Origin: Paucibacter sp. Y2R2-4
GTDB lineage: Bacteria > Pseudomonadota > Gammaproteobacteria > Burkholderiales > Burkholderiaceae_C
DNA length: 64,000 nt
Reading direction: 5' to 3'
Assembly (NCBI RefSeq): GCF_025717535.1
Contig: NZ_JAJIRO010000005.1
Location: forward strand, 434,001 to 498,000
The notes under the pieces: model-generated
The model's database searches: none
The model's input: only the letters and a program-made list of their open reading frames with translations
Told to the model about the DNA's origin: nothing
Made by a program: the position numbers and the translations under genes
Part shown: piece by piece, positions 1 through 64,000 of the stretch
How the letters are laid out: each line of letters opens with the position of its first letter
Position numbering within the stretch: position 1 is the stretch's first letter

Positions 1-1
1 G

Positions 2-472
2 GTGGCGGGCGTTTGGTTCTTTCTGGAGCGCACCAAGCCGGGCCTGCGCCTGCGCGCCGTTGGCGAGAACCCGGCCATGGTGGACGCAGCGGGCCTGTCC
101 GTGCCGCGCTTGCGTTATGCCGCTTTGATGATCAATGGGCTGCTGTGCGGTTTGGCGGGTAGCTATCTGGTGCTGGCGCAAAACGCGGCCTTCTCCCCGA
201 ATATGACGGCTGGTCGGGGCTATATCGCCCTGGCTGCGATGATCTTCGGAAAGTGGAAGCCGGTGCCGACGATGTTGGCCTGCCTCTTGTTCGGATTCTT
301 GGATGCAGTGGCGATTCGCATGCAAGGCGCAGTCATCCCCGGCATTGGCGAAGTGCCGGTGCAGCTGATCCAGGCCTTGCCGTATTTGCTGACTGTTGTT
401 TTGCTGGCTGGTTTCATCGGCCAAGCGCTGGCGCCCAAGGCCTTGGGGCGCCCCTATGTCAAAGAACGTTGA
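2..472 (+). CDS. ABC transporter permease, nucleoside (BmpA/NupQ-type), 5' truncated
   Basis: This is the C-terminal part of an inner-membrane permease of the branched-chain amino acid/nucleoside ABC family (BPD_transp_2). The window edge removes its start, so the GTG at base 2 is only an internal codon. The visible 156 residues show the family's cytoplasmic loop, with LRLRAVGENPAMVDAAGLSV near residues 16-35, followed by hydrophobic segments around 38-60, 72-100 and 125-145. Such loops contact the ATPase. The four genes that follow degrade nucleosides and deoxynucleosides, so nucleoside import is the likely job, as in BmpA/NupOPQ-type systems; the substrate is inferred from context. The stop lies 22 bases before the most likely cdd start, consistent with one operon. 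The ATPase and the other permease should lie just upstream, outside the window. Confidence 0.85.
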   Translation: MAGVWFFLERTKPGLRLRAVGENPAMVDAAGLSVPRLRYAALMINGLLCGLAGSYLVLAQNAAFSPNMTAGRGYIALAAMIFGKWKPVPTMLACLLFGFLDAVAIRMQGAVIPGIGEVPVQLIQALPYLLTVVLLAGFIGQALAPKALGRPYVKER

Positions 473-494
473 AGACAAGAACATAGGACGCCGG

Positions 495-914
495 ATGACA
501 CTCAGCCCCGACCTGATGCAGCAACTGCTGCAGGCTTCGCTCGCCGCGCGTGTGCATTCGCATTCGCCGTATTCCGGCTATGCCGTTGGTGCGGCCGTGC
601 TGGACGAGCAGGGGCGCATCCATGTGGGTGCGAATATCGAGAACGCCGCCTATCCACAAGGCTGGTGTGCCGAAGCCACGGCGCTCAGTGCCATGATCAT
701 GGCCGGCGGGCGCCGCGCCCAGGCGGTGCTGGTGACGGGCCCTGGCCCCGAGATCATCACGCCCTGCGGCGGCTGCCGACAAAAGCTGCGCGAGTTCGCA
801 GGACAAGAGCTTGTCATCATTGCCAGCGATCCTTCGGGGATTCGCCAACAGTGGACCCTGGGCGAATTGCTGCCTTTCAGCTTCGGCCCCGAGCATCTGA
901 GCCACAAGGCTTGA
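495..914 (+). CDS. cdd: cytidine deaminase
   Basis: Cytidine deaminase converts cytidine and deoxycytidine to uridine and deoxyuridine in the cytosol. The 139-residue length fits the short tetrameric type. The zinc site is complete: C58-A-E60 in GWCAEATA supplies one Cys ligand and the proton-shuttling Glu, and PCGGC (C91, C94) supplies the other two Cys. N-terminal SPYSGYAVGAAV (24-35) and GANIENAAYP (45-54) are the substrate-binding segments. I chose ATG 495 because AGGA lies six bases upstream; an earlier in-frame ATG at 456 would overlap the permease stop. It sits between the permease and a purine nucleoside phosphorylase, in a nucleoside salvage operon. Confidence 0.93.
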   Translation: MTLSPDLMQQLLQASLAARVHSHSPYSGYAVGAAVLDEQGRIHVGANIENAAYPQGWCAEATALSAMIMAGGRRAQAVLVTGPGPEIITPCGGCRQKLREFAGQELVIIASDPSGIRQQWTLGELLPFSFGPEHLSHKA

Positions 915-957
915 TGCGTTTTGAAGAGTCATCTCAGTTTCAGTGGAGTTTAGAAAA

Positions 958-1809
958 ATGATCAATCACGCCATCCTCAATCCCGCCATCGCCAGCACCG
1001 TGGCCAAGCTGAACGAGTTGTTCGGTGCCGCACCGGCGGTGGCCGTGGTCCTGGGCTCCGGCTGGGCCGGCGCGGTCAGCCTGGTGCAAGACGCCAAGCA
1101 TCTGTCATACGCCGAATTGCCGGCCTTCCCGCAACCCAAGGTGGAAGGGCATGTCAACGAAATCGTCGTCGGCACCATTGGCGCGCAGCGCGTGGTGATG
1201 TTGCGCGGCCGCGCACACACCTATGAAAGCGGTGAATGCACTGGCATGGCCGGCGCCTTGCGCAGCTTGAAGGGCTGGGGCGTGCAGGTGCTGCTGCAGA
1301 CCAATGCTTCGGGCTCCTTGCGCAGCCATATGGCGCCGGGCAGCCTGATGCTGATCAGCGACCACATCAATGCGCCGCAGCGCTCGCCCCTGGTGGGCGA
1401 GCCCGGCAGCGAGCGTTTTGTCGACATGAGCTGCGCCTACGACTTGGAGCTGCGCCAGCACGCCAAGAAGGTGGCTCAGTCGCAAAACCTGATGCTGGGC
1501 GAGGGCGTGTACTGCTGGGCTCTGGGCCCACAGTTTGAGACCCCGGCCGAGATCCGCATGTTCGCTGCCTGGGGCGCCGACGCGGTGGGCATGAGCACCG
1601 TGCCCGAGACGATTCTGGCCCGCCACGCCGGCCTGCGCGTCATGGGCCTGGCCTTGATGACCAATATGGCCGCCGGCCTTTCGGCCGAGGCGCTGACCCA
1701 TGCGCTGACGCTGCAGCAGGCGCAGCTGTCGGGCGAGCGCGCAGCGGGCTTCCTGGGCGCCGTGGTGGCCGGTCTGGCCGAACTGCCTTCACTGCAAGCG
1801 GGGGCATGA
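958..1809 (+). CDS. punA: purine-nucleoside phosphorylase (trimeric, PNP type)
   Basis: The enzyme splits purine (deoxy)nucleosides with phosphate into free base and (deoxy)ribose 1-phosphate. The 283-residue protein is of the trimeric mammalian-like class, not hexameric DeoD. Visible motifs are VLGSGW (31-36, phosphate site), GRAHTYE (84-90), TNASGS (115-120), GPQFETPAE (190-198) and GMSTVPE (211-217). Asn236 in LMTNMAAG matches the residue that gives this class its preference for 6-oxopurines such as inosine and guanosine. ATG 958 is preceded by GGAG at a normal distance; the GTG at 943 is a poorer start. Its stop overlaps the deoC start (ATGATGA), implying translational coupling. The ribose-phosphate products feed the neighbouring aldolase step after mutase action. 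Confidence 0.92.
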   Translation: MINHAILNPAIASTVAKLNELFGAAPAVAVVLGSGWAGAVSLVQDAKHLSYAELPAFPQPKVEGHVNEIVVGTIGAQRVVMLRGRAHTYESGECTGMAGALRSLKGWGVQVLLQTNASGSLRSHMAPGSLMLISDHINAPQRSPLVGEPGSERFVDMSCAYDLELRQHAKKVAQSQNLMLGEGVYCWALGPQFETPAEIRMFAAWGADAVGMSTVPETILARHAGLRVMGLALMTNMAAGLSAEALTHALTLQQAQLSGERAAGFLGAVVAGLAELPSLQAGA

Positions 1810-2570
1810 TGAACGAGCTGAAACACGCCGCGCAGTTGGCGCTGCAATGCCTGGATCTGACCAGCCTGAACGAAGCCGATACCGCCGCCGACATCGAGGC
1901 CCTGTGTGCCCGCGCCCAAACGCCGTTTGGCCCGGTGGCCGCGGTCTGCGTCTGGCCGCGCTTTGTGGCGCAGGCGCGCGCTGCTTTGCCGGCGACCATC
2001 CGTGTCGCGGCGGTTGCCAATTTCCCCGCCGGGGAGTTGGACCTGAACCGCACGCTGGCCGAGGTGCAAGAGATTGCCACCGCCGGCGGTGATGAGGTCG
2101 ACGTGGTCTTGCCTTACCGCGCCTTGATGCAAGGGCAAAGCGTCGAGTGCGCCGAGTTCTTGGCCGAGGTGCGCCACGCCACCCGGCCGCTGACGCTGAA
2201 GGTCATCATCGAAAGCGGTGAACTGGCCAGCAGCGAGTTGATCGCTCAGGGTGCGCGTCTGGCCTTGATGGCGGGCGCCGATTTCGTCAAGACCAGCACC
2301 GGCAAGAGCAAGGTCTCGGCCACGCCCAAGGCGGCCGGCCTGATCCTGCGTGAAATCGCGGTGAGCGGTTTCAGCGCCGCCGGCTTCAAAGCCTCGGGCG
2401 GCATCCGCACCGTGGCCGATGCGCAGGTTTATCTGCAACTGGCCGAGCAGCATCTGGGCGCAGCCGCCCTGAACTCGCGCCGCTTGCGCTTTGGCGCCAG
2501 CGCTTTGCTGGGTGATATCGAAGCTATCTTGTCCGGCGCGCACGCGGTGGTGACCGACGCCGCCTACTGA
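1806..2570 (+). CDS. deoC: deoxyribose-phosphate aldolase
   Basis: DeoC cleaves 2-deoxyribose 5-phosphate into glyceraldehyde 3-phosphate and acetaldehyde. The 254-residue TIM barrel keeps all catalytic residues of the class I aldolase: D99 in DEVDVVLP, the Schiff-base lysine K162 in FVKTSTGKS, and K195 in GFKASGGIR. These align with E. coli D102, K167 and K201. The start overlaps the upstream phosphorylase stop by four bases; a second ATG at 1809 is possible. The gene continues the deoxynucleoside breakdown operon and is followed by deoA eight bases later. No deoB phosphopentomutase is in the window, so the step from deoxyribose 1-phosphate must be encoded elsewhere. Confidence 0.95.
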   Translation: MMNELKHAAQLALQCLDLTSLNEADTAADIEALCARAQTPFGPVAAVCVWPRFVAQARAALPATIRVAAVANFPAGELDLNRTLAEVQEIATAGGDEVDVVLPYRALMQGQSVECAEFLAEVRHATRPLTLKVIIESGELASSELIAQGARLALMAGADFVKTSTGKSKVSATPKAAGLILREIAVSGFSAAGFKASGGIRTVADAQVYLQLAEQHLGAAALNSRRLRFGASALLGDIEAILSGAHAVVTDAAY

Positions 2571-2578
2571 TCGCCTCG

Positions 2579-3898
2579 ATGCTGGCTCAGGAAATCATTC
2601 GCGCCAAGCGCGACGGTCAAGTCTTGGGTGAACCCCAGATCCAGGTCTTTGTACGCGGCCTGGTCGATGGCAGTTGGAGCGAGGCGCAGATCGCTGCCCT
2701 GGCCATGGCGGTGTTCCAGCGCGGCATGGGGCGCGATGAGTGCGTGCAGTTGACGCTCGCCATGATGCTGTCCGGCCGCACCATGAGCTGGCCCGAGTTG
2801 CCCGGCCCGGTGCTGGACAAGCATTCCAGCGGCGGCGTGGGTGACAAGGTCAGCCTGATGCTGGCGCCACTGGTGGCGGCCTTCGGCGGCTATGTGCCGA
2901 TGATCTCGGGCCGGGGCCTCGGCCACACCGGCGGCACCCGCGATAAGTTCGACGCCATCCCCGGCTACAAGGGCACGCCCTCGCCCGAACTCTTGAACCG
3001 CGTGGTGCGCGAGGTCGGCTGCGCGGTGATCGGTCAGACCGGCGATTTGGCCCCAGCCGATGGGCGTCTCTATGCGATTCGCGACGTGACCGCCACGGTC
3101 GAGAACGTGCAGCTGATCACCGCCAGCATCTTGTCCAAGAAGCTGGCCGCCGGCCTGCAAGGCCTGGTGATGGACGTCAAATGCGGCAATGGTGCTTTTG
3201 CCGATTCGCCGCAGATGGCGCGCGAATTGGCCCTCAGCATTGTTGAAGTGGCCAAGGGCGCCGGCCTACCAACGCGGGCGTTGATCACCGATATGAACCA
3301 GGTGCTGGGCCGTGAAGTCGGCAATGCGCTGGAGATGGATGAGGCGATCCGCTACCTGACGGGGCAGGGCGTGCGCGAGGCGCGGCTGCATGAGGTGACC
3401 CTGGCCCTGGGGAGCGAGATGTTGCTGCTCGGTGGCTTGGCGAGCGACGCTGACGATGCGCGCCGCCGGCTGCAGCAGGCCTTGGACAGCGGAGCCGCCG
3501 CCGAGCGCTTTGCGCGCATGGTGGCGGGCCTGAGTGGCCCCAGCGATCTGCTGGAACGTCCGCAGCACTATCTGGCGCAGGCGCCCGTGCGGATGCCCAT
3601 TCCCGCACTTCGGAGCGGTGTGTTGGCGGCCATGCGGACCCGCGACATCGGGCTTGCTGTTGTGGAGTTGGGCGGCGGTCGTCGCCAGGCTTCCGACCTG
3701 ATTGATCCCCGCGTCGGCTTCTCTGCCATGCGCGCCTTGGGCGAGTCGGTCCAGGCCGGCGAGGCCTTGGCCTGGGTGCATGCGGCAGATCAGGCTGCAG
3801 CCGAGCGCGCGGTTGCCCAGGTTCAGGCCGCTTGTGAAATCAGCGATGCAGGAGCTCCATTCAACGCAAGCGCTGTCGTGCTCGACCGCCTGAGCTGA
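2579..3898 (+). CDS. deoA: thymidine phosphorylase
   Basis: Thymidine phosphorylase converts thymidine and deoxyuridine plus phosphate to the base and deoxyribose 1-phosphate. The 439-residue length matches E. coli DeoA. The signature [18 protein letters not shown] (81-98) and [20 protein letters not shown] (110-129) carry the phosphate- and pyrimidine-binding residues; an alpha/beta domain and a C-terminal pyrimidine nucleoside phosphorylase domain (roughly 340-420) complete the fold. The start follows the deoC stop by eight bases. With cdd upstream, the operon can take deoxycytidine to deoxyuridine and then to uracil. It is the last gene of the operon; the following 128 bases before trmB have no gene and no clear intrinsic terminator. 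Confidence 0.94.
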
Positions 3899-4026
3899 TT
3901 CTTTTCCTCCCGCCGGCTTGTGGCCATGTGGTCCCGCCAGCCGGGGCGGCTAGACTCAGGTCGGATAGACTTGCCGCCCCTCGCCAGCGAGCCGTTCTCC
4001 CTTTTTCTCTTACTCATTCCAAGCCT

Positions 4027-4755
4027 ATGTCAGAACTTCCCGAGCAGCCGGAGCCCCTAGCCCCCGCCGAATCTGCAGCGGATGCCCATAAACATCGGCC
4101 GATCAAGAGCTTTGTGGTGCGCGCCGGGCGCATGGGCTCGGGGCAGGTCAAGGCCTTGGCCGAGTTAGGCCCCAAGTTCGTGCTGCCTTTCAAGCCCGAG
4201 CGCCTGAACCCGGCCGCGGTGTTTGGCCGCGAGGCACCGCTGGTGTTCGAGATTGGCTTTGGCATGGGCGACGCCACCGCCAAGATTGCCCAGACCTTGG
4301 CCGACACCGATTTCATCGGCTGCGAGGTGCATGAGCCGGGTGTGGGCGCCTTGCTCAAGCACATCGACGAGCGGGATTTAAGCAATATCCGCATTGTTCA
4401 ACACGACGCCGTCGAAGTGCTGGAGCAGATGATTGCCCCGGCCTCGCTGGCCGGTGTGCATATCTATTTTCCGGATCCCTGGCACAAGGTGCGCCACAAC
4501 AAGCGCCGCCTGATCCAGGCGCCGTTTGTGGCCAAGCTGATCCAACACATCCGCCCCGGCGGCTATTTGCATTGCGCCACCGACTGGGAGCCTTATGCCC
4601 AGCAGATGTTGGAGGTCTTGACGGCCGAACCGGGCTTGGAAAACACCGCCCAAGGCTTTGCCGAAAAGCCCGACTATCGCCCACTGACCAAGTTCGAAAA
4701 CCGTGGCCTGAAGCTTGGCCACGGGGTCTGGGACGTGGTGTTCAAACGTCGCTGA
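4027..4755 (+). CDS. trmB: tRNA (guanine-N7-)-methyltransferase
   Basis: TrmB uses S-adenosylmethionine to methylate G46 in the variable loop of tRNAs. The 242-residue protein has the SAM-binding motif FEIGFGMGD (74-82), GCEVHEPG (98-105) and the catalytic-region motif [15 protein letters not shown] (147-161), all diagnostic of the family. The first 25 residues are Pro/Glu/Ala-rich and probably disordered. I start at ATG 4027; the open frame extends upstream but without family similarity. The stop overlaps that of the convergent subtilase by 14 bases, so the two genes share their 3' ends. Confidence 0.95.
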
Positions 4756-6871
4756 GCGATCGTCGGCGCCGATACAGCAGCAGCGCCAGCCCACTCAGCA
4801 GCAAGGCATGAGTCTGCGGCTCGGGCACGGCGGTGATCTCGAAGCGCAGGCTGTCGCCGTCGTAAACGAGCTGGCTGTTGTAGCCGGCGCCCAAGCCGCT
4901 GATCTCGACCGAGGCGAAAGCCCCGCTCAGATGCCCGGCGGTCAAGAGGGTGAAGCTGCCCGGCGCGGCCTCGCCGCTCAAGTTCAATTGCAGGGTACCG
5001 CCCAATACCGCGTTGCCCGCCACGCTGAGCCAGTCGGCCGCGCCCAGGCCCAGATCGAAGGCCAGCGCGGCGCCGGAGCTTTGCTCAAAGCTGCCTAAAA
5101 CGGTCAGCGTGGCGATCGAGTCTTCGCCGAGTGCCACCAGCCCGCCCAGATTGCGCAGATCGCCGCCGATGCGGGCTTGGCCGGCGAGGGTGCCGCCCAG
5201 CACCACGACATTGCCGCTGCCGAAGGCATTGACCGAGCGGCCGACCAGGGTGCCGCCCGACAGTTCGACCCCGCCAGAGAAGCTGTTGTCGCCGCTCAGC
5301 ACCAAGCTGCCGGCGCCGGCCTTGGCCAAGCTGCCCTCGTAGACACGGCTGTCGCGCGCGGCTTCGCGGGCCACGCCTATCGCGTACTCGGTCTGGTCGT
5401 CGGCGCTGGCACCGGGCGGCAGGCCTTGGGTCCAGCCCTTGGCGATCTTGGTGGCTTCCCAGCTGGCGGCCTCGGTCTGGTCTTCCAACTTGCGCGCCTT
5501 GATGGCGAGGTCCGAGATATTGTTGGACCAGGTGTCGTTCTGGCCCTGCGTGTTGACGGCGAAACGGCCCTGGAACTGGCCCGGCCCATTCATCGCATGG
5601 CGCAGGCTGACCGTGCCCCAGCCATTGCGGGCGTCGGGCACCTGGGTGAGTTGGCCGGCGCTCGGGTTGACGATGGCCGTCCCTGCCGCATTGTTGATGC
5701 TGCCGTTCTGGATCGCCGTGGTTTTCATGACGTCCAGCGCCTGGGCGTTGCTCATATAGGCGTAGCGCTCCATCACCACCGCCAGCGCGCCGGACGCATG
5801 GGGCGCGGCCATCGAAGTGCCAGACAGTGCGGCATAGGTCGCGCTCGGCACGCCGCCGGTGAGGGTGACGGTGCTGCCGTTGATGGCGTTGCCGGGAGCG
5901 CTCATGCAAGACCATTTGGCCAAGCCGCATTGGTTGTAGAGTTGGGCGCCGGGCACATTGACCGAGCCGTCTGGGTTCAGGGTCTGACCCGCGACGGTGC
6001 CGCCAATGCTCAGGTTCTGGCGGATTGCCGTCACCGCCAACCAGTTGGCTTCCAGCTCGGGCCTGGCATAGGCCATGGCAGAGCGCGCGCTGGCATTGGT
6101 GAAGCCGGTGTTGCCGGCGCTGAAGACGAGCACGGTGCCGGTCTGGGCGGCGTCCAGCGCGCCCTTCATCCAGGTGTCTTCACGCGACAGAAAGCCCCAG
6201 GCGCCGATCAGGCCGGCCACGCCGGTCCCGCTGGGGCCGAGGCTGTTGTACTGCTCGCTATTGGGCTGGCTGCCCCAGCTGCTGCTGATGATGCGCACGC
6301 CCTGGGCGTTGACGCCGCGATAGACATCCGCCACATGGCCTTGCTCCAGCGTCTGGGCTGCGGTCTGGCTGGCCTGCGGCATGCCGAACAGCACGGCGTC
6401 GGTCTTGTGGGTATTGCCGACATAGACATTGGCGTTGAAGGCGACACCGTGGAAGTTGGTGCTGGCTGCATCACCATCGCGGGCGCCGGCGATCGTGCCG
6501 GCGACATGGGTGCCGTGGCTGTCGTTATAGGCCTGGTTGTAGCTACCGGCGATGCCATTGACCGTTACCCCTTGGTAGCGCGTGCTGCTCAGCTGCGGAT
6601 GCAGATCAAAGAAGCCCGAATCGACCATGCCAACCTTGATGCCGGCGCCGCTGTAGCCAGCCGCGTAGGCATATTCGGCGCCGATCGACAACAGGCCCCA
6701 GTCGCGCTTGAACTCGTTGCTGCGCCAACTGCTGGGATTGCCCAGCGTGCCAGGATCGCCAGGGTAGGTGTTGATAGCCTGGGCTTGCTGGGCGGCAAGG
6801 CAGGCCAGCATCAGCAGGCTTAAGCGACCAAGGCGTGCTGTTCGCTGCAGTGCGGTGCGGGTCTGTTTCAC
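4742..6871 (-). CDS. exported subtilisin-like S8 peptidase with autotransporter-type repeat and PEP-CTERM tail
   Basis: This 709-residue protein is a secreted serine peptidase. A signal peptide covers about residues 1-32 (basic start, hydrophobic [15 protein letters not shown] cut). The S8 domain (about 58-425) has the full triad: D84 in VDSGFFD, H119 in [10 protein letters not shown] and S353 in [13 protein letters not shown]254 in FSAGN is the oxyanion residue. Around 515-560 lies [19 protein letters not shown], the passenger-associated repeat of autotransporters, followed by a Gly/Ala-rich beta region. The end (682-709) is VPEPQTH, a hydrophobic segment and RRRR: a PEP-CTERM sorting signal, read by exosortase. 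No outer-membrane barrel is present. The substrate is unknown. The 3' end overlaps trmB by 14 bases. Confidence 0.88.
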
Positions 6872-6978
6872 AACATACTCCTATCGAGCTAACTGATTAG
6901 CTGCGCGTGTAGATTTCGGCGCGGGTGTGGGCTTCAGTGGTGCAATATTTCACGCAAAATGAGCGGAGCCGGCGAGCC

Positions 6979-7030
6979 TAGGCTAACCCTTAGGCGCTAA
7001 CCCCTGGCGCTAACCCCTGGCGCTAGAACT
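6979..7030. repeat. four imperfect tandem repeats upstream of coaBC
   Basis: Four units follow each other directly: 6979-6990 (TAGGCTAACCCT), 6991-7004 (TAGGCGCTAACCCC), 7005-7017 (TGGCGCTAACCCC) and 7018-7030 (TGGCGCTAGAACT). The two middle units share GGCGCTAACCCCT. The array ends 15 bases before the coaBC start, inside the 174-base divergent region with the subtilase. It may be a regulatory site array or the product of replication slippage. Confidence 0.7.
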
Positions 7031-7045
7031 GCTAGAGTGCTCGCC

Positions 7046-8272
7046 ATGACTTTTGTTTCACTTCCACTCGCCGGCAAGCATGTGTTGCTGGGCCTTTCCG
7101 GCGGCATCGCCTGCTACAAATCCGCTGAACTGGTGCGTCTGCTCAGCAAGGCGGGCGCGACCGTGCAAGTGGTGATGACGGAGGCCGCCGAGCAATTCAT
7201 CACTCCGGTGACCATGCAGGCGCTGTCGAACCGGCCGGTGGTGATCAGCCAATGGGACGCACGCGAGCCCAACAATATGGCCCACATCAACCTCAGCCGC
7301 GAGGCGGACTTGATGTTGGTGGCGCCGGCCAGCGCCGACTTCATTGCCAAATTGGCACAGGGTCGTGCCGATGATTTGCTCAGCTTGATGGCCCTGGCGC
7401 GCCCGATCGAACGCTGCCCGCTGGCGGTGGCGCCGGCCATGAACCGCGAGATGTGGGTGCACCCGGCCACGCAGCGCAATCTGGCGCAGATCCATGCCGA
7501 CGGCGCCTTGGTGCTAGGCCCCGGCAATGGTGATCAAGCCTGTGGTGAGGTCGGTGACGGCCGCATGCTGGAAGCCGCCGAATTGCTGGAAGAAGTGATC
7601 GCCGTGTTCCAGCCTAAACGGCTGGCGGGGCTGAAGCTCTTGATCAGCGCCGGGCCGACCTTCGAGCCCATAGACCCGGTGCGCGGCATTACCAATCATT
7701 CCAGCGGCAAGATGGGTTTTGCCATCGCGCGCGCCGCCCGCGAAGCCGGGGCGGAGGTCACCCTGGTGGCCGGCCCGGTGCATCTGCCCACGCCGCGTGG
7801 TGTGAAGCGCATTGATGTGCAGACGGCGCAGCAGATGTTTGATGCGGTGCTGCCGCTGGCGGCCTCGCACCGCGTCTTTGTGGCCACCGCTGCGGTGGCC
7901 GATTGGCGCCCGGCAGCCGCCGCCGATCACAAGATCAAAAAAGACGGCAGCGGCCTGGCGCCCAGCATTGCGATGACGGAGAACCCCGATATCTTGGCTG
8001 CGGTGGCCGCCTTGCCGCAAGGGCCGTATTGCGTTGGCTTTGCGGCCGAGAGCCAGGATCTGGTCCAGCATGGCCGCGCCAAGCTGATCCGCAAGGGCGT
8101 GCCGCTCATCGTTGGCAATATCGGACCAGCCACTTTTGGCCGCGATGACAATGCCTTGCTCTTGATCGACGCCGAGGGCGAGCGCGAGATTCCCCATAAC
8201 GACAAGCTCACACTGGCGCGCGAATTGGTGCGCGACATTGCCGAGCGTTTGCTACACACCCAACGCCCATGA
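7046..8272 (+). CDS. coaBC: bifunctional phosphopantothenoylcysteine decarboxylase/phosphopantothenate-cysteine ligase
   Basis: CoaBC performs two steps of coenzyme A synthesis: CTP-dependent joining of cysteine to 4'-phosphopantothenate, then FMN-dependent decarboxylation. The 408 residues contain the CoaC flavoprotein domain (about 9-185) with LSGGIACYK, the catalytic H80 in [12 protein letters not shown] (130-133) and C166 in [10 protein letters not shown]. The CoaB domain (about 193-405) begins with [18 protein letters not shown] and SSGKMG. ATG 7046 is used because the upstream GTG at 7037 would add only a short unconserved extension. The stop overlaps the dut start (ATGA), the coaBC-dut order seen in many proteobacteria. 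Confidence 0.96.
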
Positions 8273-8718
8273 CCACAGTTGATCTGAAAGTGCTCGATGG
8301 CCGCATGGCCGAGCAATTGCCCGCCTATGCAACCCCAGGCAGCGCCGGCCTGGACCTGCGCGCCTGCCTGGACGCCGCCATCACCTTGGAACCCGGCCAG
8401 ACCACGCTGATCCCGACCGGCTTGGCCATTCACATCGGCGACCCGGGCCTGGCGGCCATCATCCTGCCGCGCTCCGGCCTGGGCCATAAGCACGGCATCG
8501 TGCTGGGCAATTTGGTGGGCTTGATCGACTCCGACTACCAGGGCCAACTGATGGTCAGCTGCTGGAATCGGGGTCAGAGTGCTTTTGTGATCGAGCCTAT
8601 GGAGCGCATCGCTCAATTGGTGCTGGTGCCGGTGGTGCAAGCCAACTTCCGGCTTGTGGACGACTTTGACGCCACGCAGCGCGGTGAGGGCGGTTTCGGC
8701 TCGACTGGCAAGGCCTGA
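8269..8718 (+). CDS. dut: dUTP diphosphatase
   Basis: The trimeric dUTPase hydrolyses dUTP to dUMP and pyrophosphate, which keeps uracil out of DNA and supplies dUMP for thymidylate synthesis. All five family motifs can be read in 149 residues: [35 protein letters not shown] (catalytic Asp in the LIDSDY strand), the MERIAQLV segment, and the C-terminal P-loop-like [11 protein letters not shown] that closes over the substrate. The gene overlaps coaBC by four bases and is therefore translationally coupled to it. It converges on the FKBP gene 39 bases downstream. Confidence 0.96.
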
Positions 8719-8757
8719 ATCGGTCGAACGTCAACCTTGCCATTTAAGACCTAGCGC

Positions 8758-9279
8758 TCAGTGCAACTGCGCATCCGGCGGGGCGCCGCTGGGCAGCTGA
8801 AACACCGCTTCGCCCAGGCTGCCGGCTTCGAGTTCTTCGGCCGTGGCTTCGCGCACATCCAAGACCTTCAGATGCATGCGCAGGCCCACGCCGGCCAGCG
8901 GGTGGTTGCCGTCCAGCACTACATGCTCGGGGTAGACCTCGGTGACGATGTAGATGGCGTCGCGCGGCATGTCTTCGGTCACTGCGCCCTCGGGCAGGCC
9001 TTCGACTTGCATGCCGGGTTCCAACTCGGCCGGGAAGAGGCTGCGGGCCTCGAAGCAGACCAGCGAGGAATCGTAGTCACCGAAGGCATGTTCCGGCTCT
9101 AGGCCAACAATGGTTTGAAAGCCGACTTCCTGGCCTTCCAGCGCTTCTTCGACCTTGGCGAACAGGTCTTGCCCGCCGTAGAAAAACTCAAGGGCTTCGG
9201 TCAACTCATCGATCAGCTGGCCTTGGGCGTCTTCCAGTCTCCAACTGAGGGAGACGATGCAGGGGGCAGAAATTTTCAT
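8758..9279 (-). CDS. FKBP-type peptidyl-prolyl isomerase, SlyD-like
   Basis: The 173-residue cytosolic protein belongs to the SlyD/FkpB branch of FKBP prolyl isomerases, which combine isomerase and chaperone activity. The N-terminal strand SLSWRLEDAQGQLID, the loop ELTEALEFFYGGQDLFAKVEEALEG and VGLEPEHAFGDYD follow the SlyD pattern, and an insert-in-flap segment occupies about residues 70-130, ending in VLDGNHPLAGVGLRMHLKVLDV, a hallmark of this branch. The metal-binding His-rich tail of E. coli SlyD is missing; the protein ends in a short Gly/Pro/Ala stretch. The next gene on the same strand starts upstream across a separate gap. Confidence 0.88.
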   Translation of the reverse strand: MKISAPCIVSLSWRLEDAQGQLIDELTEALEFFYGGQDLFAKVEEALEGQEVGFQTIVGLEPEHAFGDYDSSLVCFEARSLFPAELEPGMQVEGLPEGAVTEDMPRDAIYIVTEVYPEHVVLDGNHPLAGVGLRMHLKVLDVREATAEELEAGSLGEAVFQLPSGAPPDAQLH

Positions 9280-9306
9280 GCCGATATTGTTTCACAGGGC
9301 TGCGCT

Positions 9307-9855
9307 TCAGCCATTTCTGCCCGCACTCAATCTGCAAACATAACGCCAGCCATCTTGCGTTTGCCCCTGGATCTCGCACAGGCCGGTTTGAAACTCAGCA
9401 GGCACAAAACCATGCTTGATCAAAACCCGCGCTGAGGCCGGATTGGCCTCGCTGACAAAGGCCTCCACTTCCCGCAGTCGCCAATCAGCCGCTGCGCTCT
9501 TCAGCAATTCGCCCACGGCCATGCTGGCCAGGCCTTGGCCGATATGGGCTTTGCCCACGCGGTAGCCCAGCTCGGCGCTACCTTTCTCGGCATCAATCGC
9601 CTTCAGATTGGCGCGGCCCAGGATGCGGCCTTCGGCATCGACCAGCACGAAGGGGTGGAACTTGCCTTGCGCGTGCTGGGCCAGCAAGTCGGCGATATGG
9701 CTGGCGACACCCTCGGGCGAGTAAAAAGCGGCGGGCCGAGGTTCGACAAAGGCTTCGAACCAAGCGCGATTCTCTTGCTCGAAGCACAGCAGCGCCGGAC
9801 CATCCGACAGGGCCAAGGTGCGTGCGGCGTAGTTCATCATTGGGTACAGAGTCAT
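9307..9855 (-). CDS. GNAT-family N-acetyltransferase
   Basis: A 182-residue acetyl-CoA-dependent acetyltransferase of the RimJ/RimL type. The acetyl-CoA-binding region reads RVGKAHIGQGLASMAVGELL (roughly residues 112-131), the GNAT Q/RxxGxG/A signature, and the following strand EVEAFVSEANPASARVLIKHGFV is the typical end of the fold. The acceptor is not identifiable from sequence. I start at ATG 9855; the frame also allows a TTG at 9885 and ATGs at 9840 and 9837, and none has a strong ribosome binding site. It stands alone, between the FKBP gene and the histidine kinase operon. Confidence 0.82.
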   Translation of the reverse strand: MTLYPMMNYAARTLALSDGPALLCFEQENRAWFEAFVEPRPAAFYSPEGVASHIADLLAQHAQGKFHPFVLVDAEGRILGRANLKAIDAEKGSAELGYRVGKAHIGQGLASMAVGELLKSAAADWRLREVEAFVSEANPASARVLIKHGFVPAEFQTGLCEIQGQTQDGWRYVCRLSAGRNG

Positions 9856-9915
9856 TGGGCTTGAGAGAAGCGAAGTATCTTGCAAGTGCCATTGAGCTCT
9901 ACTTCGAGTCCCGCA

Positions 9916-11385
9916 TCAGTCGCTGGTCTGCTGCCCTGCCAGCGCAGCCTGGTGAGTGTTGCCAAAGCTCAGGATGGCGGCACAACCTCTCGCTGTTCCC
10001 CGTGCTTGTAAGATCAAGCTGCCTTGGTGAGCCTCGGCAATCTGGCGTGACAGCAGCAGGCCGATGCCGCCCCCATCCGGCTTGGTGCTGTAAAAGGGCA
10101 CAAAAAGATTGTCCGGGTTGGCCAGACCGATGCCCTGGTCCAGCACCGTCAGGCGCAGCGGTTGCAATTGGCTGCGCAGTTCCAGTGGCGCGCCATCGGC
10201 CTCGATGCCGTTCTTCAGCAGATTGATCAGCAACTGTTCGATCTGTACCGGGTCACCAAAAAACGGGATCTCGAGTTCGGGCGGCAGCGCGGCGACGTGC
10301 GGGGCTTCGCCTGCGGGGGAGTCCTTGGCTTCCAGGCTGAGCTGTAGGCGAGCCTGGGGCAGCATGGTGGGCAAGCGACGCAGCAAGCCCGCCAGGTCGA
10401 AGACGCGCTTGTGGGGTTCGGGCAAGCGGGCTAACTGCGCATAGCGGCGCACAAATTCGGCCAAATGGATGGCGCGCTCATGGATCAGGCTCAGGCCTTC
10501 GTCCAGGTCCGCCAGCTCTTCTTCGTTGTTCGCATCCACCTGCTTGCTGTGCATCGAAGCCAAGCTTTTGCGCAAGGTGTCGCTGAGGCTGGAGATGGGC
10601 ACCAAGGAGTTGTTGACCTCGTGGCTGAGCACCCGCAACAGGCGCCGCCAGGCTTGCATTTCCTCACCGCGCAGCACCTGCTTCAGATCGGTGACGAAGA
10701 GCAGCGTGTGCTCGCGGCCTTCCACGGCACTTTCTGCGGCACTTTCCACGGCATAGTGCTGCCGCCGCAGCTGCCACAGGCCGGCTGCACCCGGAAACAC
10801 ATGCTGGCTGAGCTGCCCGGTGTCGGCATTCAGCAGTTCGGCCAAGCCGAGGTCGGCGGCCAAACGGCCGATGACGGCAGAGCTGGGTTGGCCCAGCAGG
10901 CTGAGTGCGCAAGGGTTGGCCAGTTGCAAGTGGCCCTGCGCATCAAAGGCGAAGATCGCCACATCAATGCCTTGCATCACGCTGTCCACCAGGCTCATCG
11001 CTTCTTTGGCCTGCAGGCGCTGGCGGTGCAGGCCGTCGACCAGCTGATTGATCTGCAGACCCAAAAGGTCATCAGGTCCGGCCCGCCGCAAGCGGTGGCT
11101 GTAGTCGCCGCCAGCAATGCCCTCGACCAAGTTGCCTATGGTCTGCAGGTGGAATTCGGCCCGCTTGTAGATCGCTCGCGCGGCGCCTAGCCAGGCCAAG
11201 CCAAAGAGCAAACAGAGAAGCAGCTTGGGGTAGATCAGCCAGGTTTGCTGCCAGACCCAGCAACTGGCGGCCAGCATGGCGGGCGCACCACCGGCCAAGG
11301 CCAGCAAGCCCAATTGCCCGGCAAAACCGAAGTGATGCGGGCGTGGGGCCGACGCATGATTCAGAGGTGATGAGCGCTGCTTCAC
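9916..11385 (-). CDS. membrane sensor histidine kinase (NtrY-like), partner of the NtrC-type regulator
   Basis: This 489-residue kinase senses an unknown signal and phosphorylates the adjacent regulator. Two membrane helices lie at about 20-45 and 50-70 with almost no periplasmic loop between them, so sensing is probably within the membrane or cytoplasmic. A HAMP-like linker (about 75-125) and a PAS-like region (about 128-235) follow. The phospho-accepting H255 sits in LRVLSHEVNNSLVPISSL. The ATPase domain has a DQGIGL box, FVPFYSTKPDGGGIGL and SRQIAEAHQGSL. The GTG start overlaps the regulator's stop (GTGA), giving translational coupling; a longer open frame upstream is only overlap with that gene. 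It is the last gene of the efflux operon. Confidence 0.88.
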   Translation of the reverse strand: MKQRSSPLNHASAPRPHHFGFAGQLGLLALAGGAPAMLAASCWVWQQTWLIYPKLLLCLLFGLAWLGAARAIYKRAEFHLQTIGNLVEGIAGGDYSHRLRRAGPDDLLGLQINQLVDGLHRQRLQAKEAMSLVDSVMQGIDVAIFAFDAQGHLQLANPCALSLLGQPSSAVIGRLAADLGLAELLNADTGQLSQHVFPGAAGLWQLRRQHYAVESAAESAVEGREHTLLFVTDLKQVLRGEEMQAWRRLLRVLSHEVNNSLVPISSLSDTLRKSLASMHSKQVDANNEEELADLDEGLSLIHERAIHLAEFVRRYAQLARLPEPHKRVFDLAGLLRRLPTMLPQARLQLSLEAKDSPAGEAPHVAALPPELEIPFFGDPVQIEQLLINLLKNGIEADGAPLELRSQLQPLRLTVLDQGIGLANPDNLFVPFYSTKPDGGGIGLLLSRQIAEAHQGSLILQARGTARGCAAILSFGNTHQAALAGQQTSD

Positions 11386-12788
11386 AACTGGTGCTTTTCC
11401 AGCCGGCGGTAAAAGGCCGAGCGGCTCAGGCCCAGCGCTTGCGCGGCCAATTGGGCGTTGCCGCCGTTGCGCCGTAAGGCGGTGCGGATCAAAAGCTTCT
11501 CGGCCTCGTCCAGCGTCATCTCGGTGGGCAGCAGGGCCGGGCTTGCCGGCGCGGAGGCGGCGGACTGCAAGGCCAGATCGCCCGGGTTGATCTGCTCGCC
11601 CGGCGCCAGCAGGCAGACTCGCTCCATGCAATGCGCCAGTTCGCGCACATTGCCCGGCCAGTCATGCACCAGCAGGGCAGCGCGGGCTGCGTCCGTCAGC
11701 GGTTTGAGCGGCCGTTTGTAGCGCTGCGCAAACTCGGCCAGGTAATGCTGGGCCAGGGCCAGGATGTCTTCGCCGCGCTCGCGCAGCGGCGGGAGTTGCA
11801 ACTGCACGCTGTTGAGCCGGTACAGCAGGTCGCGACGAAACAGCCCTTGCTCGACCATGGCGTTCAGGTCCGCATTGCTGGCCGCGATCAACCGCACCTG
11901 TGCGCGCCGTGGGCGGGCCGAACCGAGGCGCTCGAACTGGCCGCCTTCCAGCACCTGCAGCAATTTGGCCTGCTGGGCCAGCGGGATATTGCCAATCTCA
12001 TCCAGAAACAAAGTGCCTCCATCGGCCAGCTCAAAGCGGCCGATGCGGGCCTGGCGGGCATCGGTGAAAGCGCCTTTTTCGTGGCCGAACATTTCGCTTT
12101 CGAACAGGGTCTCCGGAATGGCCCCCATGTTCACGCTGATGAAAGGCCCCTCGGCACGCGCCGACTGGCGATGGATGGCCTGAGCCAGCTGACTTTTGCC
12201 GCTGCCGTTCTCACCGGTGATGAGCAGATTGACGTCGGCCGCCGCCACCGCCGCCACCTGCGCCATCAAGGCCTGCATGGCAGGCGACTGGCCAATCCAG
12301 GCGCGCTCAGCGCTGCCGGCCAGCAGCAAGGCGTTCTGGGCCGCCAGCTTTTGCGCGCGGCGTTGACTCTCGCCCAGCGCCAGTTGGGTGCGGATGAGGC
12401 CCGCCAGACGGGTGTTGTCCCAGGGTTTCTCGATGAAGTCGCAGGCCCCGCCCTTGAGTGCCTGCACCACCAGCGGCACGCTGCCCCAGGCCGTCATGGC
12501 GATGATGGGCAGATGCGGGTCGAGAGCGCGGGCGCGCTGGATCAAGTCCAGTCCTTCTTGGCCCGAGGTGGTGTCACGGCTGTAGTTGAGGTCGGCCAGC
12601 AGCAGGCCGAACTCACCTTGGGCGAGCGCCGCCAGCGCCTTCTCTGGTGAGTCTGTCAGCTCACAAGCCCAGCCCTCGCTCTTGAGGAACAGGCGCAGGG
12701 CGCTGCGCACCGCCGCGTCATCGTCGGCCACCAGAATGCGCAGGCTTGCGCTTGAGCTGGGGTGCGCATTGAGGGGGAGAGGATTCAT
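11382..12788 (-). CDS. sigma-54-dependent response regulator (NtrC family)
   Basis: The 468-residue protein has three domains. The receiver (about 16-130) has acidic D22-D24, phospho-acceptor D66 in LLLADLNYS and K121. The AAA+ domain (about 163-385) has Walker A GENGSGKS (192-199), Walker B TLFLDEI (259-265) and the sigma-54-contacting loop as GAFTDA (239-244) in place of the canonical GAFTGA. The C-terminal helix-turn-helix is GGNAQLAAQALGLSRSAFYRRLEK. It should activate RNA polymerase with sigma-54 when phosphorylated by the kinase encoded next. Its position behind three efflux genes suggests that it controls them; a sigma-54-like site lies before the first gene of the operon (17448-17462). 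Confidence 0.92.
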   Translation of the reverse strand: MNPLPLNAHPSSSASLRILVADDDAAVRSALRLFLKSEGWACELTDSPEKALAALAQGEFGLLLADLNYSRDTTSGQEGLDLIQRARALDPHLPIIAMTAWGSVPLVVQALKGGACDFIEKPWDNTRLAGLIRTQLALGESQRRAQKLAAQNALLLAGSAERAWIGQSPAMQALMAQVAAVAAADVNLLITGENGSGKSQLAQAIHRQSARAEGPFISVNMGAIPETLFESEMFGHEKGAFTDARQARIGRFELADGGTLFLDEIGNIPLAQQAKLLQVLEGGQFERLGSARPRRAQVRLIAASNADLNAMVEQGLFRRDLLYRLNSVQLQLPPLRERGEDILALAQHYLAEFAQRYKRPLKPLTDAARAALLVHDWPGNVRELAHCMERVCLLAPGEQINPGDLALQSAASAPASPALLPTEMTLDEAEKLLIRTALRRNGGNAQLAAQALGLSRSAFYRRLEKHQL

Positions 12789-12828
12789 CGGCGCTGGCTA
12801 TTCATGGCCCGACCATTCTCGCCCAGGC

Positions 12829-15291
12829 TCATGGGCTGTTCAGCGCGGCGGTGGGCGACTGACGCAGCGCCCGCCGCGCCGGCAGCCAGGTCGACAGCAG
12901 CACCAGCGCCGAGATCAGCGCCGCCACCAGAGTGACGCCCAAACCTAGCGGCAGACCCGGTCCCACGTCATCGCTGAGCACCAAGGCGCCTGCGATTAAA
13001 CCCAGCGGCAGCGCGAGGGCCAAGAGGCGCAAGGCCTGGGCCAGCAGCAGACGCATCAGCTGCGCATCGCTGGCGCCGACGGCCCGGCGCACGCCGATTT
13101 CCTGGCTGCGCAATTGCACCGCCCGGCTGGTCACGCCGTAGATGCCGCTGGCGGCCAGACCTAGGGTCAGCAGGCCCAGCACCAGGCTCATAGCCGCCAT
13201 CACCTCTTCGCCACCATGCGCGATGCGCTGGCGCTCTTCGGCGCTGAAGACCTGCTCCAGCGCCAGGCCAGGGTCGGCCTGCGCCACGGCCCGACTCAGC
13301 AGCTCGCGGCTCGCGGTGTTGTCGGGCACGCCAACCAGGGCGATGCCCATGTCGGCAGGGGCGGTCTGGCTGATCGGCAGGTAGAAGTTGGCGGCGCGCA
13401 GGCCGCGTTCTCGACCGATGCCTTGCAAAACATGGGGCGTGACGCCGACCACGGTGATCCAGGTGCCGACGCTTTTCTTGGCGCTGTCTTCGACGATGGC
13501 GAAACGCTTGCCCAGCGGGTCTTGGCCGGGCCAATGCTCTTGAGCGAAGTTTTGGTTGATCACCGCCACCTTGAGGCTGTCGCCGCGGTCCTGCGGGCCA
13601 AACTCTCGCCCGGCCAGCAGCTTCACCTCCATGGCTTGGAAGAAGCCCGCGTTGACGCGGTAGTTGCCGCCGACCGGATAGCGCTCGTCCTGTACCGTCA
13701 TGCCTTCGGGCAGGATGAGGTCGCTGTCAATCATGCCGCCGCCGGGCAGGCTGGTAGACATGGCCACGCGAGCGCCGGCGCTGTCGGCGGCCGCGCTCAG
13801 GCGGGCCTCCAAGCGCGTCCACAGGGCATCGCGGGCGGAGCGAGCCGCCTCGCTGTCGCCGCGGTACTCGGCCTGGCGCGGCGTCAGGCGAGCGGTCAGC
13901 ACGCCTTCCATGCGGGCCCCGGTGCCGGCCGTCAGGCGCTGATGCACGGTGTAGGTCTGCAGGCTCGAGGCCAGCAACAAGAGACTGGACAGAGCGATCT
14001 GCACCCAAACCAGGGCGCGGGCAAAGCGCCCACTGGCCCGGCCTTGGCTGCCGCGGCCATCGCGGAGTACGGCGTTGAGGTCCACGGCGGAGGCGCGCCA
14101 AGCCGGCAGCAATCCGGTGGCCAAAGCGGTGAGCAGGCTCAGGCCCAGCCCGACAAGCAAGGCCTGCGGACGCATCGCGAAGTGGATCCAGAAGGGCAGG
14201 CGACCGTCTGCCGTGGCCTGCACCGCCAGCTGGGTGGCGTCAAGCGCCCAGGCGCTGAAGAATACACCGAGCGCGGCCGCCGCCAGACACAGCAGCAGGG
14301 TTTCGCTGAGCATTTGCAGGATCAAGTGGCCGCGCGGTGCACCCAGCGCAGCGCGCACCGCCAGCTCTTGCCGACGCTCATTGGCGCGCACCAGCAGCAA
14401 ATTGCTGGTGTTGATGCAGACCAAGGCCAGCAGCAGGGCCGCCGCGCCGGCCAGGCCCAGATAAATCATTTCCACGTCGGGCATGCCCCAGGCTGCATAG
14501 GGCAGAACCAGGGCACCAACATGGGCGTTGTTGGCCGGGAAGGCCTGGGCCAGTTGTTGGGCCACCAGGCGCAACTCGTCTGCGGCCTGCGCGCGGCTGG
14601 CTCCGGGCTTGAGCTTGCCCAGCGCCAGCACATGTTGCGCCGTACCCATGGAATGCCCATGGCCGCGCGTCAGCGGGCCGGCAGGCGGCTTGAAGGGCAG
14701 CCAGAGTTCTTGCGTCATGGGGAAGCGCAGCTCGCCGGGCAGCACGCCGACGATCTCGGTGTCCACGCCGTTGATCTTGACCCGGCTGCCGATGATGGCC
14801 GGGTCGGCGGCCAGAAAGCGACGCCAGAGCTGCGCGCCAATGACGGCCACCGGCGCTGCGCCGGGCTGGCTGTCGCTGGCCTGCAGGGCGCGGCCCAGTT
14901 CGGGCTTGGCCGCCCGGCCCAGCCAAGGCCAAACCTCGGCCGGCACGAAAGCGGCGCGGAAGTTGGCCGGGGCTTGCTGGTGGCCTCCCAGCGTCACACT
15001 TGCCACTTGAATCGGCTGCAAGCTCTCAAAGCTGGGCGCATGGCCTTGGTACTCGAGCAGATCGAGGTAATGCACGCTGTTGGCCTGGGTGCGCTCGCCA
15101 TCGCGGCTGGCCTCCACCGCCACCAAGCGTTCCGGCTCGGGGAAGGGAATGTCACCGGCGCTGAAGCTGAAATAGACGCCGGCGGCGTAAACGGCAAAGC
15201 CCAGGCCGCAGCTCAGGGTCAGCAGGCTCAGCAAGGCGTGGCCGGGGCGGCGCAGCAGGGCCTGGACGGAGTGGCGCAAATCGTCCCACAT
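12829..15291 (-). CDS. ABC transporter permease, MacB/FtsX type with two FtsX domains
   Basis: The 820-residue inner-membrane protein is the permease of a MacB-like transporter whose ATPase is a separate gene. An N-terminal membrane helix (about 17-40) leads into a large periplasmic MacB_PCD domain. A first FtsX domain with VLALVCINTSNLLLVRANER-like sequence occupies about 280-400. A second periplasmic region follows, and a second FtsX domain closes the protein (about 700-810), including GIYGVTSRAVQLRSQEIGVR. Such transporters move force across the membrane and do not form a classic channel. The start is ATG 15291, overlapping the ATPase stop by one base (TGATG); the frame upstream of that is unrelated sequence. 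Substrate unknown. Confidence 0.9.
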   Translation of the reverse strand: MWDDLRHSVQALLRRPGHALLSLLTLSCGLGFAVYAAGVYFSFSAGDIPFPEPERLVAVEASRDGERTQANSVHYLDLLEYQGHAPSFESLQPIQVASVTLGGHQQAPANFRAAFVPAEVWPWLGRAAKPELGRALQASDSQPGAAPVAVIGAQLWRRFLAADPAIIGSRVKINGVDTEIVGVLPGELRFPMTQELWLPFKPPAGPLTRGHGHSMGTAQHVLALGKLKPGASRAQAADELRLVAQQLAQAFPANNAHVGALVLPYAAWGMPDVEMIYLGLAGAAALLLALVCINTSNLLLVRANERRQELAVRAALGAPRGHLILQMLSETLLLCLAAAALGVFFSAWALDATQLAVQATADGRLPFWIHFAMRPQALLVGLGLSLLTALATGLLPAWRASAVDLNAVLRDGRGSQGRASGRFARALVWVQIALSSLLLLASSLQTYTVHQRLTAGTGARMEGVLTARLTPRQAEYRGDSEAARSARDALWTRLEARLSAAADSAGARVAMSTSLPGGGMIDSDLILPEGMTVQDERYPVGGNYRVNAGFFQAMEVKLLAGREFGPQDRGDSLKVAVINQNFAQEHWPGQDPLGKRFAIVEDSAKKSVGTWITVVGVTPHVLQGIGRERGLRAANFYLPISQTAPADMGIALVGVPDNTASRELLSRAVAQADPGLALEQVFSAEERQRIAHGGEEVMAAMSLVLGLLTLGLAASGIYGVTSRAVQLRSQEIGVRRAVGASDAQLMRLLLAQALRLLALALPLGLIAGALVLSDDVGPGLPLGLGVTLVAALISALVLLSTWLPARRALRQSPTAALNSP

Positions 15292-16079
15292 CACAGGGTC
15301 TCCGCCACTGTGGCCGCTGCTGCAGCAACAGCTTGCGACGTGCTGGGGCGGGGGTGGATGGCCGAAGTCGGCAGGTCGGCGACCACCCGGCCATCGAACA
15401 AGGCCACAGTGCGCTGCGCCAGCGCGGCATAGCGCGGGTCGTGGGTGACCATGCACAAGGTGGCACCCTTGGCATGCACGCTTTGCAGCAGCTCCATCAC
15501 CAGCTCGGCATTGCGCGAATCGAGGTTGCCGGTCGGCTCATCGGCCAGGATCAAGCTGGGTTGGCCCACCAGGGCGCGAGCGATGGCCACGCGCTGCTGT
15601 TGGCCGCCCGAGAGCTGCGCCGGGTAGTGGCGCGCACGGTGCGCCATGTCCACCTGGGCCAAGACCTCGGCGACGCGCTGGCGGCGCTCGGCGCGGCTCA
15701 TTTCTGAGCGGTAGCTCAGCGGCAAGGCGACGTTGTCTTCGACCGTCAGGTCGCCGATCAAATTGAAGGCTTGGAAGACGAAACCGATCTGGCGGTTGCG
15801 CAGCAGGGCGCGGGCGCGGCTGTCGAGTTGTTCGACGTGCTGGCCGTTCAGCAGATAGTGGCCGGCGCTGGGGCTGTCCAGCAAGCCAAGTATGGCCAGC
15901 AGGCTGGACTTGCCGCAGCCCGAGGGACCACTGACAGCGAGGAACTCGCCGCTGCGAATCTCCAGGCTGACCTCGTCCAGCGCGCGGGTTTCCAGCTCGT
16001 CGCTGAGAAAGCTTTTTTGGATGCCTTGCAGGCGAATCAGGGGCTGCTCCGGCGTCGGGGTAGGGCTCATCGTTGTCAT
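15291..16079 (-). CDS. ABC transporter ATP-binding protein, LolD/MacB type
   Basis: This 262-residue ATPase energises the adjacent FtsX-type permease. Walker A is GPSGCGKSS, the Q-loop sits in [19 protein letters not shown], the signature is [15 protein letters not shown] and Walker B is [13 protein letters not shown], with the switch His in [14 protein letters not shown] after Walker B is typical of the LolD/MacB/FtsE group. The last 25 residues are a low-complexity Ala/Thr/Ser tail not needed by the family. Starts at ATG 16079 and at the fourth codon (another ATG) are both possible. The gene lies 80 bases after the membrane-fusion protein and overlaps the permease start, so all three are likely co-expressed. 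Confidence 0.93.
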
Positions 16080-16159
16080 GGCAGGGCTCTTTTCTCGTGG
16101 CGATAAATGTAGGGCTGAAACTTGAGGCGCTGGGGGGGCGTGGGGAGGGGTAGAAGCAC

Positions 16160-17434
16160 TCAGCGCAGGCGCACGCGCTCGGCCAAGCGCCAGCTGCTGG
16201 TGTCGGAGACGACGATGCGGTCACCGGGCTTTAATCCGCTCTGGATGGCGATACGGCTGACCGAGGCGGGGCCAAACTGCACCGAGACCCGTTCGGCCAG
16301 TTCATCGTTGACCATGCGGTAGACGCTGCTTTGGCTCATGGCCTGGCTGAAGACCGGGCGCTGGACTTGGACGGCATCGCTGATGCGGTTCAAGGCGATG
16401 CTGCCGTCGATGCTGAGGTCGGGTCTTGCGCCCTGGGGCAGCGGGTCCAGAATGCGCAGATCCACTTTGAGCAGGCTGTTGCTGACCTTGGGGGCGACGC
16501 GGCTGACGACGGCGCGCAACTGGCCCTCGCGGTTGCCGGTGCGCAGATCGACCAGGGCTTCTTGGCCGAGGGCGATGTCACGTGCCTGAGCCTCCTGCAC
16601 CTGAATTTCGGCATAGAGCGCCCCGGCGCGCGCCAGCTTGGCCAGCGGTGCGCCGGCCGCCACGCTTTGCCCGGGCTGCAGGGTCAACTCTTGCACCACG
16701 CCATCTTCGGGGGCGCGCACTTGCAAGGCCTCCACCAACTCAAGATCGCGCTGCCAGGCCTTGTGCAGGCGGGCCAGGGCGGCGCGTTTGGCGTCCAGCT
16801 GGGCCTGCATGGCGGCGCGGTGCTGCTGAAGCAGTTCGCGCTCGAGTTGCAGGGCTTGACCGGCCTGCTCGACGCTGAAGCGGCTGCGCTGAAAAGCGAG
16901 TTTGGAGACCATGCCGTCCTTCAGCAATTCCTGATCGGCCCGCCATTGCAGCTCGGCGCTGCGGGCACTGAAGTCGGCGCGTTGGACGGCGGCTTGGGCG
17001 CTCATCACCTGGCTGTCCAAGCTGGCTTGCAAGGCCTTGAGTTCGGCTTGCGCTTGCTCCAGCTGCCAGCGGCTTTCCTGGGCCCGTTGCGACAGCTGCG
17101 GGTTGTTCAGCACCATCAAGAGCTCGCCTTGCTTCAGCTGGCTGCCGGCCTGGGCCAGCAGGCGCTCCACCCGCGCCTCGCTCTGCGCGGCGACCCAGCG
17201 CAGTTCGCTGGACACCAGCACGCCGCTGCCGCGCACATCGAGCGCCAGGGGGCCTTGCTCGACCTTGGCGTAATTCAGGCCGCGGGCGGAGACTGTCAGT
17301 TCGGCCGGCTCGGCCTTCAGGCGCAGCGCCAGCAGGCCGCCTGCCAAGAGCAAGGTCAGCAAAACAAATAGCGCCGGGCGGGCCGCTCGACGGCGCCAGC
17401 GTTGCCCAGGGGTGAGAGGTCTTTGCAGGTCCAT
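16160..17434 (-). CDS. HlyD/MacA-type periplasmic adaptor (membrane fusion protein)
   Basis: The 424-residue adaptor should link the inner-membrane ABC permease to an outer-membrane channel. A membrane anchor (about 19-38, ALFVLLTLLLAGGLLALRL) is followed by the first half of the lipoyl domain with GSGVLVSSELRWVAAQSEARVE, a long Gln/Ala/Leu-rich coiled-coil hairpin (about 105-245), the second lipoyl half (RAPEDGVVQELTLQPGQSV), and a beta-barrel domain. No lipobox is present, unlike MacA-type lipoproteins. I start at ATG 17434, which gives a compact cytoplasmic tail; ATG 17482 is an alternative. It is the first gene of the operon; no TolC-like gene is in the window. Confidence 0.85.
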   Translation of the reverse strand: MDLQRPLTPGQRWRRRAARPALFVLLTLLLAGGLLALRLKAEPAELTVSARGLNYAKVEQGPLALDVRGSGVLVSSELRWVAAQSEARVERLLAQAGSQLKQGELLMVLNNPQLSQRAQESRWQLEQAQAELKALQASLDSQVMSAQAAVQRADFSARSAELQWRADQELLKDGMVSKLAFQRSRFSVEQAGQALQLERELLQQHRAAMQAQLDAKRAALARLHKAWQRDLELVEALQVRAPEDGVVQELTLQPGQSVAAGAPLAKLARAGALYAEIQVQEAQARDIALGQEALVDLRTGNREGQLRAVVSRVAPKVSNSLLKVDLRILDPLPQGARPDLSIDGSIALNRISDAVQVQRPVFSQAMSQSSVYRMVNDELAERVSVQFGPASVSRIAIQSGLKPGDRIVVSDTSSWRLAERVRLR

Positions 17435-17447
17435 GCGGGACTTGAAC

Positions 17448-17462
17448 GCAGGATGCGTGCCA
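17448..17462 (-). promoter_or_regulatory. possible sigma-54 (-24/-12) promoter of the efflux operon
   Basis: Read leftward the sequence is TGGCACGCATCCTGC, which matches TGGCACG-N4-TTGC with one mismatch (C for the first T of the -12 element) and exact GG-GC spacing. It would start transcription near 17436, only about two bases before the chosen ATG of the adaptor gene, implying an almost leaderless message or a different start codon. The presence of an NtrC-type activator in the same operon supports it; a chance match cannot be excluded. Confidence 0.35.
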
Positions 17463-17618
17463 AGGTCTTGCTTGCCCGGCATGTGCGCCAAGTGCTTGAT
17501 TTCCCGGGCGTCTGAGATCAGCGTTTAACTTGATCTAGATGCAAGGATTGCGAAATCGGGACGTGGCTGCGCCCACGCATCCCAGTTTTGGGACGGCGCG
17601 AGAGGCGACAATGGCCGC

Positions 17619-18752
17619 ATGAATATCCAAGACAAACTTCCGCTGCTGGGCGGCCTCAGCCCCGAACAATTCATGCGCCGGCATTGGCAGAAAAAGCCTT
17701 TGCTGGTGCGCCAAGCCTTGCCGGGCATCAAGCCGCCGGTGTCGCGTAGCGAGTTGGCCGCGCTGGCCGCCAGCGAGGATGTTGAGTCGCGCTTGATCAG
17801 CGCCTTCAAGGATCGCTGGGCCTTGTACCCTGGCCCGGTGGCCAAGCTGCCGCCTTATTCGAAAGCCGCTTGGACGCTGCTGGTGCAGGGCTTGGAGCAA
17901 CATGTGCCGGCTGCGGCGGATTTGCTGAATCGTTTTCGCTTTGTGCCCGAGGCGCGGCTCGACGATTTGATGATCTCCTACGCCACCGATGGCGGCGGTG
18001 TCGGCCCGCATTTCGATTCCTACGATGTGTTCCTGATTCAGGTGCAGGGTCAACGTCGCTGGCGCATCGGCCGTCAGGGCGTGGCCACCAGCGGTGCCTT
18101 GCGCGAGGGCTCGCCGGTCAAGTTGTTGGCGGACTTCGAGCCCGAAGACGAGTTTGTGCTGGACGCCGGCGACATGCTCTATCTGCCGCCCGGCTGGGCG
18201 CATGACGGCATTGCGGTGGGTGAGTGCATGACCTGCTCGGTGGGCTTTCGCACCCCTTGGCGCGCTGAGTTGGCCAAGGACTTGCTGAGTCGCTTGATGG
18301 ACGATGAGGATCAGGCTTATGCCAATCGCATGTATGCCGACCCCAAGCAGCCGGCCACGGTCACGCCCGGCTTGGTGCCCGATCAGTTGCTGGAGTTTGC
18401 CCGCGATGCCGCTGAGCGCGCCTTGCGTGAGCCTTTGGCTTTGGAGCGCGCCTTGGGCGAAGCCCTGACCGAGCCCAAGCCGCGCGTTTGGTTTGAAGCG
18501 GGCACCGAGTTGCCGCCAGGGCAGGGCGTTAGCCTGGATAGACGCAGCCGCATGATGTACGACAAGGCGCATATTTTCATCAATGGCGAGTCTTTCCGCG
18601 CTGGCGGACGTGACGCCAAGTTGATGCGGGCTTTTGCCGACAGCAAGCAGCTCAGCGCCAAGCAAGTGGGGCAGTTGTCGGAGCCGGCCCGCGAGCTTTT
18701 GAGCCAATGGGTGGAAGACGGCTGGGTGCAGCCAGAATCTGCGCCACTTTGA
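17619..18752 (+). CDS. roxA: ribosomal protein L16 arginine hydroxylase, JmjC/cupin family (RoxA/YcfD-like)
   Basis: The 377-residue 2-oxoglutarate/Fe(II) oxygenase most closely resembles bacterial RoxA (YcfD), which hydroxylates an arginine in ribosomal protein L16. The iron triad is visible: H131 and D133 in VGPHFDSYDVF and H195 in PPGWAHDGIA. The N-terminal GLSPEQFMRRHWQKKPLLVRQA is the family opening (substrate-side helix and the start of the cupin). A C-terminal winged-helix-like region (about 300-370) is also normal for the family. ATG 17619 follows GGCGACA. The next gene begins one base after its stop, so the two are probably translated together. Confidence 0.88.
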   Translation: MNIQDKLPLLGGLSPEQFMRRHWQKKPLLVRQALPGIKPPVSRSELAALAASEDVESRLISAFKDRWALYPGPVAKLPPYSKAAWTLLVQGLEQHVPAAADLLNRFRFVPEARLDDLMISYATDGGGVGPHFDSYDVFLIQVQGQRRWRIGRQGVATSGALREGSPVKLLADFEPEDEFVLDAGDMLYLPPGWAHDGIAVGECMTCSVGFRTPWRAELAKDLLSRLMDDEDQAYANRMYADPKQPATVTPGLVPDQLLEFARDAAERALREPLALERALGEALTEPKPRVWFEAGTELPPGQGVSLDRRSRMMYDKAHIFINGESFRAGGRDAKLMRAFADSKQLSAKQVGQLSEPARELLSQWVEDGWVQPESAPL

Positions 18753-18753
18753 C

Positions 18754-19314
18754 ATGACAACAGCGGATCAGGCCAGCAAGTTCCAAGGGCGCAGTGACTT
18801 TGTCGCTGCGCTCAAGCAGGTCTTGTTGCAGGCCTGCGCCGAGGATTGGCCCGATCTCTACTGCTTAGACGCGAGCTTCGTCGATTGGCCTTGGTCTGAG
18901 GCTGAAGTCTTGAGCGCGCTGAAGCAGTGGGCGAAGCCGACGCGCAAACTGCATCTTTTGGCCGAGCAGTACGAAGACCTCAGGCGCTGCCATCCGCGCT
19001 TTGTGCAGTGGCGCGCCACCTGGGGGCATTGCGTGCAGGCTCAGGCTTATGGCGCGGAGGCACTGGCGGCCGTAGGCCCGGGCGGCCCAGCCGCTTTGTT
19101 CTTTGCTCGCAAGGGCTTGGCCAAGCACGCGAGTGCGCGATCCGCACAGCCTCTTGTGACGGAGTTGGCCCTGTGTGTGAGGCTGCATGACAAGCAGCTG
19201 TGGCGCGGCGCGGTGTCGATGAATGCTGGGGATGCCTTGCGTTCGGCCGAGTATTTTGATGCGTTAGCGCAACGCTCTTGCGAATCGTTTGCCAGCACGA
19301 CCTTGGGTCTGTAA
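18754..19314 (+). CDS. conserved protein of unknown function, coupled to roxA
   Basis: I do not recognise an enzymatic family in this 186-residue soluble protein. It has no signal peptide or membrane helix. Recognisable blocks are ALKQVLLQACAEDWPDLYCLD (about 20-39), YEDLRRCHPRFVQWRATW (about 73-90) and the late ELALCVRLHDKQLWRGAVSM (about 130-150). The paired Arg/His/Trp residues in the middle block could form a phosphate- or nucleic-acid-contacting surface, but that is speculation. The ATG lies one base after the roxA stop, so its expression is tied to roxA. It is likely a small conserved Burkholderiales family; function unknown. Confidence 0.75.
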   Translation: MTTADQASKFQGRSDFVAALKQVLLQACAEDWPDLYCLDASFVDWPWSEAEVLSALKQWAKPTRKLHLLAEQYEDLRRCHPRFVQWRATWGHCVQAQAYGAEALAAVGPGGPAALFFARKGLAKHASARSAQPLVTELALCVRLHDKQLWRGAVSMNAGDALRSAEYFDALAQRSCESFASTTLGL

Positions 19315-19334
19315 GAGCTTTCAAAAGCTAACGC

Positions 19335-19340
19335 TATAAT
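19335..19340 (+). promoter_or_regulatory. TATAAT -10 hexamer upstream of the Ala-rich lipoprotein
   Basis: A perfect TATAAT lies 152 bases before the lipoprotein start, within an inverted repeat GCTAA-N8-TTAGC (19327-19344). No convincing -35 hexamer is seen at 16-18 bases. If used, it gives a long 5' leader of about 145 bases. Confidence 0.4.
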
Positions 19341-19445
19341 TAGCGGCTAGGCGATGGAAGCGCTCGAGGTTTCCGCGTCTTGTCATGCAGAAGTTTGCGG
19401 CATTTCTGAGCCTTTGGGTTTTGATGTGCTTGTAGAGCTTCAAAA

Positions 19446-19477
19446 AATTACCGGTAATTGCAATTTCGTTTAACGAA
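19446..19477 (+). promoter_or_regulatory. two small palindromes in the lipoprotein leader
   Basis: AATTACCGGTAATT (19446-19459) is a perfect 14-base palindrome. TTCGTT-T-AACGAA (19465-19477) is a second dyad. They stand just before the Shine-Dalgarno AGGA and ATG 19492. They could be an operator pair or short RNA hairpins; the AT-rich composition stands out against the GC-rich surroundings. Confidence 0.45.
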
Positions 19478-19491
19478 TTTTGAGGATAAGT

Positions 19492-19731
19492 ATGAACAAG
19501 TCGATCCTGTTGGCTGCTGTGCTGGCTGCTGTTGCTCTGACCGCTTGCGGCAAGAAGGAAGAAGCTCCTGCTGTTGCAGCTCCTGCTGTTGCTGAAGCCG
19601 CTTCGGCCGCTGCCAGCGCTGTTGACGCTGCTGCCGCAACTGCTGCTTCCGCTGTTGCTACCGGCGCTGCTGACGCTGCTTCGGCTGTCGGCGCTGCCGC
19701 TGCTGACGCTGCTTCCGCAGTCAGCAAGTAA
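19492..19731 (+). CDS. small alanine-rich lipoprotein
   Basis: The 79-residue product is a lipoprotein: MNKSILLAAVLAAVALTACGKK has a lipobox ending at C19, after which Lys-Lys-Glu-Glu favours outer-membrane sorting. The mature part is almost only Ala, Ser, Val and Asp, built from units such as GAADAASAV and AAADAASAV, and should form a long helix. Alanine is coded mainly by GCT, unlike the GCC/GCG of neighbours, a sign of high expression. The start ATG 19492 has AGGA at a good distance. A strong terminator follows 22 bases after the stop, so it is monocistronic. Role unknown; an abundant envelope spacer or stress lipoprotein is possible. Confidence 0.8.
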   Translation: MNKSILLAAVLAAVALTACGKKEEAPAVAAPAVAEAASAAASAVDAAAATAASAVATGAADAASAVGAAAADAASAVSK

Positions 19732-19753
19732 TCAGACTTCGTTCTGATTCTTG

Positions 19754-19786
19754 AAAAACCGCCCGGCGCAAGCCCGGCGGTTTTTT
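19754..19786 (+). terminator. intrinsic terminator after the Ala-rich lipoprotein
   Basis: AAAAACCGCC pairs with GGCGGTTTTT across an inner GGC-GCAA-GCC, giving a GC-rich hairpin with a GCAA tetraloop followed by T6. The A-run on the other side also lets it work for the convergent MBL gene. Confidence 0.88.
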
Positions 19787-19816
19787 CATGTCCGCTTGTT
19801 TTGTATACGTCTGGAT

Positions 19817-20593
19817 TCAAACATTGAGCCAGGGATGGCCCGATTGCTGATGGCAAATCAGCGCCTCGTGCTCCGGGATATTGAGCACTGGCGCCAGCGC
19901 TGCGGCCGCCAAGTCCGGTCGGTTATTGCGCTCACTCAGATGAGCCGCCAGCACATGGCGCAAGCCGGGATGCAAGCATTGCTGAAGCAAATCGGCCGCT
20001 GCTTCATTCGAGAGGTGGCCATGGCTGCCCAGAATGCGCCGCTTCAGGCTGGCCGGGTAGTTGGAGGCGCGCAGCAGGTCCTCGTCGTGGTTGAACTCGA
20101 GCAGCAGGCTGTGACAGCCTTGCAGCGCCTGGACTACGCTCGCGCAGACATGGCCCAGGTCCGTGATCAGGCCCAGATGCGAGGCGCCATCGCTGCAGCG
20201 CAAATGCAGAGGCTCTTGCGCGTCGTGCGGCACTGCAAAAGTCTGCAGGCTTAAATCGCCAAGATCTATCTCATCACCGGCTCGCACCCAATGCAGCAAT
20301 TTCGTGTCGAAGTCGGGTTTGCCGATGGCCCGCCAGGTGCCGCGGCTGGTCCACAGGGGAATGCGGAAGCGCTCGGCCAAGTTCAGGGCGCACCCGATGT
20401 GATCGCCATGCTCATGGGTGATGAAGATGCCGTTGAGCATCTCTGGGCTGCTACCCGCACGCTCTAGCCGCCGGGTCAACTCGCGCAGGCTGAAGCCGCA
20501 ATCCACCAAGACTTGGGTGCTGGTGATGCCTTGGCTGGCTTCGATCAGACTGGCGTTGCCGCCGCTGCCGCTGCCCAGATTGCAAAAGCGCAT
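19817..20593 (-). CDS. MBL-fold metallohydrolase (YycJ/WalJ-like)
   Basis: The 258-residue cytosolic protein belongs to the metallo-beta-lactamase fold. The metal-binding motif is THEHGDHIG (H60, H62, D64, H65), with later ligands likely in AVPHDAQEP, ITDLGH and AAHLSERNN. N-terminal CNLGSGSGGNASLIE is typical of the YycJ/WalJ branch, whose members are proposed phosphodiesterases or exonucleases. Substrate cannot be read from sequence. It is downstream of bamC but separated by a terminator, so it probably has its own promoter. Confidence 0.87.
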   Translation of the reverse strand: MRFCNLGSGSGGNASLIEASQGITSTQVLVDCGFSLRELTRRLERAGSSPEMLNGIFITHEHGDHIGCALNLAERFRIPLWTSRGTWRAIGKPDFDTKLLHWVRAGDEIDLGDLSLQTFAVPHDAQEPLHLRCSDGASHLGLITDLGHVCASVVQALQGCHSLLLEFNHDEDLLRASNYPASLKRRILGSHGHLSNEAAADLLQQCLHPGLRHVLAAHLSERNNRPDLAAAALAPVLNIPEHEALICHQQSGHPWLNV

Positions 20594-20630
20594 GGCGGTC
20601 TCAACTACTTTGAAAAAAGGTCAGCAAAGT

Positions 20631-20666
20631 AAAAACGCCGCCAACCTTGCGGTTCAAGCGGCGTTT
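20631..20666 (-). terminator. intrinsic terminator after bamC
   Basis: On the minus strand AAACGCCGC (20666-20658) pairs with GCGGCGTTT (20641-20633), with an inner AACC-TTGC-GGTT hairpin between, followed by a T-run. It ends the dapA-bamC transcript before the MBL gene. Confidence 0.82.
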
Positions 20667-20692
20667 CAAAGCGAGGGGCTGACTGGGCTGAA

Positions 20693-21907
20693 TTAGCGCA
20701 GATCGTCCATCAGCAAATTGAGAATGCGCTTGGCGTTCTCGCTGGTCTGCAGCTGGCCCTTGTCGTCCAAGACGCTGACCGAGCTGCGCTCGCCTTCGGA
20801 CTTGACAGAGACGCGGTAGCGTGTCGCGGTCGGCGCAGTTTCGGAGCTGAACAGGCGCTGGAAGAAGTTGGGCTCTTCCTTGCCGGCCTGGTTGGGGTCG
20901 GCATAACGCAGGAAGAACAGGCCTTGCTTGCGATCGCGGTCTTCGATGGTGAAGCCATGGCGATCCAGCGATTGGCCCACACGACGCCATGCGCGCTCAA
21001 AGCCCTCGTTGACTTGCAAGCTGTCCGGCACTTCGCTGAGCTTGCGTGCCTGCGGGGCAGCAGCGGCCACGGTGGCAGCACCAGCCTTGGCGCTCGTCGC
21101 AGACGGCGTGTTGGCGGCGGCCAGGGCGGCCTTGGCTTGTTCTTCCTTGGCGCCGAGCTTGAGCATCAAGCGCGACAGCATCTCGGCCTCAAGCTCGCGA
21201 TCGGTGGGGCGCGACTGCCAAGCGGTGTTGTCTTTTTGCGGGCCTGTGTAGACCTCTTGCATGCCGCGGTGGCTGATGGTGATCTCGGTGCCTGTGCCCT
21301 TGGTGGAGCGCTCCACACGGGTGCGGAACATGTCCTTCTCGCCGGTGGAGTAGAAGCTGTCAAACACCTTGCCAATGGTGGCGCGCACCACGTCTTGCGG
21401 CAGCTTGGCGCGGTTTTCGTTCCAGTTGGTTTCCATCACGCCGACGTCGGCGGCTTCCTTGGTCAGCTCGAAACCGCGCTCTTGCCAGAACTCGCGCAGC
21501 TGCGGCCACAGCTGTTCAGGCGTCAGCGAGGTACGCAGCCAGCGATCGGCACCGTCACGCTCCAGTTGCACATCGCCGGCGGCATTCAGCGCCACGCTGG
21601 CCTTGGCGGTACCGGCGGCTGCCGTGCTCGCGCCTGCGGCTTGAACTTCGCCCTTCTTTTGGAAGGTGGCTGCGCTCACCACGCCGTCGGCGGTTTGTGT
21701 GCGGTTGTTGCGAGCCAACTGAGTCAGGTCGGGCGGCACATCGAGGCCGGCCGTCTGACGGGCGCCGCTGCGGTAGTCCACCTTGTCGGATGAAAAGGTG
21801 TTCTCAAACATGCTGCAGCCGGCCAGTGAAGCCACCAAAACCACGCAAGCCAGACGCACCGGAGTGGCCGAGGAAGAAACAAAAGAGGAACGGGTCACGC
21901 TAGACAT
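20693..21907 (-). CDS. bamC: outer-membrane assembly lipoprotein BamC
   Basis: BamC is a lipoprotein subunit of the BAM complex that inserts beta-barrel proteins into the outer membrane. The 404-residue protein has a signal with lipobox LVASLAGC (Cys31). The following flexible segment with DKVDYRSGAR corresponds to the part that contacts BamD. Two helix-grip domains lie at about 110-230 and 285-395, joined by an Ala/Thr-rich linker (about 255-290). It is longer than E. coli BamC (344 residues), mainly through the Ala-rich linkers. It follows dapA, the same order as in E. coli, although the roles are unrelated. Confidence 0.9.
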   Translation of the reverse strand: MSSVTRSSFVSSSATPVRLACVVLVASLAGCSMFENTFSSDKVDYRSGARQTAGLDVPPDLTQLARNNRTQTADGVVSAATFQKKGEVQAAGASTAAAGTAKASVALNAAGDVQLERDGADRWLRTSLTPEQLWPQLREFWQERGFELTKEAADVGVMETNWNENRAKLPQDVVRATIGKVFDSFYSTGEKDMFRTRVERSTKGTGTEITISHRGMQEVYTGPQKDNTAWQSRPTDRELEAEMLSRLMLKLGAKEEQAKAALAAANTPSATSAKAGAATVAAAAPQARKLSEVPDSLQVNEGFERAWRRVGQSLDRHGFTIEDRDRKQGLFFLRYADPNQAGKEEPNFFQRLFSSETAPTATRYRVSVKSEGERSSVSVLDDKGQLQTSENAKRILNLLMDDLR

Positions 21908-22010
21908 CTCCGAGGGTCGGGCCGCTGCTTAGCGGTCCGCTTTCATGACGGGGCAAAAACTGGATCGGTGGATTAGAGCAGACTGGCGGCCCAAAGACTC
22001 AGGCCTGCGT

Positions 22011-22892
22011 TCAAAGCAGCCCGGCTTCTTGCATGGCTTTGCCCACGAGCACCTGACCGGCTTCTGTCAAGGGGGTGATGGGCAGGCGCATCACGTTCTG
22101 GCAACGGCCCAGGCGCGACAGCGCCCATTTGGTTGGCGCCGGGCTCGATTCGCAGAACAAGTTCTTGTGCAGACCGAGCAATTCAAAGTGAATGCGCTTG
22201 GCTTCGCTCACATTGCCGGCCAGGGCGGCGCGGCAGAGTTCGCTCATGGCGCGGGGGGCGACGTTGGCGGTCACGCTGACATTGCCATGGCCGCCCAGCA
22301 GCATCAAGGCAATCGCGGTGCCGTCGTCACCCGAGTAGATCGAAAAGCCCTTGGGCGCGTGCTTGATCAGATAGGCCGCGCGCTCGATATTGCCGGTCGC
22401 TTCCTTGATGCCAAACACGCCCGGCAGTTGCGCGCAGCGCAGCGTGGTTTCGGGCTGCATATCGGCCACAGTGCGGCCGGGCACGTTGTAGAGCATCATG
22501 GGGATGTCCACGGCCTCGGCAATCGCCTTGTAGTGCTGGTAGATGCCTTCTTGCGAGGGCTTGTTGTAGTAGGGCACGACGGACAAGGTGCAGTCGGCGC
22601 CGACTTCCTTGGCGTAACGGCTCAGTTCGATGGCTTCAGCGGTGCAATTGGCGCCGGTGCCGGCCATGATGGTGACGCGGCCTGCCGCGTGCTCCACCGC
22701 AGCGCGGATGACCTCGCGGTTTTCTTCCATGCTGACAGTGGGCGACTCACCGGTGGTGCCGACCACGCAGACGCAGTTGGTGCCTTCGGCGATATGCCAG
22801 TCGATCAGTTTGCGCAGCGTGGGGTAATCGATGCTGCCGTCTTCTTGCATCGGTGTCACCAAGGCGACGATGCTGCCAACAAGTCCGTTCAT
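22011..22892 (-). CDS. dapA: 4-hydroxy-tetrahydrodipicolinate synthase
   Basis: DapA condenses pyruvate with aspartate semialdehyde, the first committed step to diaminopimelate and lysine. The 293-residue TIM barrel has the Schiff-base lysine K163 in FGIKEATGN, the catalytic Y135 in LYNVPGRT, and the TTGES motif (46-50), matching E. coli K161, Y133 and T44-T45. The gene lies 30 bases after the methyltransferase and 103 bases before bamC. It supplies both lysine and the cell-wall cross-linking amino acid. Confidence 0.96.
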
Positions 22893-22922
22893 TGCAAGTT
22901 CCTATTTATCCGACGATTCTAC

Positions 22923-23489
22923 TCAGGCCAAGGAACTCTCGGTCCGGTCGAGCGTGTAGCGCTGGAAATCCCCATCCGGCGTCTCTCGAACCGCAGCAAC
23001 GCGCTGCACGAAGCGGGGGTTGACCGCCATCGCTTCAAAACCGTCTTCAAAGGCCACGATGCTGAGCCCAGCGCAAGCGTCCAGCAATTCGCCGGTCTTC
23101 AGCAGGAACTCGGGCCGGGCTGGCCGGCCGATGCTTTGCTGCCCTTGCGCAAAGGTTTCATAGATCAACCAGCCACCCGGTGCCACCGCGGCTTTGATGC
23201 GCGGAATGAGCGGGCGCCAGAGATAGTTGGTCACCAGCACCAGATCAAACTGACGCTCGCCCAGCGGCCAGGGGCCGGATTCGATATCGGCGGTGATGAT
23301 CTCGGCCAGGGTTTCCAGCCCGGCGGTGGCCTGGGCATCGATGTCCACACCGGTGACCCTCATGCCCTGGCCGGCCAGGTATTTCACATGGCGGCCGCTG
23401 CCGCAGGCCAGATCCAGCGCAGTGGCGCCGGGGCGCATCGCTTGCGCCCAGCGCAACAGCCAATTGGAGGGGGGAGTTGAGGGACTCAT
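22923..23489 (-). CDS. class I SAM-dependent methyltransferase
   Basis: The 188-residue enzyme binds S-adenosylmethionine through ALDLACGSGRHVKYLAGQG (24-42), followed by VTGVDID and the LVLVTNYLWRPLIP segment. The small-molecule (TehB-like) branch fits best, but the acceptor is unknown. I start at ATG 23489; a TTG nine bases upstream is also in frame. It precedes dapA by 30 bases and follows the 42-residue membrane protein by 16 bases, so the three may share a transcript. Confidence 0.84.
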   Translation of the reverse strand: MSPSTPPSNWLLRWAQAMRPGATALDLACGSGRHVKYLAGQGMRVTGVDIDAQATAGLETLAEIITADIESGPWPLGERQFDLVLVTNYLWRPLIPRIKAAVAPGGWLIYETFAQGQQSIGRPARPEFLLKTGELLDACAGLSIVAFEDGFEAMAVNPRFVQRVAAVRETPDGDFQRYTLDRTESSLA

Positions 23490-23505
23490 CGAGTTCAAAA
23501 AAGAT

Positions 23506-23634
23506 TCAGAAACAAGCCCAGATCTGTTCAGACAGTTGAACCATCAGGCCGGGTTGAAGATAGGCCGTAAACACCAGGGCCAGAGCCAGCAGACAGAGGC
23601 TCCAAACCAAAAATCGTAGGCCTTTCCCGCGCAT
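23506..23634 (-). CDS. 42-residue single-pass membrane protein
   Basis: This small gene lies in the gap between the MFS carrier and the methyltransferase. The 42 residues begin MRGKGLRFLVWSLCLLALAL, a basic start followed by one membrane helix (about 7-27), then YLQPGLMVQLSEQIWACF facing the periplasm. It resembles the short, weakly conserved one-helix proteins common in Betaproteobacteria that end in a Leu-Ala-Asn/Gln-Trp-like motif and Cys; that similarity is from memory and is not strong. ATG 23634 follows an AGGG-like ribosome site. The stop lies 16 bases before the methyltransferase start on the same strand. Function unknown. Confidence 0.65.
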   Translation of the reverse strand: MRGKGLRFLVWSLCLLALALVFTAYLQPGLMVQLSEQIWACF

Positions 23635-23665
23635 ATTGTCGCCCTGGGTTTTTAGAGTCGCCAGC

Positions 23666-24901
23666 TTACAAGGCGGGCGCAGCGCCGCTGGTGGGCCTGA
23701 CGATGGCTGTTTCGCGCACCGGCAAGTTCACCAGAGCTGCCATCACGCCCAGCGCCACGGCCAGCCACCAGACCAGGTCGTAGCTGCCGGTCGTATCGTA
23801 GAGCCGCCCGCCCAACCAGACGCCCAAGAAGCTGCCAATCTGGTGGCTCAAGAACACAAAGCCGCTCAGCATGGACATGTGCTGCAGGCCAAACATCTGG
23901 GCCAGCACCGCATTGGTGGGCGGAATGGTGGAGAGCCACAGCAGGCCCATCACGCTGGAGAACACATAGACCGAGGCCGGTGTCAGCGGCAAAACCAAAA
24001 ACAGCACGATGGCGACCGAGCGCAGGGCGTAGATGCAAGACAGGATGTAGCGCTTTGGAAAGCGTTGTCCTAGAGCGCCGGCGGCATAAGTGCCGAAAAC
24101 ATTGAAGAGGCCGATCAAGGCCAGGGCATAGGTGGCCACCTGCGGGCTTAAACCGTGGTCCTTCAGGTAACTGGGCATGTGCACGCCAATGAAAACGACC
24201 TGAAAGCCGCAGACAAAATAGCCCGCCATCAAGAGCTGAAAGCTGCGGTAGCCAAAGGCCTCGCGCAGGGCCTGCATGATGCTTTGCGAATGGCCCTGCG
24301 GCGCTGCTGTGCGCGCCGGCTCGCGCAAGCCAAAGGCCAGCGGCACGATGATCAAGGCCGCGCAGGCCAGGATGAACAAGGCGTTTTGCCAGCCGCTGCT
24401 GGCGATCAGCCAGTTTTCCACCGGCACCATCAAGAATTGCCCAAAAGAGCCAGCTGCGGCCGCCACCCCCATGGCCCAGCTGCGCTTCTCGGCTGCCACA
24501 TTGCGGCCGATGACGCCGTAAATCACGGCATAGGTGGTGCCTGATTGCGCAATACCGATCAAGAGCCCGGCGCTGCCGGTGAAGGCCAGGCCCGAGGTCG
24601 AGAGCGCCATCAAGACCAGGCCCAGGGCATACAAGACGCCCCCGACCATCAAGACGCGGAAGGGCCCGAAACGGTCCGCCAGCATGCCGGTGAAGGGGCC
24701 GGCAATGCCCCAGGCGATGTTTTGAATGGCCAGCGCAAAGGCGAAGGTCTCGCGCGTCCAGCCCCGGTCCATGGTGATGGGTTGCAGCCATAGGCCAAAG
24801 CCGTGGCGTATGCCCATGGAGACCGTCACGATCAAGGCGCCGCAGAGCAGCACTTGCACCATGGACAGCCGAGTGCCGCTTGGGTCTGCAGTGTTCTTCA
24901 T
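23666..24901 (-). CDS. MFS transporter
   Basis: The 411-residue protein is a major facilitator with about twelve membrane helices. The loop 2-3 motif reads GMLADRFGPFRVL, the classic MFS motif A. The N-terminal half with SMGIRHGFGLWLQPITMDRGWTRE resembles the oxalate/formate and monocarboxylate (NarK-unlike) group of organic-anion carriers. Substrate is not known. I start at ATG 24901; a TTG at 24910 is also possible. It is divergent from nothing: the genes on both sides lie on the same strand, with 31 bases before the 42-residue protein. Confidence 0.88.
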   Translation of the reverse strand: MKNTADPSGTRLSMVQVLLCGALIVTVSMGIRHGFGLWLQPITMDRGWTRETFAFALAIQNIAWGIAGPFTGMLADRFGPFRVLMVGGVLYALGLVLMALSTSGLAFTGSAGLLIGIAQSGTTYAVIYGVIGRNVAAEKRSWAMGVAAAAGSFGQFLMVPVENWLIASSGWQNALFILACAALIIVPLAFGLREPARTAAPQGHSQSIMQALREAFGYRSFQLLMAGYFVCGFQVVFIGVHMPSYLKDHGLSPQVATYALALIGLFNVFGTYAAGALGQRFPKRYILSCIYALRSVAIVLFLVLPLTPASVYVFSSVMGLLWLSTIPPTNAVLAQMFGLQHMSMLSGFVFLSHQIGSFLGVWLGGRLYDTTGSYDLVWWLAVALGVMAALVNLPVRETAIVRPTSGAAPAL

Positions 24902-24948
24902 AGGCAGCAATGTAGTCCTGTTCGGATGGGCTTGGCGCGGCGCGGGGC

Positions 24949-26295
24949 TTAGCTATGGCTGATGACGCGGCCCTGCTTGACTCGCAACTGAATGCGGGTC
25001 AAGACCTCCAAATCGTTCAGCGGGTTGGCCGGCAGCAGCAAAAAGCTGGCTTCGCAGCCGGGCTCAAAGCAGCCCAGGCGGCGCTTGGGGAAGAGGGCGT
25101 GCGGCGTATCGATGCTGGCAATGCGCAGCAAGGAGGCGCGGTCCAACGCGCCGAGTCCGTCCAGATGCTTCAACTCCGCCAGGGCCGTGCCATTGAACAG
25201 ATCAGACCCCAGCAGCAGCGGCGTGCCGGCGGCTTTCAGGGTTTGCAGATTTTCAATTTGAAGGCGCCGCACGGCGGCTTGGGTCTCCACCGGCATGCGG
25301 AACAAGGTGCTGGCCACGGTGGCGGTGATCACGGCGGTCTTGCGCTTGCTGGCCTCGGCGGCGGCCTCGGGGCTGATGCGATAGGCCTCGGCACTCAGCC
25401 CCTCATGGAAGTAGTAGCCGGGCAGATGGGCCAACCAGTCGGCGCCCGATTGCACCGCCAGGCTGAAGTCGGCGGCGGTGTCCACATGGGCCAGCACGCG
25501 CAGACCGTCATGGTGGGCACGCTTGGCAATGGCTGGAACCAGCTCGGGCTTCAAGCCCAGGCGTCCGAGTTGCTTGGGGTCGTTGCGCAACTCGGGGCTT
25601 TCGCTGCGGCTGATCATCAGCTTGAGCAGATCGGTCTTGCGCGGCGCCACCAGCGGCCATTTCTGGTTCAGCTGTTCGGGCGTGTCGATCAGCAGCAAGG
25701 CCTTGTCGGCGAAGTCCTCTAGCTTGGGCTTGGGCGCGCCGGCGCCGGGGTCTTCAGCCAGCAGCTGGGCCAAGGGCATGCCGTCGGAGGATGTGATGCA
25801 AGCCGATGTGAACAAAACATCCGGGCCGGGCGCTTGCGCAGCCAAGCTGCGCGCCGCGGCCACACCTTTGGGCTCACCGCACTGCATGGCGGCGTAGAAC
25901 ACGCCGTCGCGCAAGTAGTTGTTGGCGTAGCGCCCCCAGCCCCAGGCGTTTTGCAGATTGTGGTTGTGCGCCTCGGCCAAGGGCGGCAGCAGGAACTGGC
26001 CCTGCAAGTCCATGCGCCGCTGTGGCTTGGGGATTTTTTGATTCGTGAACTTGCCGTCTTTGACGTAGAGCGTGCCTTTGCGAAAGCCCTTGCCGTCAAA
26101 CCACTGGGCGTTTTTCAGCTCCATGGTCAGGGCCGGGCCTGCGGTGTAGCGGCTGGCGTCGCTTTGAGCGTTGGCTGGCGTGGACGCCAGGGTCGTGATG
26201 ACAAAGACGGCCAAGATGCCGGAGATGCCAAGGAGGTCAAAGAGGCCCGCCCTAGGGCTTCTGGGCACTGGAAATTGTTCAAAAGCAAGGCTCAT
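24949..26295 (-). CDS. exported amidohydrolase-family protein
   Basis: The 448-residue protein has an N-terminal hydrophobic segment (about 22-43, ending TPANAQS), so it is exported or membrane-anchored. The amidohydrolase fold follows: the metal-binding HNH motif is H110/H112 in AEAHNHNLQ, a later HVDTAADF and the Asp in LLLGSDLFNG (near residue 365) match the usual third and fourth metal sites. The C-terminal small beta domain ends with PANPLNDLEVLTRIQLRVKQG. The usual T-H-x-H is replaced by A-H-N-H. The substrate is unknown. It is divergent from parE with 63 bases between the starts. Confidence 0.82.
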   Translation of the reverse strand: MSLAFEQFPVPRSPRAGLFDLLGISGILAVFVITTLASTPANAQSDASRYTAGPALTMELKNAQWFDGKGFRKGTLYVKDGKFTNQKIPKPQRRMDLQGQFLLPPLAEAHNHNLQNAWGWGRYANNYLRDGVFYAAMQCGEPKGVAAARSLAAQAPGPDVLFTSACITSSDGMPLAQLLAEDPGAGAPKPKLEDFADKALLLIDTPEQLNQKWPLVAPRKTDLLKLMISRSESPELRNDPKQLGRLGLKPELVPAIAKRAHHDGLRVLAHVDTAADFSLAVQSGADWLAHLPGYYFHEGLSAEAYRISPEAAAEASKRKTAVITATVASTLFRMPVETQAAVRRLQIENLQTLKAAGTPLLLGSDLFNGTALAELKHLDGLGALDRASLLRIASIDTPHALFPKRRLGCFEPGCEASFLLLPANPLNDLEVLTRIQLRVKQGRVISHS

Positions 26296-26358
26296 AAGCT
26301 CGTCATGCTAGCGGGTGTTGGGGAGGGGGCCCGGAGCAGCCGCCTAGAATCCCGCCCC

Positions 26359-28361
<2,003 letters not shown>

Positions 28362-28365
<4 letters not shown>

Positions 28366-28895
28366 GCACGCCGCGGGTCCATCTGCGTCCGACCATGTTG
28401 TCGGACCTGGACTTTGTGGTCTCGGTGGAGCAAGACGGCAGCAACCGCCCCTTCATCACGCCTTGGGAGCGCACGCAACATGAAGGCGCGGTGCGTTTCC
28501 CGGACTTTCGCCACTTCATCATCGAGGCGGGACCGGACTTGGCGCGTGCCGGTTTTGTGATCTTTCAAGGCTGCCGCAATCCGCATGGCTCGGTGGAGCT
28601 CAAGCGCATCGTCCTGGCACCCAAAGGCCAGGGCCTGGGTCGGGCCTGCGTACGTTTGCTGAAAAAGCTGGCCTTCACGCAGCTGCATGCCCATCGCTTT
28701 TGGCTGGATGTGAAGGCGCTCAACACCCGTGCCTTGAAGCTCTACGCCAGCGAAGGCTTTGTGGAAGAGGGCCGTTTGCGCGAAAGCGTGCGGGTCAATT
28801 TGGACGGCGCCGATGGCTATGACAGCCTGATCGTCATGTCCATGTTGGACCGCGAATATCAAGCCCGCCTGGCCTTGGGCGAGGAGGGCGAGTGA
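28362..28895 (+). CDS. GNAT-family N-acetyltransferase between parE and parC
   Basis: The 177-residue acetyltransferase has the acetyl-CoA motif LAPKGQGLGRACVRLLKKLA (roughly 86-105) and the fold-closing VKALNTRALKLYASEGFVEEG. It resembles RimJ/RimL-type and small-molecule acetyltransferases; acceptor unknown. The start overlaps the parE stop by four bases and its own stop overlaps the next gene by one base, so it is translated as part of the parE-parC chain. Insertion between two topoisomerase IV subunits is not the standard arrangement, but may reflect only operon packing. Confidence 0.85.
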
Positions 28896-29587
28896 TGTCG
28901 GCCCGACTTGCGATCGGTGCTGCGGTGCTGGCTCTCGCCTTGCCGGCGCAAGCTGAGCTTTGGGGTTATGTCGACGCCCAAGGCATGGCGCACTTGGCCA
29001 CACGCCAGATTGATGGGGCCTACAACCTGGTGCTGGGTGCAGCGAATGCCTCCCAGGGCCGGGTGCCGGGCAAGCAAGACAGCAGCCAGCATTTGCTGAC
29101 CTGGCTGGAGATCGCCCCTGAGGTCAAGTCGGTGCAGCCCTATCTGCGCGAAGCCGCTGCGCAAACCGGCGTGGACATGGCCTTGCTGAAGGCGGTGATC
29201 ACCGTCGAGTCGGGCTACAAGCGCAACGCCGTGTCGCCGCGCGGTGCTCTTGGCCTGATGCAAATCACCCCCGTTGCGGCGGCCCGTTATGCCAGCTTGA
29301 CCGAGCGACTGCGCCCGGCCGAGCAGCGCTTGCTGGACCCGCGCATCAATGTCCTGACCGGCGCGCGCATGCTCGCCGATCTGATCAAACGATTTGGCCG
29401 CATCGACGCGGCCTTGGCGGCCTGGAACGCCGGTGAAAGCGCGGTGCGCCGCGCCGGCGGCGTGGTGCCGCCGATTGACGAAACCCAAGCCCATGTTCAT
29501 CTGGTGCTGGAGCTGTATTGGGCTTTGCTGCAACACGGCATGCCCGCTCAAGCCCAGCATCTGACGATTCACTCTGACAAACCATGA
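28895..29587 (+). CDS. lytic transglycosylase (SLT domain)
   Basis: The 230-residue exported enzyme cleaves peptidoglycan to anhydromuropeptides. A signal peptide (1-20, ending LPAQA) precedes a short DUF4124-like linker ([15 protein letters not shown]). The SLT domain (about 85-215) has the catalytic Glu105 in [20 protein letters not shown], followed by LMQI and [12 protein letters not shown]. It lies between the GNAT gene and parC, with overlapping stop and start on both sides (TGATG, ATGA). A cell-wall enzyme translated with topoisomerase IV may couple septum remodelling with chromosome separation, but that is inference from position alone. Confidence 0.9.
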
Positions 29588-31914
29588 CTCAGCAGACCTC
29601 GATTTTTGACGCCCCGCCGCCCAGCGATGACCCCGATGCTTTGACCCTGGGTCACTACGCCGAGCGGGCCTATCTGGAGTACGCCCTCAGCGTGGTCAAG
29701 GGCCGCGCCTTGCCCGATGTCTGCGACGGCCAAAAGCCGGTGCAGCGCCGCATTCTGTATTCGATGGAGCGCATGGGCCTGGCTTTTACCGGCACGGCTG
29801 GCGCCAAGCCGGTCAAGGGTGCCCGCGTGGTCGGTGACGTCTTGGGCCGCTTTCACCCGCACGGCGACCAGTCGGTCTACGACGCCTTGGTGCGCATGGC
29901 GCAGGACTTCTCGCAGCGCTACCCGCTGATCGACGGCCAGGGTAATTTCGGTAGCCGCGATGGCGACGGCGCTGCGGCCATGCGTTACACCGAAGCGCGC
30001 TTGGCTCCGATTGCGCGCCTGCTGCTCGATGAAATCGACGAAGGCACGGTGGACTTTGCGCCCAACTACGACGGCTCCACCGAAGAGCCGCGCCAGCTGC
30101 CGGCGCGCCTGCCTTTTGTGCTCTTGAACGGCGCCAGCGGCATTGCCGTGGGCATGGCCACCGAGGTGCCCAGCCACAATCTGCGCGAAGTGGCGGCAGC
30201 CGCCGTGGCGCTGCTGAAGAACGAGAACCTCAGCGACGAAGACTTGTTCAGCTTGCTGCCCGGCCCGGACTATCCCGGCGGTGGTCAGCTGATCAGCTCG
30301 GCGGACGACATTCGCGCCGCCTACCAAAGCGGCCGCGGCAGCATGAAGCTGCGCGCGCGCTGGAAGATCGAAGACCTGGCCCGCGGTCAGTGGCAATTGA
30401 TCGTCACCGAATTGCCGCATGGCACCAGCAGCCAAAAGGTGCTGGAAGAGATCGAAGAGCTGTCCAATCCCAAGGTCAAGGCCGGCAAGAAGGCGCTCAG
30501 CCAAGAGCAGTTGCAGCTCAAGGCCAGCCTCTTGGCCGTCTTGGACGGCGTGCGCGATGAGTCCAGCAAGGACGCGCCGGTGCGCTTGGTCTTCGAGCCC
30601 AAGAGCCGCACGGTGGAGCAGCAAGACCTGATCACCACGCTCTTGGCACACACCAGCCTGGAGACCTCGGCCTCGATCAATATGACCATGATCGGCGCCG
30701 ACGGCCGGCCCACGCTGAAGAGCATGCGCCAGATCCTCAGCGAGTGGCTGGGCTATCGCCAGCAAACGGTGCAGCGCCGCACCCAGCATCGCCTGGCCAA
30801 GGTGCTGGACCGCATCCATGTGCTGGAAGGCCGGCAGCTGGTGCTGCTCAATATCGACGAAGTCATCCGCATCATCCGCAACAGCGATGAGCCCAAGGCG
30901 GCGCTGATCGAGCGCTTCAAGCTCAGCGATCGCCAGGCCGAGGACATTCTTGAAATCCGCCTGCGCCAATTGGCGCGGCTGGAAGCGATCAAGATTGAGC
31001 AGGAGTTGAAGACCCTGCGCGAGGAGCAAGCCAAGCTGGAAGACATTCTGGCCAACCCCGGCGTTTTGAAGCGCACCGTCATCAAGGAAATCGAGGCCGA
31101 CGCCAAGCAGTTTGGCGATGATCGCCGCACCTTGATTCAGGAAGAAAAGAAGGCGATTGCCGAGGTCCGTATCGTGGACGAGCCGGTGACCGTGGTGGTC
31201 AGCATCAAGGGCTGGGTGCGTGCGCTCAAGGGCCATGAGATCGACCCCGCGGCCCTGGCCTTCAAGAGTGGCGACCAACTCTATGGCACCTTCCCTTGCC
31301 GCAGCGTCGACCCTCTGATCGTCTTTGGCAACAACGGCCGGGTCTACTCGGTGCCGGTCTCGGTTTTGCCGGGCGGGCGTGGTGATGGCCAACCGATTAC
31401 CACTTTGATCGAGCTGGAAAGTGGCAGCCAGATTGCGCATTACTTCGCCGGTAGCGCCACGCAGCGCCTGGTCTTGGCCGGCACCGGCGGCTTTGGCTTG
31501 ATTGCCCAGGTGGGCGACTTGGTTGGCCGCCAAAAGGCCGGCAAAACCTTCCTGAGCCTGGAAGGGCAGGAGCAACCGCTGCCGCCGGCCACCGTGCCTG
31601 TGGGCGAGGTGGCGGGTGTGCAACTCGCTTGCTTGAGCCTGAACGGCCGCTTGCTGACCTATGCGCTGGATGAGTTGAAGCATCAGCCCAAGGGCGGCCG
31701 CGGCCTGACCTTGGTGGATCTGGAAGACAAGGACGCGCTGCTGAGCGTGGCGGCCTTCACCCAGAGCCTCTTGGTGGTGGGCACCGGGCGCGGCGCCAAG
31801 CCCAAGGAAGAAGTGCTCAAGGGTGTGGGTCTGGCCAGTTATGCCGGCAAGCGTGCGCGCAAGGGCAAGGCGGTGGAAGCCTTCCAAAAGGTCTTGCGAG
31901 TGCTGGCGCCTTGA
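29584..31914 (+). CDS. parC: DNA topoisomerase IV subunit A
   Basis: ParC is the DNA-cleaving subunit of topoisomerase IV. In 776 residues the winged-helix/tower region has the catalytic Tyr135 in [10 protein letters not shown] and the quinolone-determining segment [20 protein letters not shown] (89-107). At the positions that equal E. coli S80 and E84 it has Q96 and D100, which I take as the native state in this lineage. The C-terminal domain (about 510-770) is the beta-pinwheel with repeated [11 protein letters not shown]- and [10 protein letters not shown]-type blades. The start overlaps the transglycosylase stop by four bases; the stop overlaps the beta-lactamase start. Confidence 0.95.
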
Positions 31915-32822
31915 GCTCGGCTTTTGTGGGGCTGCGCCGGCGTTCGCTGCTGCAAACCGGCTTGGGGCTGAGCCTGCCGCTGGTTTTGACACAGCCCTCG
32001 TGGGCTGCGGAAACCTTGGCGGAGCAATGTCTGCGCCTGGAGCAGCAAAGCGGCGGGCAAGTCGGTGTGTTTGCCCTGCACACCGGCAGTCGGCGGCAGT
32101 TTGCCTACCGGGCCGAGCAGCGCTTTGCCATGTGTTCGACCTTCAAGCTGCTCTTGGCTGGGGCGGTGCTGGCGCGTATTGATGCGGGCCAGCTGCGCCA
32201 TGATCAGCGAGTGAGGTTTAGCCCGCGCGATCTGGTGCCGCATGCGCCGGTGACCGGCGCCCTGTTGGAATCAGGCACCTTGTCTGCCTCGCTGACGGTC
32301 TTGGAGCTGTGCGCCGCCATCCTGCTGGAGAGCGATAACCCGGCCGCCAACCTCTTGCTGCCGCTGGTGGGCGGCCCGCCGGGCTTGACGCGCTTCTTCC
32401 GCGAATTGGGCGATATGGAGACCCGGCTGGACCGCATCGAGCCCGCGCTCAATAGCAATCTGCCCGAGGACCCACGCGACACCAGCACGCCGGCGAGTTT
32501 TGTGGGCTTGATGGAGCGCTTGCTATGCAGCGACTTCCTCTCCGAGGCCTCGCGTCAGCAGCTTTTGGTCTGGATGAACGAGACCGAGACGGGCTTGGGG
32601 CGCTTGCGCGCCGGCGCGCCGCAAGACTGGCCGGCGGGGGACAAGACTGGCACCGGCGCGAACGGCGCCGTCAACGATGCGGCGATCTTTTTCCCGCCCA
32701 AGCAGGCGCCGATTCTGATGGTGGTTTTCATGCGCGGGTCCAGCCGGTCGGTGGCTGAGCTGAATGCGGCGCATGTCGAAGTGGCCAGCCGGGTGTTGGC
32801 GAGCTTAATCGCCGCGACTTAG
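31911..32822 (+). CDS. class A beta-lactamase, coupled to parC
   Basis: The 303-residue enzyme is a serine beta-lactamase with all class A motifs: S76-T-F-K79 in MCSTFKLLL (Ambler 70-73), S141-D-N143 (130-132), E177 in RIEPALNSN (166) and K245-T-G (234-236). Ambler 69 is Cys, 220 is Arg (R231), 237 is Thr and 238 is Gly. The leader [20 protein letters not shown] has a twin-arginine look, then a cut near SWA-AET. The frame has no ATG; TTG 31911 overlaps the parC stop (TTGA), and GTG 31926 is the alternative. No ampR-like regulator is adjacent. Penicillin or cephalosporin hydrolysis is expected; spectrum unknown. Confidence 0.88.
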
Positions 32823-32864
32823 TGCAACAGATGCGATTGCGGTGAGTGAAACACCGCTCGCACT

Positions 32865-33338
32865 TCACTCAGTCGATAACGACCAGGTCGAGAACGGCCG
32901 CGCAGCCAGCTGTGAGTTGAAGTAACGCGCATCGTCGGTGACTTCTTGGCCCAGCCAGGACGGCGACTCGAAGGCCTGAGACTCCTCGCTCAACTCAATT
33001 TCGGCCACCACCAGGCCGGCATTGGCGCCGAGGAATTCATCCACTTCCCAGTTCATGCCGGCATGCGGCACGACGCGGCGGACCTTCTCAACGCAAGGGC
33101 CGTCGGCCAATTTCAGCAGTGCTTGCGCATCGCTGAGCGGAATGGCGTATTCAAACTCGGCCCGGGTGGCGCCGACACTGGCGCCCTTGATGGTCAGCCA
33201 GGCCGATTCTCCGGCGATGCGAACCCGCACCGTGCGGGCCGGATCGCGGCTCAAATAGCCTTGGTTCAGGTACTGGCCGCTGCCTTGCTTCCAAGCTTCG
33301 CCTTGCACCAAGAATTTGCGCTCGATCTCGACAGCCAT
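32865..33338 (-). CDS. CYTH-domain protein (triphosphatase/adenylyl cyclase-like)
   Basis: The 157-residue protein is a compact CYTH domain. The signature EIERKFLV (4-11) gives the alternating acidic residues that bind metal, and later strands carry RVRIAGESAWLTIKG, EFEYAIP, EVDEFLG and VAEIELSEE, each with the basic or acidic tunnel residues. Single-domain members of this type hydrolyse inorganic triphosphate or thiamine triphosphate; which applies here is unknown. I start at ATG 33338; the longer frame overlaps pyrD. The gene lies 17 bases after the pyrD stop on the same strand. Confidence 0.9.
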   Translation of the reverse strand: MAVEIERKFLVQGEAWKQGSGQYLNQGYLSRDPARTVRVRIAGESAWLTIKGASVGATRAEFEYAIPLSDAQALLKLADGPCVEKVRRVVPHAGMNWEVDEFLGANAGLVVAEIELSEESQAFESPSWLGQEVTDDARYFNSQLAARPFSTWSLSTE

Positions 33339-33355
33339 GCTCAGCCAGCCTTCAA

Positions 33356-34396
33356 TCAAGCGCGCGCCATCGCGGCCGCGCATTCGCTGACCAGGGCCGG
33401 GCCTTTGTAGATCAGGCCGGTGTAAACCTGCACCAGATCGGCGCCGGCTTGCAGCTTGGCGCGCGCATCGGCGCCGCTCATCACGCCGCCGACGCCGATG
33501 ATGGGGTAGTTGCTGCCGAGCGCGGCGCGCAGCAAGCGAATCACACGGTTGCTGGCTTCAAATACCGGCCGGCCCGAAAGACCGCCGGCCTCTTCGGCAT
33601 GCGGTAGGCCCTTGACGGCCTCGCGTGAGATGGTGGTGTTGGTGGCAATCACGCCGTCGATGCCGTTGGCTTTGAGCGTTTGGGCGATGACGCTGACTTG
33701 GTCTTCGTCCAGGTCGGGCGCAATCTTCACAAACATCGGCACGCGGCGTTTGGCGCCCGCTTCCAGCTTGAGCTTTTTCTCTTGCAAGGTGCTCAGCAAA
33801 GCGTCCAGCGCCTCATCGCTTTGCAGCGCGCGCAGATTTTTGGTGTTAGGGCTGGAGATATTGACGGTGATGTAGTCGGCATGCGGGAACACGCCCCCCA
33901 GGCCGATCAAATAGTCGTCGGCGGCGTTCTCGATCGGTGTGGCGGCGTTCTTGCCGATATTCAGGCCAACCAAGCCGCCGGCGGCGCGGAAGCTGTGGGC
34001 GCGCTGCACATTGGCCAAAAAGCTGGCCAGACCTTCGTTGTTGAAGCCCAGGCGATTGATCAAGGCATCGGCCTGCGGCAGGCGGAACATGCGCGGCTTG
34101 TCATTGCCCGGCTGACCCTTGGGCGTGACGGTGCCGACTTCGATGAAGCCAAAACCCATGGCGCCCAGGCCGTCGATGCAGCGGCCGTTTTTGTCCAGGC
34201 CGGCGGCCAGACCGATGCGGTTGGGGAACTTCAGCCCGGCCAATAGCAGCGGGTCTTGCACCCGGGTTTGCGACCACAGGCATTGCGCCGGTGTGTTTTG
34301 CAACTTGGCGATGGCGCCGAGTGTCAATTCATGGGCATGCTCGGGATCAAGGCCGAACAAGAAAGGGCGGGTGAGGGCGTAAGGGATCAGAGGCAT
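33356..34396 (-). CDS. pyrD: dihydroorotate dehydrogenase (quinone), class 2
   Basis: The enzyme oxidises dihydroorotate to orotate in pyrimidine synthesis and passes electrons to the respiratory quinone. The 346-residue length and N-terminal [20 protein letters not shown], which forms the membrane-side helices, place it in class 2. FMN and substrate motifs include [16 protein letters not shown], the [14 protein letters not shown] loop with the catalytic Ser, and the phosphate-binding [11 protein letters not shown]. It diverges from the DAHP synthase gene, with 99 bases between starts. Confidence 0.95.
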
Positions 34397-34495
34397 GGCG
34401 GAATTGTCGCATCGCCGGTGGCTGGGGTCTTCCGTGGCGCGGCAGCGACCCATGAGGGCTAGCGTTGATAATCGCGGCAACCCAGGAAAGCCGTG

Positions 34496-35620
34496 ATGAA
34501 AAACCTCGACAACCCCGCCCAAGACCGCGAAGTGGGCTCTCGTGATTCGACCCAGGACAGCACCCGCACCGACGACACCCGCATCGGCGCGGTGCGCCCG
34601 CTGATCTCTCCAGCGCTTTTGTTTGACGAGTTGCCCGCGCCCGACGCCTCGCTGGCCCTGGTCGAGCAAGCGCGCCGCGACATCAGCCGTGTGCTGCATG
34701 GCCAGGACGACCGCTTGCTGGTGGTGGTGGGCCCATGCTCCATTCACGACCATGACCAGGCCATGGACTACGCCCGGCTTTTGAAAGAGCTGCGCGATGA
34801 GCTGAGCCAAGACCTCTTGCTGGTGATGCGGGTCTATTTTGAGAAGCCGCGCACCACGGTTGGATGGAAGGGCTATATCAATGATCCGCGCCTGGACGGC
34901 AGCTTCCACATGAACGAAGGCCTGCGTTTGGCGCGCAAGCTGCTGCTGGATGTGACGGCCCTGGGCCTGCCGGCAGGCACCGAGTTCTTGGACCTGCTCT
35001 CGCCGCAGTACATCAGCGACTTGATCGCCTGGGGTGCGATTGGCGCCCGCACCACCGAGAGCCAAAGCCACCGGCAGCTGGCCTCGGGTTTGAGTTGCCC
35101 GGTCGGCTTCAAGAACGGTACCGACGGCGGCATCAAGGTGGCCAGCGATGCGGTCTTGGCGGCCAAGGCCAGCCATGCCTTCATGGGCATGACCAAGATG
35201 GGCGCCGCAGCGATCTTTGAAACTCGCGGCAATGACGACTGCCACATCATCTTGCGCGGCGGCAAGACGCCCAATTACGACGCGGCTTCGGTGGCCGCCG
35301 CCTGCGAGGCCATGGCAGCGGCCGGCTTGCGCGAGCAGGTGATGGTGGACTTCTCTCATGCCAATTCAAGCAAGAAGTTCGAGCGCCAAATCGATGTGGG
35401 CCGCGATGTGGCGGCGCAAATCGCCGGCGGCGATGCGCGCATTACTGGGGTGATGATCGAGTCGCATCTGCAGCCGGGTCGTCAGGACTTGGCCGAAGGT
35501 AAGAACAAGGCCGATCTCTTGCCCGGCGTGTCCATCACCGACGCTTGCCTGGGTTGGAGCCAGACCGAGCCCTTGCTGCGCGAATTGGCCGCCGCTGTGC
35601 GTGCTCGCCGCAAGGCCTGA
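34496..35620 (+). CDS. aroG: 3-deoxy-7-phosphoheptulonate synthase, class I
   Basis: DAHP synthase joins phosphoenolpyruvate and erythrose 4-phosphate, the first step of aromatic amino acid synthesis. The 374-residue protein has [17 protein letters not shown] (73-89), [41 protein letters not shown], and the metal-site [13 protein letters not shown] and [11 protein letters not shown] Ser/Thr/Asp-rich, probably disordered start (1-35) is longer than in E. coli AroG. Which aromatic amino acid inhibits it cannot be read with confidence; I use aroG as the generic class I symbol. AGGAAAG lies before ATG 34496. Confidence 0.92.
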
Positions 35621-35754
35621 TCGATTGCACTTGGGGCAGGCCTTTCGAGCCTGCCTGCCCCGGTCTTTCATGCGCGCCCACCATTGGCGCCGCAGTCTGG
35701 CAGTTGGCGCTGCCTGCGCCCCGCTTGTCGCATCGCGCTGTTTTGCGCGCTTGC

Positions 35755-35799
35755 AGGTCCCTAGAGTTCAGTCATCTCAACACTGAAGCCAAGGGACCT
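35755..35799 (+). promoter_or_regulatory. nested hairpin masking the ribosome binding site of the DUF2141 gene
   Basis: AGGTCCCT (35755-35762) pairs perfectly with AGGGACCT (35792-35799). Inside it, TTCAGT (35767-35772) pairs perfectly with ACTGAA (35782-35787) around a nine-base loop; the two stems are separated by a symmetric 4x4 internal loop. The right outer arm contains the Shine-Dalgarno AAGGGA (35791-35796) seven bases before ATG 35804. As RNA it would hide the ribosome binding site, as in an RNA thermometer or translational repressor site; as DNA it could be a long dyad operator. Confidence 0.6.
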
Positions 35800-35803
35800 C
35801 GCG

Positions 35804-36295
35804 ATGAAAGCAAACACCAAGACCGCGTCTGCAAGCCGAGCAGGCAAGCCCGGCCCGATGAAGCAAAGCCTCTTGAGCGCCGGCTTTGGCACGCTGGCGA
35901 TGGCTTTGTGTGCCGCCGCCGGTTCGGCCCAGGCCATGGACCTGGAACTGGAGGTCAGCGGCCTGACGCAAAGCGAAGGCCGGGTAATGGTGGCCGTGTA
36001 TACCGACGCCAACAACTGGTTGAAGAAGCCGCTGACGGGCAATAGCGTCGAGGCCAGCACCCAGAAAGACGGCCGGGTGCTGATCAAGCTGCTGGATCTG
36101 CCGGAGGGGCTTTTGGCTCTGAGCATCTTTCATGATGTGAACGGCAACGGCAAGCTGGACAGCAATGCCATGGGCATGCCCAAAGAACCCTATGGCTTTT
36201 CAAACAATGCGGCCGGCAGTTTTGGCCCGCCCAAGTTCGAAAAAGCGCAGTTCGAGGCCAAGCCCGGCGCTCGAGTTTCAGTCCAGTTGAACTGA
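35804..36295 (+). CDS. exported DUF2141 protein
   Basis: The 163-residue protein is exported: a basic start, a hydrophobic segment (about 22-38) and a probable cut after GSAQA. The mature DUF2141 domain shows EVSGLTQSEGRVMVAVYTD, LAL-S-IFHDVNGNGKLDSN with an Asp/Asn-rich, EF-hand-like loop, and the family end GMPKEPYGFSNNAAGSFGPP. DUF2141 proteins are periplasmic, of unknown function; calcium binding by the DVNGNGKLD loop is plausible. ATG 35804 is used; ATG 35858 would shorten the leader. The carotenoid oxygenase begins 13 bases after the stop, so the two form an operon, and the start lies behind the masking hairpin. Confidence 0.85.
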   Translation: MKANTKTASASRAGKPGPMKQSLLSAGFGTLAMALCAAAGSAQAMDLELEVSGLTQSEGRVMVAVYTDANNWLKKPLTGNSVEASTQKDGRVLIKLLDLPEGLLALSIFHDVNGNGKLDSNAMGMPKEPYGFSNNAAGSFGPPKFEKAQFEAKPGARVSVQLN

Positions 36296-36308
36296 GCAGG
36301 GGCGGACC

Positions 36309-37862
36309 ATGATGCAAAGACGTGATCTGCTCAAAGCCGGATTCTCTGGGCTCGCCGGGCTGGGCAGCCTGAGTCTGATTCAAGAAGCGCTGGCCCTCGG
36401 CGTGGCTTCGCCAAGCTTCAAGACCCTGGCGCCGGAGTTGGCGCCCTTGCAGGGCTTCACTGGCAATGAAGTCTTCGATGCCCGCGACTTGCGCATCGAA
36501 GGTCGCCTGCCACAGGGCTTGAAAGGGGTCTATTACCGGAATGGCCCGGGCGTGATGAGCCGCGGCCAAGAGCGCTACAAGCATTGGTTTGACGGCGACG
36601 GTTTGGTGCAGGCTTGGACTTTTGGTGAAGGGCGCGTGCATCACAAGGCCCGCTTTGTGCAGACCAAGAAGCTGCGCCTTGAAACAGCGGCCGGTCGTTT
36701 CATGGTGCCGGGCTTTGGCACCAGCTTTGCCGACCAAGACGCGCGCGCCGCCGTGCGCAGCGCTGATGATGTGAACACCGCCAATACCAGCGTGATGCTC
36801 AATCAAGGCCGCTTGTATGCGCTGTGGGAGGGCGGCAGCGCCTATGAGTTGGACCCGCTCAGCCTGACCACCAAGGGGCCTCGGACGTGGTCGGCGGACA
36901 TGGCCGGCATGCCTTTTTCGGCCCACCCCAAGGTGGAAGCCGATGGCACGGTCTGGAACTTTGGCAGCCAGGCCGGGCACATGGCGATCTACCAAATCTC
37001 TTCCCAGGGCCAGCTACGCAACAGCCGGGTTTTCAAGATGCCGGTGGACTCGGCCATGGTGCATGACTTTGCCGTGTCACAGCGCTTCTTGGTCTTTTTG
37101 CTTGCGCCCTTGACCCTGGACATGGAGGCGGTTCGTGCGGGCTCCAGCATGCTCGACGCCATGCGCTGGCAGGCACGTGAGGCCTGCACCGTGCTGGTGG
37201 TTGATAAATCAGATTTGGACCGACGCTGGGTTCTTGAGATGCCGGCCGCCATGGTTTTTCACTTTGGCAACGCCTGGGATGATGGTTCGCAGATCCATCT
37301 GGACTATGTGGAGGCCCAGGCTTTCCCCCTGATCAATGAGGCCCTGGGTGACATCATGAAAGGCACGCGGCCCAAGGACAAAGTGTCCAGTCCGCGCTTT
37401 TTGCGCATTACTTTGGGTGCCGGAGCACTTGGATCGGGGCAAGGCTCGGGCGTCAATGCCGGTCGCATCGAGCTGAGCTCACGTGATGAGTCGGTGGAGT
37501 TTCCAGTGGTGGACCCGCGTGTGGTGGCCCAGCGCTACCGGCATGTCTACTACCCGACTGCCATCGACAACGGAGAGCGCTGGGGCTTCAACGGCTTGAT
37601 GCACCTGGACATCGAGACCGGCCGCCGCGAGCGCTTTTCTTTTGGTGATGAGGTGGTGCTGGAAGAGCATGTGTTGGTGCCCAAACCGGGCAGCAGCCAG
37701 GAGGGCGAGGGCTGGCTTTTGGGCCTGGGCTATGACCTCCAAGCCAAGCGCTCCTTTGCCTCGGTGTTTGATGCCCAGGCGCTCAGCGCCGGTCCCTTGG
37801 CGCGGGTGTGGCTGCCTTACTGGGTGACCTACGGCTTTCACGGCAAGTTCTATCCCAGCTGA
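36309..37862 (+). CDS. carotenoid oxygenase (RPE65 family) with Tat-type leader
   Basis: The 517-residue protein is a non-haem iron dioxygenase that cleaves double bonds of carotenoids or related stilbenes. The four iron-ligand His are all present: H206 (SAHPK), H252 (MVHDFA), H318 (VFHFGNAWDD) and H511 (YGFHGKFYPS). The start QRRDLLKAGFSG with a following hydrophobic stretch is a twin-arginine export signal, so the enzyme should fold in the cytoplasm with its iron and work in the periplasm. Carotenoid or apocarotenoid cleavage is the best guess. It is co-transcribed with the DUF2141 gene; no carotenoid synthesis genes are in the window. Confidence 0.9.
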   Translation: MMQRRDLLKAGFSGLAGLGSLSLIQEALALGVASPSFKTLAPELAPLQGFTGNEVFDARDLRIEGRLPQGLKGVYYRNGPGVMSRGQERYKHWFDGDGLVQAWTFGEGRVHHKARFVQTKKLRLETAAGRFMVPGFGTSFADQDARAAVRSADDVNTANTSVMLNQGRLYALWEGGSAYELDPLSLTTKGPRTWSADMAGMPFSAHPKVEADGTVWNFGSQAGHMAIYQISSQGQLRNSRVFKMPVDSAMVHDFAVSQRFLVFLLAPLTLDMEAVRAGSSMLDAMRWQAREACTVLVVDKSDLDRRWVLEMPAAMVFHFGNAWDDGSQIHLDYVEAQAFPLINEALGDIMKGTRPKDKVSSPRFLRITLGAGALGSGQGSGVNAGRIELSSRDESVEFPVVDPRVVAQRYRHVYYPTAIDNGERWGFNGLMHLDIETGRRERFSFGDEVVLEEHVLVPKPGSSQEGEGWLLGLGYDLQAKRSFASVFDAQALSAGPLARVWLPYWVTYGFHGKFYPS

Positions 37863-37889
37863 GCCTTGCGCGCGGCCACGGCGGCGCGC

Positions 37890-38168
37890 TCAGAGTTTTT
37901 GCAAATCCAGGCTGGCGACTTGTTCGCCGGCTTGGGGCCAGCGATGCCGCGCTGACTCGGCTTCTTGCTCCTGTGCCGCAGCCAGTTCAGTCGAGGCCGC
38001 AGGCTCGAAACTGCCGGTGCCCAAGCCCAGCAGGGTGATCAGGGCCAAGCCGGCAATCCAGGCTTGGGGATCGCGGCTCCAATGAAGCAGCTTGGGCAGC
38101 AGATTGGGCAATAGCGCGGGCTGTGGCTTGGCTTGGGGCATCACTTTCCTTGGCTTCGTCGGCATCAT
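37890..38168 (-). CDS. 92-residue single-pass membrane protein under two LexA boxes
   Basis: I do not recognise a family. The 92 residues have a basic, Pro-rich cytoplasmic start (1-35, with KPRK and RDP), one membrane helix at about 36-53 (AWIAGLALITLLGLGTG) and an acidic, Glu/Gln-rich tail outside. AAGGAG (38182-38177) stands eight bases before ATG 38168, a strong ribosome site; a GTG at 38177 would leave no room for it. The promoter region holds two abutting LexA boxes (38218-38249) containing a -35 (TTTGCA) and a -10 (TATACA) 16 bases apart, directed at this gene. Size, topology and control match SOS-induced division inhibitors such as SidA or YneA, without sequence similarity. It converges on the carotenoid oxygenase. 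Confidence 0.72.
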   Translation of the reverse strand: MMPTKPRKVMPQAKPQPALLPNLLPKLLHWSRDPQAWIAGLALITLLGLGTGSFEPAASTELAAAQEQEAESARHRWPQAGEQVASLDLQKL

Positions 38169-38217
38169 CGTCAGCACTCCTTGAGGCTTGCGCGCTCATC
38201 GCGTTGGGATGCGAGAA

Positions 38218-38249
38218 CTGTATAAGCATACAGCTGTAAATGCAAACAG
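38218..38249 (-). promoter_or_regulatory. two abutting LexA operators with embedded promoter
   Basis: CTGTATAAGCATACAG (38218-38233) and CTGTAAATGCAAACAG (38234-38249) are both exact CTGT-N8-ACAG, joined without a gap. Read leftward, TTTGCA (38246-38241) and TATACA (38224-38219) form a -35/-10 pair with a 16-base spacer that lies entirely within them, so two LexA dimers would block polymerase completely. The predicted transcript starts near 38212 and leaves a leader of about 43 bases before ATG 38168. rpiA begins 103 bases to the right, without an equally good promoter in that direction. Confidence 0.85.
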
Positions 38250-38352
38250 TATTTTGATGGCTTGCCGCGAGGGGCCAACACTTCTCTCTGGCCGATAATG
38301 GCGGCCGGCCTCGCTAGGCCGCCCCTCATCCCTCAACAGAAGTCCCTTCAGC

Positions 38353-39015
38353 ATGACCCAAGACGAACTCAAGACCCTGGTTGGCCAAGCCGCTTTGCAA
38401 TACGTGAAGCCTGGCAGCATTGTTGGCGTGGGCACCGGCTCGACCGTGGACAAGTTCATTGACGCCTTGGCCGCCAGCGGCATCAAGGTGGCGGGCGCGG
38501 TGTCCAGTTCGGTGCGTTCGACCGAACGCATGAAGGCCTTGGGCATTCCGGTGCTGGACGCGTCTGAGGTCGAAGACCTGGGTGTTTATATCGACGGCGC
38601 CGATGAGATCGACCATGCCGGCCACATGATCAAGGGCGGCGGTGCTGCCTTGACCCGCGAGAAGATCGTGGCCGATCTGGCCGAGCGCTTCATCTGCATC
38701 GCCGACGAGTCCAAGCTGGTGCAGATGCTGGGCAAGTTCCCGTTGCCCGTGGAAGTGATCCCGATGGCTGCCGCTCAAATCGCACGTGCCTTTGCTGCGC
38801 AAGGCGGCGTGGCCACTTTGCGTGCCGGCGTGGTGACCGACAACGGCTGCCAGATTCTCGACGTGACCGGCCTGCAGGTCCGCGACCCGATGGCTTTTGA
38901 GCGCGAAGTCAATCAATGGCCGGGCGTGGTCACGGTGGGCGTGTTTGCCCGCAACCGCGCCCAGGTTTGCCTGCTCGGTACCTCCGAAGGGGTGAAGACG
39001 CTCAAGTTCGTTTGA
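38353..39015 (+). CDS. rpiA: ribose-5-phosphate isomerase A
   Basis: RpiA interconverts ribose 5-phosphate and ribulose 5-phosphate in the pentose phosphate pathway. The 220-residue protein has the substrate loop [15 protein letters not shown] (about 25-39), [17 protein letters not shown], the catalytic region [17 protein letters not shown] with the acidic pair, and TREKI. These are the signature motifs of the A type. It stands alone between the SOS-type locus and the chemoreceptor. The nearby LexA boxes lie to the left but point away from it. Confidence 0.95.
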
Positions 39016-39028
39016 GCGTTCCCCGCAC

Positions 39029-40585
39029 TCAGCGCTGCAAGCGGAACACGCCGATGGCCTCGGACAGTCGGGACGACTGATCGCGCAGGCTTTCGGCCGC
39101 CGCGGCCGACTCCTCCACCAGGGCGGCGTTTTGCTGGGTCATCTGGTCCAGGTGGGTGACGGCGGCATTGACTTGCTGAATGCCGTCGCTTTGCTCGCGG
39201 GCCGAGGCGCTGATCTCACCAATGATGTCCGAGACCCGCTGCACGCTGGCCACGATCTCACCCATGGTGCTGCCGGCGTCTTGCACCAGACGTGTACCCG
39301 ACTCCACTCGTTCGACGCTGGCGCCGATCAGGCTCTTGATCTCGCGCGCCGCCTCGGCCGAGCGTTGCGCCAACGAGCGCACCTCGGAGGCCACCACCGC
39401 AAAGCCGCGACCTTGTTCACCGGCTCGTGCGGCTTCCACTGCCGCATTCAGCGCCAGGATATTGGTCTGGAAGGCGATGCCGTCAATGGTGCCGATGATG
39501 TCGCCAATGCGGCGCGAACTGGCGCTGATCTCATCCATGGTGCTGACCACCTGGCCCACCACGGCGCCACCGCGCTGTGCCACCTCGGCGGCTGAGCTGG
39601 CCAGTTGATTGGCGGTCATGGCCGAGTCGGAGGTTTGGCGCACGGTGCTGGTCAGTTGCATCATGGAGGCCGCAGCTTGCTGCAGATTGGAGGCGGTTTG
39701 CTCGGTGCGGCCGGACAAGTCATGGTTGCCCACCGCGATTTCGGCGCTGGCGGTGCCGATGCTGTCGGTCGAGCCGCGCACCTGACCGATCAAGTGCAGC
39801 AAGGCGGTTTGCATGGTTTGCAAAGAGTTCAGCAACTGACCGGTTTCGTCGGCGCCGCCTTGAGGGATGGGGTGGCTGAGGTCGAAGTGCGCGATGGCAT
39901 CGGCCACGCCAACCGCTTGGCGCAGCGGGGCGGTGATGGAGCGGGTCAGCCAAAAGGCGGCAGCCACGCCCAGCGCAATCGCGCTCAACTCGAACAAGAT
40001 CAGCCCGGTTTGAGCCGCCTGATTGCTGGCTTCCACGCGCTTGACTGACACATCCAGCTCTTCGCGTTGCTGTTTGACGATGTTCTGAATGGCGTTTTGA
40101 AAGCTGCTGGCCGCGGGCTGGAAGTCTTGCTCAAACAGGCTGCGAGCCCGTTCGGCATCGCCGGATTTCTTGGCGGCCGTGACTGCATCTCGGGCGGCCA
40201 GATAACGCTTGCGAGCAGCGGACAGGGCTTCGAAGCCTTCGCGCTCTTCTTTGTCGACCAGCAAATGTTCCAGGGTCTTTTGCAGCTCACCGGAGGCCTT
40301 GGTGGACTCGGCCGCGCTGGCGGCAAAGAACTCGGCCAGGCTGGGGTCGGTGCTGACGGCGATGGCGGTCGTGCGGTTCACGCCATTGGTGATGTTGCGG
40401 TACCAGTCCGAAGCGGCACGCTCCGTCACCAAGGTGTGCTCATACATTTGGCGGGTCTCTTGCGCCACGCCACGCAAACACCACAGGCCGTAGCCCGCGC
40501 CAACAAAAGAGATCAGCAGCACCAGGCCGAGCACCAAAGACAAACGTTGGCCAATGCTGCGGCCGGAGAAGGATGAAAACAACAT
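39029..40585 (-). CDS. methyl-accepting chemotaxis protein
   Basis: The 518-residue chemoreceptor has membrane helices at about 13-36 and 190-213, with a four-helix-bundle ligand domain between them (about 38-188). A HAMP domain (about 214-267) and a methyl-accepting domain follow. The signalling hairpin tip is [31 protein letters not shown], given here in part. No C-terminal CheR/CheB pentapeptide is present. The bound ligand is unknown. The 179 bases between its start and mnmC hold no gene that I can see. Confidence 0.92.
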
Positions 40586-40764
40586 GCAGACGAACCTTTC
40601 AGGGGAGGGAAGTCGCTCAAGCCCAGCTTGAAGCGAGGGGTCCCGTTTGGCTTGTCGGCATGAAGGGCTCGTACTTCAGCGCTGCTGTGCGCACTGCAAG
40701 CCCGGCGTGTGGGTGGTGCGCTCTGCGCCCGCAAGACAAGTCCGCTACCTGAGGAATTTCGCTT

Positions 40765-42711
40765 CTAAGCCTGTGGTTGCGCAAGTCCTTGGCGATAGGC
40801 ACGCACAGCAAAGCGGGCTGGATCGATGGCATCCAGCAAGCTCGCTTCCAAAGGAATCGGCGCGCCGCTAACCTGGGCTGCGAGCACTTGCGCGCACAAG
40901 CTCGCCCAGCCGATGCCGCGTGAACCCATGGCCATGCACAGGGCCAAACCGGCTTGTCGTGGCAGAAAGCGGGGCTGGTCTCGCCGACCCTCAGATCTGG
41001 CCATGGGCAAGCCGCCGACCAAGGGCAGGCGGTCCGGCGTGGCCAGACGCCAGCCGACGCGTCCGAGGGGCGGCGCAAGTGAAGGATCGAAAGCTGGTCT
41101 GAGATCCTCCAGATGGGCAAGCTCCGCCCATTGCGCCAGATTGGCGGCATGGTCGCTGGCGCGCAGCGTCGGGTCTGTGTCGCCGACTTGGTTGGTGGCG
41201 CCGCACCACAGACCTTGGCCCTGATCGGCAATCGCATAGCCCAGCCCCGCCACGGGCAGACGCGGTCGCGCGGAGCTTGCGGCCAGATGGCTGATTTGCC
41301 CGCGCTGCTGCAGCAGCAAGCCAGCCAAATCGGGGGCCAGGTCTTGCAGCAAGACCTGTGCTTCATGCCCGCCGGCCAAGACCACCAAGGGGGCTTGCGC
41401 CAACACTTGGCCGTCGGCGCCGAGGGCTTGCCATTGCCCATCAAGCCAATGCAGGCGCTCTACACCCACGGAGTACATCGTCTCGGCCTTTGACTTGCGC
41501 AAAAGTGCCGCCACAAAGCCCGCCGGCGGCAAGGCGCCCCCGCCGGGGTAGAACCAGGCGGGGTATTGCAGATCCAGGCCGCTGAGTTCGCGGGCCTGGG
41601 CCTGACTCATGGCTTGCACATAGTCTCTCGGCAGGCCCAGTCGGCTGAGCTGGGCTTGCATGCCGCCCAGGTCCAGCCTGGTTTCCAGGCGCAGCAGGCC
41701 TTGCTGCAGCCAAGGCAACTCGGGCCCGAGCGCTTTCAACAAGCGCTCGGTGGCCAGGGCCGCCGCTCGGTTGAAGCGGGCATGCACGCCGTCATCGGGG
41801 TTGAGCGTGCCGTGGAACAAGCCGCCGGGGTTGCCCGAGCTGGCCTGCGCCGGCCCGCTGCGACGGTCGATCACGGTGCTGTGAATGCCTTGCTCGGCCA
41901 GGGCCCAGGCGCAGGCCGTACCGGCCAAACCGGCGCCGATGATCAAGGCTTTTTGGGTGCCGGGCGGCGCCAGTGCCAGTCGCCCGGCCGGTTTTTCCAG
42001 TACATGGCGTGGTGCATAACGGGCCACGCACATGCCGCCCTTGTTGGCGAAACCACGGTGTCGCTCCACATGAAAGCCGGCCGCTTGCAGTCCTTCTCTC
42101 ACATGGGGGGCCACGCTCCAAGAGCCGGCCGTGGCATCGGGCGCGGCCAGTCGGCTCAGGGCTTTGAGCAGATAGCTGTCCCACATCTCCGGGTTTTGCC
42201 GCGGGTTGAAACCGTCGAGATAAAAGGCATCGACCTCGGCCACCAATTCGCGCAGCCAGTGGCGCGCATCCCCCAGGCAGAGCAGCAGCTGCACTCGGCT
42301 GTCGGCAAAGCTCAGGCGATGCAGATTGGCGGTGAGCGGCGGCCAGGCTTCCAGCAATTGAGGGGCCAGATCAGGCAAGGGCGAGTTTTGATGGGCTCGG
42401 GCCAGATCCTCGCGACGCAGCGGGTGCTTTTCGATGCTGATGAACACCAGTTGTTCACATCGATCGGGGTCATTCGCCCAGGCATCCCAAGTGGCCAGGA
42501 AGTTATTGCCGAGGCCAAAGCCGGTTTCCAAGATCACAAAGCGCGGCCGCGCCGCCCAGCGGCCGGGCAGTTGATTGGCACCTAAAAAGACGTGGCGGGC
42601 TTGCGCCAGCGCGCCTGCGCGGCTGTGATACACGTCTTCAAAGGCCGGTGCGCTGGGGGCAGCAGGGTCGCTGAAATCGACGACGGCGGGTGTGATGCTG
42701 GGATTTTTCAT
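40765..42711 (-). CDS. mnmC: bifunctional tRNA 5-methylaminomethyl-2-thiouridine modification enzyme
   Basis: MnmC completes the mnm5s2U34 base of several tRNAs. The 648-residue protein joins an N-terminal SAM-dependent methyltransferase (about 1-240), opening with ETGFGLGNNFLATWDAW and DAFYLDGFNPRQNPEMW, to a C-terminal FAD-dependent oxidoreductase (about 255-640) with ALIIGAGLAGTACAWALAEQ and GNPGGLFHG. Length and domain order match E. coli MnmC. The stop lies seven bases from the start of the DUF4010 gene's end on the same strand, so they may overlap in transcription. Confidence 0.93.
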   Translation of the reverse strand: MKNPSITPAVVDFSDPAAPSAPAFEDVYHSRAGALAQARHVFLGANQLPGRWAARPRFVILETGFGLGNNFLATWDAWANDPDRCEQLVFISIEKHPLRREDLARAHQNSPLPDLAPQLLEAWPPLTANLHRLSFADSRVQLLLCLGDARHWLRELVAEVDAFYLDGFNPRQNPEMWDSYLLKALSRLAAPDATAGSWSVAPHVREGLQAAGFHVERHRGFANKGGMCVARYAPRHVLEKPAGRLALAPPGTQKALIIGAGLAGTACAWALAEQGIHSTVIDRRSGPAQASSGNPGGLFHGTLNPDDGVHARFNRAAALATERLLKALGPELPWLQQGLLRLETRLDLGGMQAQLSRLGLPRDYVQAMSQAQARELSGLDLQYPAWFYPGGGALPPAGFVAALLRKSKAETMYSVGVERLHWLDGQWQALGADGQVLAQAPLVVLAGGHEAQVLLQDLAPDLAGLLLQQRGQISHLAASSARPRLPVAGLGYAIADQGQGLWCGATNQVGDTDPTLRASDHAANLAQWAELAHLEDLRPAFDPSLAPPLGRVGWRLATPDRLPLVGGLPMARSEGRRDQPRFLPRQAGLALCMAMGSRGIGWASLCAQVLAAQVSGAPIPLEASLLDAIDPARFAVRAYRQGLAQPQA

Positions 42712-42717
42712 GCAGGC

Positions 42718-44049
42718 TCAAGCGAGGGCCGGCAGTATGAACCACAGCATGCCGCTCGCGAGGGCCAGCGATGAAAAAAGTACGCCAGCGACCATGGCCG
42801 CAAATTGACGCCCCCCGCTGAGCCAGGCGGTGATGCTGCGGGTGACGCTGTTGCTGGCAATGGCGGCCAGCACGCCACGGCACATCAGCTCGGCATCAAT
42901 CTGCCCGGCATGGGCCAGGCCGGCCAGCGAAGCCACCGGCGAATGGGCATCGGCAAGGCCTGCCAAGGCCACGGCAGCGAACAGGCCTGAGCTGCCAAAC
43001 CGACGCTCCGCCCAGCTGACCAGCACCGCCACCACGCTGAGCAAGAGGGCGATGAAGGCTGCCTCTTTCAGCCGCAAGGGGCCGCCCGTTTGGGGTCTGG
43101 TTTTTTGCTCGTGTGGAACTTTCGGCGATGCTTGTACATGGGCGGCGAGGGCCGCTTGATGGGCGCGCACGGCCAAAGCCACGCCGGTGCCGCCGGCCAC
43201 TACCATGCCGACCGCAGCCAGCGGCAAAAAGCGCAGGGCCGCTTCGGGTGCCAAGGCCAGCAGCATCAAAGACGCTTGTAGCCACGTGGCCGCCGTGGAC
43301 ATGACCGCCCCCGAGGTACAGGCCAGCAGCAGGGCGGGCTCGGCCTTGGCTCTTTGGCCCATGGTGGCGATGGTGGCGGTGCTGGACACCAGCCCCGACA
43401 TCAAGCCGGACAGCGCCAAGCCCGTCTGGGCGCCGAGCAGACGCAGCGCCACATAACCAAAAGCCTGCAGACCCAGCAACAGCAAGAGCAAGCCCATCAA
43501 GGAATGGGCCTTCATGCCCGCCAGCCAAGGCAGTGGCTCGGTGGGCATGATGGGCAACACCACCAAGGCCAGGGCGGCCAAGAGCAAACCGTCGTGCAGC
43601 TCTCGCTCTTTCAACCAGCGGGTGGCAAAGCGGTGCAGACCGGTGCGGGCACTCAGCAAGGCGGTCAGGGTGACGGCGGCCGGCGCCCCCAACATCGGCG
43701 CTTGTACGCACAAGACGCCGATCAAATAAGTGGCCAGCAAGGCCATCTCGGTGGTCAGGCCGGGGTCATGTTCGCTGCTGCGGAAGTAGGCCATGGCCGC
43801 CAGCACCGTGATGGCCAGCGCGCCTACGGCCACAAGACCTGTGACGTCCAAGCCATAGGCCAAGGCGCCGGCCAAAGCGGCAATGGTGAAAGTGCGCAAG
43901 CCCGCCGGTTCAGTTTGGCGGCCACCGTCGTGGCCGCGTCCTTTGTGGCGTTCGCGCTCCAGTCCGATCAATAGGCCGCTGCCGAGGGCGGCCAGCAGTC
44001 CCATCGCCAGTTCGGCGTAGCTGCCAAAGGCTTGTTCCAGCAAGTTCAC
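42718..44049 (-). CDS. MgtC/DUF4010 membrane protein
   Basis: The 443-residue inner-membrane protein begins with an MgtC-like segment (SGLLIGLERERHKGRG, then AGLRTFTIAALAGALA), followed by many helices that make up the DUF4010 region (about 180-390). MgtC proteins act in adaptation to low magnesium and regulation of the ATP synthase in pathogens, but this longer architecture has no assigned role. I use the GTG at 44049, which begins VNLLEQAFGSYAELAMG; the upstream part of the open frame overlaps the next gene. It diverges in function from neighbours, and no Mg-related genes are nearby. Confidence 0.8.
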   Translation of the reverse strand: MNLLEQAFGSYAELAMGLLAALGSGLLIGLERERHKGRGHDGGRQTEPAGLRTFTIAALAGALAYGLDVTGLVAVGALAITVLAAMAYFRSSEHDPGLTTEMALLATYLIGVLCVQAPMLGAPAAVTLTALLSARTGLHRFATRWLKERELHDGLLLAALALVVLPIMPTEPLPWLAGMKAHSLMGLLLLLLGLQAFGYVALRLLGAQTGLALSGLMSGLVSSTATIATMGQRAKAEPALLLACTSGAVMSTAATWLQASLMLLALAPEAALRFLPLAAVGMVVAGGTGVALAVRAHQAALAAHVQASPKVPHEQKTRPQTGGPLRLKEAAFIALLLSVVAVLVSWAERRFGSSGLFAAVALAGLADAHSPVASLAGLAHAGQIDAELMCRGVLAAIASNSVTRSITAWLSGGRQFAAMVAGVLFSSLALASGMLWFILPALA

Positions 44050-44098
44050 GAGGCGAGAGTTTTTCCGGCTTGGGACGCGCAGCCGCGCAAGCAAGTCT

Positions 44099-44788
44099 TC
44101 ATTCGAGGGCCCCCAGGGTTTGCAATTGCTGTGATTCAAGCACTTGAACCGCCGGGCCGGCTTGACGCAAGGCAAGGCAGAGTGCGCGAGCGACCACGGC
44201 GGCGTCGATAGGGCGCCAACGCAAGGGGATCAAGGGCTGCAGCGGTCGCGTCAGCGTCAAGGCCCAGCGTTCACCGGGTCGATCGGGCTGGCCGAGTGCG
44301 GCACGTGCGCCGCGCGCCCCTCGCAGCAGCGAGGGGCGCGCAATTACCAAACGGTCAAATTGCAGGGCCACTAAAGCCTGCTCCATCTCCCCTTTGACCT
44401 GGTTGTAGAAGACCTTGGAGTTGGCGTCGGCACCGAGGGCGGAAACCACGGCGCAACGGCTGGCGCCGGCCCGTTTGGCGGCTTGCGCAACGTGCAACAC
44501 CGCCTCGAAATCAACCGCTCGAAAGGCCTCGGCCGAACCCGCCTGAGCCATGGTGCTGCCTAGACTGATCAGCACGGCCTGCGGAGGCGGCAGCGGGGCG
44601 CCGCCCAGGTCCTCGCGAGAAAAATCCACCAGATGCGGGTGGACGCGCGGACTGGCCGGCAGATCGGTGGCCGGGCGTCGCAAGAGCAGTTCCAGTTGAA
44701 GCGCTTGAGGCAGCAAGCCCTCCAGCAGGGCCCTTCCGATCAATCCTGTCGCGCCGGCCAGCCACAAGGTTTGCGGCATGTGGCTCAT
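44099..44788 (-). CDS. NAD(P)-binding SDR-like protein
   Basis: The 229-residue protein is an atypical short-chain dehydrogenase with the glycine-rich start LWLAGATGLIGRALLEGLL (8-26) and later AVVSALGADANSKVFYNQVKGEMEQAL, whose Tyr-x-x-x-Lys (Y-N-Q-V-K) fits an SDR active site. Similar proteins (YbjT/oxidoreductase HTATIP2-like family) act as NAD(P)H sensors or oxidoreductases; the substrate is unknown. The start overlaps the beta-helix gene stop by four bases, so the two are translated together. Confidence 0.82.
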   Translation of the reverse strand: MSHMPQTLWLAGATGLIGRALLEGLLPQALQLELLLRRPATDLPASPRVHPHLVDFSREDLGGAPLPPPQAVLISLGSTMAQAGSAEAFRAVDFEAVLHVAQAAKRAGASRCAVVSALGADANSKVFYNQVKGEMEQALVALQFDRLVIARPSLLRGARGARAALGQPDRPGERWALTLTRPLQPLIPLRWRPIDAAVVARALCLALRQAGPAVQVLESQQLQTLGALE

Positions 44789-46299
44789 GGTTGGACCGAC
44801 TTGGCATCCAGCACGCGGGGCAAACAGGCCGACTTCAGCTCGGCCAAAGCGCCGACCTGGGTGGCGTTGTTGCGCTGGGTGCCGCAGAAGTCATCTTTCA
44901 CCAAGGGGTGGGAGGGCACCGCTTCAACGCTGCGGCGCCAGTTCAGGCGCAAGGCATCGGCGTCTTCCAGCGTGATACCGAGGTCGAGAACCTCATTCAT
45001 GCTCGCCTTGATTTGCGCGCCGTCGCGTTCGCGGATGCGGCCGTCCAACAAATTGCCATAGACCGTGCCATTGGATTTGGCCCCGCGCATGTCGATGCCT
45101 GCGGTGTTGACCAAGGTGTTGTGCGCAATCAGCATGGAGGCCGAACGGTTCACATCAATGCCAAAGTCATTGCAATGGGCCACCACATTGTTGGCCGCCA
45201 CCGCGGCGCGTTGCTCGAATTCACATTGCTGGTCGCGGCAGAAGCGGGGCTCTGAGGCCGAGCCCCCAAAGGAAATGCCGGTGCGAATGCCCGGTTGTGT
45301 GATCTGCTGGGGCGTGCAGATCAGCAGATTGCGCTCGATCCGGGTGCCGTGTCCGGCGCCGCGCACCAGCATCCCGAAGGACGATTGCCCACCGCCTCGT
45401 TTGACGAAATGGCTGATGTGGTTGTCCAGCAGCCGCCATTTGCTGGCGCCAATGATGTTGATTGGGGCGACCACGGCAGCCGTGTCGCGGGCCCGGCTAT
45501 TGCTAAAGGTGTTGAACTGCACCAAGCCCTCATCCGGCCATTCGTCCTCATCGCCATTGACCTGCAAATGGGCGTTGAAGTCTTCCATCAAATTATTGCG
45601 AATCACCGTGCTGCGGGCGCCACCTTGCACCAAGAACGCATGTTTGCAGTCGCTTTGAACCGGGCAGCTGCCGCGCATTTGCAGGTTTTCAAAGACCCAA
45701 AAGCCGTGGCTCACCTTGAATACATCGGCTGTCATCGACTCCAAACGAACTTGGCCGACCTGTCGGGCTTTGACGGAGATGGGTAAGTCTTTCTGGCCAG
45801 TGGCGCCAGTGCTCAAGGTCTCGGTGATGCGATAGCGGCCCGGATTTAGCACAATGGTCTGGCCGGGTTTGGCCGATTGCATAGCCCTTGCTAACTCTGC
45901 TGCCGTACTGACACGCAGCTCCGACCAGCTGCTATCGGCTGGACCTGCCCCCGCTTGGGGCTCTTCGGCCAAGGGCAACCCTTGGGCGTCATAGCGCTGC
46001 TTGGGCAAGGGCTGCGGCTGCTGCCCTTTGGCCAAGCTGGGTAGCTTGAGCTGTGGGGGGCTTCGCTGGGCTTGCGTTTCAGCATAGGCCAAGGCCGGCA
46101 GCAAGAGGGGTTCCAGAATCTGGTGGCCCATCAGCCGAATCCGGGCGTAACGAATCAGCTCACCGGTTGTGCGTTGATTGAAGTCAGTGCCGAGCTTGCT
46201 GGCATCAAACTGTCGCAGCAGCAGGAAAAGGATGCCGATCACCGCGGCAACAGCGGCGAAAAGTAGCCAAAGAAAGAGACGGCGAACAGTAAGACGCAT
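44785..46299 (-). CDS. membrane-anchored parallel beta-helix protein
   Basis: The 504-residue protein has one N-terminal membrane helix (about 7-28, LFLWLLFAAVAAVIGILFLL) and a large domain outside. That domain contains right-handed beta-helix turns, such as GFWVFENLQMRGS, HAFLVQGGARSTVIRNNLME and GTRIERNLLIC, like polysaccharide lyases and chondroitinase-B-type folds. Cys pairs (for example SCPVQSDC and CRDQQC) suggest periplasmic disulfides. No catalytic motif of a known lyase is evident, so an inactive or carbohydrate-binding role is possible. I start at ATG 46299; a TTG at 46398 would add an unlikely extension. Coupled to the NAD(P)-binding protein by overlap. Confidence 0.75.
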   Translation of the reverse strand: MRLTVRRLFLWLLFAAVAAVIGILFLLLRQFDASKLGTDFNQRTTGELIRYARIRLMGHQILEPLLLPALAYAETQAQRSPPQLKLPSLAKGQQPQPLPKQRYDAQGLPLAEEPQAGAGPADSSWSELRVSTAAELARAMQSAKPGQTIVLNPGRYRITETLSTGATGQKDLPISVKARQVGQVRLESMTADVFKVSHGFWVFENLQMRGSCPVQSDCKHAFLVQGGARSTVIRNNLMEDFNAHLQVNGDEDEWPDEGLVQFNTFSNSRARDTAAVVAPINIIGASKWRLLDNHISHFVKRGGGQSSFGMLVRGAGHGTRIERNLLICTPQQITQPGIRTGISFGGSASEPRFCRDQQCEFEQRAAVAANNVVAHCNDFGIDVNRSASMLIAHNTLVNTAGIDMRGAKSNGTVYGNLLDGRIRERDGAQIKASMNEVLDLGITLEDADALRLNWRRSVEAVPSHPLVKDDFCGTQRNNATQVGALAELKSACLPRVLDAKSVQP

Positions 46300-46396
46300 A
46301 TTGAGTTTCTGCAGCAAACCAAGGATCGACAACAGCGGCGCTGGGCTGCGTTGGATCACCGCAGCCTTGGGACGGGCCGAGTATGCGTGCGGAAAC

Positions 46397-46429
46397 AAAA
46401 AAGCCCAACCGGGTTTTGGCTGGGCTTTT
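46397..46429 (-). terminator. intrinsic terminator after rhlE
   Basis: AAAAGCCCAACC and GGCTGGGCTTTT form a 12-base stem with one mismatch around GGGTTTT-like loop bases, followed on the minus strand by T-rich sequence. It lies 83 bases past the rhlE stop and in front of the beta-helix gene. Confidence 0.75.
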
Positions 46430-46511
46430 GATCAAAATATGCGCTGACTGTTGCTGAAACAGCATCCGCACAGATGACGAGTCAGGTCTTTCTGTTCAGT
46501 CGGCGCCTTGA

Positions 46512-48002
46512 TTAACGCTTGGGGCTGGTCAGACGAGCGCCAGGGCTGCGTCCGCCACCACCGCCACCGCCGGCCGGACGGCCACCGCCACCACCGCTAC
46601 TGCCGCCACCCGGACGACCGCCGCCACCCGAACGCTGGCCTTGCGGCGCAGCTTGGCGCGGTGCGCCACCGTCACGCGAACCCTCGCGCGAACCGTGAGG
46701 CGCATGGCCCGAGCCGCCGCGCGGAGCCGAGCGACCACCGCCGCCGCCACCGCCACCACCGCCGCCAGGGCGACCGCCGCGGCCACCGCCACCGGAGCGG
46801 CTGCCGTTGTTGTTCAGAATCATGCGGCCCAGCACGATGGGCTCAGGCTTTTCGCTCGGATCGGGCGCGAAGCCCTGAACGATGTCCTTGGGAATCTCGC
46901 GCTTGATCAGCTTTTCGATCTCGCGCAGGAAACCGTTCTCGTCCACGCAGACCAAGGACACCGCCTCGCCTTGCGCGCCGGCGCGGCCAGTACGGCCGAT
47001 GCGGTGCACATAGTCTTCCGGCACATTCGGCAACTCGAAGTTGACGACGTGGGGCAGTTGGTCGATGTCGATGCCGCGGGCGGCGATGTCGGTCGCCACC
47101 AAGCAGGTCAGATCGCCGCTCTTGAAGTCGGCCAGGGCCTTGGTGCGGGCACCTTGGCTCTTGTTGCCGTGGATGGCCATGGCGCTGATGCCTTGGTCAT
47201 TCAGGTAGTCGGTCAGGCGGTTCGCGCCATGCTTCATGCGGGTGAACACCAGCACTTGGTGCCAGTCGCCGCTCTTGATCAGATGGACCAGCAGTTCCTT
47301 CTTGCGCTCGCGGCCAACCGGGTGGACCTTTTGCGCAATCGACTCATTGGTCTGGTTGCGGCGGGCCACTTCGATCAGGGCGGGCTGGTTCAGCAGGCGG
47401 TCGGCCAGGTTCTTGATGTCATCGCTGAAGGTGGCGCTGAACAAGAGCGACTGCTTCTTGGCCGGCAGCAGGGCCAGCACCTTCTTGATATCGTGCACAA
47501 AGCCCATGTCCAGCATGCGGTCGGCTTCGTCCAGCACCAGCATTTGCACCTGGCTGAGGTCCAGCGTGCCTTGCTGAGCGTGGTCCAGCAGGCGGCCGGG
47601 GGTGGCCACCAGGATGTCGACGCCGTCACGCAGGCGGTTGATTTGCGGCTGCATGCCAACGCCGCCGAACATCACCATGCTCTTCAGGGGCAAGTACTTA
47701 CCGTAGGTCTTGACGCTTTCCTCGACCTGGGCCGCCAGCTCGCGGGTGGGGGTCAACACCAGAGCGCGGATGGCGGGCTTGCCGCGTTTGTTCAGCACCG
47801 GCTGGCCGACGCTCAAACGATGCAGCATGGGCAGGGTGAAACCGGCGGTCTTGCCGGTGCCGGTCTGGGCGCCGGCCAAGAGGTCACCGCCTTGCATGAC
47901 GGCGGGGATGGCCTGCGATTGAATGGGAGTAGGAGTCGTATAGCCGGCGTCGGCGATGGCCTTCAGCAAAGGCTGGGCAAGGCCCAAAGATTCAAAGCTC
48001 AT
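46512..48002 (-). CDS. rhlE: DEAD-box RNA helicase, RhlE type
   Basis: RhlE unwinds RNA in ribosome assembly and RNA decay. The 496-residue protein has the N-terminal Q motif [11 protein letters not shown] and [10 protein letters not shown], Walker [21 protein letters not shown] and the C-terminal helicase motifs ARGIDI and HRIGRTGR. The last 95 residues are an RGG/Gly-rich tail with runs of ten or more Gly, Pro-Arg-Gly and Ser-Arg units, which binds RNA without sequence specificity and may drive condensates. ATG 48002 is chosen; the frame upstream is non-coding leader. That leader contains a terminator-like hairpin. Confidence 0.93.
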
Positions 48003-48396
48003 TGATTTTTTGTAGAGCACGCATCTTCGGTTGCTGGGCCGCGCTGCAGGGTATGCAACGCCAGTCTGCGAGCCTGCGATAGGAGGCGTACAAGATGTCA
48101 AAAAAAGGAACGCCGCGGAAGACTGGTAGCCGCGGCGTAGGCCCGCAGTATAGCTGGGCACCAGGGAAACCCCGGGAAAACTCGGGGCTGTAGGTCCCGG
48201 GTCAGGCCTCGCCAAGGCTTGGCTTGTGAACTTGTGACGCTAGCGCGCCGAGTCGGGGCGGCGAAGCTGCGACAATACGCCGTTTCGCGTCGTGCCAAAT
48301 TGGCATTCGCGGCGGGCCGGCACCGATCTCGGCTGCCCACAAGGTCCCGCAGCCCCGCAAAAACTCTCGAAAACTCCAGGACAGGAACCCTCCGCC
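48003..48396. other. 394-base divergent region between rhlE and ettA
   Basis: No gene is supported here; open frames in it lack start signals and family likeness. It must carry the promoters of both genes. It holds a terminator-like hairpin (48100-48137) in the rhlE direction, a C/G-rich dyad CCCCG-N8-CGGGG near 48170, and a ribosome site AGGAACC before ettA. Confidence 0.6.
48100..48137 (-). terminator. terminator-like hairpin in the rhlE leader (possible attenuator)
   Basis: On the minus strand CGCCGCGG (48137-48130) pairs perfectly with CCGCGGCG (48118-48111) around an 11-base loop, followed by TTCC and T7 (48106-48100). It lies about 100 bases before the rhlE start codon, and no leftward gene lies upstream before ettA diverges, so it falls in the rhlE leader. 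Confidence 0.65.
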
Positions 48397-50061
<1,665 letters not shown>

Positions 50062-50121
50062 GCGGATCAAGTCGGCCGAAAGATCGGAAAAAGTCCGCAG
50101 CAAGCTGCTGCGGCAACCAAG

Positions 50122-50146
50122 AAAAAGGACCTTCGGGTCCTTTTTT
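50122..50146 (+). terminator. intrinsic terminator after ettA
   Basis: AAAAAGGACC-TTCG-GGTCCTTTTTT is an uninterrupted stem with the stable UUCG tetraloop and a T6 tail, 61 bases past the ettA stop. Confidence 0.92.
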
Positions 50147-50236
50147 CATGCCTTCACAGATCTTTACCGCGCCTGCATGGATGGCTTACGTGCGACTCAG
50201 AAGATAGCGACATCGCAAACACAGATGGAGCTGTCG

Positions 50237-50740
50237 ATGAACAAGTTTTCCTTCGCAAACCTGGGCAAGAAGTGCGCGGTTGTGGCGGCCATTGCCGTGG
50301 TGGCCGTGTCTGCCCAGGCGATGGGCCCCGGAGGTCCGATGGAGCCTGGGGGGCATCGCGGCGGTCCGGACATGATGATGGGCCGCTCCATGGAGCATAT
50401 GTTGGACAACGTGGACGCCAGCGATGCCCAGCGCGCCCAGGTCAAGCAGATCATGCAAGCGGCGATGAACGACTTGAAACCTCAGCGCGAGTCCGGCCGC
50501 AAGCTGCATATGCAGATGATGGACTTGCTGAGTGCGCCAATGATTGATGCCGGTGCCGTTGAGAACCTGCGTCAGCAGGTCCAGTCCCAACAAGAGTTGA
50601 GCAGCAAGCGCATGAGCCAGGCCATGGTGGACGCGGCGCGGGTGTTGACGCCTGAGCAACGCGCCAAGCTGGCTGAGCGTATGAAGAAGATGCAGGCTCG
50701 CATGGCCGAGCACCGTGGCGGCAAGCCGGGCGGTCAGTGA
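50237..50740 (+). CDS. periplasmic Spy/CpxP-like protein, Met/His/Gly-rich
   Basis: The 167-residue protein has a signal peptide (about 1-28, cut after AQA). The mature N-terminus is rich in Met, Gly, Pro and His (GPGGPMEPGGHRGGPDMMMG, residues 30-49), a possible copper or nickel/zinc site. The rest is helical, with a LTPEQRAKLAERMKKM motif near the end, typical of the LTxxQ family to which Spy and CpxP belong. Such proteins act as envelope chaperones and negative regulators of the CpxA kinase. The response regulator and kinase lie directly downstream, so this is probably their stress sensor or target. ATG 50237 follows GGAG. Confidence 0.83.
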   Translation: MNKFSFANLGKKCAVVAAIAVVAVSAQAMGPGGPMEPGGHRGGPDMMMGRSMEHMLDNVDASDAQRAQVKQIMQAAMNDLKPQRESGRKLHMQMMDLLSAPMIDAGAVENLRQQVQSQQELSSKRMSQAMVDAARVLTPEQRAKLAERMKKMQARMAEHRGGKPGGQ

Positions 50741-50844
50741 TCTGCCGCCTCGCTTGACTGAATCGCCCCTCGCTTATGCTTGAGACTTTGATCCACCGGC
50801 CGCAGCAGCGGCCCCGCCTCGCAAGACCCTTGGCCAGACCCCAG

Positions 50845-51555
50845 ATGATGCAAAGACTGTTGCTGATTGATGATGATGCGCGGCTCACCGCGATGCTGAG
50901 TGACTACTTGGGGGGCGCGGGCTTTGAGGTGGTGTTGGCTGGAAGCTTGAGCGAGGCGCGCGAAGCCTTGGCGGGTCAGCCCTTTGACCTGCTGGTGCTG
51001 GACCTGATGCTGCCCGATGGCGATGGCCTGGATTTCTGCCGTGAGCTGCGCGCGGCGGCGCATACAAGGCGCTTGCCGGTCTTGATGTTGTCGGCGCGCG
51101 GCGAACCCATGGACCGCATTCTCGGCTTGGAATTGGGGGCCGATGACTATCTGGCCAAGCCTTTTGAGCCGCGCGAATTGCAGGCTCGCATCAAGGCCTT
51201 GCTGCGCCGCACCGAGCCAGAACCGGGTGCCGAAGATGTGCTGCGCTTTGGTCGCCTGGAGATTGACCTGGCCGCGCGCCTGGCGCGGCTGGACGGTCGG
51301 CCGCTGGATTTCACCGGGCATCAATTCGATTTGTTGGTGGTTTTGGCGCAAAGCCCGGGCCGGGTTTTGTCGCGCGACCAGATCATGGACTCGCTCAAGG
51401 GCCATCCGCTGGATGCGTTCGACCGTTCCATCGATGTGCACATCTCGCGCATCCGCGCCCTGATCGAAGACGACCCGAAAGCGCCACGCCGAGTGTTGAC
51501 GGTGCGTGGAGCGGGTTATGTATTCGCCCGCAAGCAAGACGCGGACTCGGTCTGA
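50845..51555 (+). CDS. OmpR/CpxR-type response regulator
   Basis: The 236-residue regulator has a receiver with acidic DDD (9-11) and the phospho-acceptor D53 in LLVLDLMLPDG, then a winged-helix DNA-binding domain (about 135-232) with FTGHQFDLLVVLAQSPGRVL and the recognition segment SIDVHISRIRALI. It resembles CpxR. Which envelope genes it controls is not visible. I start at ATG 50845 (50848 is possible); an upstream ATG at 50776 adds 23 unconserved residues. The kinase gene begins 21 bases after the stop. Confidence 0.88.
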   Translation: MMQRLLLIDDDARLTAMLSDYLGGAGFEVVLAGSLSEAREALAGQPFDLLVLDLMLPDGDGLDFCRELRAAAHTRRLPVLMLSARGEPMDRILGLELGADDYLAKPFEPRELQARIKALLRRTEPEPGAEDVLRFGRLEIDLAARLARLDGRPLDFTGHQFDLLVVLAQSPGRVLSRDQIMDSLKGHPLDAFDRSIDVHISRIRALIEDDPKAPRRVLTVRGAGYVFARKQDADSV

Positions 51556-51576
51556 GCGGCCGCGGCCGAGCCTTGC

Positions 51577-53016
51577 ATGAAGTCGCTCTATCTACGCATT
51601 TATCTGACCCTGGTGGTCTTGCTGCTGGCCTTTGCTTTCGGCTCGGCTTGGTTGTTTCAACGTCATATTGAAAGCGAGCGAGGTGGTTTTGAGGCGACAG
51701 CCAATGAGCGCATGTTGGCCATGGCCGACTTGCTGTATCAGGCCTTGCCCAGCGCCGATGCGCCCAGAGAAGAGCAAGCCTTGGCGGTGGAGGCTTGGGG
51801 GCGCCGGCTGCGCATGGCGATTGCGCTCAACGATGCCAGTGGTAAGCGCATTGAGGCCTCAGAAGTGTTTGAGCGCCGCCAAGAAATCGATGCGGCCGCG
51901 CCGACGCTGCGAATTCCACTCAAGGACGGACGCAGCCTGGAGTTGATGCGACCCCCTCGCCAACAGCCGGGCATGCCCGGTGGCGGCGGTTTCGGCAAGG
52001 GACACGCCCAAGGGCTTGGGGGCGGCTTTGGTGGAGGTCTCGGGGGTGGGCCAGGAGCCGGTCCAGGTGGGTCTCGGATGGATGCGCCGATGATGCCCTT
52101 GCCCCTGATCGGGCCGAGGCCTAATGGGCAGGTGCTGGTGATTTTGCTGGTGCTCTTGTTCATCGGTGTGGCCCTGGGGGCTTATCCGGTGATTCGTCGC
52201 CTGACTCGGCGTCTGGAGAACTTGCGGGCTGGCGTGGAGCAGTTTGGCCGTGGCAACTTCTCTCACCGCGTGGAGGACAGTGGCAAGGATGAGGTGGCGG
52301 TGCTGGCGGCGAGCTTCAACCGATCGGCCGAGCAAATTGAGGCGCTGCTGCGTTCGCAAAAGTCACTGTTGGCCAATGCCAGTCATGAACTGCGCTCGCC
52401 CTTGGCGCGGCTGAAGATGGCTTTTTCGATGCTGGGTGAGAGTGCCGAGGGCGCGTCCATGCAGTCGGCCCAGGGCCAGCGTTTGAGCCAGGAGATTCAC
52501 GCCAATATCCGCGAGTTGGATGCCCTGGTAGAAGAGGTTTTATTGGCCAGCCGACTGGAAGCTCGAGATTCGCCGCTGCAAGGCCAGGGGGTCGACCTGA
52601 TGGGGCTGGCCGCTGAAGAGGCGGCGCGAGTAGGGGCTGAGTTTGTGCCCTCGCCAGGTTTGCAACATCTGTCGGCGCAGGGCGACGAGCGCTTATTGCG
52701 CCGTGCTTTGCGCAATTTGCTGGAAAACGCGCGCCGCTATGGCGGGGACGAAATCCTCTTGCAGCTTGAGCGCAGCAAGGATGGCGCCGCCGAATTCCGT
52801 GTTTGCGACCGCGGGCCGGGTGTTCCGCCTGCCATGCGCGAGCGAATTTTCGAGGCCTTTTTCCGCATGCCGGGGCATGCTGAGCAGGCTGGCGGCGTGG
52901 GTCTGGGCCTGAGCCTGGTCAAGCAGATCATTCAGCGCCATGGTGGCGATGTGCATTGCGAAGACCGAGAAGGCGGCGGCAGCGTTTTTGTGCTGAGCTT
53001 ACCGAAGGCGGCCTGA
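51577..53016 (+). CDS. CpxA-like sensor histidine kinase with Gly-rich periplasmic insert
   Basis: The 479-residue kinase has membrane helices at about 8-27 and 185-204. The periplasmic part is small and ends in a low-complexity insert (133-166), GGGGFGKGHAQGLGGG followed by further Gly runs, and MDAPMMP. HAMP (about 205-258), the phospho-acceptor H270 in LANASHELRSPLARLK and the ATPase boxes (DRGPGVPP, GGVGLGLSLVKQI) follow. The Met/His/Gly composition echoes that of the Spy-like partner, which may mean metal or periplasmic-stress sensing. The stop overlaps the convergent MATE gene by 18 bases. Confidence 0.87.
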   Translation: MKSLYLRIYLTLVVLLLAFAFGSAWLFQRHIESERGGFEATANERMLAMADLLYQALPSADAPREEQALAVEAWGRRLRMAIALNDASGKRIEASEVFERRQEIDAAAPTLRIPLKDGRSLELMRPPRQQPGMPGGGGFGKGHAQGLGGGFGGGLGGGPGAGPGGSRMDAPMMPLPLIGPRPNGQVLVILLVLLFIGVALGAYPVIRRLTRRLENLRAGVEQFGRGNFSHRVEDSGKDEVAVLAASFNRSAEQIEALLRSQKSLLANASHELRSPLARLKMAFSMLGESAEGASMQSAQGQRLSQEIHANIRELDALVEEVLLASRLEARDSPLQGQGVDLMGLAAEEAARVGAEFVPSPGLQHLSAQGDERLLRRALRNLLENARRYGGDEILLQLERSKDGAAEFRVCDRGPGVPPAMRERIFEAFFRMPGHAEQAGGVGLGLSLVKQIIQRHGGDVHCEDREGGGSVFVLSLPKAA

Positions 53017-54435
53017 GTTGTCGGTGCCCCCTGAAGCGGCCGCTTCGCGTTCTTCGAGTTTGTGCACCCAGGCCAAAAAGGCACTCAGGGCCAGGGCTGC
53101 AATCACCAGACCGGCGGTGGCTGCGGACCAAAAACCTCGCGCACCATGAAGGCTTGCTAACCAGCCGTCTGCATGGCCAAAGGCCAGCCAGTAGCCGCCG
53201 CCCAGGCCCACACCCCAGATCGCCAAGGCATAGATGACCATGGGCGCGGTGGCGATGTGGTGGGCGCGCAGCACGAAAGCGGCCAAGGTCTGGCCGGCGT
53301 CCGCCACATGAAAAAGCCAGACCCACAGCAGCAGGGGCATGGCCGCCGCGATGATGAGCGGGTCATGGGTGTAAAGACTCAGCACCTGCTCGCGAGCCAC
53401 AAACACCAAGGCTCCGACCAGGAAGGAGAGCCCCAGGCCAATCTCCAGGCCGTGCCAGCCCAAACGCCGCGCGCCTGCGGCATCATGGGCACCCACGCTC
53501 TGCGCCACCAAGGTGCCGGTGGCATTGGCCAAGGCCAGCGGCAACATGAACATCAGCGCGATCAGATTGGCCGCCAGTTGATGGCCAGCCACGGCTGTTG
53601 CGCCCAAACGCGCAATGAAGATCGCCATGAAGGTGAAACCCGTCACCTCGATCAAGATGGAGCCGCCCATGGGCACACCCAGCTTGAGCAAGGCCTTGAT
53701 GGACGGCCAGTGCGGGCGACGCCACAGCGCCCCGTGCAGGCCGAAGGGTCGGTAAAACGCATCTTTGCGCATCAGCGCAAAAGCGATCAGGGCCTGCGAC
53801 CACATGGCAATCGCAGTCGCCAGGCCGCAGCCCGGCGCGCCCATGGGGCTCACTTGCCAAGGGCCGAGACTGAAGCCCTGGATGAAAGCCATGCTCAGTG
53901 GCACCTTCACCAGTAAGCCGCTGATCTGCAGCAGCATGATTGCCTTGGGGCGTGAAACCGCGACAGTAAAGCCGCGAAAGGCCGTGAAGAACAGTGTGGC
54001 TGGCAGGCTCAGTGCCAGCGCCCACAAATAGGCTCGGACCTTGGTCTCTACCTCCGGGCTGGTTTGCGAGATGGCCAAGAAGGGCTGCGGAAACAAGAGG
54101 ATCAAGTCGCCAAGTACCATCAAGCCCAGGCATAGCCAGAGCATTTGATGCAACTGATCACCCGCTTGCTGCATTTGCCCAGCCCCGAACAAGCGACCCA
54201 CCACCGGAGAGATAGCCATGACCACGCCCATCAGGCCGACAAAAATGGTGATGTAGATGGCGCTACCAACCGCCAGTGCCGCCAAGTCGATAGCGGAAAA
54301 GCGCGCGATCAATAGCGTATCCACCGTGCTGAAACCCAGCACCGCCAACTGCCCGACCAACACCGGCCACGCCAAGGGGGCGATTTGGCGCAGACTGTCG
54401 ATGCGAGTCGTGCCGGTCGGCTGAAGATGGCTCAA
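52999..54435 (-). CDS. MATE-family efflux transporter
   Basis: The 478-residue protein has about twelve membrane helices in two homologous halves, with the MATE signatures PLAWPVLVGQLAVLGFSTVDT and, in the second half, GVPMGGSILIEVTGFTFMA. It is of the NorM type, which exports cationic drugs using Na+ or H+. Substrate unknown. The start overlaps the stop of the upstream DUF gene (ATGA), and the 3' end overlaps the kinase by 18 bases. Confidence 0.88.
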   Translation of the reverse strand: MSHLQPTGTTRIDSLRQIAPLAWPVLVGQLAVLGFSTVDTLLIARFSAIDLAALAVGSAIYITIFVGLMGVVMAISPVVGRLFGAGQMQQAGDQLHQMLWLCLGLMVLGDLILLFPQPFLAISQTSPEVETKVRAYLWALALSLPATLFFTAFRGFTVAVSRPKAIMLLQISGLLVKVPLSMAFIQGFSLGPWQVSPMGAPGCGLATAIAMWSQALIAFALMRKDAFYRPFGLHGALWRRPHWPSIKALLKLGVPMGGSILIEVTGFTFMAIFIARLGATAVAGHQLAANLIALMFMLPLALANATGTLVAQSVGAHDAAGARRLGWHGLEIGLGLSFLVGALVFVAREQVLSLYTHDPLIIAAAMPLLLWVWLFHVADAGQTLAAFVLRAHHIATAPMVIYALAIWGVGLGGGYWLAFGHADGWLASLHGARGFWSAATAGLVIAALALSAFLAWVHKLEEREAAASGGTDNSGRLR

Positions 54436-54881
54436 GGCTTGCGCCCTTCGGGCGATTGGGGGTGGTCAATGCCCTTGAACTCCCGGGCCCGCTCGGCGTA
54501 GCGATTGAAGCGCCAGGCGGTGGCCTCCATCGAGATGCGCCGCCAGGTGACGCGCTTCTCGGCTGGGCTCATGACGGGCCAGTGTTGCACCTCATCAAAG
54601 CTGCGGCCGCAGCCTTTGCAGATCTCATCGCCTTGGCTGGTGGAACAGATGGCGATGCAAGGCGCATCGGGCGTGCTGGCGTACCAAGCCAGCCAAGCCT
54701 GTTTGGCTTCAGCCGGCATGCTGTCTTCATCGCATTCGACTTCGCGGTAATAGACCAGCAGGCCGTAAACCTCAGCTAATGCACGAACCTCCGGGCAGGC
54801 GCTCAGCCCGTCTGGGGATGGCTGCTGCTCGCGCCACCAGTTGATGGCGGCTTCGATGTCGGTGATGTGAATGCCCGCCAT
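54432..54881 (-). CDS. DUF3717-DUF1289 fusion protein
   Basis: The 149-residue protein joins two small domains of unknown function. The N-terminal part (about 4-45), IHITDIEAAINWWREQ then RALAEVYGLLVYYRE, matches DUF3717. The C-terminal part (about 72-115), PCIAICSTSQGDEICKGCGR with four Cys, matches DUF1289, a Cys-rich motif likely to bind zinc or iron. No enzyme activity can be assigned. It overlaps the MATE gene start by four bases and lies 16 bases after trpS. Confidence 0.85.
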   Translation of the reverse strand: MAGIHITDIEAAINWWREQQPSPDGLSACPEVRALAEVYGLLVYYREVECDEDSMPAEAKQAWLAWYASTPDAPCIAICSTSQGDEICKGCGRSFDEVQHWPVMSPAEKRVTWRRISMEATAWRFNRYAERAREFKGIDHPQSPEGRKP

Positions 54882-54897
54882 GCTGTGCGCCTTGGGC

Positions 54898-55917
54898 TCA
54901 GTGGCTCAGGCCGATAGCGGCACGCACTTCGCGCAGTGTCTTGCGGGCGACGGCGCGAGCGCGCTCGGTGCCCACTTCGACAATCCACTGCACCTGCTTG
55001 GGCTTGGCCAGGTATTCGTTGGCGCGCTCACGCCAGGGCGCTTGTTCTTTGTGAATGGCTTCTATCAGGGGCTGCTTGCAGTCCAGGCAGCCGATGCCGG
55101 CCGAAGTGCAGCCTTCTTGAACCCAGGCGCGGGTGTCGCTGTCCGAGTAAATCTGGTGCAAGGGCCACACCGGGCAGCGGGCTGGGTCACCGGCATCACT
55201 GCGGCGCACACGTTGTGGATCGGTGGGCATGGTGCGAATCTTCTCGCTCACCACCTCGGGCTCATCGCGCATGGCGATGGCATTGCCGGCGCTCTTGCTC
55301 ATTTTCTGGCCGTCCAGGCCTGTCAGGCGCGAGGTGTCGGTCAACAGGGCCTGCGGCTCCGGCAGGATGGCCTGCTCCGGGCTGTAGATGCGGTTGAAGC
55401 GCCGCGCCACCTCACGGGTGACTTCAACATGCGCCGTTTGGTCTTCGCCGACCGGCACAAAGGCGGCCTTGTAGATCAGGATGTCGGCCGCCTGCAGCAG
55501 TGGGTAGCCCAGAAAGCCGTAGGTGGCCAGCTCGCGATTCTTCTCGACTTGGTCTTTGTAGCTGGGGATGCGCTCCAACCAAGAGGAGGGCGTACTCATG
55601 GCCAAGAGCGTGAACAGCTCGGCGTGCTCCGGCATGCGGCTTTGGATGAAAAGCGTGGCTTGCTCGGGGTCGATGCCCGCGGCCAGCCAGTCCACCACCA
55701 TGTCGTAGACATTGCGTTCGATCGCTTCGCGGTCTTGGAAATGCGTGGTCAAGGCATGCCAGTCGGCCACGAAGAAAAAGCAGTCGTGGCTGCGTTGCAG
55801 CTGCACCCAGTTCTTCAGCGCACCGTGGTAGTGGCCAAGGTGCAAGGCCCCAGTGGGGCGCATGCCGGAGAGCACACGTTGGCGGGTGGTCGGTGCGGGG
55901 CTGATGTCGGAGCTCAT
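54898..55917 (-). CDS. trpS: tryptophanyl-tRNA synthetase
   Basis: TrpRS charges tRNA-Trp with tryptophan. The 339-residue class I enzyme has the HIGH-type motif GALHLGHYHGAL (about 23-34) and KMSKS in DGQKMSKSAGN. The Trp-binding helix and the C-terminal region with DPARCPVWPLHQIY and CTSAGIGCLDCK are present; the Cys cluster suggests a zinc site found in some bacterial TrpRS. ATG 55917 is chosen over a longer frame that starts in the divergent gap. It diverges from purN by 104 bases. Confidence 0.95.
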   Translation of the reverse strand: MSSDISPAPTTRQRVLSGMRPTGALHLGHYHGALKNWVQLQRSHDCFFFVADWHALTTHFQDREAIERNVYDMVVDWLAAGIDPEQATLFIQSRMPEHAELFTLLAMSTPSSWLERIPSYKDQVEKNRELATYGFLGYPLLQAADILIYKAAFVPVGEDQTAHVEVTREVARRFNRIYSPEQAILPEPQALLTDTSRLTGLDGQKMSKSAGNAIAMRDEPEVVSEKIRTMPTDPQRVRRSDAGDPARCPVWPLHQIYSDSDTRAWVQEGCTSAGIGCLDCKQPLIEAIHKEQAPWRERANEYLAKPKQVQWIVEVGTERARAVARKTLREVRAAIGLSH

Positions 55918-56021
55918 GAATGGTCTTCGGATAGGGGCGCGGCAAAGGCGCCTTAGAAGCTTTAGGCGCATTAGGCACATTAGCGCCGGTCGGCGATTGT
56001 AGGCAGCTACACTGCCGCCCC

Positions 56022-56648
56022 ATGAAAAGCATTGTCATTCTGATCTCCGGCCGTGGCAGCAATATGGAGGCCATCGTGCGCGCCTGTGCCACTGAAGGCT
56101 GGCCGGCCCGCATTGCGGCGGTCATCAGCAATCGGCCCGGCGCGGCGGGGCTGGCTTTTGCTGATCAGCATGGCATTGCTACCGCCGTGGTCGATCACAA
56201 GGCTTTTGCGAATCGCGAAGCTTTTGATGCCGAGCTGCAAAAAGTCATCGACGGCTACGCGCCTGATTTGTTGGTGCTGGCGGGCTTTATGCGCATCTTG
56301 ACGCCGGCCTTCACCGCGCATTACGCCGAGCGCATGCTGAACATCCACCCCTCCTTGTTACCCGCGTTCACGGGCTTGCACACGCATGCGCGTGCCTTGG
56401 AGATGGGTTGCAAATTCGTCGGTGCGACGGTGCATTTCGTCACCGCAGAGTTGGACCATGGCGCGATCGTGGCGCAGGCGGTGGTGCCTGTTCAAGTGGG
56501 CGATGATGAAGACAGCTTGTCTGCTCGGGTACTGAAACTGGAGCACCGCATGTATCCGCAAGCGGTGCGCTGGTTTGTGCAAGATCAGCTGCAGATTGAG
56601 GGCGGCGTGGTCCGCCAAACGGCTGGAGAAAGCCAGTCCTTTATTTGA
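56022..56648 (+). CDS. purN: phosphoribosylglycinamide formyltransferase
   Basis: PurN transfers a formyl group from 10-formyl-tetrahydrofolate to GAR in purine synthesis. The 208-residue protein has ISGRGSNMEAIV (8-19), the formyl-transfer triad N107, H109 and D145 in NIHPSLLPAF and ELDHGA, matching E. coli N106, H108 and D144, and the closing HRMYPQAVRWF. The 3' end overlaps the convergent DUF1345 gene by eight bases. Confidence 0.95.
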   Translation: MKSIVILISGRGSNMEAIVRACATEGWPARIAAVISNRPGAAGLAFADQHGIATAVVDHKAFANREAFDAELQKVIDGYAPDLLVLAGFMRILTPAFTAHYAERMLNIHPSLLPAFTGLHTHARALEMGCKFVGATVHFVTAELDHGAIVAQAVVPVQVGDDEDSLSARVLKLEHRMYPQAVRWFVQDQLQIEGGVVRQTAGESQSFI

Positions 56649-57306
56649 TCAAGCCAGCCAGGATGTTGATGGCCAAGGCCAGCACACCGGTATTGAACAA
56701 AAAGGACAGCATCGCGTGCAGCAGCACCAGGCGGCGCATCGGGCGGGCGCTGACGGCCACATCGGAAGTTTGCGAGGTGGCGGCCAGAGTGACCGAGAAA
56801 TACATGAAGTCGATGTAGCCCGGATGCTGTTCACCCTTGGGGAACGCGCCCGGAAACTCAAGCCCGTGCGGTCGGTCCGCACCGGTGTGATAAAGGCTGG
56901 CATAGGCCAGCGCAAACTCTACCGGCAGCAAGAGCCATGAACCTGCCACGGTCGCAAGCGCCAAAAGCAGATAGGGCCAGGTTTGCTCGGTCATCAGGCC
57001 GCGCTGCAGTTGATTCAGCTCCAGAGTGATGGCGCCCAAGCTGGCCAGCGCACCAAACACGGCCAGCAAGAGCACCGTGCCAATGCCATCGGCTTGGGCG
57101 CGGGCGTTGGTCTGGACATGCTGTTGGTCGGCCACCTGCATCATGCGAAACACCATCGCGAGATAAAGCCACACGCCCAGATTCCAGCTCACAAGGCCTC
57201 GGGTCATGGGCGACCAATGCGCAGGCCAAAACCAAGCTGCGCCCAGCCCGGCGCCCACGGCCAGCAGCAAACGGGGTCGAACTCTCAGCTGGTTCCAGAT
57301 CTTCAT
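56641..57306 (-). CDS. DUF1345 membrane protein
   Basis: The 221-residue integral membrane protein shows five or six hydrophobic segments (about 12-32, 40-55, 78-95, 107-130 and 190-215). The family marker GYIDFMYFSVTLAATSQTSD (about 162-181) is the DUF1345 signature. The family has no known role; a channel-like function has been suggested from the pore-like segment, without evidence here. It overlaps the DUF1653 stop and the purN stop, so it is closely packed on both sides. Confidence 0.85.
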   Translation of the reverse strand: MKIWNQLRVRPRLLLAVGAGLGAAWFWPAHWSPMTRGLVSWNLGVWLYLAMVFRMMQVADQQHVQTNARAQADGIGTVLLLAVFGALASLGAITLELNQLQRGLMTEQTWPYLLLALATVAGSWLLLPVEFALAYASLYHTGADRPHGLEFPGAFPKGEQHPGYIDFMYFSVTLAATSQTSDVAVSARPMRRLVLLHAMLSFLFNTGVLALAINILAGLIK

Positions 57307-57551
57307 GCCTTCTTTGCTGCTGACATCGGAGTGAAGCGGGGGACGCGCTGTCCTTCAAACTCCAGCGACTCAAAAAACATGGCGTGCGGTCGCACCCAGA
57401 GTCCGGTCGCGTTGTAGAGCGGCCGGTAGACCACCAAGGGCTCGAGCGTTTCGCTGTGGCGCGCCGCACCGATCACTTCGTACTCACCGCCTTTGTAATG
57501 GCGATACAGGCCGGTGGGCGTGAGGGGCAGGGCGGGAAGATCGTCGTTCAT
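57303..57551 (-). CDS. DUF1653 domain protein
   Basis: The 82-residue protein is nearly all DUF1653: TGLYRHYKGGEYEVIGAARH, PLVVYRPLY and WVRPHAMFFESL. The domain often stands alone or with nucleotide-related enzymes; its role is unknown. I use ATG 57551; ATG 57581 adds ten residues. The stop overlaps the DUF1345 start by four bases. The promoter must lie in the 56-base gap that it shares with the divergent methyltransferase. Confidence 0.85.
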   Translation of the reverse strand: MNDDLPALPLTPTGLYRHYKGGEYEVIGAARHSETLEPLVVYRPLYNATGLWVRPHAMFFESLEFEGQRVPRFTPMSAAKKA

Positions 57552-57607
57552 GGCTTGTGTTCGTGGCGTGTTTGTGAACATGTGTCACAAGCAGGGATAA
57601 TCGGGGC

Positions 57608-58867
57608 ATGCATCCTAATGCCCTTCTTGATCTGAGCTGCGAGCTTCTGCGCGCCGTGCTCCAACTGGACAGCCCCGCCGACAGCGTGGTGTCCGCTTTT
57701 TTCCGTAAACACAAGGCCTTGGGCCAACGTGAGCGTCACGCCCTGGCCGAAACGGCCTATGCGGTGCTGCGTCAGCGTCCCTTGCTGCAGCATTTTGCGC
57801 AGTCCGGCAGTGGGCCGACCGAGCGTCGCTTGGCCATCTTGGCCTGGCAAGGCAACAGCACTTTCTTGCGCGGCGCCCTGAGCGAGCAAGAAAAGCAGTG
57901 GCTGGAGCAGGTGCAAGCCATGGACAAGAGCGGCTTGCCCGCCAAGCTGCGCCATTGCTTGCCCGAGTGGCTGGCCAAGCCTTTGTTGGAGCGCTTGGGT
58001 GAAGAGCAGTTCTGGCTCTTGGCCGAGAGCATGAATGAGCAGGCGCCGCTGGACCTGCGCGTCAACACCTTGAAGATCAAGCGTGAGGAAGCGCAAGAGA
58101 TTCTCAAGGCCGCCAATATCGACGCCCAACTGACGCCGTTTTCCCCGCTGGGCCTGCGTGTGCATGGCAAGCCGGCTTTGAATAAGCTGGACATTTTCAC
58201 GGGCGGCAGCATCGAAGTCCAAGATGAAGGCAGCCAGTTGCTGGCTCTGATGTTGGACGCCAAGCGCGGCGAGATGGTGGTGGACTTTTGCGCCGGCGCT
58301 GGCGGCAAGACCCTCGCCTTGGGCGCGGCCATGCGCAATACCGGCCGGCTCTATGCTTTCGATGTGTCGGGCCATCGCTTGGCCTCATTGAAGCCGCGTC
58401 TGGCGCGCAGCGGCTTGTCGAACGTCTACCCGGCGCAAATCTCCCATGAGCGCGACGAGCGCATCAAGCGCTTGAGCGGCAAGATCGACCGTGTGCTGGT
58501 GGATGCGCCTTGCTCCGGCTTGGGTACCTTGCGTCGCAACCCTGACTTGAAGTGGCGGCAGTCTTTGCATGCCATTCAAGAGTTGCAAGCCAAACAAACA
58601 GCGATCTTGGCCAGTGCGGCGCGTTTGCTGAAGTCGGGCGGCCGCTTGGTTTATGCCACTTGCAGCCTGCTGGATGCCGAGAACGAGGAGATTGCTCAGG
58701 CCTTTGAGGCGGCGCATCCCCAGTTCAAGCGACTGGCCGCCGATGAAGTTTTGGCCAAAGCCCATGTGGAAGGCGCGCAGTCTTTGACCGAAAACGGCTA
58801 TCTGCGTCTGTGGCCGCATCGGCACCAGACCGACGGCTTCTTTGCCGCGGTGTGGGAGCGGCAATAA
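57608..58867 (+). CDS. RsmB/NOP2-family RNA m5C methyltransferase
   Basis: The 419-residue SAM-dependent enzyme methylates C5 of cytosine in RNA, likely 16S rRNA. Both family cysteines are present: the catalytic loop YATCSLLDAENEE and the release Cys in DAPCSGLGTLRRNPDLKW. SAM motif I reads VVDFCAGAGGKTLALGAA. The N-terminal 140 residues are helical and NusB-like but divergent. Whether this is RsmB (C967) or a paralogue cannot be decided from the sequence alone. Confidence 0.88.
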   Translation: MHPNALLDLSCELLRAVLQLDSPADSVVSAFFRKHKALGQRERHALAETAYAVLRQRPLLQHFAQSGSGPTERRLAILAWQGNSTFLRGALSEQEKQWLEQVQAMDKSGLPAKLRHCLPEWLAKPLLERLGEEQFWLLAESMNEQAPLDLRVNTLKIKREEAQEILKAANIDAQLTPFSPLGLRVHGKPALNKLDIFTGGSIEVQDEGSQLLALMLDAKRGEMVVDFCAGAGGKTLALGAAMRNTGRLYAFDVSGHRLASLKPRLARSGLSNVYPAQISHERDERIKRLSGKIDRVLVDAPCSGLGTLRRNPDLKWRQSLHAIQELQAKQTAILASAARLLKSGGRLVYATCSLLDAENEEIAQAFEAAHPQFKRLAADEVLAKAHVEGAQSLTENGYLRLWPHRHQTDGFFAAVWERQ

Positions 58868-59003
58868 GGATTCCGTAAAAGTTCTGAGTTTGGCCTTGAG
58901 GTCAAGCCCGCAGATACGGCTTCAGTAAATTAGGGGGTGTCGCCTACAATCGGGCGACTTATTCCATTTTGGTGCTCAATCGTTTGGGCAGGGTTAGGAA
59001 CTG

Positions 59004-60224
59004 ATGAACTTCTTGATGACGATACATGATGCCGTGGTGCAGTGGCTGGCCAACGGACTGCTGGATGCGTCCGCATGGCAGATGGTGGCCTATACCCTGG
59101 TCATTACGCACTTCACTATCTTGTCGGTGACGATCTTCTTGCACCGTGCGCAAGCGCACCGTGCGCTCGATCTGGGGCCCATCCCTTCGCACTTTTTCCG
59201 TCTGTGCCTGTGGTTGACCACTGGCATGGTGACCAAGGAATTCGTGGCGGTGCACCGCAAGCACCACGCCAAGTGCGAGACCGAAGAAGATCCGCACAGC
59301 CCGCAGACCCGCGGTTTGAAGGCCTTGCTGCTGACTGGCGTGGAGCTCTACCGCGCGGAAGCCAAGAGCAGCGAGACCATCAAGAAATACGGTCTGGGCA
59401 CGCCCGACGACTGGATTGAGCGCAATCTCTACACCCGCTACAGCTGGCAAGGTGTGGGCCTGATGCTCATCATCAACCTGGCTTTGTTTGGTGCAATTGG
59501 CGCCACGATCTGGGCGATTCAGATGGTGTGGATTCCTGTCTGGGCAACTGGCGTGATCAATGGTCTCGGCCACTGGTGGGGGTATCGCAATTTCGAGGCG
59601 CCCGATGCATCGACCAATGTGTCGCCCTGGGGCATCTTGATCGGTGGCGAAGAGCTGCACAACAACCACCACACCTACCCGACTTCGGCCAAGTTCTCGG
59701 TCAAGCCTTATGAGTTTGATATCGGCTGGGGCTATATCCGTGCATTCGAAATGCTGGGCTGGGCCAAGGTTCGCAAGACCGCGCCCAAGCTGCGCCATGG
59801 CGAGATTAAGCAGGCTGACAAAGATACGCTTGAAGCTGTGATCGCCAATCGTTATGAGGTGATGGCCAGTTATGGCCGCGGCCTGAAGTTGGCATGCGCG
59901 GCCGAGTTGGCCAAGCTGAAGGCTCAGGGCCAGGAGCAAAGCGCTCAGTGGGCGCAGTTCAAGGCGGCCAGCCGTTGGCTGCATCGTGATGAGGCGCGCA
60001 TTCCTCAAGCGGTGTTGACTCAGATCGCCACTTTGCGTGCCGCCAGCCCGTCGCTCGATCAATTGGTGGTGATGCGCGAAGAGTTGCGTCAGTTGTGGAC
60101 CCGTACCAATGTGTCGGCCGAACAGCTGGTGGCTGATCTGCAGGCTTGGTGCCGCCGTGCTGAGGAAAGCGGCATTGCTGAGTTGCGCAACTTCTCCATG
60201 AGCTTGCGCGCTGCCCGTGTGTAA
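59004..60224 (+). CDS. membrane fatty acid desaturase
   Basis: The 406-residue di-iron desaturase introduces double bonds into acyl chains of membrane lipids. The three His boxes are HRAQAH (47-52), HRKHH (84-88) and HNNHH (219-223), with an extra His in NGLGHWWGYRN (H190). Two membrane pairs lie at about 27-46/62-80 and 150-178/180-195. The spacing and the HRAQAHR box fit delta-9 acyl-CoA-type desaturases; the residues after 260 form a cytoplasmic helical tail. Cold-dependent expression would be typical, but no element shows this. A terminator follows. Confidence 0.9.
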   Translation: MNFLMTIHDAVVQWLANGLLDASAWQMVAYTLVITHFTILSVTIFLHRAQAHRALDLGPIPSHFFRLCLWLTTGMVTKEFVAVHRKHHAKCETEEDPHSPQTRGLKALLLTGVELYRAEAKSSETIKKYGLGTPDDWIERNLYTRYSWQGVGLMLIINLALFGAIGATIWAIQMVWIPVWATGVINGLGHWWGYRNFEAPDASTNVSPWGILIGGEELHNNHHTYPTSAKFSVKPYEFDIGWGYIRAFEMLGWAKVRKTAPKLRHGEIKQADKDTLEAVIANRYEVMASYGRGLKLACAAELAKLKAQGQEQSAQWAQFKAASRWLHRDEARIPQAVLTQIATLRAASPSLDQLVVMREELRQLWTRTNVSAEQLVADLQAWCRRAEESGIAELRNFSMSLRAARV

Positions 60225-60270
60225 AAGCTAGCGAGAGTTTGTCTGAGCGCTCTGTGTGAGCGCGATTTAA

Positions 60271-60296
60271 AAAAGGCGCCTGACGAAGGCGCCTTT
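60271..60296 (+). terminator. intrinsic terminator after the desaturase
   Basis: AAAAGGCGCC-TGACGAA-GGCGCCTTTT is a perfect 10-base stem with T-rich end, 46 bases past the stop codon. Confidence 0.88.
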
Positions 60297-60513
60297 TGCT
60301 TTGTCTGGGCAACTAAAGCTGGGCATCTGCTTGTTGCTGTGATGGCGATTCTTGGTTATGTCGCGCCAGGGGTCTTGCCGAGCTATCCGCCGTTGGGCTG
60401 GTGATTGTGTGTGGGTTCTGATGTCTTTGCGGAAGATGCAAGGGGCTCTCGCTTGTCTGGGCTATCTTTGTGGCCGACCGGGTTGATTCGCAGACATTGT
60501 GGAGTGGCCATGA
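60297..60513. other. intergenic stretch without a supported gene
   Basis: Between two terminators, this part of the 351-base gap between the desaturase and rpmG holds no credible coding region: frames crossing it read antisense to rpmG. I see no repeat or promoter with confidence. Confidence 0.55.
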
Positions 60514-60547
60514 AAAAACCCCGGCAGCTCGCGCTGGCGGGGTTTTT
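60514..60547 (-). terminator. intrinsic terminator after rpmG
   Basis: AAAAACCCC (60514-60522) and GGGGTTTTT (60539-60547) form the outer stem around a partly paired GGCAGC/GCTGGC inner part; the T-run on the minus strand ends the rpmB-rpmG transcript 29 bases past rpmG. Confidence 0.8.
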
Positions 60548-60575
60548 AGACTCCGGCCCTAAGGTCGGTGCTGAC

Positions 60576-60743
60576 TTATCTCAGCTTGGTCTCTTTGTAC
60601 AGAACATGCTTACGAGCCTTAGGATCGAATTTCATGAATTCGAGCTTGCCGGTCGTAGTCTTCTTGTTCTTGTCGGTGGTGTAGAAGTGACCCGTACCTG
60701 CGGTCGACTCCAACTTGATCTTTTCGCGTGCGCCTTTAGCCAT
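60576..60743 (-). CDS. rpmG: 50S ribosomal protein L33
   Basis: L33 is a small basic protein of the large ribosomal subunit near the E site. The gene codes for 55 residues starting [20 protein letters not shown] and ending in VLYKETKLR. The [13 protein letters not shown] and [14 protein letters not shown] motifs are those of the family. The Cys pair that binds zinc in C+ forms is absent, so this is a C-minus L33. GGAGCACAATC precedes ATG 60743. It follows rpmB by 29 bases, the usual pair. Confidence 0.96.
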
Positions 60744-60772
60744 GATTGTGCTCCTTCAGTCTCAGTTCTAGA

Positions 60773-61006
60773 TCAGAGCTCGCCCTTGGCGCGCAGATCG
60801 GCGACGACCTGGTCGATACCGACCTTGTCGATCAAACGCAGTGCAGCATTGCTGATGCGCAGACGGATCCAGCGGTTCTCTGACTCCAGGAAAAAGCGGC
60901 GGTACTGCAGATTGGGCAGAAAGCGACGCTTGGTTTTGTTATTGGCGTGAGAAACATTGTTTCCCACCATGGGCTTCTTGCCCGTGACTTGACAGACGCG
61001 TGCCAT
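60773..61006 (-). CDS. rpmB: 50S ribosomal protein L28
   Basis: L28 is a small basic component of the 50S subunit. The 77 residues begin [20 protein letters not shown] and contain [18 protein letters not shown] and [16 protein letters not shown], as in the family. One Cys only, so no zinc ribbon. The gene is preceded by GGAG and a structured leader (61036-61085), and a further inverted repeat stands upstream. Confidence 0.97.
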
Positions 61007-61035
61007 TGACGCTTCTCCTGTTTGAATTGATGACC

Positions 61036-61085
61036 GATTGCCTCGGCAGGTGTTTTTGGCGAACTGCTAAAACCCTGAGGCAATC
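61036..61085 (-). promoter_or_regulatory. structured leader upstream of rpmB
   Basis: GATTGCCTC and GAGGCAATC (61036-61044 and 61077-61085) form a perfect 9-base stem; inside, AGG/CCT and a TTTT/AAAA stretch can extend it. It ends 30 bases before the rpmB start. Ribosomal protein operons often have such leaders for feedback by the protein, but I cannot name a known family for L28. Confidence 0.55.
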
Positions 61086-61167
61086 ATTTGACCGCTTTAT
61101 GCAAGCTAAACCCAAAGAATCACTTCCTTAGGGCGCGGTCCATCCGGCAAGCAAGCCGAGGAGTATA

Positions 61168-61215
61168 GCCGATTTTCAGGCTCGACGATAGGCGGGCCGA
61201 AAATCGGCCGCCTAT
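61168..61215 (-). promoter_or_regulatory. overlapping inverted repeats and -10-like TATACT before rpmB
   Basis: ATAGGCGGGCCGA (61188-61200) pairs with TCGGCCGCCTAT (61204-61215) with one bulge around AAA. GCCGATTTT (61168-61176) can alternatively pair with AAAATCGGC (61200-61208). The two hairpins exclude each other. On the minus strand TATACT follows immediately (61167-61162) and could be the -10 of the rpmB promoter; no T-run makes a terminator. Confidence 0.45.
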
Positions 61216-61335
61216 AGGCCTGAACAAGTCCTGCGAACCACAGGTCTGCGCTGCCTTCAGACGGGGCGCTTGGCTGATGACTCGCGCTCTGCACTCAGCC
61301 CGAATCATCGCCAGGGCTGGGCATTTGTTGCAGCT

Positions 61336-62325
<990 letters not shown>

Positions 62326-62463
62326 TCAAGAAGACTGGCCGGTTTTATCCGGCCTAGACCCTATTTGAAAGCCGGGCTGGGTTGGCACAATGCGCCCATT
62401 CTAGGCATCGCCACACATAGATGTTGGCCTGCCAATTCAAACCTTAGTCAATGGAGGCTGTTT

Positions 62464-63129
62464 ATGGCGATGCTGTCCAATCTGGACCTGATCCGCAGGG
62501 TGCCCTTGTTTTCCTTGCTCACCACCGATCAGGCGCAGTCCATTGCGGACAGCGTGGTCAAACGGCGTTTCAAGCGCGGCGAGCTGATCGTTGAGCAGGG
62601 CACCAAGTCGAATGCCTTGTTTATTTTGCTGAACGGCCGGGCTCGAGTTTTGACGGCGGACACGCGTGGCCGAGAGGTGATTCTTGCCGTGCTGCAGCCG
62701 GGAGACTATGTCGGTGAAATGAGCCTGATCGACCACGAGCCTCATTCAGCTACCGTGCGTGCCGAAGTTCAGACCGATATGTTGGTGCTGGGTCGGAATG
62801 AATTCGCGCGCTGCCTGCCGGAAAGCAGCAGCTTGTCTTATGCAATTCTGCGTGGCTTGGTGGCACGCCTGCGCAATGCCGATCGTCAGATTGAGTCGCT
62901 GGCCCTGTTGGATGTGTATGGCCGTGTGGCGCGTACGCTCTTGGATATGTCTGAAGACGAAAAGGGTCTGAAGATCATCCGCGGCAAGGTGTCTCGTCAA
63001 GACATGGCCAAGGTGGTCGGGGCTTCGCGCGAAATGGTCAGCCGCGTGATGAAGGACCTAGAAGAGCGCGGCGTGATTGAAACGCTGGAAAACGGCTCGG
63101 TGGTGATCAAAGAGCGTTTCCCCGGCTGA
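62464..63129 (+). CDS. Crp/Fnr-family transcription regulator
   Basis: The 221-residue protein has an N-terminal cyclic-nucleotide-binding fold (about 10-125) and a winged helix (about 150-215) with VSRQDMAKVVGASREMVSRVMKDLEE. The recognition residues S188-R189-E190 and R194 match CRP's R180-E181 and R185, so a TGTGA-like site is expected. At the nucleotide phosphate site, GEMSLIDHEPHSATVRA has His94 where CRP has Arg82, so cAMP binding is doubtful; another ligand such as c-di-GMP is possible. No Cys cluster of FNR is present. GGAGG lies six bases before ATG 62464. Confidence 0.9.
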   Translation: MAMLSNLDLIRRVPLFSLLTTDQAQSIADSVVKRRFKRGELIVEQGTKSNALFILLNGRARVLTADTRGREVILAVLQPGDYVGEMSLIDHEPHSATVRAEVQTDMLVLGRNEFARCLPESSSLSYAILRGLVARLRNADRQIESLALLDVYGRVARTLLDMSEDEKGLKIIRGKVSRQDMAKVVGASREMVSRVMKDLEERGVIETLENGSVVIKERFPG

Positions 63130-63288
63130 AGGCCCTAAGCCCGCTTCAAGCGATTCGCTCGGCCGGTCCGCCTTGAGTTTGATCGGCTGTTAGGTAAGGG
63201 CGATTGCGGGCATTTCTAAGGCACGGTTGATTGGGTTCTAGGGAAGCTCTTGCCCGAGAGTGATGCTTGCATAGGTCACAATGGCGGC

Positions 63289-64000
63289 ATGAGTTTTCCC
63301 CTGGCATCCCTGCTGCGCGGCGATCAGCCCGGCGCAAGCGACAAAGTCTATAAACGCCAAGGCAAGAAGGCGGCGGCGCCGCCGCCGGCCAAACCCAACC
63401 CCTTGCGAACCCCGCTCTGGCTCTTGCTGAGTGGGCTGCTTTGGTGTCTGGTCGTTTTGGCGCTGATTTCTCATGACCGCTCAGACGCTGCATTCTCGAT
63501 TTCGGGAGGCCGCGATATGTACGCCAATCGATTTGGCGCGGTGGGTGCCTGGATCTCTGATCTCCTCTTGTTCACCTTCGGCTATTCGGCCTGGTGGCTG
63601 CTGCTGATTGGGCTGCGGTCTTGGTTGAGCAGCTTGGCTGGCCTGCTGCGGGCCGACGCCGAGCAGGCGCCGGCCACGAACTCAGCCCGCTCAACCGCCC
63701 TTTGTTTCTTGGGCGTGATCTTGCTGATGTGCGCCAGTTGCTCCTTGGAGTGGAGCCGGCTCTACCTTTGGGAGCCGCGCCTGCCCGGTCATGCCGGCGG
63801 CGTACTGGGTTATTCGCTCGGCCCCTGGGGCATGCGAGCCTTTGGTTTTGCCGGCTCGGGCGTGGTCAGCATCGTGCTGGCACTGGTCGGTGCGGCCTTG
63901 GCCTTGAATTTTTCTTGGCTGAAGTTAGCCGAGCAACTGGGCAGTCGCATCGACCGGCTGCGTGAGCAACGCCTTGAGCGCCGCGAGATCGCCGAAGACC
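63289..64000 (+). CDS. ftsK: DNA translocase FtsK, N-terminal part (cut by window end)
   Basis: The visible 237 codons are the N-terminal membrane domain of FtsK, which anchors the division-site DNA pump. Membrane helices lie at about 42-62 (LWLLLSGLLWCLVVLALIS), 85-115 and later stretches, and the segment AFSISGGRDMYANRFGAVGA is the family's periplasmic turn. The motor and gamma domains lie past base 64,000. I use ATG 63289; an ATG at 63281 reads into a stop at once. It stands across from trxB, the usual neighbour in this group, with the Crp gene between. Confidence 0.88.
   Translation, partial: MSFPLASLLRGDQPGASDKVYKRQGKKAAAPPPAKPNPLRTPLWLLLSGLLWCLVVLALISHDRSDAAFSISGGRDMYANRFGAVGAWISDLLLFTFGYSAWWLLLIGLRSWLSSLAGLLRADAEQAPATNSARSTALCFLGVILLMCASCSLEWSRLYLWEPRLPGHAGGVLGYSLGPWGMRAFGFAGSGVVSIVLALVGAALALNFSWLKLAEQLGSRIDRLREQRLERREIAED

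Follow-up and report, generated by a model that had tools for sequence, protein, structure and literature searches.

Two LexA-type boxes abut without spacing between rpiA and a small leftward reading frame in Paucibacter sp. Y2R2-4. This raises the question of which of the two genes the boxes serve and, if it is the small one, what its product would do once DNA damage has released it. We call the whole 64-kb stretch of DNA that was analysed the window, and G000 is the genome that it comes from. The features of the locus are these:

38218..38233, no strand assigned: LexA box nearer the small gene, CTGTATAAGCATACAG, an exact CTGT-N8-ACAG holding TATACA (38224-38219, minus)
38234..38249, no strand assigned: second, abutting LexA box, CTGTAAATGCAAACAG, an exact CTGT-N8-ACAG holding TTTGCA (38246-38241, minus)
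37890..38168, minus strand: gene of a 92-residue membrane protein with one helix, ATG at 38168 and stop at 37890; an open frame with an orthologue in L016 and a 15-member family
38182-38177, minus strand: ribosome-binding site AAGGAG, 8 bases before the ATG at 38168
38007..38060, minus strand: predicted membrane helix, residues 37-54, WIAGLALITLLGLGTGSF, by hydropathy, with the invariant Trp and GxxxG
38353..39015, plus strand: rpiA, the divergent neighbour (PF06026, E 1.7e-55)
36309-37862, tail to tail with the small gene: RPE65-type carotenoid oxygenase (PF03055)

The operator and its setting

An earlier note, made from the letters of this DNA, had described two exact abutting CTGT-N8-ACAG palindromes at 38218-38249 and, to their left, a 92-residue minus-strand frame with AAGGAG at eight bases and a single membrane helix. 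All of these are present. An alternative start, a GTG three codons upstream, would lengthen the protein to 95 residues. An 80-residue frame also overlaps the gene (37987-38229, minus), with its ATG inside the nearer LexA box. It is not conserved, since the ATG found there in L016, the nearest relative of the window's gene, shares the frame of the small protein.

The note had further placed a TTTGCA/TATACA promoter wholly within the boxes. The position stands: read leftward, the hexamers are 16 bp apart and each lies inside a LexA box. As to strength, the hexamers match the sigma-70 consensus weakly, at 4 + 4 of 12 positions by our own count, and a consensus promoter scan listed no promoter at the small-gene operator. 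The claim that tandem operators imply tight, late induction is unsupported; in Caulobacter, as described in PMC12700426, the order of induction is not predictable from the properties of the LexA box alone.

The two boxes are the only exact CTGT-N8-ACAG sites in the window. Two or more exact sites per window are not rare in themselves (16 of 100 shuffles, mean 0.70), and the pair is notable despite that rate because the sites abut, stand ahead of a gene and are kept in relatives. The whole genome has 29 exact sites, and a reversed control pattern has 12. Both recA and a pair of adjoining umuD-like and umuC-like genes have exact sites just ahead of them (genes recognised by eye), there is one match to the LexA DNA-binding domain, and lexA itself carries two imperfect boxes 19 bp apart, in register. 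For these reasons, we take the E. coli-type box to be in use in this genome. Canonical LexA was found in all five genomes tested.

Other genes stand behind exact LexA-type boxes in this genus. A VOC/glyoxalase-like gene (by eye) lies 43-55 bp behind one at L015 (G000:C3:414911-417926) and L143 (G013), and may be a conserved SOS gene. A long protein that carries LKGRG(S/T)AW close to its beginning is encoded directly behind an exact box, its first start codon coming 1 base after it, in four species of the genus (L005 in G000, L131 in G144, L136 in G013 and L145 in G228). It is possibly the SplB-like gene, a candidate identity suggested by the report in PMC3323433 of such a gene under LexA in beta-Proteobacteria. 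A peptide-binding-protein-like gene (by eye) follows a box by 48-144 bp at L132 (G144), L142 (G013) and L147 (G228). In three congeners that lack the small gene, this box-first look found SOS-type genes and no convincing stand-in one-helix gene among 20 sites, which were mostly chosen for A+T-rich centres and cover G228 in part and G745 not at all.

A family that keeps the box with the gene

Protein and profile searches yield a family of 15 members in at least eight genera of one Burkholderiales family; the members are those in the family-search genomes plus L016, and the count of eight is made without a genus for L016. L016 lies in an uncultured Burkholderiales MAG (CAMFGY010000008.1). Its protein is 66% identical to the window's, and its gene likewise adjoins rpiA and has both abutting boxes. 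With the window protein as query, 6 of 299 family genomes matched, its own included; the others are G297, of the same genus (E 2.8e-12), and G034, G067, G007 and G206 (E 4.1e-6 to 5.2e-4). The G007 protein then added G111 (E 2.0e-6). Profile A2 brought in G084 (E 8.4e-10) and, as weak matches, three genomes from genus g28 (E 9.7e-4 to 4.1e-3). With the g28 rows included, profile A3 added three g127 genomes (E 8.5e-6 to 1.7e-3). These six g28 and g127 members were weak matches at first and were accepted partly on their boxes, so for them the box is not independent evidence. It is independent evidence for the other nine, and eight of those have an exact box. A single g127 query finds a g28 protein unaided (E 6.3e-5; sample of 85 genomes), which speaks for grouping the two short forms together. 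The same query over the same 85 genomes did not find the long-form proteins of G000, G007, G034, G067 and G084, so what joins the short to the long forms is the profiles, the common Trp/GxxxG helix and the boxes.

Many matches were dropped before the count of 15 was reached. Rows were dropped in 25 of 36 matching genomes for profile A2 and in 14 of 28 for A3. The dropped rows that were read turned out to be N-termini of TerC-like proteins, segments resembling TRAP transporters, a PEP-CTERM-like tail and chance frames (all by eye), and the A2 rows in G045, G118, G168, G200 and G201 were dropped without a reading of the locus. G101, one of eight genomes matching the G007 protein, was dropped as lying inside a 617-residue frame. 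A scan of close-relative contigs with the window protein gave two loci, L016 and one of a planctomycetote (L017); the latter was rejected as lying inside a larger reading frame.

The distribution is patchy. Matches to profile A3 were accepted in 14 of the 299 genomes of the family, from 8 of its 141 genera, and in the window's own genus the gene was found in two genomes of the six seen (in G000 and G297; not in G013, G144, G228 and G745). Order-wide profile searches gave no believable member outside the bacterial family: A1 matched 12 of 399 genomes and A4 matched 2 of 200, and each time the window's own was the only one accepted. Searches by tblastn of plasmids with two members, and of phages with the window protein, gave no match. 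Such patchiness points to an accessory role or to divergence beyond detection; the members are short and fast-changing, and the profile searches scored only 14-33 candidates per genome.

The LexA operator and the gene are kept together. In 13 of the 15 members, an exact box lies 31-85 bp before the start codon. The remaining two have one-mismatch boxes: a pair in G206 and, in G218, a single one 189 bp away. Tandem boxes occur in six members. Four have them in a 16-bp register (G000, L016, G297 and G084, with a mismatch in one G297 box), the distal box of the window being exact in L016 and one mismatch off in G297; G111 and G206 have an 18-bp register. An extra one-mismatch site 100 bp above the G067 box is taken as chance. 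A gene would have an exact box within 100 bp by chance with a probability of roughly 6e-4. Weak profile matches to other proteins served as a control and had an exact box within 400 bp in 0 of 28 and 0 of 16 places, two sets that overlap in part.

The boxes might instead serve rpiA, whose start on the plus strand is 103 bases from them on the other side, the small frame being an accident. We give this almost no credence. Between the window and L016, 31 of 32 operator bases are identical, against 87 of 111 in the flank towards rpiA and 35 of 49 from box to start. Differences in the frame fall 25/10/36 over the three codon positions, with dN/dS of 0.24. On these grounds, the window's frame is a gene, and it is under purifying selection. 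In addition, the neighbours vary and the box stays. They are rpiA and the RPE65-type oxygenase in g1 and a PpiD-like protein in G007; the G067 region has an ion channel and a U32 peptidase, the G034 region an FAA hydrolase and the G206 region an AcrB-type pump. This reading outside g1 covers those four genomes, and G111, G084, g28 and g127 fall outside it. Eight rpiA loci were scanned. The one with the small gene adjoining, in G297, has boxes, and the seven without it have no exact box, G034 having one distant one-mismatch site. Since the boxes track the small gene across differing neighbours and are absent at all seven of those rpiA loci, they belong to the small gene.

The earlier note had proposed SOS control of a one-pass membrane protein and had pointed to homologues in Burkholderiales, and to LexA boxes conserved before them, as a check. 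Such homologues exist with the frame conserved, and the boxes are conserved across genera. With purifying selection on the frame and boxes kept in front of it, both the SOS control and the one-pass membrane protein are well supported by the comparison. From sequence comparison, we therefore hold it very probable that this is a family of SOS-controlled small membrane proteins.

One helix with a conserved face

Each of the 15 members has a single hydrophobic stretch by hydropathy prediction. Its first residue is an invariant Trp with [DEN][PA]xx ahead of it, and its second half holds an invariant G-x3-G (15 of 15), which gives the family signature [DEN][PA]-x-x-W-[IV] ... G-x3-G. Lys and Arg outnumber Asp and Glu before the helix in 14 of 15 members and equal them in G288; from this excess, an N-in/C-out topology is predicted. 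Long forms (64-92 residues) have an outer tail of 19-39 residues with acidic or neutral net charge; in short forms (36-59 residues) the chain stops where the helix does, in ...G(V/W)LG. Within the C-terminal tails, EQ(V/I)ASLD..KL is common to G000, G686 and G297. The g28 proteins (L077, L087 and L090) have N-tails with a varying number of VG-rich repeats, so that length differs between close species.

The helix is free of charged residues except at its end. Its conservation is periodic at 100 degrees per residue, and a permutation test gives p = 0.003, or 0.001 with the Trp left out. These p values are a guide only, columns having been taken as exchangeable and members recruited by profile. 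One face, Trp-Ile/Leu-Ala/Gly-Thr-Gly-Leu-Gly, is held, and the opposite face drifts. AlphaFold2, run on the window protein and L016, places a helix at 34-49 in a poor model (pLDDT 58).

PEP-CTERM tails have a PEP motif, a helix and a C-terminal Arg cluster behind a secreted N-terminal part. It is conceivable that the family is a relic of such an exosortase-sorted tail, or of a TerC N-terminus, standing behind a LexA box by chance. The weak profile matches to TerC-like N-termini (DPQAWIAL.TLTA; named by eye) and to one PEP-CTERM-like tail of the window's genome, VPEPQSWVLMLGGIGLLG (by eye), point that way. Nevertheless, no PEP-CTERM or TerC model matched any member. The members lack the C-terminal Arg cluster, and their basic N-tail gives a topology opposite to that of PEP-CTERM. 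The TerC-like N-termini, where read far enough, lack the two Gly, and those loci have no exact box. We consider a relic highly improbable. The TerC-like proteins (by eye) do start with DPQAWIA, the same entry motif as the helix of the small proteins (L072-L074, L078, L080, L081, L083-L086, L088 and L125-L128); this likeness is likely chance or convergence at the membrane interface.

What would an SOS-controlled protein of this kind do? The first step is strongly supported by the sequence comparison: LexA bound to one box or two that overlap the promoter would repress the gene, and RecA-driven cleavage of LexA after DNA damage would release it. The short leader with its good ribosome site is then predicted to be translated, and the protein to enter the inner membrane with its N-terminus in and its C-terminus out. 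Because of the conserved face Trp-Ile-Ala/Gly-Thr-Gly-Leu-Gly, one side of the helix may pack against a membrane helix of a partner. By analogy only, the partner would belong to the late divisome, most likely the FtsW/FtsI/FtsN group, and septation would pause during repair, as with SidA and YneA. The partner may also be another protein than FtsW, or the helix may pair with itself.

The post of division inhibitor does appear to be open in the window's genome, since SulA (PF03846) has no match anywhere in G000, the one genome tested for it, with a positive E. coli control. SulA has no Pfam match among the family members either. The patchy distribution is odd for a core checkpoint and counts against a division role. 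A division-inhibitor step of the SidA/YneA kind, which the earlier note had also proposed, is plausible from the analogy with SidA, YneA and DidA, although one-helix toxins under LexA (DinQ, TisB) are no less real as a precedent. It is our best guess, and we put it at about an even chance. The fuller proposal is that the family is an SOS division brake of Burkholderiales without SulA, its proteins ranging from 36 to 92 residues, its Trp/GxxxG face pressed on a divisome helix so as to stop septation, and its LexA operator doubled in several lineages into boxes that abut or nearly do; we hold this tentatively, as a little under even.

Two other roles compete with the division brake. In one, the protein would be an SOS-induced membrane adaptor for a different partner, such as a protease, a transporter or an envelope enzyme, with neither division nor depolarisation involved. 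The conserved helix face would suit this, the long forms have C-terminal tails with EQ(V/I)ASLD..KL in common among three members, and patchiness suits an accessory role. However, the loci of G007, G034, G067 and G206 show no common neighbour hinting at such a partner, and the precedents SidA, DidA and YneA act on division. We regard an adaptor as possible, if on the unlikely side.

In the other, the protein would be an SOS-induced peptide of the DinQ/TisB type that lowers membrane potential or ATP, and so slows growth or makes persisters, rather than being aimed at the divisome. LexA control, the one helix and the very short forms ending at the helix would fit, as would DinQ itself, whose promoter has two LexA operators and which depolarises the membrane according to PMC3567139. 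A single conserved GxxxG face on a helix free of charge but for its end suits partner binding better than a pore, however. The 31-85 bp between box and ATG in 13 of 15 members leave little room for type I antisense control. No Rfam family scored above its gathering score in 37300-38900, a search that would miss an undescribed antisense RNA, and no toxin family model in the libraries searched matched a member. We judge this type of peptide unlikely.

Comparison with known SOS membrane proteins

The family matches nothing in the collections searched. Among Pfam, NCBIfam and PHROGs, no family model matched members better than E 0.01; hits to PF10945, NF040718, GPP34, NF003715, NF038002 and two PHROGs were to single members at E 0.01-0.05 and were ignored. 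A PDB profile search gave no match to the family. In the open-licence PMC literature, we found no paper describing it, with hypA and hypB set aside as known by description, and no paper naming an SOS division inhibitor of beta-proteobacteria. The likeness of hypA and hypB is that they are hypothetical proteins of beta-Proteobacteria with predicted LexA control. They come from a comparative study of LexA regulons in those beta-Proteobacteria with several chromosomes, to which it confines hypA, and it confines hypB to Burkholderia (PMC3323433). With the proviso that these two are known by description only, we rate the small proteins as a sequence family that is new among SOS small membrane proteins.

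DinQ and TisB of E. coli resemble the family as LexA-controlled small membrane peptides, and dinQ does so further in its pair of LexA operators (PMC3567139). They are type I toxins, whereas the family has its box close to the start codon and a conserved GxxxG helix face. YneA of Bacillus subtilis and SosA of Staphylococcus aureus are likewise small membrane proteins under SOS control. In YneA, the membrane helix is needed and is enough for localisation to the division site, and the protein interacts with FtsW (PMC13396833). YneA differs in the LysM domain that follows its helix; the family has no Pfam domain above the cut-off.

SidA of Caulobacter shares with the family LexA control and a very small inner-membrane protein. 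It is a 29-residue, SOS-induced division inhibitor that binds FtsW, and its fellow DidA acts on FtsN (PMC4211646). No family model links SidA to the small proteins, and the division block and FtsW binding are SidA's features. The family is compact, has a signature and a LexA operator and includes a form reduced to 36 residues, so that it offers a directly testable candidate, and the short forms would show the minimal active part. Should the proposal prove true, the known SOS small membrane proteins would gain a further sequence family, in support of a repeated origin of such peptides.
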